Below, in pieces: positions 1 through 27,766 of a DNA stretch of 27,766 nt. The first letter of the stretch is position 1; every line of letters starts with the position of its first letter. The notes beneath the pieces were generated by a model, which was given only the letters and a program-made list of their open reading frames with translations, searched no databases and was not told the origin of the DNA. Origin of the DNA: a virus. Location: IMG/VR virus record IMGVR_UViG_3300025174_000091, positions 1 through 27,766 of that record; one strand, given 5' to 3'. Position numbers and translations under genes: made by a program.

Positions 1-162
1 CTCGGTGATAGTCCACTCCTCCGCATCCGCCGAGAGCGTCGCAGTGCAGTCCACCGTCTCGTCGGAGATTGCGGGGACGGTGAAGGTAATGACGGTGGGT
101 GGGTAGGCAGCACCGCCACTGCGGATACGTCCGATCGCTATCGCGTGGCCTAGTGCAGGCAT
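1..162 (-). CDS. Hypothetical protein, C-terminus cut by window edge
   Basis: Only the first 54 codons are present; the frame is open to base 1. The ATG overlaps the TAA of the upstream gene (TAATG), and a purine-rich AGGGGACA lies about 8 bases upstream. The N-terminus reads MPALGHAIAIGRIRSGG and continues as a beta-rich, Ser/Thr-rich segment containing DETVDCTATLSADAEEW. It is the last gene in a run of fibre-like genes, so a tail or appendage component is likely by position only. I do not recognise the family. Confidence 0.6.
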   Translation of the reverse strand, partial: MPALGHAIAIGRIRSGGAAYPPTVITFTVPAISDETVDCTATLSADAEEWTITE

Positions 163-926
163 TAGACCGTGTCCCCTACAATCGTCGCATACCCGATCCA
201 CGTGTGATTCGCGACCGCGATTCCCTTGACCTGGACGTTCAGCGCGGATCCACTGCCCGGGTCTACTACCTGCACGTTGGCATTTGTTGCGGACAGCGTG
301 GTAGCTCCCAATAGTAGATAAGTCGTCGAAATGGAACCGTCGCTGTCTCGCGTTCCCCACAGCTTGATCGAGCTGTTGGCAACACCGCTCGTTACTATGA
401 TCGATACCTCAAACATCGTAGATGTAACGACTCCTCGGACGGGGATCGACACCAGCGTCACCCAGCTGGTATCGTCGGTCGTGCTGCACGATCCGCCAAC
501 CTCGGTGAGCTTCACGCCTCCGACTAGGCGCGGAGAGGTCAACACGCGCGCGTCGCCGTCGGCAGTATCGGCCATGAGCACCGAGCCGTCTATCGTCGTC
601 GTCTTCGAACGAACTCGGACTCCAGTACCAGTCAGTGCAGCCGGGTCCGCAACTGCACTAAACTCCAGCCCAATCCCAGTATGCGCCGTCAGGACTGACG
701 AGTATCCTAGGTCGTCAGCGTCGTCGTCAGCATTCGTATCCGCCGCAACCGCTAGCGCCCCCACCGTCTGCGATGCCGTGGGGCGCTTGAGTCCCGTCAA
801 GCGGGACGCGGCTCCCGTATCCTCGATGGTGAGTTCCCGCACCTCAGTCACCTTGCGGTCAGGGAGATCCGTCTGTTCTCCGTACCTCCGCCAGCGGCGG
901 ACGAGTAAATCGCCAACAAGTCCCAT
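162..926 (-). CDS. Putative virion appendage / tail-fibre-associated protein
   Basis: A 254-residue protein starting at ATG with a good AGGAG ribosome binding site. The N-terminus is basic (MGLVGDLLVRRWRRYGEQ). The rest is rich in Thr, Ser, Val, Ala and Gly with alternating polar and hydrophobic residues, as in beta-sandwich or beta-helical fibre domains; the C-terminal ~100 residues resemble a jelly-roll (SIKLWGTRDSDGS, VKGIAVANHTWIGYATI). No catalytic motif, signal peptide or membrane segment is seen. It lies 15 bases downstream of the BNR-repeat gene and overlaps the next gene by one base, so the three probably form one appendage module. A structural role is inferred from composition and position; the exact family is not recognised. 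Confidence 0.6.
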   Translation of the reverse strand: MGLVGDLLVRRWRRYGEQTDLPDRKVTEVRELTIEDTGAASRLTGLKRPTASQTVGALAVAADTNADDDADDLGYSSVLTAHTGIGLEFSAVADPAALTGTGVRVRSKTTTIDGSVLMADTADGDARVLTSPRLVGGVKLTEVGGSCSTTDDTSWVTLVSIPVRGVVTSTMFEVSIIVTSGVANSSIKLWGTRDSDGSISTTYLLLGATTLSATNANVQVVDPGSGSALNVQVKGIAVANHTWIGYATIVGDTV

Positions 927-941
927 GCTTCATCTCCTGGC

Positions 942-2003
942 TCAGCCCAGTCGTCTGCTCACGTAGCTGTTGGTCCCACTGAACAGTACATACCCGCCAA
1001 CGTACTGGAGGAGTACTGAATGCGGCAGCTGACCGATTGGGACCCAAGTCAGTCCTCCGTCGCCAGATACCCATTGAATGTGGTAGCTCGAGTGGTCAGT
1101 CGTAGCTACCAGTAGTCCTCCGGGGAGCGCAACCAGGCCGGAGATTGTCGTCACCCTGTCCGCGGGAAACGTGTACCGGATCGCCCATGCGGACCCGCTC
1201 CAAGGCCCCGTCAACGTGTTCGAGCGCAGCACGGCCCCGTCGGCAGCCAACCATAGGTCCTGATTGGGTGCGTAGCATAAATGGGCCATCGACCGATAGT
1301 TCACATAGGACGCTACCGAGAACGTTAGTCCGCCGTCCGTGCTCACGTAGACGATATCGTTGCCGGTCCCCTGCGACCCGACGAGGATGTAGCGTCCAGT
1401 CGGATCCTGGGCGATGCACAGCTTGGTCCTGGAGTTGTTCGCAACCGTCGTACGCAGCGTCCACCCTGAGCTGCCTGGTGAAGTTTCGATGCGCTCACGG
1501 TTGCTCGCGCCAGAGTCGAGTCCGACAGCCACGTAGAGACTGCTGTAGGGACTCCAGAGCGCACCATGCACGGTTGTGATCTCGTTGAACGCATAGGTGT
1601 CGAAGTTCCCCAGGTAGATCATGTCCGATGTGGCGTCGTGCGCCTTGAGCACAGCCGTCGGATGCCCGACGGCTGTCACCATGGGTCCGGTCGATGCCGT
1701 ACCGGTCCCCACTGTCCACGTACCACCTATCTCTGGGCGCTGCGGATCTGAGCTGACGCCTCCAGCTCCTTCGAGGAGCTGGAGGTAACCATTGACCGGA
1801 AGGAGCGCGCCTTTCGTTTCCGACCCGTGCGCGGTGACGACGTCGCAACCTCCTAGTGCACTCAGCTGCAGGGCAGCAAGCGCATCCACGACTGGCTGTC
1901 TAGCCTCAAGCTCTGTCGTGGAATTCCAGGGGTCGCCATTCACGAAGCGCGGGAACGACGACGGCCAGGTTAGAGTCGGGATTACTTTTCCGGTGAGCGT
2001 CAT
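942..2003 (-). CDS. BNR/Asp-box repeat protein, putative tail fibre
   Basis: Translated from the ATG at 2003 (MTLTGKVIPTLTW) it is 353 residues; an upstream in-frame start at 2045 would overlap the preceding gene. Residues ~1-110 form an N-terminal region that could attach to the baseplate. Residues ~115-350 look like a beta-propeller: two Asp-boxes of the S-x-D-x-G-x-T-F/W type are visible, STDGGLTF near residue 221 and SGDGGLTW near residue 313, with degenerate blades between. Asp-boxes occur in sialidases and in many non-enzymatic propellers, and no sialidase catalytic set is evident. Being the first gene after the tail-I-like gene, it is probably the receptor-binding or host-surface-binding fibre. 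The function is inferred. Confidence 0.7.
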   Translation of the reverse strand: MTLTGKVIPTLTWPSSFPRFVNGDPWNSTTELEARQPVVDALAALQLSALGGCDVVTAHGSETKGALLPVNGYLQLLEGAGGVSSDPQRPEIGGTWTVGTGTASTGPMVTAVGHPTAVLKAHDATSDMIYLGNFDTYAFNEITTVHGALWSPYSSLYVAVGLDSGASNRERIETSPGSSGWTLRTTVANNSRTKLCIAQDPTGRYILVGSQGTGNDIVYVSTDGGLTFSVASYVNYRSMAHLCYAPNQDLWLAADGAVLRSNTLTGPWSGSAWAIRYTFPADRVTTISGLVALPGGLLVATTDHSSYHIQWVSGDGGLTWVPIGQLPHSVLLQYVGGYVLFSGTNSYVSRRLG

Positions 2004-2016
2004 GGAGGGCCTATGG

Positions 2017-2631
2017 TTAGATGTCGATGTACGCTGAAGCGCCAAACCGGATCCACCGACACACCCAGTCCGACGGTTTCCGGCGCAATATTAGGGCTTT
2101 CACTCCCGTTACCTCTTCCGCCGTGATGTTCGAGATTCCGCATCGCATGACTCCGCACACGGCTCCGGATGACCCGATCGTGGTAGGCGGACCATACTCA
2201 TGGCTACCATCCGGCACCACAAGCCAGAACTGCGACTCCCACGGGTATGGCTCCATCGTGCTCCACGGGGCTCCGCTGAAGGGCGTGTAGATGACCACCC
2301 CAGTGAAACCGAAGGCCTCAAGCTCAGCCGTGAGCACTGCCTCGGACCCAGCGTTCCGGTAGATGGCTCGCCAGATCGACAGCCGGGCACGGTGTTGGCC
2401 GTCGGATTCACCGGGGTAGCGTGGCATCCTGCGTTCAGTGGCCAGGCGCCCCCGCGCGTCCTGCGGCTGCTCCGGGTTATGGGTCCAGACCGCCATCGCC
2501 CCGAGCAAACACGCCTCCCCCATCGCGTCGCCGATGAGCCCAAAGCACTCGACAAAGCGACGCCCATAGTCGCCGCCGGCCCACGGCAACCGGCCGAATA
2601 TGAACCGGGCGACATCGCGGAACGAGATCAT
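2017..2631 (-). CDS. Tail protein I-like / Mu gp48-like baseplate protein
   Basis: The ATG at 2631 forms an ATGA overlap with the stop of the baseplate J gene, giving a 204-residue product (MISFRDVARFIFGRLPW). The upstream in-frame start at 2649 is less likely. The segment RRMPRYPGESDGQHRARLSIWRAIYRNAGS matches the pattern of tail proteins that follow J in Mu- and P2-like clusters: an arginine-rich strand, then PGESD, then a helical arm. The rest is Trp- and Gly-rich (PYPWESQFWLVVPDG). In known phages this protein (P2 gpI, Mu gp48) sits at the outer baseplate rim and links J to the fibres. The order W-J-I-fibre here supports that role. The family call rests on synteny plus the motif. Confidence 0.7.
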   Translation of the reverse strand: MISFRDVARFIFGRLPWAGGDYGRRFVECFGLIGDAMGEACLLGAMAVWTHNPEQPQDARGRLATERRMPRYPGESDGQHRARLSIWRAIYRNAGSEAVLTAELEAFGFTGVVIYTPFSGAPWSTMEPYPWESQFWLVVPDGSHEYGPPTTIGSSGAVCGVMRCGISNITAEEVTGVKALILRRKPSDWVCRWIRFGASAYIDI

Positions 2632-3803
2632 CCCGTGACCTGCGTCCACGTGAGGACGAGCGGTTCGCCGAGCAACGCTACCTCGAATGTCCCCAGGGTC
2701 GTCTCACCACCGGTCAACGCGACGCCCACCACGCCGGTGGCTGACCTGATAGCGGCCGTGAGACCGTCCTCTGGGATGATGTTGGACGGGCCGGGACTGA
2801 GGTTGAACCCGCCGATCGGGGCTGTATTGACGTAATCGCGAAGTGCGTTCAGTACGGCCGTCTGTACCGCGCTCAGATCCCCCGTGTAGTACACCGTGCC
2901 AGTCGGGGCTACCTGATGCGTGAGTGCGGCCGCAACCAGCACTCTGCCGGCTCCGAACGCGCTGGCATCAACTGCATCCTGCACGTCCTGCCGCTCGTCG
3001 GACGTAGCTTGCTCACTCGCCGCCGCAACCCACACGTCGACCGTAAACGGACCTCGCGGGTTGCTGGAATCCACCCTCACGCGCGCATTCGCGAGCGCTG
3101 TCCGAGCGATCCACTCGTACCGGTCGTCGATGGTCTCCAGCACGGACATCGTCCCGACGCTGGCGGAGTTCCGCTCCCGCAGAGCCGCGTCGCTCTCATC
3201 GTTGGAGCCGTTGGTGGTGATCCAGGTGCTGGTGGCGCCGAAGGCTGGATTGGAGCACGTGACGCCGGCATACGTGGTCACCATCGTCTTGATGGTGTCG
3301 TTGGCAACGTCGTTGCTGTCTTCCCCAGGGACTTCGGCGGCGATCTCAGCGTCGATGTATCCGCCTTGCGGGATGACGAACGGGCCTACAGTGCGTACAC
3401 CTGCTAGGTAGTAGTACCCAGTAGTCCTAAACGTGCGCGTCCCGTCGGAGACGACGATATCGCCTGCGTTGATGGTGTACGGCGGCCCAACGGCCCCGCC
3501 CGTGAAGCGCTCGACCCCAATGGTCGATTTCGCCTCGATGCGCTCGTTCCCCCAGTTCTCGCGCGAGTAGTGTGTTAGCCCAGTGTCCGTCGCGTCAGCG
3601 TTGAAGTGGATGCGCGAGAGAGCATCCGCGAACGGCTGGATGATGGTGACGAACTTGGCCAATGCCCTCAGTACGGTTGCGCGGATGACTCCGGTCTGCC
3701 ATGCACCCAGCTCGAACCCGGCGGACTCCAATACCTCGAGGATGTCGGTGAGCGCCTCCTCCTCGGTGTACGCAGCACGTATCTGCTCTAATGTCAGCAT
3801 CAT
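2628..3803 (-). CDS. Baseplate wedge protein J-like
   Basis: A 391-residue protein of usual J length, starting at ATG in an ATGA overlap with the W-like gene. It has the features of the P2 gpJ / Mu gp47 family: a helical N-terminus with HFNADATDTGLTHYSREN, a beta-rich middle with GGYIDAEIAAEVPGEDSNDVAND (the conserved acidic A-x-x-PG-x-x-x-N element), then the DESDAALRERN segment typical of J, and a C-terminal alpha/beta domain with repeated AV-rich helices. In contractile tails two J-like arms clamp around the hub and connect to the sheath and I. The ATGA coupling to W and I fits stoichiometric production of the wedge. Confidence is high because motif, length and synteny agree. Confidence 0.88.
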   Translation of the reverse strand: MMLTLEQIRAAYTEEEALTDILEVLESAGFELGAWQTGVIRATVLRALAKFVTIIQPFADALSRIHFNADATDTGLTHYSRENWGNERIEAKSTIGVERFTGGAVGPPYTINAGDIVVSDGTRTFRTTGYYYLAGVRTVGPFVIPQGGYIDAEIAAEVPGEDSNDVANDTIKTMVTTYAGVTCSNPAFGATSTWITTNGSNDESDAALRERNSASVGTMSVLETIDDRYEWIARTALANARVRVDSSNPRGPFTVDVWVAAASEQATSDERQDVQDAVDASAFGAGRVLVAAALTHQVAPTGTVYYTGDLSAVQTAVLNALRDYVNTAPIGGFNLSPGPSNIIPEDGLTAAIRSATGVVGVALTGGETTLGTFEVALLGEPLVLTWTQVTG

Positions 3804-4186
3804 GTCCCCAACAAGAGTTTGGACGTCACGCCGTCATGGGTCAGCGAGAACTGGAGATCCGTGCCGTCGGTCAGGGTGATCGTGGCAAGTATCTCGAGCG
3901 TATTGGTCTGCTCTATGAACGAAACCTCGACCTGCGCGTCTTCCACGCACTCGTCGCGCAGCGCCTGCCGCTGTAGCCGCGGGGCTAGCCTGGATGGGTA
4001 GACCACGGCGTTGATTGACTGCCGGATGTCCTCTCCGTGTCCGGGGTCGTGCCAGATGCCACCGCTCGGAGTGAGCCAGCTCCGGGCGATGCGCTGGGCG
4101 ACGCATAGCGCGCCTGAAACCTCCTCCAAGGTTGGTGTCAGGTCGGTGACCCCAGATAGGTCTGCGCCGAAGTCAGATTCTGCCAT
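3800..4186 (-). CDS. Baseplate wedge protein W / gp25-like
   Basis: A 128-residue protein (MAESDFGADLSGVTDLTPT). The size, the central GGIWHDPGHGEDIRQ segment and the C-terminal strands fit the GPW/gp25 family and its neighbours (Mu gp46, DUF2634-like), which form the inner baseplate wedge with J. The J gene follows with a four-base overlap. The start codon lacks a clear ribosome binding site and lies just after a ~540-base non-minus-coding region, so this is the first gene of a left-hand baseplate operon that is separated from the hub gene by an antisense cassette. How it is transcribed (read-through from the hub, or its own promoter in 4187-4450) cannot be decided from sequence. Confidence 0.75.
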   Translation of the reverse strand: MAESDFGADLSGVTDLTPTLEEVSGALCVAQRIARSWLTPSGGIWHDPGHGEDIRQSINAVVYPSRLAPRLQRQALRDECVEDAQVEVSFIEQTNTLEILATITLTDGTDLQFSLTHDGVTSKLLLGT

Positions 4187-4452
4187 GAGTACTACCGACC
4201 GTTAGGTCGCACGTTACACGTTACGGTAACCACGGATGTTACAGGTTCGCGACAACCGTAATCCGACGGTTTATGAATGGCGCACCGTTTGCATCCTGTG
4301 TTACTAATGCAAGACACCAGACTCTCTACGGAATCTCCGGCTCGCCACGCCGCTCCTCCACCACGACCTACCATGCCTCCTGAGCTACCACGGATGAGCG
4401 CTCCAAGAGCGCCGCGAGAATGCACCATCACAGTGCGGCCCGGGAGGCCAGC
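4187..4452. promoter_or_regulatory. Intergenic region with inverted and direct repeats
   Basis: No convincing gene is seen between the start of the W-like gene and the small plus-strand ORF at 4453. Bases 4213-4242 hold three direct GTTAC motifs and one inverted copy (GTTAC-G-GTAAC at 4220-4230). Bases 4254-4271 hold a perfect inverted repeat AACCGT-6-ACGGTT. This is the only place in the window where transcription from both strands must start or pass, so the repeats may be an operator or a processing hairpin. A 49-codon Pro-rich plus-strand ORF from ATG 4307 to TGA 4456 is open but lacks a ribosome binding site. No T-run follows the hairpin on either strand, so it is not a standard terminator. 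Confidence 0.35.
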
Positions 4453-4632
4453 GTGAAAACGTCGCTCGCTCCACGGCCTTCGGCCCCGGTCATCGATCTC
4501 GGTGTCGTGCGCGCCATTCTGCGGTACGTCCGCGACGCCGACATCAAGTACGCGGTAAAGTTGGCAACCAGTTCTGGAAGAGAGGCGCGCTTCGCCTCCC
4601 GTGAACGACCTGCAGCACCCGATGGAGCATGA
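4453..4632 (+). CDS. Small hypothetical ORF of the antisense cassette
   Basis: A GTG at 4453 is preceded by GGGAGG at five bases spacing, one of the best ribosome binding sites in the cassette, giving 59 residues. An in-frame ATG at 4420 is a longer alternative with a poorer site. The product has a helical, mostly C/G-third-position core (VIDLGVVRAILRYVRDADIK) and a basic C-terminus. It has no recognisable domain. The stop overlaps an ATG at 4629 (ATGA), which opens the long-start version of the metzincin gene. It may be a real small gene, a remnant, or chance; the minus-strand frames over the same bases look no better. Confidence 0.3.
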   Translation: MKTSLAPRPSAPVIDLGVVRAILRYVRDADIKYAVKLATSSGREARFASRERPAAPDGA

Positions 4633-4708
4633 AAGTGGCGACAATACCACATCTGTCTACCGCATGGTGGAGGCGCTTACCTACGCGCTGCGCTACGCTA
4701 CTGCCTAG
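4601..4708 (+). CDS. Very short ORF upstream of the metzincin gene
   Basis: A GTG-initiated ORF of 35 codons (VNDLQHPMEHESGDNTTSV, then YRMVEALTYALRYATA, then TAG) overlaps the end of the preceding ORF in another frame. The codons carry mostly G/C at third positions, and the C-terminal half would form an amphipathic helix. No ribosome binding site is properly spaced, so expression would depend on coupling. It could also be the frameshifted tail of the 59-residue ORF upstream. Weakly supported. Confidence 0.18.
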   Translation: MNDLQHPMEHESGDNTTSVYRMVEALTYALRYATA

Positions 4709-4716
4709 TTCTGCCG

Positions 4717-4722
4717 TATACT
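4717..4722 (+). promoter_or_regulatory. Possible -10 box (TATACT) for the antisense metzincin gene
   Basis: TATACT differs from the sigma-70 -10 consensus at one position. Its expected start site, 6-7 bases downstream, would fall on or next to the ATG at 4728, so the transcript would be leaderless. This fits the absence of any Shine-Dalgarno sequence before that ATG. No good -35 hexamer lies 16-18 bases upstream (TACGCT at 4694), so the call is tentative. Confidence 0.35.
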
Positions 4723-4727
4723 GGTGT

Positions 4728-5222
4728 ATGCGACGGATGGTGCTGGCGCTCGCTATGCTGGGGTGCGAACAGGTTGACTGGGCCATGTACGAGAGCCATG
4801 GGACGGCGGAGCTCGGGTCCGAGACGGGGGATGGTCTGCTCCAGGTGACCGTTCCCCAGGACATGCCCGACGCGGACCGTGGTGACGTCGCGGCGGACGT
4901 AGCGGCCTGGAACGCGCTGGCGGTCAAAGTTGTCGGGCACGAGCTCCTGCGATGGGATGGGACGGCTGTTGACCCCACGGTGCGGCGGGTGCCCCAAGCC
5001 GAGGTAGACCGCATCTGCGGCACGACCGACCTCGGTCTGAAGGCTGGCTGCTCCGATGGTCTCGGTGGCACCGTAACCTATTCAGATTCCCGCGCCGTCA
5101 TGCATGAGCTCGGGCACTTCCTGTGGCTTGACCACGTCCAGCATGGGGTGATGCAGGCCATGTGGGACGGTAGTGGCTTCACCGAAGATGACCGGAACGA
5201 GCTGACGCGAGTCTGGCGCTAG
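4728..5222 (+). CDS. Putative metzincin-type zinc metalloprotease lipoprotein
   Basis: This is the only well-supported plus-strand gene. From ATG 4728 it encodes 164 residues. The N-terminus MRRMVLALAMLGC is a short type-II-like signal with Cys13 as the possible lipidated residue; the lipobox (MLGC) is imperfect. Residues ~60-70 carry an AAWNALA element resembling the helix seen in matrixin-like proteases. The catalytic motif HELGHFLWLDH (His126, Glu127, His130, His136) fits HExxHxxxxxH of metzincins, with Trp where most members have Gly, followed by a Met-turn candidate VMQ at Met142. Cys97 and Cys108 could form a disulphide. A longer start at 4629 exists but would bury the signal peptide. 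Its stop and the hub gene's stop overlap tail-to-tail on CTAG. Orientation and leaderless promoter suggest a moron expressed apart from the late operon; its substrate is unknown. Confidence 0.78.
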   Translation: MRRMVLALAMLGCEQVDWAMYESHGTAELGSETGDGLLQVTVPQDMPDADRGDVAADVAAWNALAVKVVGHELLRWDGTAVDPTVRRVPQAEVDRICGTTDLGLKAGCSDGLGGTVTYSDSRAVMHELGHFLWLDHVQHGVMQAMWDGSGFTEDDRNELTRVWR

Positions 5223-6466
5223 GCCAGCAACTTCGTCTGCCCGCTCGTGATCTTCCCCAGGATCGTGGTTCCGGCCTGGGCTGGCAGTGGCGGGATTTCC
5301 GCCCCAACCCCTGGGGCCTCTGCGATCTTGGTCCAGTCACCTGAGTGGCCTTCCCGGTACCAGATCGATGTGATGACCGGACCCGTCACGGTCCCCGGAG
5401 ACGCCCCGGCTACCGGGTACGCCGTGACCGAACAGGCGATGATTTCTCCCTCGTCAGTCGTATCGTCGACCCGGGCCACCGCCTTCGTCCCTCCAGCGAA
5501 GCAGAGCTCGGTTACCGCGTCACCGTTCCCCTGTTCCCACCCGATCCACCGCGGTCGCGCGGGGTCCCCACCGAGCAGAGTCCAGGCTCCACGGACACCT
5601 ACCGCGACCTTGACCGTGAACCCCGGAAGCCCAACCAGCATCCGGACGGCGCCCAAACCTGAGGCCCGCACACGGGTGTCCTTCCCGTCGGGTACGATAT
5701 CGACGGGGTTGTTGCGCGGATTGACCGGGTCGACATGTTGCCGGGCCACGGTACCGGGCCAGATCTTGGAGCGGTCGAGCTCTCGCCGTACCGGCGCCAG
5801 CATCCGCTCGAGCACGCCGTTCTGGCTCTGCAGGCGCGCCTCGGTCCTGATGGCCTTGGGCGCGATGAAGTGCGTCACCTGATGGATCTGGTGGCCCTGG
5901 TAGGTAGTCCCGGGCTGAAGCGCCAACGCGTCGACCAGCTCGAAAGTGCCCGTGGCCCAGTCGGAGTCGAGCTCGGTCGCGGTCGCCGTGGTTTCGGTCC
6001 ATTGAAGCTGCCCAACCCATACCGTACCGTTCCGCAGGACCCGCCAAGAATACCCGAGTTCGGCCGCCAGCGCCGACACGGCAACGCTCGCAGTAGCGCG
6101 CTCCCGGTGCCAGTTGGCCAGCGTGTAGGATTCGAGCCCTGACGCTGAGGTAACGGCCAGCGTTTCGCCGGCCTCGCGCAGAATGTCAGCCAGCACGGCC
6201 CCGGCGCTGGTTCTTACGTAGTTCCGCGCCGGAAGCTCCGTGCTCATGCCTCCCTTGGCGCCGACGACCTTGACGCGCACCTGCCCGTGTTCCTCGCGAG
6301 CTCGGAGCACGGTACCGATCCACTCTACCTCGTCGATGGCCAGCGTGACAGACCCGGTCGGGGCTTCCTCGGCGTCCAGCGCCACATCGGCATGCCACAC
6401 GCCGGCGTACTGCTCGGTGATGGTGGCCTCGAGGATCGGGACTCCGTTGAGCGTGGGAGTCACCAT
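5219..6466 (-). CDS. Baseplate hub protein (gpD-like) with spike-like OB domain
   Basis: A 415-residue protein with a strong GGGGAG ribosome binding site, overlapping the upstream tail gene by seven bases. Residues ~1-200 resemble the gpD / gp27-type hub: an early beta domain (NGVPILEATITEQYAG), a helical insertion, and GHQIHQVTHFIAP, like the G-x-x-V-x-x-V-x-H strand common in hubs. Residues ~235-330 look like a gpV/gp45-type OB fold, including the loop LLGGDPARPRWIGW that recurs in spike proteins. The C-terminal ~80 residues are a further beta-rich region. The hub closes the tube and carries the spike. No lysozyme domain is evident. Having hub and OB domains in one chain may mean the spike is partly fused to the hub. 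Confidence 0.72.
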   Translation of the reverse strand: MVTPTLNGVPILEATITEQYAGVWHADVALDAEEAPTGSVTLAIDEVEWIGTVLRAREEHGQVRVKVVGAKGGMSTELPARNYVRTSAGAVLADILREAGETLAVTSASGLESYTLANWHRERATASVAVSALAAELGYSWRVLRNGTVWVGQLQWTETTATATELDSDWATGTFELVDALALQPGTTYQGHQIHQVTHFIAPKAIRTEARLQSQNGVLERMLAPVRRELDRSKIWPGTVARQHVDPVNPRNNPVDIVPDGKDTRVRASGLGAVRMLVGLPGFTVKVAVGVRGAWTLLGGDPARPRWIGWEQGNGDAVTELCFAGGTKAVARVDDTTDEGEIIACSVTAYPVAGASPGTVTGPVITSIWYREGHSGDWTKIAEAPGVGAEIPPLPAQAGTTILGKITSGQTKLLA

Positions 6467-7083
6467 GGTGCAGCGCTCCCCGGCGGCGCAGTCCCAGCAA
6501 TGATGTCATCCACGTTCTTGGGCTGGTTGCCGCTTGGATTATCGAAGATCGAGTACTCGCGCACCTGGCCGGGCGGGTACGTCGGACCGGTGCTCGGCTT
6601 CGGTTTCGGAGCATCCGGTGGGGCGATGAGCCACTCGGCGCATGAGATGGTGACTTTCACCACCCCGTTCTCCGGGTCCCCAACGTCAATGCCCTTGAGG
6701 TACACTTCGGTGATCCCGCAAACGGCCGTCTTGGGGTGGTCGATCTTCACGGGGGAGCGCTTGCCGCCCCTTTTGCGGGCCCAGAGCTTTGGAAGGACGT
6801 CCTGAAAGAACTGCCACTCAACGGGCGTCGCCAACTCGAGGACGATGGTGACCGGAGTGATCTCCTCGCCGTTGTCTGTGATGGTCCCGCCACACTTCCC
6901 CTTGGCCTTCTTTTCCTCGACAGCGCGCTTGAGCGGACAGCTGACCTTGGCTCGACCAGGGAGCTGCAGGTCACCGAGGAAGACCGTGTCCCAGAAGTCC
7001 GGGCCAAGGTTTCTGTCATCTTCCCAGTGTGGCTGGTAGGAGGCAGCCTTGCCCCAGTCTGGCTGGTCAAGGGTATTGGCCAT
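6460..7083 (-). CDS. Tail protein between tape measure and hub
   Basis: A 207-residue protein whose ATG overlaps the tape-measure stop by one base (TGATG). Residues ~25-135 look like a compact alpha/beta or beta domain (VSCPLKRAVEEKKAKGKCGG, PVTIVLELATPVEWQFFQDV, KTAVCGITEVYLKGIDVG), followed by CAEW. The C-terminal ~60 residues are a Pro/Gly-rich tail, probably flexible. In Mu- and P2-like maps this slot holds the tail-tube initiator or LysM-like connector joining tube, tape measure and hub. I see no clear LysM motif, so only the position supports that role. Confidence 0.6.
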   Translation of the reverse strand: MANTLDQPDWGKAASYQPHWEDDRNLGPDFWDTVFLGDLQLPGRAKVSCPLKRAVEEKKAKGKCGGTITDNGEEITPVTIVLELATPVEWQFFQDVLPKLWARKRGGKRSPVKIDHPKTAVCGITEVYLKGIDVGDPENGVVKVTISCAEWLIAPPDAPKPKPSTGPTYPPGQVREYSIFDNPSGNQPKNVDDIIAGTAPPGSAAPW

Positions 7084-9287
7084 CAGGTCCCCTCAGCGAG
7101 GGCTTGGCCCTCCCACCACGACTGCACCAGGCCGAGGACGCGACGGGCAAACGCGTCGCCATCCTCACCGGACTGCTGGATGATGTTGAAGTTGGCCTGG
7201 AATGTCTTGCCTGCGCCCCCGCCTTCAGCGCCACCGCGCAAGACCAGCGCTCCGCCCTTGGGTACCACCCATTCGCCCTCTCCGACTACGCCTCCCCCGG
7301 GGCCCACAGGTCCCCCTGCCGCATGGGTCTCGGCAAGCTTCATGTACTCCACATCGACGCCACCGGTTGTGCGCACCGACTCGGAAACACCGGCGCCAGT
7401 GGAGGCAGCGGCCGCTCCTCCGGCGGCCACTGGGGTCCCGCTTACCTTCGGCACCGGTATATTGACGAATGGGATTCGGTTGAGCTCGGTGATGACGGTC
7501 GCGATCGCGTCAATCGCCACTGCTTTGAGCGTGGCCCACGCCTTTGCGGCTGCGCTCTCGAAGCTACCCCACAGATCGATCGCCCACTGGACCGCCTCTA
7601 CCAGGACGTAGATCACCCCGGCAACCGCTGCGATGAACGGAGACAGCAGAGTGAAGAACCCTATAGCTGCAACAATGAAGGCAATCAGACCACACCCGAC
7701 GATGGCAGCGAGTGCGATCCCGACCCACTTCAGAACGGACATCAGAGTCTCGTTCTGCGCTACCCAAGCCGAGACCGCTGCCGCAGTCGCCCCGACCCAT
7801 GCCACGAACCTCCCGAGGTCAATGGTGGCCTTCCCGATCGTCGTGCCGAAGTCCTTGATCTGCTTCAGTACGGCCGGGTCTTTCAGAGCGTCGAGCGGGT
7901 TCTTCTGCTTGGCAAGCCGGTCGAATTCTGTTCCCAGCGTGCCGGTAAACCCGTCCACGAACGCGAGCGCTGCTCCCAAGGCCGCGTGCATTGATTCGAC
8001 CAGGAACCCGAAATACGTCGCCCCACGCTTGGCCCATTCGGTGAAAGCATCCGAGTTGAGCCATGCAGAAATGCCGTCCATGACGGGCTTCAGGCGCTTG
8101 AACGCTGGCTCTGCGAGCTCCGCGATCTTCAGCAGGGCTTGCGACCAAGACGACTTCAGCTGCGCCAAAGATCCCGCAACGGTGGTGGAGAGCCAGCGAA
8201 TGCGTGCCCCTCCAGCCTCCGCGGATCCCGTCATGGCGATAATGGCCGCCTCGATTCCACGGAGGGCCACGTCGGCCGTGACCTTCCCCTCCTCCTTGAG
8301 CTTCATAGCCTGCTGGACACTGACCCCCATCTCCTTGGAGATGTTCTGCCAGATGAGGTCGAGGTTCAGGCCGGTTTCCTGGAGCTGACGCAGCTCGTCT
8401 CCCTGGAGCTTTCCAGCTCCCTTGATCTGGCTCATGGCCAGGACCACACGGCTCATCGTCTCGCTGGTGACCCCAATCGCACTGAGGTCCTGCATCCGCG
8501 CGAACCACCGGAATGCATCGTCGCCTTTGAACCCCGCGGCGGTTAGAGCCCGAATACCCTCGGTCGCATCCTCTATCGGGACGGCGAGATCCGACGCGCT
8601 CTTTTTGATCCGCTCGAACGTCTCGACGCCCTTCCCTCCGGCCAGGGCATTGAAGGTCGCGATGGCGTTCTCTTTGACCATCGCCATCTGCCCCACTGCC
8701 TTGGCAAAAGCCACCGAGACCGCGACACCCACGGCGGCGACGGCCGCCGCTGCCATGGCAGCATACTTCGCGACGGTAAGCAGGGCGCCTCCGACTGCCG
8801 TGACGACCCCGACCACTGGCCCTCCGAGCACCGCGAGCTCTGACCAGGAGGTCTTGACCACGCCGAAGGACTCAGCGAACGATTCCCCTGCCACTTTGCG
8901 AGTGGCGTCGTCCTGGGCAGAGCCCAGGAGCTTTACTGACTGGGCCATCCCCGACAGGCCCGCGCGGAACCGACCCAGTGCACCCAGGGCGGTGTTCGCT
9001 CGCGCCAAGCCCATCCAGTCGCCGAGCCCCCCGGCTCGCTGGAACGCTACGGCCTGCCGTGCAGCGCGACCCGCCGCGCTCATGCGCTCGATTTCCCGGC
9101 GCGCACTCTCCGCTTGCTCAGCTGCCACGACGCCCCATTGCCTGCTCCAGGCCGCATTCACCGCTTGCGAGGAAGCCACGGTGGCCGTTGCTGCGTGCTG
9201 CAGCCCCTGCATGGACGCGGTCGCAGCCGCGGCCGGGCCGCTCACCTTGTTGATGAGCGCAACGGTGAAACTGACAATGTCGGCCAT
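7083..9287 (-). CDS. Tail tape measure protein
   Basis: At 734 residues it is the longest tail protein. Residues ~1-150 are Ala-rich helix with coiled-coil character (VAAEQAESARREIERMSAAG). Residues ~153-199 are strongly hydrophobic. Residues ~205-395 match the tape-measure N-terminal domain pattern, including KLQGDELRQLQETGLN and a second element ending ALRGIEAA. A second hydrophobic block covers ~521-575. The C-terminus is Gly-rich with GEGEWVVPKGG, a pattern common at tape-measure ends. The protein fixes tail length and probably enters the host membrane with the DNA. By the usual ~1.5 angstrom per residue rule the tail would be near 110 nm. The start is ATG without a good ribosome binding site, just after a strong hairpin. 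Confidence 0.92.
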   Translation of the reverse strand: MADIVSFTVALINKVSGPAAAATASMQGLQHAATATVASSQAVNAAWSRQWGVVAAEQAESARREIERMSAAGRAARQAVAFQRAGGLGDWMGLARANTALGALGRFRAGLSGMAQSVKLLGSAQDDATRKVAGESFAESFGVVKTSWSELAVLGGPVVGVVTAVGGALLTVAKYAAMAAAAVAAVGVAVSVAFAKAVGQMAMVKENAIATFNALAGGKGVETFERIKKSASDLAVPIEDATEGIRALTAAGFKGDDAFRWFARMQDLSAIGVTSETMSRVVLAMSQIKGAGKLQGDELRQLQETGLNLDLIWQNISKEMGVSVQQAMKLKEEGKVTADVALRGIEAAIIAMTGSAEAGGARIRWLSTTVAGSLAQLKSSWSQALLKIAELAEPAFKRLKPVMDGISAWLNSDAFTEWAKRGATYFGFLVESMHAALGAALAFVDGFTGTLGTEFDRLAKQKNPLDALKDPAVLKQIKDFGTTIGKATIDLGRFVAWVGATAAAVSAWVAQNETLMSVLKWVGIALAAIVGCGLIAFIVAAIGFFTLLSPFIAAVAGVIYVLVEAVQWAIDLWGSFESAAAKAWATLKAVAIDAIATVITELNRIPFVNIPVPKVSGTPVAAGGAAAASTGAGVSESVRTTGGVDVEYMKLAETHAAGGPVGPGGGVVGEGEWVVPKGGALVLRGGAEGGGAGKTFQANFNIIQQSGEDGDAFARRVLGLVQSWWEGQALAEGT

Positions 9288-9301
9288 GGCTCAGATACGC
9301 A

Positions 9302-9333
9302 CAGCCCCGCCAAGACGCGGCTCAGCGGGGCTG
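9302..9333 (-). promoter_or_regulatory. Strong RNA hairpin between tail chaperone and tape measure
   Basis: On the minus strand CAGCCCCGCTGAG pairs with CTTGGCGGGGCTG: 13 base pairs including two G-U, with a six-base loop CCGCGT. It starts three bases after the stop of the frameshifted chaperone and ends 14 bases before the tape-measure ATG. No U-run follows, so it is not a classic terminator. It could stall ribosomes, lower tape-measure translation, or mark RNA processing. Confidence 0.6.
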
Positions 9334-9336
9334 GGG

Positions 9337-9905
9337 TTACCGTGCTCTCGGCGCATGGGATTGGACAATGGCGAGGACGGCCTGGGCGACGACGTGGAGG
9401 TCTTGCTGGTGTTCTGCGGTCAGTAGAGCCCCGAGTCGCGCGAGCGAGCTCTCATCGCCGCGCTGGAAGGCCAGGAGGGCGCGGGCGTAGTAGAGCTTGT
9501 TCGCTCGCGCGTGCTTCAGTTTCCCTGGATGCTAGCGGAGTCGTCGCCGCCCGCGAGCTTGACGAGCTGCTGAACCAGCTCGCCAGCAAGCGCGGGGCGC
9601 TTCCGGAAAATCGCCTCGAGTTCCTTCTTATCGCTCGGCACCAGCCGGCAGGCCTCCACGAGCTTTCGGTTTACCGCACTGGCGGATTCCCGCTTGAGGC
9701 CAACGTCGACCATACCGTCGATGTAGCGGTTGTATGCAGCCTCGAGGTCGTCCACGGGAGCACGGCAGACGATTGAGCCCTGCGCGGTAAGCGCCTCGAC
9801 GACCTTGCCATACTTGGCCTGAGCGGCCTCGACAGCCACCACGTGTGCCGCGACGGCCGGCTCCCCGAACGCCTCAGTGAGGCGCTGCGTTCGTTCCTGA
9901 TCCAT
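9337..9905 (-). CDS. Tail assembly chaperone, -1 frameshift product (gpGT-like)
   Basis: The upstream ORF (9516-9905) can be extended by a -1 shift at the slippery site 9519-9525. The shifted frame continues LKHARANKLYYARALLAFQR and onward for 60 residues to TAA at 9337-9339, giving a ~189-residue product. This matches the lambda gpG/gpGT arrangement, where a minor frameshifted product has a T domain that recruits tube subunits to the tape measure. The added 60 residues are open, helical, use mostly G/C third positions, and end just before the tape-measure gene. Expression ratio cannot be read from sequence. Confidence 0.8.
9516..9905 (-). CDS. Tail assembly chaperone (gpG-like), zero-frame product
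   Basis: A 129-residue acidic helical protein with a strong GGAGGAAACA ribosome binding site. It sits between the tube and tape-measure genes, the standard slot of tail-assembly chaperones in long-tailed phages. The N-terminal half is helical (FGEPAVAAHVVAVEAAQAKY) and the C-terminal half has KLVEACRLVPSDKKELEAIF. It ends SIQGN-stop, with the slippery heptamer covering the last two codons. The protein is expected to coat the tape measure during tube assembly and not to be in the mature virion. The family is assigned by position, length, composition and the frameshift signal. Confidence 0.82.
   Translation of the reverse strand: MDQERTQRLTEAFGEPAVAAHVVAVEAAQAKYGKVVEALTAQGSIVCRAPVDDLEAAYNRYIDGMVDVGLKRESASAVNRKLVEACRLVPSDKKELEAIFRKRPALAGELVQQLVKLAGGDDSASIQGN
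9519..9525 (-). promoter_or_regulatory. Programmed -1 ribosomal frameshift site GGGAAAC
   Basis: Minus-strand G-GGA-AAC is in the exact X-XXY-YYZ phase relative to the chaperone frame and is followed at once by its TGA stop. Eight bases downstream GCGCG can pair with CGCGC about 22 bases later, enclosing an AGC/GCT stem, which could be the stimulatory structure. The lambda G-T site is the closely similar GGGAAAG. Confidence 0.85.
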
Positions 9906-9954
9906 TGTTTCCTCCGTTTGCTGCTACTGCGACCCCCCTTAGGTCCGTCCGGCG

Positions 9955-10401
9955 CTACGCGCCGGCTTCCTTGAACGGCGTCTCGCCGTCGTAGAGGATG
10001 CGGTACGGCTTGAGCGGCAGAACCACCATCGGCGCGTTGACGCCTTCCGACAGGTCCTTCTGCATGTCCAGAATCGAGCACCGGGTCAGGGTATCGGCGT
10101 GGTGGTCGTCGCCCTTGCCGTAGTTGACGACGAGCGTGGGGCGCGCTCCGTAGATCGAGCCGTACTCTGGGTTCGCGATGAGCTGGGCTCGGATGGCTAA
10201 CCAGACGTGCTCGCGCACCTTTACCTCGGCCTCGAACTTGCACCGCCCCCGCGTCTGGTACTGGGGCATGTTCGCGTTTCCGTGCCCCTCACCCACCTCC
10301 CGAGGCGAGCTGTACTTGGCTGCTTCGAACGGGTAGGAGACCTGGTCGACCTGGAGCTCGCAGTCCCCGAAATCGTATTCGCGATCGTTGACAACAGGCA
10401 T
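9955..10401 (-). CDS. Tail tube protein
   Basis: A 148-residue protein with a GAGGAAACC ribosome binding site, seven bases after the sheath stop. It begins MPVVNDREYDFGDCELQVDQ and contains CKFEAEVKVREHVWLAIRAQ, with alternating beta strands as in the tube/Hcp fold. Size and position directly after the sheath and before the chaperone are those of major tube proteins (Mu gpM, P2 FII). It polymerises into the inner tube through which DNA and tape measure pass. Sequence similarity to named tube families cannot be checked here, so the call rests mostly on synteny. Confidence 0.8.
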   Translation of the reverse strand: MPVVNDREYDFGDCELQVDQVSYPFEAAKYSSPREVGEGHGNANMPQYQTRGRCKFEAEVKVREHVWLAIRAQLIANPEYGSIYGARPTLVVNYGKGDDHHADTLTRCSILDMQKDLSEGVNAPMVVLPLKPYRILYDGETPFKEAGA

Positions 10402-10408
10402 GGTTTCC

Positions 10409-11848
10409 TCACACGTTCAGGGCGAAGCCCATCTTGGTGGTGATGAACTCGGAGTAGCCGAGCGGACGGATGGCAACCTCCGTGAGCAACTGCTTCGTCA
10501 GGTTGATGTTGTTGGTGGTGTCGATGGTGTAGCGGACCGCCGACACATGGCCCTTGACTCCCTCGGCGTTGTACTGGTCGATCAGCACCGCATTGAGTGC
10601 GTCCTGCACCTTCTGCTGGGCGGGTCCAGCGTCGCGCTTGTCTATAGTCCCGGCCGAGGTAGTCCGGAAACTCCGGTTTTGGAACCCGGCCTGAAGCTGG
10701 TACGTGACCCTCCGAGCCGTGTTGAAGACCCGTACCTTGTGCCAGTCGCCAAAGTCCGACCCAAACGGAGGCTTGATGCGGCCACCAGTCAGGTAGTATC
10801 CCTGCAAGCCGTAGAAGCTCCGAATCGTGGTGATCCCGAGCTGGTCGAGGAGGTCGGCTTCGTTTTCGTCGTGGCTGAGGGGTGCCGGGAAGTCCGTGGT
10901 GGGTCCGGGGATGCCGGACAGCGTGCCCGATGCGACCCGTCCGAGGTGCGTCGAGATGAGCTCGGACGTCGCCCTGACCGCCGCGTGAGTCAGCGTGAGG
11001 TGGCGCGGCGTGGAGCAGCCGACGATTGGGACGGCCGATACCGTGTCCGCGTAGCCGTAGCACGGCATCAGCCAGCGGTCGGTTTGCGTGTAGCCGGACG
11101 CAACGTTCGTCGCCGTATCGGCGCTGGCGACGTCGAACAGGGCCGAGACGAACTTGTACTTGCTGTGCCAGGCCGCGAGATGCCCAGCGAGTGCACCTGC
11201 GATGGTGCCGGCCGCGGCAACCGTCGCGTGGACGCCGGAAAGCACCAGGAAGTCCCAGTAGAACGGACTTGTGTTGATGCCCGTCACCGCCGCGCTGAGC
11301 TCGGTCGTCGTGTAGACCGGAGCCGTCGCCACGCCAGTATAGACGTCTGCAGCGACGTACGCTCCAGCAGCGAAGGTGAGATTGAGTCCGGTGTTGGGAA
11401 TCGTGTAACTGCCACCGGCGGGCGTCAAGATCTCCGGTGAGAACGTGCGCCCGTCATCGAGGGAGTACTTGAACCGTGAGGTCCCGAGGGCACCAGCTTT
11501 GGTGATGACGATGCGCAGCTCGTGCCAGTAGTAGGGGGTCGAGCTGTTGTTCGTGATGTCGGGCCCGCTGCCGCTCTTGGCTAGTGTTGCGGTCAGGCTC
11601 CCCGCGGAAGACTGCGCGATCTTGGTGAAACGGACTGGGCCGCCTGACTTCTGCAGGATCGCGGCCGCGTCCTCGACAGCAGGCCCGTAGCCGTTTTCCG
11701 ACTGGAGAGTGTTGAGCGATGAGTAGGTCTTGGTTGTCGCAGCCGTACCGCCCGAGCAGATTCCAGCGACGTGCGGCACGTTGAAGGCGGGGCTAACTCC
11801 GCCTAGCCCGGGGTCAACGACCGTGAAGGTCTGGCCTGGGAGGGTCAC
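10409..11848 (-). CDS. Contractile tail sheath protein with inserted Ig-like domain
   Basis: A 479-residue protein starting at GTG in a GTGA overlap with the upstream gene; AAGGA lies nine bases upstream. The N-terminus has GLGGVSPAFNVPHVAGICSG, the usual sheath opening strand. The C-terminal half has the sheath core: ADLLDQLGITTIRSF, GGRIKPPFGSDFGDWHKVRV with NTARRVTYQL, and a final domain ending EFITTKMGFALNV. Residues ~91-175 are a beta-sandwich module (SRFKYSLDDGRTFSPEI, TGLNLTFAAGAYVAADVY) that is also found in the capsid and DUF1320 proteins of this phage. The protein forms the contractile outer tube, which makes this a myovirus-type tail. It is longer than P2 FI (~396 residues), as expected with the insertion. 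Confidence 0.9.
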   Translation of the reverse strand: MTLPGQTFTVVDPGLGGVSPAFNVPHVAGICSGGTAATTKTYSSLNTLQSENGYGPAVEDAAAILQKSGGPVRFTKIAQSSAGSLTATLAKSGSGPDITNNSSTPYYWHELRIVITKAGALGTSRFKYSLDDGRTFSPEILTPAGGSYTIPNTGLNLTFAAGAYVAADVYTGVATAPVYTTTELSAAVTGINTSPFYWDFLVLSGVHATVAAAGTIAGALAGHLAAWHSKYKFVSALFDVASADTATNVASGYTQTDRWLMPCYGYADTVSAVPIVGCSTPRHLTLTHAAVRATSELISTHLGRVASGTLSGIPGPTTDFPAPLSHDENEADLLDQLGITTIRSFYGLQGYYLTGGRIKPPFGSDFGDWHKVRVFNTARRVTYQLQAGFQNRSFRTTSAGTIDKRDAGPAQQKVQDALNAVLIDQYNAEGVKGHVSAVRYTIDTTNNINLTKQLLTEVAIRPLGYSEFITTKMGFALNV

Positions 11849-12243
11849 TTGTCACCGTCCTTGCCGGGCTTAGCCTCGGCCTTCTGGGGTTGCTTGCTGG
11901 CGGAGGCTGCCTCGGCCTTGCGGGCCTCGTAGCCGAGCGTGTAGGGGCTCAATGCCGGGAGGTGGGGGCGCGGAATGCCGCGCTCGTCGCAGTCGCCAAC
12001 CGCTTTGAGCGCTGCCTCGTATTCGTAGCGCGTGAGCCTCAGGCGACCATCCTGAGCAATGCTCCCGTCAGGATTGCGGCTGATCGGAGCGTGGTGGGCG
12101 TCATCACCCCAACCGTGCAGCGCTGCAGCTGCCATATGCTCGGGGCTGAACATCTCGTCCCCCAGCACATGTCGCGGTGCAGAGCGCACCTGCCCATAAG
12201 CCCGCGCGCAGTCCTCGGGCAACAGACGTTGTTCGTCTCCCAT
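11845..12243 (-). CDS. Hypothetical protein upstream of sheath
   Basis: A 132-residue hydrophilic protein with an AGAGGA ribosome binding site. It has a central segment FSPEHMAAAALHGWGDDAHH, a charged helix LTRYEYEAALKAVGD and a low-complexity Ala/Lys/Glu tail (AEAASASKQPQKAEAKPGKD) that is probably disordered. It is translationally coupled to the sheath gene by GTGA. In Mu-like phages one small gene often precedes the sheath (DUF2635-like), but I cannot show homology. It may help sheath folding or head-tail joining; this is inference from position. Confidence 0.65.
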   Translation of the reverse strand: MGDEQRLLPEDCARAYGQVRSAPRHVLGDEMFSPEHMAAAALHGWGDDAHHAPISRNPDGSIAQDGRLRLTRYEYEAALKAVGDCDERGIPRPHLPALSPYTLGYEARKAEAASASKQPQKAEAKPGKDGDK

Positions 12244-12277
12244 GATTGTCCTCTGAGCGCGCCGAAGCGCGCGGTTG

Positions 12278-12811
12278 TCAGGGTTCCGGTGGCTCGATGA
12301 TGTCCGTGGCCACGAGTTCGGTGCTGCCGTCGGAGTGCTCCTCGACGATTCCGCCCTGGACCTCCAGCTCGTCCCCCGGAACCAGCTCGCTCACCATGTC
12401 GGTAACGACAATGTCGATCTCGCAGGTGGCGACCATCACAACGCCGGCGTCAGCGTGGGCGTCACGCGGGAAGTCGTACTTGGTGCCGATCCGCACGGAA
12501 CTCTTGGCGCTCGATGCCCTTGCCGCGACGATCAGGTTATGCAGGGTGGCTCGGCAGTTCGCCTTGTTGCTCTGCCAAAGGGTGACCAGGTACTGGCAGG
12601 TGTCGAGACCGATGGGCGCGGGGTTTCCGCCAGCGGTCTTGGTCGGAACGGTCTTGCCCCCATTCGGGGCCGGCGACCACACCACCAGCGGGTAGCAGGC
12701 GTGGTGTTCACGTTCTTTGCGGCCGCCAACATACGGCATCGGAGTCCCGAGGAGCTCGTCGAGCTTCTCGTGGATGATGTCGATCGCATCTTCGTGCCAA
12801 GCGTCAGCCAC
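12278..12811 (-). CDS. Putative tail terminator / head-tail joining protein
   Basis: The best start is GTG 12811 (ribosome binding site AGGGG six bases upstream; eight-base overlap with the preceding gene), giving 177 residues. Longer in-frame ATG starts would read far into that gene. The N-terminus is a helix (ADAWHEDAIDIIHEKLDELL), then CYPLVVWSPAPNGG, GLDTCQYLVTLWQSNKANCR, a long helix and C-terminal beta strands with GVVMVATCEIDIVVTDMV. Helix-strand-helix-strands in ~150-180 residues, placed between the virion morphogenesis gene and the sheath, fits tail-terminator proteins (Mu gp37-like, DUF1834-type), but no diagnostic motif is visible. The final ~40 residues are very acidic. Confidence 0.6.
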   Translation of the reverse strand: MADAWHEDAIDIIHEKLDELLGTPMPYVGGRKEREHHACYPLVVWSPAPNGGKTVPTKTAGGNPAPIGLDTCQYLVTLWQSNKANCRATLHNLIVAARASSAKSSVRIGTKYDFPRDAHADAGVVMVATCEIDIVVTDMVSELVPGDELEVQGGIVEEHSDGSTELVATDIIEPPEP

Positions 12812-13421
12812 TGATACCCCTGAACGCCGCGCCAACTGCCGTCTCGATCGAGCGGTGGATGGTCGCCCTCCAGTGCTCTGGGACGCTACCGCGGTCGGGC
12901 AGCATCCGTCGTCTGGGGACGCCGGGGTGGCGCACATGCATGAGCATCACCGATGCAGTTACCCGTCCTCCGTGGATGCGCCTTCCGGCTCCAGTGGCCT
13001 TAGTTCTGCCAGACTTGACCGGTTTGCCGATCTTGTGTGGATTGCTCCACCCGCGGCTGTTGGCTATCGGGATGGCGAGAGCCTTCTTGGTCTTGGGGTA
13101 GATGTCGTACGGCTGCCCGCCACGGTAGGTCGCAGTGCCCTCTTGGTGCCAAAGAGCTCTTGGGTCCGAGCTCGCGACGGTCACTTTGCCAGCGCCGCTC
13201 GTTACGTGGAACGAAGCAGCGAGTTTGCCCTTATCGTGGAGCTGCTTACCAGTGCCGGACGCCTTGGGCAGCCACGCCGCCCCGTAGGGATCAACGGCGC
13301 CGTCGAACCCCTCCTGGACCAGCGACTCTAGCGCGAAGGCGACATTCTTCTCGGCGAGACTGACCGCCTTGGTAGCGGCAGCCTCGATGCGCTTGGCAAT
13401 GGATGCCAGGGAGGAGGCCAT
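12804..13421 (-). CDS. Virion morphogenesis / HK97 gp10-like tail-completion protein
   Basis: A 205-residue basic protein whose ATG shares one base with the upstream stop (TGATG). It opens with a helix (LASIAKRIEAAATKAVSLAE), then the DPYGAAWLPKASGTGKQLHDKGKLAASFHV element found in Mu gpG and related proteins (PDG-x-x-W-xx-L then a strand), followed by WHQEGTATYRGGQPYDIYPK. It ends with HPGVPRRRMLPDRG, close to the H-xx-G-xxx-P-x-R-P-F pattern of the family. These proteins act at the head-tail interface or tail completion. The family-typical motif order makes this a good call, although it is longer than the ~150-residue norm. Confidence 0.8.
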   Translation of the reverse strand: MASSLASIAKRIEAAATKAVSLAEKNVAFALESLVQEGFDGAVDPYGAAWLPKASGTGKQLHDKGKLAASFHVTSGAGKVTVASSDPRALWHQEGTATYRGGQPYDIYPKTKKALAIPIANSRGWSNPHKIGKPVKSGRTKATGAGRRIHGGRVTASVMLMHVRHPGVPRRRMLPDRGSVPEHWRATIHRSIETAVGAAFRGISG

Positions 13422-14146
13422 CAGTACTCACCCCAGCCGCGCCGAGGACGGCTGGCCACGACCCCTCCGCCCCGGGGCTCGTCCACCACGCCGTCTCCGT
13501 CGGCATCGGTGGTGTCGGTCACGTCCAAAACCTCGACCAGGCCCTTGGCCGCGGCCTCGAGCCACTTGATGATGCCTTCGTATCGAGCCACGATAATGGC
13601 ATCGGTTCCGTTCTCTGGGTCGAATCCGCGGCCCGAAAGCAGGTCGTAGGCGGCGATGATGCAGACGGCACGCTTCAGCGCTCTCGGCCAACCCAGTGTC
13701 GCCCACAGGTAGGTTTCCCACTGAACATAGGTGCCTTCCGGGAAGGCAGCCGTGAGGCCGGTCGTGCCCAACGCGTAGGCCCCAGACACCGGAACCAAGA
13801 CATTCGTGGCCTCCCACGAAGCCCCGCCGTTTCTCGACCAGCAGAATGTCGCGACGCCGCGGGCGCCACCCAGACCTATGAGCAGGAGAAAGTCCCTGGC
13901 AGCGTCCGGCGTCCCGCTTAGCGTCACGGCAGGCCCAGTCCCGGCATGCGTAACCCCAGCGGGAGCCATGACGGCGCCGGCCAGGGGGACTGAGAGCTGC
14001 TTACGCAGGTAGCTGTCCACGACGTCGCTGGCGTCTGCCAGCGACCCGTTGACCCGGCGGGTCCGCTCCACGGGTGACCACTCGACAGGCAGCGCCGTCG
14101 CCGGCAGTGCGATGTCGTAGAGGTCCTGCTCGAAGGCGTACTGCAT
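13421..14146 (-). CDS. DUF1320 / Mu gp36-like protein split by an Ig-like insertion
   Basis: A 241-residue protein. Residues 1-60 (MQYAFEQDLYDIALP; SLADASDVVDSYLRKQLSVP) match the N-terminal half of DUF1320, and residues ~150-205 (WPRALKRAVCIIAAYDLLSG; RYEGIIKWLEAAAKG) match its C-terminal half. Between them residues ~68-149 carry a beta-sandwich module with GPAVTLSGTP, FCWSRNGGASWEATN and TGLTAAFPEGTYV, replacing the short loop of the usual ~140-residue family. The same module occurs in the capsid and sheath proteins. The C-terminal 35 residues are Asp/Gly-rich, then Arg-rich. DUF1320 proteins act in head completion or connector function next to the capsid gene. The start ATG lacks a clear ribosome binding site. 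Confidence 0.85.
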   Translation of the reverse strand: MQYAFEQDLYDIALPATALPVEWSPVERTRRVNGSLADASDVVDSYLRKQLSVPLAGAVMAPAGVTHAGTGPAVTLSGTPDAARDFLLLIGLGGARGVATFCWSRNGGASWEATNVLVPVSGAYALGTTGLTAAFPEGTYVQWETYLWATLGWPRALKRAVCIIAAYDLLSGRGFDPENGTDAIIVARYEGIIKWLEAAAKGLVEVLDVTDTTDADGDGVVDEPRGGGVVASRPRRGWGEY

Positions 14147-14155
14147 GAGACGCCG

Positions 14156-14422
14156 TCAGTCGCCGATGTATACCCGGACGTTGGTCACGTTGGATACCGA
14201 TTCAATCGAGCGCAGCTGGCAGATGATCTCCTCGCCTTGCGCGACGTTCCAGACTCGCACGGTGTCCCCGCTTCCCTCCGTGCGTACCGTGATCGTTGCG
14301 CTGGCCGTAGCGGCCACGATCTTGACGCCCTGCACCTTCTTCCCATGCAGGGCCTCGAGGTTGATGGCCGAGCCGAAGCTCGTGTACTCGAGCTGGTCTT
14401 TGGACGCCGAGATGGTCACCAT
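14156..14422 (-). CDS. Small hypothetical virion protein
   Basis: An 88-residue protein almost wholly of predicted beta strands (VKIVAATASATITVRTEG; DTVRVWNVAQGEEIICQLRS). Its size and all-beta nature fit a small decoration or connector subunit. It sits between another small beta protein and the DUF1320 gene, with 11 and nine bases of spacing. No family is recognised. Transcription is clearly with the head operon. Confidence 0.6.
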   Translation of the reverse strand: MVTISASKDQLEYTSFGSAINLEALHGKKVQGVKIVAATASATITVRTEGSGDTVRVWNVAQGEEIICQLRSIESVSNVTNVRVYIGD

Positions 14423-14433
14423 GGTACCGCAGC

Positions 14434-14790
14434 CTAAGCAGCTTCACCGGTGAGCGTGAATCCTATGCTGACCGAGCTGCCGGTCACGTCATACTTCGCA
14501 CGGATGAACCGGTTGGCCACGAAGTGTTTCCACTCGGACGTCGCTCCGGTAGCTTGTGTGAACGTGACCAGTGCGGTCTGCCACGTGACGCCGTCCTTGC
14601 TCGTCTCGATGGTCACATCGATGGCGTCGGACGCACTCACGGAAGTCACATCGAGGAGGAGGCTGACGCTCCGCTTGTCCCCAAGCTCCACTACTGCCGA
14701 ATACCCATCCTCGGTTACCGCAGCAGCGGGATTGAGGTTTACCTCGACCACGTTGGCGTAGCGGCCGTTCTTCATTGTGTAGCCATCCAT
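14434..14790 (-). CDS. Small beta-sandwich virion protein, possible head decoration
   Basis: A 118-residue protein with a good AGGAG ribosome binding site. It contains the repeated sandwich-type strands VSLLLDVTSVSASDAIDVTI, ETSKDGVTWQTALVTFTQAT and FIRAKYDVTGSSVSIGFTLT. This pattern (S-x-DG-x-x-W, then FTQ-x-TG, then RA-x-Y-x-V-TG) recurs in small phage structural proteins encoded close to the capsid gene. It may bind the capsid exterior; the role is inferred from fold-like pattern and position. Confidence 0.62.
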   Translation of the reverse strand: MDGYTMKNGRYANVVEVNLNPAAAVTEDGYSAVVELGDKRSVSLLLDVTSVSASDAIDVTIETSKDGVTWQTALVTFTQATGATSEWKHFVANRFIRAKYDVTGSSVSIGFTLTGEAA

Positions 14791-14799
14791 GGGCGTCTC

Positions 14800-15090
14800 C
14801 TAGAGCAGTGCGGCTGCGTTGACGACAGCCTGGGCCTGCGAGTCAGTGAGCCCGACCGTGTCGACGAGCTCGTCGGTGGTTGCCCCGTCCAAGTCATGAG
14901 CCGTGGAGTATCCGACGGCGACCAATTGAGTGCGCAGCGGGAATGTCGCGGGTAGGGGCGTCCCCGCGACTTCAGCCTGCTTCGCACGCCACGTAAGCGA
15001 ACGGTCATCGTCCCCGATGCGTTCGAGCGCCAGCCGCTTCCCGAGGTAGTAACGCCTCGGGTTGCGGACCTCGCCGAAGGCGTTGAGCAT
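14800..15090 (-). CDS. Small head protein with HhH-like C-terminal domain
   Basis: A 96-residue protein whose ATG directly abuts the upstream TAG. The N-terminal half is basic and Tyr/Arg-rich (NPRRYYLGKRLALERIGDDD). The C-terminal half, GYSTAHDLDGATTDELVDTV followed by GLTDSQAQAVVNAAALL, has the spacing of a helix-hairpin-helix-like module (compare the RNA polymerase alpha C-terminal type). Such modules bind DNA or proteins. It lies among the capsid-proximal genes, so a head-tail connector or DNA-end contact is conceivable but unproven. Confidence 0.58.
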   Translation of the reverse strand: MLNAFGEVRNPRRYYLGKRLALERIGDDDRSLTWRAKQAEVAGTPLPATFPLRTQLVAVGYSTAHDLDGATTDELVDTVGLTDSQAQAVVNAAALL

Positions 15091-15369
15091 CTACCTGGCC
15101 TTCTGGCGGTGCTGCTGCTGCGCTCTCTGAGGAGCGATGGCTTCCTGCCGTGTCGGGGCTACCGGAGACCGTGGTTCCTCATCGAGGAGCGCCTGCGCGG
15201 TTGCCAGGTCTGACCTTGCGCGCTCGAGTTGGGCGCGGATCTCTGAGGCCTCCTTGCGTGCTGCCTCGAGTTGCGCACGCAAGATGTCCGTCTCGGACAT
15301 GGCGTGCCGGGGAGCTTCCGCTCTGGTCACTCCCCGATCGGCCCACCTGCGCTGTGCGGTAGCGCCCAT
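15091..15369 (-). CDS. Small coiled-coil protein downstream of capsid gene
   Basis: A 92-residue protein starting two bases after the capsid stop. A start at the internal ATG 15300 (MSETDILRAQ) is also possible; neither start has a clear ribosome binding site. Residues ~26-66 form a coiled coil (LRAQLEAARKEASEIRAQLE), and the C-terminus is a Gln/Arg/Pro-rich tail. The shape recalls small assembly factors or connector adaptors. No family is recognised. Confidence 0.55.
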   Translation of the reverse strand: MGATAQRRWADRGVTRAEAPRHAMSETDILRAQLEAARKEASEIRAQLERARSDLATAQALLDEEPRSPVAPTRQEAIAPQRAQQQHRQKAR

Positions 15370-15371
15370 GG

Positions 15372-16583
15372 CTAGCTGATAGCCGAGGCATTGTGCTGGA
15401 TGCGGACGATACCCGGCTTCGTCCCGCCCGACCGGCGGCGGTAACGGTGCGGCACGTGGTACAGGTGCATCGCCGCCAGGCTCGCGTCAGCGGCGATGTC
15501 GACGTCCTGGAGGATCTCCAGGGCCGCGCGGTTGTACCAGAAGGCCAAGGCGCCCGGCTTGAGCAGGAGGCTCGTGCACTTCATGAACGCCTGGGACGTG
15601 TACACGTTGTCGGCGTGGTTCAGGCCCGTGGTGATGGTGGCCGTCAGGCCCGTGGCGCCACTCTGGCCCACCAGACTGTCGATTGCCGTGTCGGTCAGGA
15701 CGTTGGCACCACCGGCCGCGCTCGTGATGGTCGCCGACCAGGTGTTCCCGCCATCGGTCGAGAACCTGAAGGTCCCAGTGCCGTTGGCACCGGCCACTAC
15801 GCAATCGATGACCAAGTTCCAGGGACCCAGGGGGGTGCCGCTCAGGGCCAGCGTGTTGGGGGAAGTGCCGGCAGACACCACCGCGGTCATGGTCGACCCG
15901 GTCAGCAGCCCAGGCTTGTCGGAGGTCACGATGGGCAGGTCATAGATGCGGTCCGGCCCGCCATCGACTGCCGAAGCCTGGAGGAGCGGACGCCCCGTCG
16001 CGTCCACGAGTTGGGCGAGGTCGCCCTTCACGTAGGAGTGGCAGAGCAAATAGGCTCGGTCGTTGTCGCCCTCGTCGCCCCAGAGCAGCTTCGCCGACAC
16101 CGCGGTGCGGTAGTCGAGCAGCTTCGGGCTGTTGGCCGAGTACACGTTCTTGGTGGGAATGCCGTCGGCAATGGACGCGGCCACGCATGCACCATCCATG
16201 GCGCGGGCGGCTGACGCGACCATTTGCTTCGCCCGCTCCGAGTATACGTCGCCGACGCCGCCACCGGCGGACCACCGGGACAGCTCCACACCCAGAGAAA
16301 CCCGAGCTACCTGGGACTTCTCGCTGGTCTGTTTGAGCGCCTTGAAGGTCAAGGAGCTGCCGTCGGCATTGGTCTCGAATTCTCCGACCGCCCCGAAGTA
16401 CGGCACCTCGACGTAATCCCCGATGCGCCTGGGATTCGCGATGTCGAATGAATCGTTGACGACGATGATGCCCGCCCGGGCCAGTTGGGACCCGAAGAAT
16501 GCATCCTTGGCGGCGAAGGCACCCGAGACGGCCTCCTGGAGGATGTTCGGGTTGAGCATGTCGGACTTGGTGGACATTGCCAT
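15372..16583 (-). CDS. Major capsid protein with inserted Ig-like domain
   Basis: A 403-residue protein with an AGAGGGA ribosome binding site, directly downstream of the protease/scaffold gene as in most phages. Residues ~1-228 and ~332-403 form the core, with an HK97-like pattern: RRIGDYVEVPYFGAVGEFE and QTSEKSQVARVSLGVELSRW in the N-terminal part, NDRAYLLCHSYVKGDLAQLV in the P-domain, and SLLLKPGALAFWYNRAALEI near the end. Residues ~230-331 are a beta-sandwich module (ALSGTPLGPWNLVIDCVVAG; FRFSTDGGNTWSATIT; TGLTATI) shared with the DUF1320 and sheath proteins. The insertion probably projects from the capsomer surface. Assignment rests on gene order plus HK97-like architecture. Confidence 0.85.
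   Translation of the reverse strand: MAMSTKSDMLNPNILQEAVSGAFAAKDAFFGSQLARAGIIVVNDSFDIANPRRIGDYVEVPYFGAVGEFETNADGSSLTFKALKQTSEKSQVARVSLGVELSRWSAGGGVGDVYSERAKQMVASAARAMDGACVAASIADGIPTKNVYSANSPKLLDYRTAVSAKLLWGDEGDNDRAYLLCHSYVKGDLAQLVDATGRPLLQASAVDGGPDRIYDLPIVTSDKPGLLTGSTMTAVVSAGTSPNTLALSGTPLGPWNLVIDCVVAGANGTGTFRFSTDGGNTWSATITSAAGGANVLTDTAIDSLVGQSGATGLTATITTGLNHADNVYTSQAFMKCTSLLLKPGALAFWYNRAALEILQDVDIAADASLAAMHLYHVPHRYRRRSGGTKPGIVRIQHNASAIS
15591..15896 (-). other. Ig-like module inside the capsid gene
   Basis: Encodes capsid residues ~230-331. The motif order GTP, then FRFSTDGGNTWSA, then TGLT, then the Tyr strand is the same as at 13700-13945 (DUF1320 gene) and 11324-11578 (sheath gene), showing that one module type sits in three virion genes. 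Confidence 0.75.
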
Positions 16584-16617
16584 GGTGGTGTCCCTCTACC
16601 TATGTGCTGGATTGCGG

Positions 16618-16704
16618 TGGTTTGGTGGGTTTGGGCGGGAACTACCGCCGGGTGTATTTCTGGTTTGGTGGGTTTGGGCGGGAACTACCGCCGGGTGTAT
16701 TTCT
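16618..16704 (-). repeat. 43-bp tandem duplication with hairpins
   Basis: Two head-to-tail copies (16618-16660 and 16661-16704) appear identical across 43 bases. The right copy contains the last codons and TAG stop of the protease/scaffold gene (stop at 16685-16687); the left copy is a non-coding echo of that gene end. Each copy carries an inverted repeat GGCGG-6-CCGCC, so the transcript would have two tandem hairpins just before the capsid ribosome binding site. There is no U-run. The duplication may set RNA stability or separate scaffold from capsid expression. Confidence 0.85.
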
Positions 16705-17215
16705 CGTGGTCTGCTCGCATCGCCTCGAACAGGTCCGGGGACTCGCGAGAGAGCTGGTCCTTCTCCATGTTGGAGAGCTCGGCGTATGGCTTTCCGTTCC
16801 ACGTCAGCGCTACGGAACCCTTGCCGCGGTTGAAGTCTGGCGGGTTGATGGGCGTGGTCGGAACTTTCGGCGCTGCCACAGGTACCCATGCGCGCAAGAC
16901 CTCTACGCTCATTGAGGCCGCCCAGGTCTCTTCCGCGGCCGTCGTGATCTTGCGTTCACGCTTCGCCTGGGCGATCAGGTCACGCTTCTCGCGCTCGATG
17001 TCAGCGGCGACTCTCCCGGAGAGCTCCTGCTCTACTGCGGGCAGTCGTTCGGCTGCCTGCTTCCAGGCCAAGAGCTTGCCCTCGATATCGGCCGGGGTAG
17101 CGCCGGCGATCTCGAAGATGCGCACGAGAATGGTACTGTGGGTGTTGAGCGCCTCGACCGCGGTGACGGCGGAGGCCTCATCGGTGGCGCCGAGTTTTGC
17201 GAATAGGATGTGCAT
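16685..17215 (-). CDS. Internal in-frame scaffold product of the protease gene
   Basis: An ATG at 17213-17215 (Met276 of the protease protein) is preceded by AAGGAAAG, with seven bases between AAGGA and the ATG. It lies right after the Ala/Pro-rich linker (DAAAAAQRPAAAKESP) that ends the protease domain. The product would be 176 residues: MHILFAKLGATDEA, a helical body with REKRDLIAQAKRERKITTAA, and a C-terminal capsid-contact-like region. Mu (gpI/gpZ) and lambda (C/Nu3) use exactly this nested arrangement to make free scaffold from the protease gene. Confidence 0.7.
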   Translation of the reverse strand: MHILFAKLGATDEASAVTAVEALNTHSTILVRIFEIAGATPADIEGKLLAWKQAAERLPAVEQELSGRVAADIEREKRDLIAQAKRERKITTAAEETWAASMSVEVLRAWVPVAAPKVPTTPINPPDFNRGKGSVALTWNGKPYAELSNMEKDQLSRESPDLFEAMRADHEKYTRR

Positions 17216-18040
17216 TGGACTTTCCTTGGCCGCTGCGGGCCGTTGCGCCGCGGCTGCGGCATCGGTGGATGGGTCCTCGGCGATGCCAGGTGCCGGCGTT
17301 TCTCCGGCGAAGCAGGCTGCGATCTGCCGAGCGTCCGAGTGCGGGTACATGAGAGCGAAGGCGGACGGCGCAAGCGGAGGCTTGACCGACTTGGCTGGGA
17401 TGACCCGGTCAGCAAAGCCCTGCTCCACGGCCTGCTTCGCCGTAAGCCAGGTGTCACGGCTCATCATGGCGTCCACCTGCTCGGCGGTCTTCCCGGTCCG
17501 GGCAATGTAGATCTCTCGGAGCGCTTCGGAGGCCACCTGCAACGCCACGATGGCATCCTCGTGCGCGCGAATGCCACCACGGGTGATCGTGGCCACGCCG
17601 TGGACCATCATGACCGAGGATGCCGGCATGAGGATCTCGTCCCCGGCCATGGCCACGGCCGAAGCTGCGGAGGCAGCCACCGCATCGATGATGCATGTCT
17701 TCTTGGCGGAACGCTGGACGAGCATCTGGTATATGGCGATGCCCTCGAACACCGACCCGCCAGGCGAGTTGATGTGCACCTCGATCTCGGCAACGTTCTG
17801 ATTTTCGTCGAGCCAGCGCTTCACCGCGGAGGAAGACACGACATCATCGAACCAGTCGCACGAATCGATTGGGCCGTAGAGGTAGAGGATACCTTTGGTA
17901 CCCTGGACCTCGGCTCGGAATCCGCGCACAGACTCTCCAACGTTTGGGATCGCTGCCCAGGGAGCGGCGCTCGCGCCTGTGAGCACGTAGAACTTTGCCA
18001 GCTTTCCGGACAGCTCCGGCGAGAACGGTTTTCGTGCCAT
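16685..18040 (-). CDS. ClpP/S14-fold head maturation protease fused to scaffold
   Basis: A 451-residue protein with an AGAGGAACA ribosome binding site. Residues ~45-220 are the ClpP-type serine protease domain: HINSPGGSVFEG (residues 89-100) gives the oxyanion loop, the nucleophile is probably Ser124 in DAVAASAASAVAMAG, and His147 lies in MMVHGVAT; the third residue is likely an Asp near 160-190. Residues ~250-275 are an Ala/Pro linker, and residues ~276-451 are the scaffold. The enzyme would cut scaffold and itself during prohead maturation. Position before the capsid gene and the nested scaffold start match Mu gpI/gpZ. Confidence is high. Confidence 0.92.
   Translation of the reverse strand: MARKPFSPELSGKLAKFYVLTGASAAPWAAIPNVGESVRGFRAEVQGTKGILYLYGPIDSCDWFDDVVSSSAVKRWLDENQNVAEIEVHINSPGGSVFEGIAIYQMLVQRSAKKTCIIDAVAASAASAVAMAGDEILMPASSVMMVHGVATITRGGIRAHEDAIVALQVASEALREIYIARTGKTAEQVDAMMSRDTWLTAKQAVEQGFADRVIPAKSVKPPLAPSAFALMYPHSDARQIAACFAGETPAPGIAEDPSTDAAAAAQRPAAAKESPMHILFAKLGATDEASAVTAVEALNTHSTILVRIFEIAGATPADIEGKLLAWKQAAERLPAVEQELSGRVAADIEREKRDLIAQAKRERKITTAAEETWAASMSVEVLRAWVPVAAPKVPTTPINPPDFNRGKGSVALTWNGKPYAELSNMEKDQLSRESPDLFEAMRADHEKYTRR
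17225..17229 (-). promoter_or_regulatory. Internal ribosome binding site for scaffold
   Basis: Minus-strand AAGGA inside the protease coding frame (codons for Lys-Glu), seven bases before the in-frame ATG at 17215. A site this good exactly at the domain boundary argues for a functional internal start. Confidence 0.65.
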
Positions 18041-18190
18041 TGTTCCTCTGCAGCCATCGGGTCACCGAACCCATCAGGGGCTGGTGATGCATGGCCATCT
18101 CGTGGGCTGCCACCCCACGACTCGCACCCTCTTGGCAGAGGGAATGGCCCAGAGTCTTATGGTGCTCGGCCGCGGGCGGCCGCTAGCGCG
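18041..18190 (-). promoter_or_regulatory. 150-base intergenic region with a GC hairpin
   Basis: The longest gap inside the head operon. Bases 18167-18182 form a perfect hairpin CGGCCG-4-CGGCCG starting about eight bases after the upstream stop. No U-run follows on the minus strand. No promoter with both hexamers is recognised. An out-of-frame ORF crosses the region but is a shadow of the protease gene. The hairpin may protect or process the RNA end between the portal and protease messages. Confidence 0.45.
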
Positions 18191-18493
18191 TCAGTACACG
18201 GCGTCGGGGTCGTGCCGTGATAGATCCCGTTGGTCCACCAACGGATGCGCGATCTCTGGGGCCTCGACCACCGTAACGCCCCAGATGGGGGCCTTGTACC
18301 TGAGCCATGCATCAATGGCGGCCGCACTGTCCAACAGAAGCACACCTTGCGAATCCGGCTGCGGACCAAGAGGGAACCTCGTCGGCTCAATCTGGGTCAG
18401 TCCGAATCCGTAGCGCACCTTCTCAGCGACGTCGGAGCTCCCGGTTACCTTGCCACCGAGTTCGATCATTGTGCCATCTGAGAAGCGCCACAT
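18191..18493 (-). CDS. Hypothetical protein downstream of the portal fusion
   Basis: The ATG at 18493 gives 100 residues (MWRFSDGTMIELGGKVTGSS); a TTG at 18499, overlapping the upstream stop as TTGA, would add two residues. No clear ribosome binding site is present. The protein has an N-terminal beta hairpin, a middle with RFPLGPQPDSQGVLLLDS, a helix AAAIDAWLRYKAP and a C-terminal EIAHPLVDQRDLSRHDPDAVY. No known domain is recognised. Because MuF toxins of temperate phages are commonly followed by an immunity gene, this could be a partner of the peptidase domain upstream; that is speculation. It may equally be an ordinary small virion protein. Confidence 0.62.
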   Translation of the reverse strand: MWRFSDGTMIELGGKVTGSSDVAEKVRYGFGLTQIEPTRFPLGPQPDSQGVLLLDSAAAIDAWLRYKAPIWGVTVVEAPEIAHPLVDQRDLSRHDPDAVY

Positions 18494-18495
18494 GG

Positions 18496-21400
18496 TCAAA
18501 GTCTACCGGACAGACAGCCGAGTAGCAAGTATAGGTGCTCCGGGTCGTCGACCAGCAATTGTGCCGCATCGCCGGTAATCACCCACTGCATCGCCATTGA
18601 CAGCACCTCCGTGTGCTCCTCCCGGTAGTCCTTCCCGACATAAGGATCGAAGAACTTATCGGGCCGTGTCATCTCGCTGTCGCGGTACGCCGCGTCGAAC
18701 TCGGCGAGGTTCCGCAATGCCTCGCCTCTGGTCCTGGCACGCAGGAACGCCACGCAGGCGCGGTGGACGCGTGGATTGAGGTACTCGAAGGCGTGGGCCA
18801 GCTCGTGCTCGAGCTCTCCGTTGGCCGGCGACGACCGGACCATCCGCTGCGGACCGCGCATCTCCCCACGGAGCCATCCAAGTTCTGCATGCCAACCACG
18901 CGGCGCATCGATGGAGCGGTCGGCCATGCGGACTAGGAACGCCTCAGCATCTGAGGCCGCCCTGCGAGGATCGCCTGGCCATCTGCCATCTGGGTTCTCG
19001 ACCGTTAGTCCCAAAGGATCACCCGGCCTGACCCTTGCGCAATGTCCGGCTACCGCTGCCGATGCACGCACGGCATCATGTTCTGGCGAGGCCAGCAACT
19101 TCAGTTGTCTTACGGTGAGGCCGGGTCTCTCCTTCCCGAGCCTGTCCAGAAGGTCTGCACGAGCCTCGAACCGAGGCCCCAGCATCCTCAGCCGCTCGGC
19201 CACCTCGGCTGGCTGCATGTCGAGCCCGCGCTCGAGGGCAACCCTGCCGTGGGCCAGTGCCCGGGCGGCGTCTTCGTCGTACCTGCGCTCGTCCCGGTAG
19301 TGCGCGAGCCAGTGTTCTGGGTCGTACTTCGCCGGCAGCTTCCGGGTGAGTGGATCGGCAGGAGGTGGCTTCGGCACGTCCGCGAGCTTCTCTCGGGTCA
19401 CCTTGGCTAGCTCGGGGTCGCGCCCGGATAGGTCTGGCTCCCACTCGGGAAGCCGAACGCCGGGCGCAGCGCCGAACCCCTTTTGGGCCTCGGCGCTGGG
19501 TGGTGCCACCAGCACGCCCTTCGCGCGTGCCTGCTCGGCATCCAGCGTCGTGACTCTGTCCCTGCATGCGTAATGCAGCGGAGGATAGTGCGTCGACCAG
19601 AACGGGTCGCTTGCTGGCAGGATCACCTTGGGGCTGACGAACTCGCGGCAGATGTCACTGGTCCGCTCGTCGTCCACCACTACCAGATACCAGTATGGCC
19701 GGAGGGCAAGGATATCTGGGTCTACCTGCTGCGCGTACCTACCGGCGTTCAGCGCCGCCTGGGTATTCGTGCGCCAGATGGTCTCGAGACGCCACGCTAT
19801 GTGGTCTGGCGTCCGTGGCCCACCTCCGAGCTCCCAGGCCTCAGCCAGCTTGTCCCGCTGCTGGTCGCGCCACTCCTCGAAGCGCTTCTGCTCCTGCTCG
19901 GCTTTGACCAGGCTGTCGTGGATCTCGCTGATGAGGTCCAGGTTCGTGACGTTGGCTACCGTGAAGGCTCGCGTCCTCGCAGCCGCATCGAGCAGGTCGA
20001 AGTCCGCTCTGGTAAGGTTGGTCTTCCTGCGGAGTAGGTCGATTGCCTTCTGCCAGCGACCGGCTTCCTTGCCGATCTTTGGCCAGTTCGCCACCTGCTC
20101 GATGGCCTCGAGTTCGCTGGCTCTCCCGGCGATCTGGAGCAGCGTCAGGGGCTCGTGCAGCGTCTTGGCGAGCTCCGCCGCGTCCATTCTGCCGAGGCGT
20201 CGAATCAGGTTGTCCCGGAGGATTGTCCAGGTGCCTGCTCTACGGATATCCTCGAGCAGCTGGGCAACGTCCTCACGGAGGACTTCGGTTGCCTCCTGCG
20301 CCGCCTCTCGGTTGACGGTGTCGGTCCAGTCCTGGACGCTTACCCCGTGCCGGTCGGCGTCGGACTCGCTTGCAGCGCGAAGGTCTATTTCGGTGGAGCC
20401 GACCAGCTCAATCAGCGCTTTTGGGCGCGGCGCTCCGTTCTTGGAGGGCTCAGGCGGTGGAGGCTTCCCCCGCTGCTCGTCCTCCTCCGCAGGAGGCGGG
20501 GTAGGATTCCCGGGCGGCGGTGCAGGGGGCTCGGGTTCCTCGAGCGCGGCCTTGAACTTGTAGCCCTCGACGACCGGGATGCCGAGCTCTTTGAACTCAA
20601 CCTCCCAATCAACCGGGCTGGGCAGCCCAGCATCTGTAAACCGCTTCTCGAGCGCTAGCAGCGGCGGTATGGCCTGTGACAGCGTGCTCGCCCACTTCAC
20701 CGTGTCCTTGGGCGGCTCGACCATCCATCGTGGCCACGGGGCGAGCTCGGCTGACCCGAAGTTGACCTCCGACCACGGCACCAGCACCTGGTCGTGGAGG
20801 ATGGTGGACCCGACCTCCGCGTCGTACCGGATGCGACGCGCCTCGACCTCGCTTGAGGTCTGAGACGCAGCGAAGCTCCCGCCTCGAATCTCGGTCGTCA
20901 TGTTCTGACCGAGCACGCCAACGGCGTAGGCGAGGTTCGCGCAGTCGATCTGGGCCTGGTAGATGTCCCTGGTGTTCGCCGTAAGCTCAATGAGCTTCGC
21001 CGTCACGCCACCAGGCAGGGCCACGATCTGGCCCGAGCCAGCGTTCTCGATGTCGTCCGCCAGTTCCTTGCGGACCTGCTTGCTGATCTCGACCTCAGCC
21101 GATAAGCCCTCGATGAAGATGCGTGCAGCCGTCTCCGAGTGCCGACCCCAATCGTCGATGGCCAGCGACTTGAGTAGCCGAAACCGACTGACCCCGCGCC
21201 AGAGCCCGAATCGCCAGGGAGCCTCGTTGCCAAATGGGCAGTAGAGCACCCATCGTCGATCTCCTGGCTCAATCTGGATCTCGGAAGTGGGCCCGCCACC
21301 ATTCCCACCGACCGTGAGCATCCACCTGGCGATCGAGTAGTCGTAGCGCAGCCACCGCGGGTGCCACCATCGCAGGGTCGGGACGATTCGGCTGTTCTTG

Positions 21401-21789
21401 TCCGACCAGGGGAAGAGCTCCCCGAGTCCCACACCGAGCCCGAGGCCCCAGACCATCAGCATCAGAAGCGAGGCCTCGGGGAGCATGTCCCACCAGTCCT
21501 CCTGGGCCTCGAGGGCACGGAGCACTCGCTTGGCGATGCGTGCTCGCTTGGCGCCGTCCTCGAATTCGATGGGAGCCCCGAGGAGCGACCCGACGCGCGT
21601 TTCGAAAACGCCTCGACAGCGTTCGTCCGTTAGGACCCAGTCGAAACAATCGGCGGCAGCCCGAAGAGATCCCCCATCCGCGGAAAGCTCAGCAGCCCGG
21701 ATGAGCGCTGGGGTCCACCGGGTGGCGATGCGCGTGCTCGGCTGCGCGTAGACCTGGTCGTCTTTGACTGCGCGCTTTCGTGCTGCCAA
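18496..21789 (-). CDS. Portal (DUF935) + MuF head protein + metallopeptidase-like fusion
   Basis: A 1097-residue protein starting at TTG 21789, nine bases after the terminase stop, with AGGG upstream. Residues ~1-415 match the DUF935 / Mu gp29 portal: IDDWGRHSETAARIFIEGLS, then GQNMTTEIRGGSFAASQTSS and EVEARRIRYDAE. Residues ~417-458 are a Pro-rich linker. Residues ~590-755 match the MuF / gp30 family: IWRTNTQAALNAGRYAQQ, then VVDDERTSDICREF and SDPFWSTHYPPLHYACRDRV. Residues ~820-1097 are an extra domain with HELAHAFEYLN (His995, Glu996, His999), TRPDKFFDPYVGKDYREE, and Glu1061 in EHTEVLSMAMQ as a possible third zinc ligand. This resembles the HExxH domains known at MuF C-termini in phages. 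Portal and MuF are usually separate genes (~500 and ~430 residues). Domain calls are strong; catalytic activity is inferred. Confidence 0.9.
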   Translation of the reverse strand: MAARKRAVKDDQVYAQPSTRIATRWTPALIRAAELSADGGSLRAAADCFDWVLTDERCRGVFETRVGSLLGAPIEFEDGAKRARIAKRVLRALEAQEDWWDMLPEASLLMLMVWGLGLGVGLGELFPWSDKNSRIVPTLRWWHPRWLRYDYSIARWMLTVGGNGGGPTSEIQIEPGDRRWVLYCPFGNEAPWRFGLWRGVSRFRLLKSLAIDDWGRHSETAARIFIEGLSAEVEISKQVRKELADDIENAGSGQIVALPGGVTAKLIELTANTRDIYQAQIDCANLAYAVGVLGQNMTTEIRGGSFAASQTSSEVEARRIRYDAEVGSTILHDQVLVPWSEVNFGSAELAPWPRWMVEPPKDTVKWASTLSQAIPPLLALEKRFTDAGLPSPVDWEVEFKELGIPVVEGYKFKAALEEPEPPAPPPGNPTPPPAEEDEQRGKPPPPEPSKNGAPRPKALIELVGSTEIDLRAASESDADRHGVSVQDWTDTVNREAAQEATEVLREDVAQLLEDIRRAGTWTILRDNLIRRLGRMDAAELAKTLHEPLTLLQIAGRASELEAIEQVANWPKIGKEAGRWQKAIDLLRRKTNLTRADFDLLDAAARTRAFTVANVTNLDLISEIHDSLVKAEQEQKRFEEWRDQQRDKLAEAWELGGGPRTPDHIAWRLETIWRTNTQAALNAGRYAQQVDPDILALRPYWYLVVVDDERTSDICREFVSPKVILPASDPFWSTHYPPLHYACRDRVTTLDAEQARAKGVLVAPPSAEAQKGFGAAPGVRLPEWEPDLSGRDPELAKVTREKLADVPKPPPADPLTRKLPAKYDPEHWLAHYRDERRYDEDAARALAHGRVALERGLDMQPAEVAERLRMLGPRFEARADLLDRLGKERPGLTVRQLKLLASPEHDAVRASAAVAGHCARVRPGDPLGLTVENPDGRWPGDPRRAASDAEAFLVRMADRSIDAPRGWHAELGWLRGEMRGPQRMVRSSPANGELEHELAHAFEYLNPRVHRACVAFLRARTRGEALRNLAEFDAAYRDSEMTRPDKFFDPYVGKDYREEHTEVLSMAMQWVITGDAAQLLVDDPEHLYLLLGCLSGRL

Positions 21790-21798
21790 TTGGATGCC

Positions 21799-23370
21799 CT
21801 ATCTCGGCCGTTGCCCTGCGTGCGCGATCGATCCATCGCTGACTACGATTCGCTTCGGGTTGCCCAGGCCATTCACCGCCAGCGCCGCGGCTGGCGCAAA
21901 GTCACAATGCCTTCCGTTCTGTTGCTTCGGAAGGACGATCTTCACGCTGCCCGCCGTGCCGCGCTGGCGGATTGCCTTCAGGTCGGTCACCAGATTGTCG
22001 ACAGGAGCAACCTCGAAGTCTCCTGACCCGAGAAGTGCCTTGATGCGCGCATAACCAGCGTCCGCGTCAGCATTCGTGCACTCGACCAGTTCGAGGCCGA
22101 CCACCTTTGCATGGTCCTGGTTGGCATCGAATGACCAGCCGTCGCAAAAGACCTTTTTAACCCCGTGTGTCAGAAGCCTTGGGGCGGCCTCGGCGAGCAC
22201 CACGCTCGGGCTAAGCGGTTTCTTGCTCGAGCCGATGGACTCCCAGGCGTCAAGGAGCGCCACGCGCTCGCCGTCCTGTAGCTTCTCCTTGCCTGCAACG
22301 ATGAACGTCCAGGCGTTGCCCCTAGTGCCGGCATCCATCGCCGCCGCAACAGCTGAACCAGGCTTTGCCAGTCTGGATACCGGGGCTGCACGTGTCAGCT
22401 TGTCGATGAGCAGGCTTGGCAGGAATGCTGTGTCCGCATCGACCCACTCGGCTCCATACTCGCGAGCCGCCGCATCCGGGTCGGACTCGGCTACTAGGTC
22501 GATGAGTGACTGCGGGATACTGGGGTTGAGCGCCCGCGTCGGGGCGTTGACTACTAGTACCTGTCCAGGCTTCCCAAAGTGCTTGCGCCAGAGCTCGTAC
22601 AGGAGCCCTTGCGGGCCATACGGGCTCGAGATGAGCCACCCTTGACATCCCGGAAGAAGCCTCGTTTGGGCTGCCCTGAGAATCTCCTCGGCGTTTATGA
22701 CAGCACCGGTCGACTCGACGCCGAACTGAGCCACCTCTTCGAGGATGAATCCGACGAGCCAGCGATTCCGGACTGTCACCCCGCCACGACTCGCCGCTAC
22801 AACCGTTAGCTCTACCCGATAGCCATCGGGACGCCGCACCACCAACGTATCCGCGGTTGGGTCGCCGTCGAGCAGCTGTGAGAGTACAGGCGAACGCTCG
22901 ACGATTCCGCTCAAAATCGTGAATGTCGCGTCGGCTGCGTCGACCTTCGGGGCAATGATTGGGTAGCGCGGGAGTTCGATAAGCTGCCGGCTGGACAGGT
23001 CTGCCGTGAGTGCAGCGTGGATGGCAGCGCAGGTAGCCAGCCAGCTCTTCCCGCCGCGCACCCCGCACACCAGCTCGATGAGCTGCGGAGGCGCCAGAGG
23101 GAGCGTCTCAGTGCCAAAGTACTTCCGGCTCTCAGCGGGAGTGAGCAGGGCTCCCAGCTCGAGCCCCTGGGCAGCCCTGCAGATGGCTCGCTGCAGTGGG
23201 CTCGCAGGTATCTGGCCGTAGTCGTACCCGGTCAGAATGTCCTCAATCGTGAGGTCTACCTGACACTCACTCGGCGGCAGCTGCCCGTGGCCTGATTGGG
23301 ATGACCCCTGCGGGAGGATCTTGTCGAGCTGGCGTAGGTCCCTGTCCAGCTTCGCGACGAAGTCGAGCAC
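21799..23370 (-). CDS. Terminase large subunit
   Basis: A 523-residue protein from GTG 23370 (AGGTG seven bases upstream), overlapping the small-subunit gene by 104 bases. The ATPase domain has Walker A GVRGGKS (residues 103-109), Walker B VGFILEE (206-212, with Glu211/Glu212), and a coupling motif LISSPYG near 246-252. The C-terminal RNase-H-type nuclease domain shows three candidate acidic ligands: Asp346 in AAMDAGT, Asp410 in VFCDGWS and Asp490 in RHCDFAP. The enzyme pumps DNA into proheads and cuts it. The arrangement TerS-TerL-portal supports it. No truncation is seen. Confidence 0.93.
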   Translation of the reverse strand: MLDFVAKLDRDLRQLDKILPQGSSQSGHGQLPPSECQVDLTIEDILTGYDYGQIPASPLQRAICRAAQGLELGALLTPAESRKYFGTETLPLAPPQLIELVCGVRGGKSWLATCAAIHAALTADLSSRQLIELPRYPIIAPKVDAADATFTILSGIVERSPVLSQLLDGDPTADTLVVRRPDGYRVELTVVAASRGGVTVRNRWLVGFILEEVAQFGVESTGAVINAEEILRAAQTRLLPGCQGWLISSPYGPQGLLYELWRKHFGKPGQVLVVNAPTRALNPSIPQSLIDLVAESDPDAAAREYGAEWVDADTAFLPSLLIDKLTRAAPVSRLAKPGSAVAAAMDAGTRGNAWTFIVAGKEKLQDGERVALLDAWESIGSSKKPLSPSVVLAEAAPRLLTHGVKKVFCDGWSFDANQDHAKVVGLELVECTNADADAGYARIKALLGSGDFEVAPVDNLVTDLKAIRQRGTAGSVKIVLPKQQNGRHCDFAPAAALAVNGLGNPKRIVVSDGSIAHAGQRPR

Positions 23371-23719
23371 CGAGCACCTGCCAATGTAGGGAAGTCTCGG
23401 CAGCGAGCTTCATGGCCCCAGCCACCGAGTGCACCATCTGCGGGTCCTTCGGGTCACCGTCGACAGCTGCACGTCGCAGGAATTCGACAGCCGCGACCAG
23501 AAGCCCTGGAACGTCAGCAATCCACTCCCGGTCGGCCAGCTCTTTCTTGGCCGCGACAGCGGCGACAAGCTCCGGGTCTGTCGGGTTTTCGATCTGTCGC
23601 CGGTACCTCTGGAGAGTCCGGAGACTCACGCGGTATTTGGCGCATGTCGCCTTGTCGCCAGCGACAGCCGCCTCGACAACCATCCGAGCGGCCCGGTCGT
23701 TGCGCTTGTCGCGGGTCAT
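23267..23719 (-). CDS. Putative terminase small subunit, HTH protein
   Basis: The start at ATG 23719 gives 150 residues. Residues ~8-40 contain an HTH (ARMVVEAAVAGDKATCAKYR; SLRTLQRYRRQIE) of the kind found in small terminases. The middle is helical (DVPGLLVAAVEFLRRAAVDG) and the C-terminus is Pro/Arg/Ala-rich and may contact the large subunit. A longer in-frame start at 23884 has a better ribosome binding site (GAGGAG, then ACATTCTG), but its first 55 residues are Pro/Gly-rich with poorer codon use. The gene immediately precedes and overlaps the large-subunit gene, the standard position. Confidence 0.75.
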   Translation of the reverse strand: MTRDKRNDRAARMVVEAAVAGDKATCAKYRVSLRTLQRYRRQIENPTDPELVAAVAAKKELADREWIADVPGLLVAAVEFLRRAAVDGDPKDPQMVHSVAGAMKLAAETSLHWQVLGARLRREAGQGPTPARQDPPAGVIPIRPRAAAAE

Positions 23720-23985
23720 GGCGTTGGAGCCCTCGACTGGTGCCGACCCAGTCCCCGGCGGGTACAGGCCGCCGGTCATCGCCGGATTGCGAGGGCCTAG
23801 CCTAAAGCTGTCAGGTGGATCCGGAGAGGGGCAGAAGGTCGCTCGCAGACTCGCTCCGTCCCTACTCCCCAGCTTCGGAGCCATCAGAATGTCTCCTCAG
23901 CAGCCCCTCTCCCCTAAGAGCGACCGGCAGGACATCGGCGGACATCTCCAGACGTTTCAGACGCGACCGGCCGCATGATTGAGCG
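23720..23985 (-). promoter_or_regulatory. Gap before terminase: possible late promoter or extended TerS start
   Basis: These 266 bases separate the small-gene cluster from the terminase operon. The minus strand is open in the small-subunit frame from 23884, with a well-spaced GAGGAG before that ATG, so part may be coding. Otherwise this is the natural place for a late promoter; I see no pair of hexamers good enough to name. A 6-bp inverted repeat GATTGA-3-TCAATC lies just left of the preceding gene's stop. Confidence 0.35.
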
Positions 23986-24396
23986 TCAATCCGGCTGGAA
24001 AGTTTTTTTTGAGGTTCGGTTTCGGGATGGCTCGTTTTGGGTTCCGGTCGGCCGCTTCCCAATCGCCTCCTCGATCGCCTCGTCGGCAACTGCCCGCATG
24101 GCCGCCATGAGCCTCTGCGGGTTCACGGCCTCCTGCGGATCGAGGCTCAGCGGGTCCGGCGCGTGCGGGTCCAGCTCGGGCAGAGCCGCGAGGAGCCGCC
24201 GCAGGGTCAGCAGACGCCCAGTCCCGGCCTGGTACGTCGGGTCTGGAGCTCCCGCTGCTACCCGAGCCTCGACGTACCGCCTCAGCCGTTTCCCGGCGGC
24301 CTCGGCTGAGATGCGACGTCCCCGCACGATGTTCCAGCCCATCGCGACGGATGCGCAGGCGAAGCTCATCGGGATCGTCATGGTGGCGGTGCTCAT
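23986..24396 (-). CDS. Hypothetical protein, last of the small-gene cluster
   Basis: The ATG at 24396 lies in an ATGA overlap with the upstream gene, giving 136 residues. The N-terminal part (MSTATMTIPMSFACASVAMG) is hydrophobic-leaning; the rest is helical with RLRRYVEARVAAGAPD and LMAAMRAVADEAIEEAIGKR, and the C-terminus is basic. The run of eight A at 24003-24010 encodes part of Ser-Lys-Lys-Thr near the end and could allow slippage into a +1 frame that stays open for about 37 more codons. No family is recognised. Confidence 0.65.
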   Translation of the reverse strand: MSTATMTIPMSFACASVAMGWNIVRGRRISAEAAGKRLRRYVEARVAAGAPDPTYQAGTGRLLTLRRLLAALPELDPHAPDPLSLDPQEAVNPQRLMAAMRAVADEAIEEAIGKRPTGTQNEPSRNRTSKKTFQPD

Positions 24397-24959
24397 GCGG
24401 CCTCCTGGTGGTTCGGTGGGTCTGGGGATGGCGGTGGGTCGGTGGGTTTGTCCCGGATCATTCCGGGCCATGTAGAGGTTGGGGCTTCGGCTGGTTTGCG
24501 CTCAAGCTCCGATTCCTCGGTGATGAGCGAAGCTGCCTGCTCGGTGGTTGGGCTGGACGTCGCGGAGCGTTTTCGATTCCGCCGTCGGCGCCAGGTCAGC
24601 CATAGACACCGGTCGTCATCGGGTCCGCAGTCCTGGTCGAGCAGTCCTCCACCGAGAGCGTGGTTGCCTCGGCACTGTGGACACGGGATCCATCGTCCTG
24701 CGCGGAGCGAGAATCGCTCCCAGTCGACGCCTGGGGCTGCTCCGGGCTCATCGGGGCACCGTGACGTTCTTACCTGGGCCCGCTTGTTCTCCATGACGTC
24801 CAACTTCTTCCTTCGGTCGAGTCCGTCGCGCCAGACTCTGCCCGTTCCTCCGCAGGCCTTCGCGGTACATACTCCGCGAGCATCGATGCGGCCTGACTTA
24901 CGGATCTGCTTGCGGGCCAGATTGAGCTCTACCTCCCGGGCGTATCCGTTAGTCGTCAT
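24393..24959 (-). CDS. Cys-rich, possibly zinc-binding hypothetical protein
   Basis: The ATG at 24959 has an excellent AAAGGAGCG ribosome binding site and gives 188 residues. Seven cysteines fall at about residues 31, 36, 68, 93, 96, 111 and 118; CTAKACGGTGR resembles the DnaJ-type C-x4-C-x-G-x-G half-site, and IPCPQC with DQDCGPDDDRC could form a second site. Between and after are Arg-rich (WRRRRNRKRS) and Pro-rich segments, the last probably disordered. A nucleic-acid or protein-binding zinc protein is plausible. It overlaps the next gene by four bases. Confidence 0.65.
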   Translation of the reverse strand: MTTNGYAREVELNLARKQIRKSGRIDARGVCTAKACGGTGRVWRDGLDRRKKLDVMENKRAQVRTSRCPDEPGAAPGVDWERFSLRAGRWIPCPQCRGNHALGGGLLDQDCGPDDDRCLWLTWRRRRNRKRSATSSPTTEQAASLITEESELERKPAEAPTSTWPGMIRDKPTDPPPSPDPPNHQEAA

Positions 24960-24960
24960 G

Positions 24961-25356
24961 TTACTCGCTCCTTTGCTCGACCGCCACCAGCCTACCCATT
25001 CGATCCCGCAGCGCTCTGGCCCCGACGGCATAGACGGATTGCCGCCAAACCGCATGTGCGTCCGCGACGACGTGCACTGGGATCACAACAGTGTCCGGCG
25101 CCAGGTACTGGATGACGAGCGCCCGTCGTACCCAAGCCGGGCAGCAGTTCCAGGCGCGGGCGATGATAGCTGTCCGGCTGTCGTCCCCGTAGTCCTCCGC
25201 CTCTAGGCGATCGGTGCGCAGAAGTTCGTCGACTAGGTAGTCTGTCGGCCCCTCCTTCGACATCCTGGCACGGTGACGGTCGATGTGCTCCCTAAGGCAA
25301 TCGCATGCGTCTGAGTAGCAGAGCAGGGTCACGAGTCTTGGATCCCTCGCGCACAT
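24961..25356 (-). CDS. Hypothetical helical protein
   Basis: A 131-residue protein whose ATG overlaps the upstream stop by one base (TGATG). It is helical, with LCYSDACDCLREHIDRHRAR, an acidic patch (DRLEAEDYGDDS), CCPAWVRRALVIQYLAPD, and a final helix ending LVAVEQRSE. No domain is recognised. It is part of the tightly packed small-gene set and is probably an early or middle accessory factor by position, which is an inference. Confidence 0.6.
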   Translation of the reverse strand: MCARDPRLVTLLCYSDACDCLREHIDRHRARMSKEGPTDYLVDELLRTDRLEAEDYGDDSRTAIIARAWNCCPAWVRRALVIQYLAPDTVVIPVHVVADAHAVWRQSVYAVGARALRDRMGRLVAVEQRSE

Positions 25357-25559
25357 CAGTTCGCTCCCTTCGGCTTGTCCGGAGCCTGCGTTCCGTACCG
25401 GTCATCCATCGCCTCGTTTACGAGGCGGGTAATCGCCAGCTGCGCGCGCCGTGTCTTCACCCGTGCCCTGAGCAGCCTGGCCTCTTGCTCACGCTCCTCT
25501 GCCATCGCGATGTCGGCGGAGTCCTGAAGACGAGCGTACCGAGTTTTTATGTCATTCAT
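25356..25559 (-). CDS. Small coiled-coil protein
   Basis: From ATG 25559 the product is 67 residues; a TTG at 25571 would add four. The ATG overlaps the upstream gene. Almost the whole chain is a charged helix (DIAMAEEREQEARLLRARVK, then TRRAQLAITRLVNEAMDD). The ribosome binding site GAGGTG fits neither start well, so coupling to the upstream gene is likely. The function is unknown. Confidence 0.58.
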   Translation of the reverse strand: MNDIKTRYARLQDSADIAMAEEREQEARLLRARVKTRRAQLAITRLVNEAMDDRYGTQAPDKPKGAN

Positions 25560-25842
25560 GGTTGAAACCAATCACCTCGAGTCGCGCCGGCTGTCTCGAT
25601 CCAGGACCGCAGCTGAACACGTACCTGACGCCGGATCCAGCAAACCCACCGGCCATCGCGAGTACGTAGAGCGCGTTCTGATTCGACCATGACAGCTTTG
25701 TTCCGTACCGGATCCGCATCTCTTCGCAGACGCGCCGAGGATGCAGCGGACCAGTTTCCTGCAGGAGCTCACGCAGCAGTCTGAGCTTCAGATCCTTTCT
25801 TCGATATCCCGACGTCCTAGCTACAAATTTGTTCGTCATCAT
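25552..25842 (-). CDS. Probable winged-helix DNA-binding protein
   Basis: A 96-residue protein whose ATG lies in an ATGA overlap, with GGGAGG upstream. The fold pattern helix (LKLRLLRELLQETGPLH), second helix (RRVCEEMRIRYG), then NALYVLAMAGGFAGSGVRYV as helix-turn plus wing fits small winged-helix proteins. The same helix opening (L-x-LLREL) and the W-x-N-x-x-AL element recur in the gene at 27242-27553, suggesting distant paralogues. It could regulate transcription or bind nucleic acid; no partner sequence is known. Confidence 0.58.
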   Translation of the reverse strand: MMTNKFVARTSGYRRKDLKLRLLRELLQETGPLHPRRVCEEMRIRYGTKLSWSNQNALYVLAMAGGFAGSGVRYVFSCGPGSRQPARLEVIGFNHE

Positions 25843-26039
25843 CCTGCCTCCCTGCTCCAGCGCTCCAGTCCTGGGCTCGTCATGTAGACCTCAGCGAACC
25901 CGAGCTTCAGCGTTCCTACGAAGTAGCGGCCACGGTGCGGGCCATCCGCCGGAACTGGGCCTTCGATTCCGACTCCGATCCAGCGGCTCCACACGGCCAC
26001 GTGGATGCGCCGCAGAATCGCAGCAGCGCTCGCTATCAC
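25839..26039 (-). CDS. Small hypothetical protein
   Basis: A GTG at 26039 overlaps the upstream TGA as GTGA, with GAGAGG five bases upstream; a GTG at 26045 is also in frame. The product is 66 residues: an N-terminal helix (ASAAAILRRIHVAVWSRWIG), then beta strands (GRYFVGTLKLGFAEVYMTSP). It overlaps the next gene by four bases. No domain is recognised. Confidence 0.55.
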   Translation of the reverse strand: MIASAAAILRRIHVAVWSRWIGVGIEGPVPADGPHRGRYFVGTLKLGFAEVYMTSPGLERWSREAG

Positions 26040-26236
26040 CGGCACCTCTCAAGTGCGTGACGTCCTGCATCCGTGATCGTCACGCGCGTGCAATCTGGAC
26101 GACCTCCTAGAACTCCGCATGACGGCTCTCTTGCGGCTTCGTCGGTCTCGTCGTAGGCCTGCTGGAGACGATCCAGAAATTGCTCGGCCGTCTCTTGCTC
26201 GACAACCCATGAATTGGGAAGTTCCGCTGTGCTCAT
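26036..26236 (-). CDS. Small hypothetical protein
   Basis: The ATG at 26236 forms an ATGA overlap with the repeat-protein gene, giving 66 residues. The first half is an acidic helix (EQETAEQFLDRLQQAYDETD), followed by CGVLGGRPDCTRVTITDAGR with two cysteines nine residues apart, then a short helix. The C-terminal RVTITDAGRHALERC resembles the end of many wHTH domains (-x-LT-x-x-G-x-x-x-L), so it may be a truncated winged helix. Much longer ORFs in this frame run through the repeat and are artefacts. Confidence 0.58.
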   Translation of the reverse strand: MSTAELPNSWVVEQETAEQFLDRLQQAYDETDEAAREPSCGVLGGRPDCTRVTITDAGRHALERCR

Positions 26237-26892
26237 GGCCTCCACTCCTGGTAATTCTCCGACGTCCACTCTCCCGTGAGCACCCGACGCACGTCGGCGC
26301 GTTGTGCGTCCCTGGCTGCGTCCCAGGCTGCGTCCCTGGCTGCGTCCCTGGCTGCGGCCCTGGCTGCGTCCCTGGCTGCGTCCCAGGCTGCGTCCCTGGC
26401 TGCGTCCCTGGCTGCGTCCCTGGCTGCGTCCCTGGCTGCGGCCCTGGCTGCGGCCCTGGCTGCTGCCCAGGCTGCGTCCCTGGCTGCGTCCCTGGCTGCT
26501 GCCCAGGCTGCTGCCCAGGCTGCGTCCCTGGCTGCGTCCCTGGCTGCGGCCCAGGCTGCGTCCAGCTCCTCGGGTGTGGCCCGCCCGATCGCGAATCTCT
26601 CCGCTGTTTCGACCGCGGCGACACTCCGCGGCTCCGGAGTTCCGCCAAGGGCGAGCGCGCCACGTGCCCACCAGCACGCCAGCAGCCTGAGCTCAGCAGC
26701 ATGGATCCAGTCCTCGTGCAGGATGACCCATAGGCGATCCTCGGCAGGGATTACCGATAGGTCGCACACCTCGAGCGGCGTCAGACCCTCAGGAGGTCCG
26801 AGGGGAGCGAGCGCCTCGTCCGAGTAGCGATTGCCGGGCTCCGAGCAGCACGCTCCGCGCTGGCGGAGGTATTGGACGGTGATGCGGGTCAT
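26233..26892 (-). CDS. Alanine-tetrad repeat protein
   Basis: The ATG at 26892 (ATGA overlap) gives 219 residues. Residues 1-110 contain the conserved N-terminal part seen in many phage and actinobacterial or myxobacterial proteins (EDRLWVILHEDWIHAAELRL; LLACWWARGALAL; ETAERFAIGRATPEELDAAW). Residues 111-198 are 22 tandem four-residue units of the form (D/A)-A-A-(R/W). These would make one long helix with a Trp/Arg stripe and Ala core; the register of four means the stripe winds slowly. The protein ends with ADVRRVLTGEWTSENYQEW. The function of this family is unknown. Confidence 0.75.
   Translation of the reverse strand: MTRITVQYLRQRGACCSEPGNRYSDEALAPLGPPEGLTPLEVCDLSVIPAEDRLWVILHEDWIHAAELRLLACWWARGALALGGTPEPRSVAAVETAERFAIGRATPEELDAAWAAARDAARDAAWAAAWAAARDAARDAAWAAARAAARAAARDAARDAARDAARDAAWDAARDAARAAARDAARDAAWDAARDAQRADVRRVLTGEWTSENYQEWRP
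26299..26562 (-). repeat. 12-bp tandem repeat coding for alanine tetrads
   Basis: Twenty-two 12-base units, with minus-strand consensus (C/G)(A/C)(G/C)-GC(C/A)-GC(C/A)-(A/C/T)GG type, read as (D/A)AA(R/W). Units vary mostly in the first and last codon. The period of 12 keeps frame, so copy number can change without frameshift. The same stretch gives open frames in other frames on both strands, which are by-products. Confidence 0.9.
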
Positions 26893-27245
26893 GGTTCGTC
26901 TCCCACGGCCCACGGGTGCGACTGCTCTTGCCCGACAGTTCTCACGCCAGACGTCGCCTCCCAGTCGGACGGTAGACTTGGAGGAGTCGGGATCGACACG
27001 TCGATCGTGACCTCGTCGTCCTCAGGGCACGGCTCCGTTGGCATTCCGACGACGCGTACTGACTCCGGGTCCCACGGAACAGCACGATCCACTCGGATGC
27101 GCGCCATTTCCTCGTCGGGCATCCAGACCTTGGACCAGCTCGATGGCATGAGCTTCCTTGCTACGAGCGTAGCGATGGCGACGATGACCAGCTCGATGAC
27201 GAGCCACTGGACCATGGGGGCATTTGTGTTGATGGTTTCGATCAT
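26889..27245 (-). CDS. Small membrane-anchored hypothetical protein
   Basis: The ATG at 27245 (ATGA overlap; AGGAG ribosome binding site) gives 118 residues. Residues ~11-31 (MVQWLVIELVIVAIATLVAR) form one transmembrane helix, followed by KLMPSSWSKVW and a hydrophilic, acidic C-terminal domain (CPEDDEVTIDVSIPTPP). There is one helix and no holin-like repeat. It may tether the accessory complex to the membrane. It is not recognisable as a lysis protein. Confidence 0.62.
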   Translation of the reverse strand: MIETINTNAPMVQWLVIELVIVAIATLVARKLMPSSWSKVWMPDEEMARIRVDRAVPWDPESVRVVGMPTEPCPEDDEVTIDVSIPTPPSLPSDWEATSGVRTVGQEQSHPWAVGDEP

Positions 27246-27553
27246 GATTTTTCTCCTGTTAGTGAGACCTGTTCCCAGGTCCAGAGTCGCTGGATCCGTC
27301 CGTCGAGTCGGCACACGAGTCGTGCGCGCCTGAATGCACCTGACTGGCTCGATGACTTGAGGGCTGCAGCATGATTGCGCCACGTGCAACGTCGATCATC
27401 TGCTAGCGCTTTCGCAGCGTCCTGCAATGAGATTCCTGGTCTTTCGATCACGAGCTCCCGGAGCAGATGTAGGTTCTGATCCGCGCGCACGATTGCGCGG
27501 CGCGGTGGCGACTGGAACGCTCGCCGGGTGCTGATGGTCATGGGTGCCGTCAT
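27242..27553 (-). CDS. Probable winged-helix protein
   Basis: The ATG at 27553 lies in an ATGA overlap with the preceding Cys-rich gene and gives 103 residues. The basic N-terminus (STRRAFQSPPRRAIVRADQN) is followed by LHLLRELVIERPGISLQDAA, a second helix KALADDRRCTWRNHAAALKS, and a wing-like strand GRIQRLWTWEQV. The pattern is shared with the gene at 25552-25842. It may be a DNA-binding regulator. Longer versions that start upstream merely read through the neighbour. Confidence 0.58.
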   Translation of the reverse strand: MTAPMTISTRRAFQSPPRRAIVRADQNLHLLRELVIERPGISLQDAAKALADDRRCTWRNHAAALKSSSQSGAFRRARLVCRLDGRIQRLWTWEQVSLTGEKS

Positions 27554-27735
27554 CGCTTTGTCCTCGTTTGGTTGGCTGACAGAATCTCGGATAGTGCCCC
27601 AGGCTTCGGGTAGAGGATGAACTCCATCCTGAGATGAGGATGGAGGCGTTCGACTCGCTCCGATGGAGTCTCGTCGCGAACCACGGCCTTGCACCACTGT
27701 GCCGTGCAGTGAGTGCACTGCGGACAAACGTTCAT
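27550..27735 (-). CDS. Small Cys-rich (zinc-finger-like) protein
   Basis: A 61-residue protein from ATG 27735 (ATGA overlap). MNVCPQCTHCTAQWCKAVVR holds four cysteines at residues 4, 7, 10 and 15, a CxxCxxCxxxxC set compatible with a zinc or iron-sulphur site. The rest is charged (RVERLHPHLRMEFILYPKPG). Such tiny zinc proteins are common in phage accessory regions. The function is unknown. Confidence 0.6.
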   Translation of the reverse strand: MNVCPQCTHCTAQWCKAVVRDETPSERVERLHPHLRMEFILYPKPGALSEILSANQTRTKR

Positions 27736-27766
27736 GGATACCAGTCCCCCGACGGTTCATCGGCTC
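27732..27766 (-). CDS. C-terminal end of an upstream gene
   Basis: The last ten codons of a gene entering from the right (ADEPSGDWYP, then TGA) overlap the next ATG as ATGA. The same overlap type joins nearly all genes here, which supports the frame, but only 35 bases are visible. Confidence 0.45.
   Translation of the reverse strand, partial: ADEPSGDWYP

What the first reader, a model, noticed from the sequence alone, without database searches (positions are those of the whole stretch)
18496..21789. Portal, MuF and zinc-metallopeptidase-like domain in a single 1097-residue protein
Mu-like phages usually encode the DUF935 portal and the MuF-type head protein as separate genes. Here they are one frame, joined by a Pro-rich linker at residues 417-458, with a further ~280 residues carrying HELAH (995-999) and a downstream Glu1061. 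The stretch DKFFDPYVGKDY and EVLSMAMQ resembles HExxH domains known as C-terminal extensions of MuF proteins, some regarded as polymorphic effectors of temperate phages. If translated whole, every portal subunit (normally 12) would carry a MuF and a peptidase domain, an odd stoichiometry that suggests cleavage in the prohead by the adjacent ClpP-fold protease, or injection of the peptidase into the host.
Basis: partly seen in the sequence, partly recalled or inferred. Interest (0 to 1): 0.85.

Follow-up and report, generated by a model that had tools for sequence, protein, structure and literature searches.

The report
Portal fused to phage zinc-peptidase effector
In this phage, the ring protein through which DNA enters the head carries two extra domains, the last a probable protein-cutting enzyme; an adjacent small gene, missed at first, looks like that enzyme's inhibitor, which makes the whole a testable toxin-and-antidote system built into a virus particle.

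Summary
The ORF is real: window 18496-21789, minus strand, 1097 aa, TTG start. It is a Mu-type portal (Portal_Mu), MuF domain and C-terminal HExxHxxE domain in one frame. Corrections: portal homology runs to residue ~568 and MuF starts at ~574, so the Pro-rich 417-458 stretch is an insert inside the portal, not the joint. Frame-shift error is unlikely: codon-position GC is continuous, and other-frame stops lie at codons 611 and 649. The last ~155 residues belong to a widespread phage family (67 members aligned), without a Pfam model, with H995, E996, H999 and E1061 invariant. Most members sit at the end of MuF proteins. Portal-MuF fusion is published in Microbacterium phages; closest relatives here use two genes.

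Such a gene follows many genes of this family and often ends in -Val/Ile-Tyr (29 of 80, against 0 of 76 MuF genes lacking the domain), across proteins with otherwise unlike sequences. In streptococcal phages, peptidase domain and small gene occupy the slot that relatives fill with Ntox50 plus a small ORF. Best reading: virion-carried MuF-type peptidase effector plus cognate inhibitor. Activity, cleavage and injection are untested.

The parts
18496..21789 (-). portal-MuF-peptidase fusion gene, 1097 aa, TTG start
20086..21789 (-). Mu-type portal domain, residues 1-568
   Evidence: Pfam PF06074; profile of Mx4, MMP7 and Riverbug portals matches 4-568 of the stop-to-stop frame; profile A3 matches solved portals 8rka (E 4e-31) and 9khx
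20416..20541 (-). Pro-rich insert inside the portal (residues 417-458), not the fusion joint
   Evidence: alignment with the Mx4 portal, which has its own insert there
19444..20070 (-). MuF domain, residues about 574-782
   Evidence: Pfam PF04233; PHROG 220; profile match
18964..19443 (-). variable, mostly helical linker region, residues 783-942; no family match
   Evidence: AF2 low to middling confidence
18499..18963 (-). HExxH domain (called MPT here), residues 943-1097
   Evidence: PHROGs 33618, 20397, 19443, 8561; alignment A5 of 67 relatives; AF2 pLDDT above 90 from about residue 993 on
18793..18807 (-). HELAH, residues 995-999: predicted zinc site
   Evidence: invariant H, E, H in 67 relatives
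18607..18609 (-). Glu1061, predicted third zinc ligand
   Evidence: invariant in 67 relatives; geometry not measured
18191..18499 (-). 102-aa gene, TTG start in a TTGA 4-nt overlap with the fusion's stop, ends ...DPDAVY: candidate inhibitor / immunity protein
16685..18040 (-). ClpP-fold head maturation protease, 451 aa
   Evidence: Pfam PF00574, PHROG 94, NF045542
21799..23370 (-). terminase large subunit, directly upstream of the fusion
   Evidence: PHROG 2

Best explanation
A MuF-type phage effector in which the MuF gene has become fused in frame to the portal gene. The portal part forms the usual dodecamer with its C-terminal crown inside the head, so the MuF and peptidase domains hang in the head lumen (inferred). 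The C-terminal domain is a zincin-like peptidase of a widespread phage-specific family. The 102-aa protein made from the overlapping gene binds it and keeps it inactive in the producing cell, probably by putting its C-terminal Val-Tyr into the zinc cleft as a product mimic. The peptidase is freed by proteolysis in the prohead, or acts from the portal or after ejection, on a target in the next host cell. Shown: gene structure, domain homology, conserved site, linked small gene and tail, slot shared with another toxin. Inferred: activity, inhibition, release, delivery, target.
For: Portal, MuF and HExxH domain in one frame. HExxH and Glu1061 invariant over 67 relatives that are mostly 25-35% identical to the window. 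Most relatives are C-terminal domains of MuF proteins. Small downstream ORF ending [IVLM][YF] after 29 of 80 MPT genes against 0 of 76 MuF genes without MPT (Fisher p 2e-10). Fetching by the window's small protein gave 6 loci (5 if the two near-identical contigs L189 and L190 count once; three not seen before), all with MuF-MPT directly upstream. The tail is kept at protein level: every Val and Ile codon, both Tyr codons and all three stops are used, and downstream DNA is unlike. Of 97 phage records with the r1t-like MuF N-terminus, 10 have the MPT and the same 10 have the small gene; three relatives carry the toxin domain Ntox50 plus another small ORF in the same place. [quoted passage not shown] immunity proteins for the MuF toxins Bxa and Apk2 are shown (PMC11699363).
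Against: No biochemical data. AF2 does not show the expected zincin sheet with confidence (residues 970-986 low) and no solved structure matches. 51 of 80 MPT genes lack a tailed small ORF under the strict test, some through contig ends or other tail types (PxGxV[ST]). The ten streptococcal cases are near-identical prophages, so one event. The MPT also occurs in proteins without a detected MuF domain.
Confidence: 0.58

Rival explanations
1. Self-processing peptidase: the C-terminal domain cuts the polyprotein itself (or head proteins) during assembly, separating portal from MuF or from the arm, and the small protein times this.
For: An auto-processing role is proposed for MPTase domains of polyvalent phage proteins such as P1 DdrB (PMC5512222). 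A fusion on every portal subunit would make such a cut useful.
Against: In most relatives portal and MuF are already separate genes, yet the peptidase domain and its small partner are present. Domain and partner are exchanged as a unit for Ntox50 plus a small ORF, which has no processing role. The head protease gene is present as well.
Confidence: 0.2
2. Structural or DNA-pilot role only: the C-terminal domain is a non-catalytic head-interior domain that kept a metal site, and the small protein is a minor head component or assembly chaperone.
For: MuF proteins are structural head proteins (PMC5576092); relatives are annotated minor head or structural protein.
Against: The catalytic Glu of HExxH and Glu1061 are invariant over highly diverged relatives, which a purely structural domain would not need; the module is exchanged against a toxin domain.
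Confidence: 0.15
3. The single frame is an assembly or sequencing artefact that joined two genes.
For: All close relatives have two genes, and the window is one virus contig.
Against: Continuous codon-position GC across the joint; no stop near the joint in any frame; no ATG near the expected MuF start and only a GTG at codon 566. Fusions occur independently in L127, L177, L047, L066 and in isolated Microbacterium phages.
Confidence: 0.07

Closest known systems
MuF polymorphic toxins of temperate phages (PMC5576092; Bxa and Apk2, PMC11699363)
   Same: MuF carrier, exchangeable C-terminal enzyme domain, small gene directly downstream; a metallopeptidase class was reported
   Different: carrier here is portal plus MuF in one chain; this peptidase family has no Pfam model; candidate immunity proteins share a C-terminal Val/Ile-Tyr, for which I found no report
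Portal-MuF fusions of Microbacterium phages, clusters EA3, EA5, EA8 and EB (PMC7302621)
   Same: portal and MuF-like protein in one gene in viable phages
   Different: the paper reports no peptidase domain there; whether those portals are of the Portal_Mu family was not examined here
Zincin-like MPTase domains of polyvalent proteins and portal/MuF effector fusions (PMC5512222)
   Same: HExxH peptidase on phage proteins; effector domains fused to MuF and portal domains
   Different: only 1 of 67 relatives shows even a weak match to Pfam MPTase-PolyVal; portal, MuF and effector in one chain was not found described in what I read
MuF proteins of Myxococcus phage Mx4 and Meiothermus phage MMP7
   Same: closest portal and MuF relatives; each has its own C-terminal enzyme-like domain (PF07737 in Mx4, PBECR2 in MMP7)
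   Different: separate portal gene; different C-terminal domain families

Membership tests
Portal_Mu (DUF935) portal proteins | match to PF06074 above the curated cut-off | tested here: met
   144.3 bits against 23.9
Portal_Mu (DUF935) portal proteins | full portal including the C-terminal part | tested here: met
   family profile A3 matches chain 37-518 of portal 8rka; window aligned to about 568
MuF proteins | match to PF04233 above the curated cut-off | tested here: met
   44.5 bits against 29.6
MuF polymorphic toxins | enzyme domain C-terminal to MuF that is exchanged between relatives | tested here: met
   Ntox50 and other domains in the same place in streptococcal relatives; PF07737 and PBECR2 in Mx4 and MMP7
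MuF polymorphic toxins | small immunity-like ORF directly downstream | tested here: met
   18191-18499 with 4-nt overlap; linkage tests
MuF polymorphic toxins | toxicity neutralised by the small protein | not testable with these tools
   needs expression
MuF polymorphic toxins | temperate phage | not tested
   no integrase or repressor search was made; the contig covers mainly head and tail genes
Zincin-like metallopeptidase | HExxH plus a downstream conserved Glu or His ligand | tested here: met
   H995, E996, H999, E1061 invariant in 67
Zincin-like metallopeptidase | zincin fold with a beta sheet before the HExxH helix | tested here: inconclusive
   HExxH lies on a confident helix, the preceding stretch is low confidence, no PDB fold match
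MPTase-PolyVal (PF18818) | match above the curated cut-off | tested here: not met
   no match for the window; 1 of 67 relatives at E 0.009

The most novel reading that the evidence does not exclude
A phage-specific family of zinc peptidases is held in check by small proteins of several unlike sequences that have converged on the same C-terminal plug, -Val/Ile-Tyr-COOH, inserted into the zinc cleft; in this phage the peptidase is mounted on every subunit of the portal ring and stands ready at the DNA exit.
Probability: 0.35. Interest if true: 0.78.

Novelty: new variant of a known kind. Interest (0 to 1): 0.56.

Why it matters
MuF effectors are known mainly from sequence, and the biological role of MuF toxins was still called unknown in 2024 (PMC11699363). 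This locus gives a directly testable peptidase-inhibitor pair, a predicted two-residue mechanism of inhibition, and a geometry (effector fixed to the portal) that forces the question whether MuF effectors must be cut loose before they are delivered. The peptidase family is widespread and has no Pfam model.

Tried and rejected
Full-length search for close relatives in viral contigs found none. AF2 on residues 785-1097 was too disordered for a fold search, so the core 943-1097 was modelled; no PDB match, only phage proteins in BFVD. PDB sequence search gave only the HExxH helices of unrelated proteins. PADLOC: nothing. Considered and rejected: the Pro-rich stretch as joint; an internal start for a separate MuF (only GTG566, without a clear ribosome-binding site); the tail as a by-product of DNA overlap with the next gene. 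MuF was not detected in the portal-MPT proteins L034 and L054, so these count as portal-MPT only.

Full report
1. The observation. The frame is on the minus strand, 18496-21789, 1097 aa from a TTG 9 bases after the terminase gene. Pfam finds Portal_Mu at 47-374 (E 7e-42) and Phage_Mu_F at 634-744 (E 3e-11); nothing in Pfam matches the last 284 residues even at E 10. PHROGs match residues 993-1093 to families 33618, 20397, 19443 (minor head protein) and 8561. HELAH at 995-999 and Glu1061 are as stated.

2. Where the joint is. Aligned with the portals of Myxococcus phage Mx4, Meiothermus phage MMP7 and Thermus phage Riverbug, the window's portal resumes after the Pro-rich 417-458 stretch and ends near 568; the MuF proteins of the same phages start to align near 574. 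Mx4 has an insert of its own at the Pro-rich position. A profile of these portals finds the solved portals 8rka (E 4e-31, chain 37-518 of 526) and 9khx. I take 8rka to be the phage JBD30 portal; this is from memory, because the tool output gives only the molecule name. In JBD30 the portal crown lies inside the head (PMC11445458), so a C-terminal fusion would put MuF and peptidase in the head lumen; this is inference.

3. Real fusion or error. GC by codon position keeps its pattern across the joint. The first stops in the other frames are at codons 611 and 649, whereas in relatives the two genes overlap by a few bases, e.g. 14 in MMP7 and Riverbug. There is no ATG near the joint. Fusions exist elsewhere. 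Portal_Mu with MuF: L127 and L177. The portal family PF04860 with MuF and MPT: L066, and L047 (split by intein-like insertions; L046 is a copy cut by the contig end). PF06381 portals with MPT but no detected MuF: L034 and L054. Isolated Microbacterium phages of clusters EA3, EA5, EA8 and EB have portal-MuF fusions, and cluster EA has no recognised protease gene (PMC7302621), so twelve fused MuF domains are tolerated and cleavage by a head protease is not obligatory. Among about 100 Portal_Mu ORFs looked at, this is the only one with portal, MuF and MPT in one chain.

4. The C-terminal domain. Relatives were found by tblastn in Lactococcus, Streptococcus, Flavobacterium, Bacillus, Planktothrix and Xanthomonas phages, and by a profile scan in 80 virus loci. 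In 67 aligned sequences H, E, H of HExxH, the Glu at 1061, Ser1064, Tyr1050 and Gly1052 are invariant; Tyr1050 and Gly1052 lie in the PYxGK search pattern and are biased. Most of these proteins have a MuF domain before it. Pfam has no model for it: of 67 members, 4 match Peptidase_M90 and 1 MPTase-PolyVal, all weakly. AF2 gives mean pLDDT 82, above 90 from about residue 993 to the end, with HExxH on a helix (992-1004) and E1061 just before another (1062-1071); residues 970-986 are not resolved. No PDB fold matches; BFVD matches are phage proteins, among them 'Phage head morphogenesis domain'. I had no coordinates to measure the zinc geometry.

5. The small gene. The window's next gene (18191-18499, 102 aa) overlaps the fusion's stop by 4 bases (TTGA) and ends DPDAVY. 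After other MPT genes the next ORF is commonly 70-105 aa, often with a 4-base overlap, and ends in Val/Ile-Tyr. In a fixed test (ORF of 45-140 aa starting within -40 to +120 bases) 29 of 80 MPT genes, against 0 of 76 MuF genes without MPT, have such an ORF ending [IVLM][YF]; all ORFs of this size: 1.6%. Of 50 partner candidates (60-130 aa, start within -31 to +40), 33 end that way (20 VY, 11 IY). They fall into 20 clusters by phmmer at E 0.005, 11 of which contain such an ending; of 14 singletons, 7 do. The codons for the tail vary freely. So proteins with otherwise unlike sequence share a C-terminal dipeptide. That is what a plug for an active site would look like; carboxypeptidase inhibitors of potato and leech work through their C-terminal tails (own knowledge). 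Loci are not fully independent, so the p-values overstate the case. A minority type ends PxGxV[ST] instead.

6. Two linkage tests. (a) A scan with the window's small protein and its three relatives returned 6 loci, all with MuF-MPT directly upstream and a separate portal gene; three (L186-L188) were new. (b) 97 phage records carry the MuF N-terminus of streptococcal phage 315.3; ten carry the MPT and exactly those ten carry the small gene. In three relatives with 56-72% identical MuF parts the C-terminus is Ntox50, a bacterial toxin domain, followed by a 62-65 aa ORF; in a fourth it is another domain with a DUF7675 protein. The peptidase and its partner thus move as a cassette in the toxin-immunity slot of MuF proteins. 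The ten are near-identical S. pyogenes prophages and count as one event.

7. Known context. MuF toxins: 20% of 191 have a metallopeptidase domain, and 89.4% are followed by an ORF under 150 aa against 25.5% for short MuF (PMC5576092). Bxa and Apk2 have proven immunity proteins (PMC11699363). Polyvalent-protein work describes zincin domains on phage proteins and effector fusions to MuF and portal domains (PMC5512222). New here, as far as I could find: all three domains in one Portal_Mu chain, and the shared tail of the small partners.

8. Verdict. New variant of a known kind. The fusion itself is rarer than it is strange; the small gene is the most informative part. How the peptidase leaves the portal, if it does, is open.

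Noticed in passing
L034:1972-6429: PF06381 portal followed by two repeats that look like ADP-ribosyltransferase domains (judged by eye, not tested), a coiled-coil-like stretch and the MPT; no MuF detected.
   Followed up: partly
L047:1588-6336: Portal-MuF-MPT protein with an intein and homing-endonuclease match in the portal part and a HINT match inside the MuF part.
   Followed up: partly
L066:882-6531: A portal-MuF-MPT ORF followed by a second, overlapping MuF-MPT ORF.
   Followed up: no
L007, L055, L062, L063: Planktothrix phage PaV-LD and related contigs have two or three neighbouring MPT ORFs, with the small partner gene among them.
   Followed up: no
L067, L073, L051: In MPT loci without MuF the next ORF is large (401, 1387 and 1840 aa); its N-terminus looks, by eye, like the small partner proteins.
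   Followed up: no
L002:6395-7804: The MuF protein of Myxococcus phage Mx4 has a different C-terminal HExxH domain (Pfam PF07737, E 2e-6).
   Followed up: partly
window 2628-3803, 7083-9287, 10409-11848: Baseplate wedge, tape measure and tail sheath matches: the phage probably has a contractile tail.
   Followed up: partly
window 18940-19089 (residues 901-950): GC at third codon positions drops to 0.50 just before the MPT, possibly marking where the cassette was joined.
   Followed up: no
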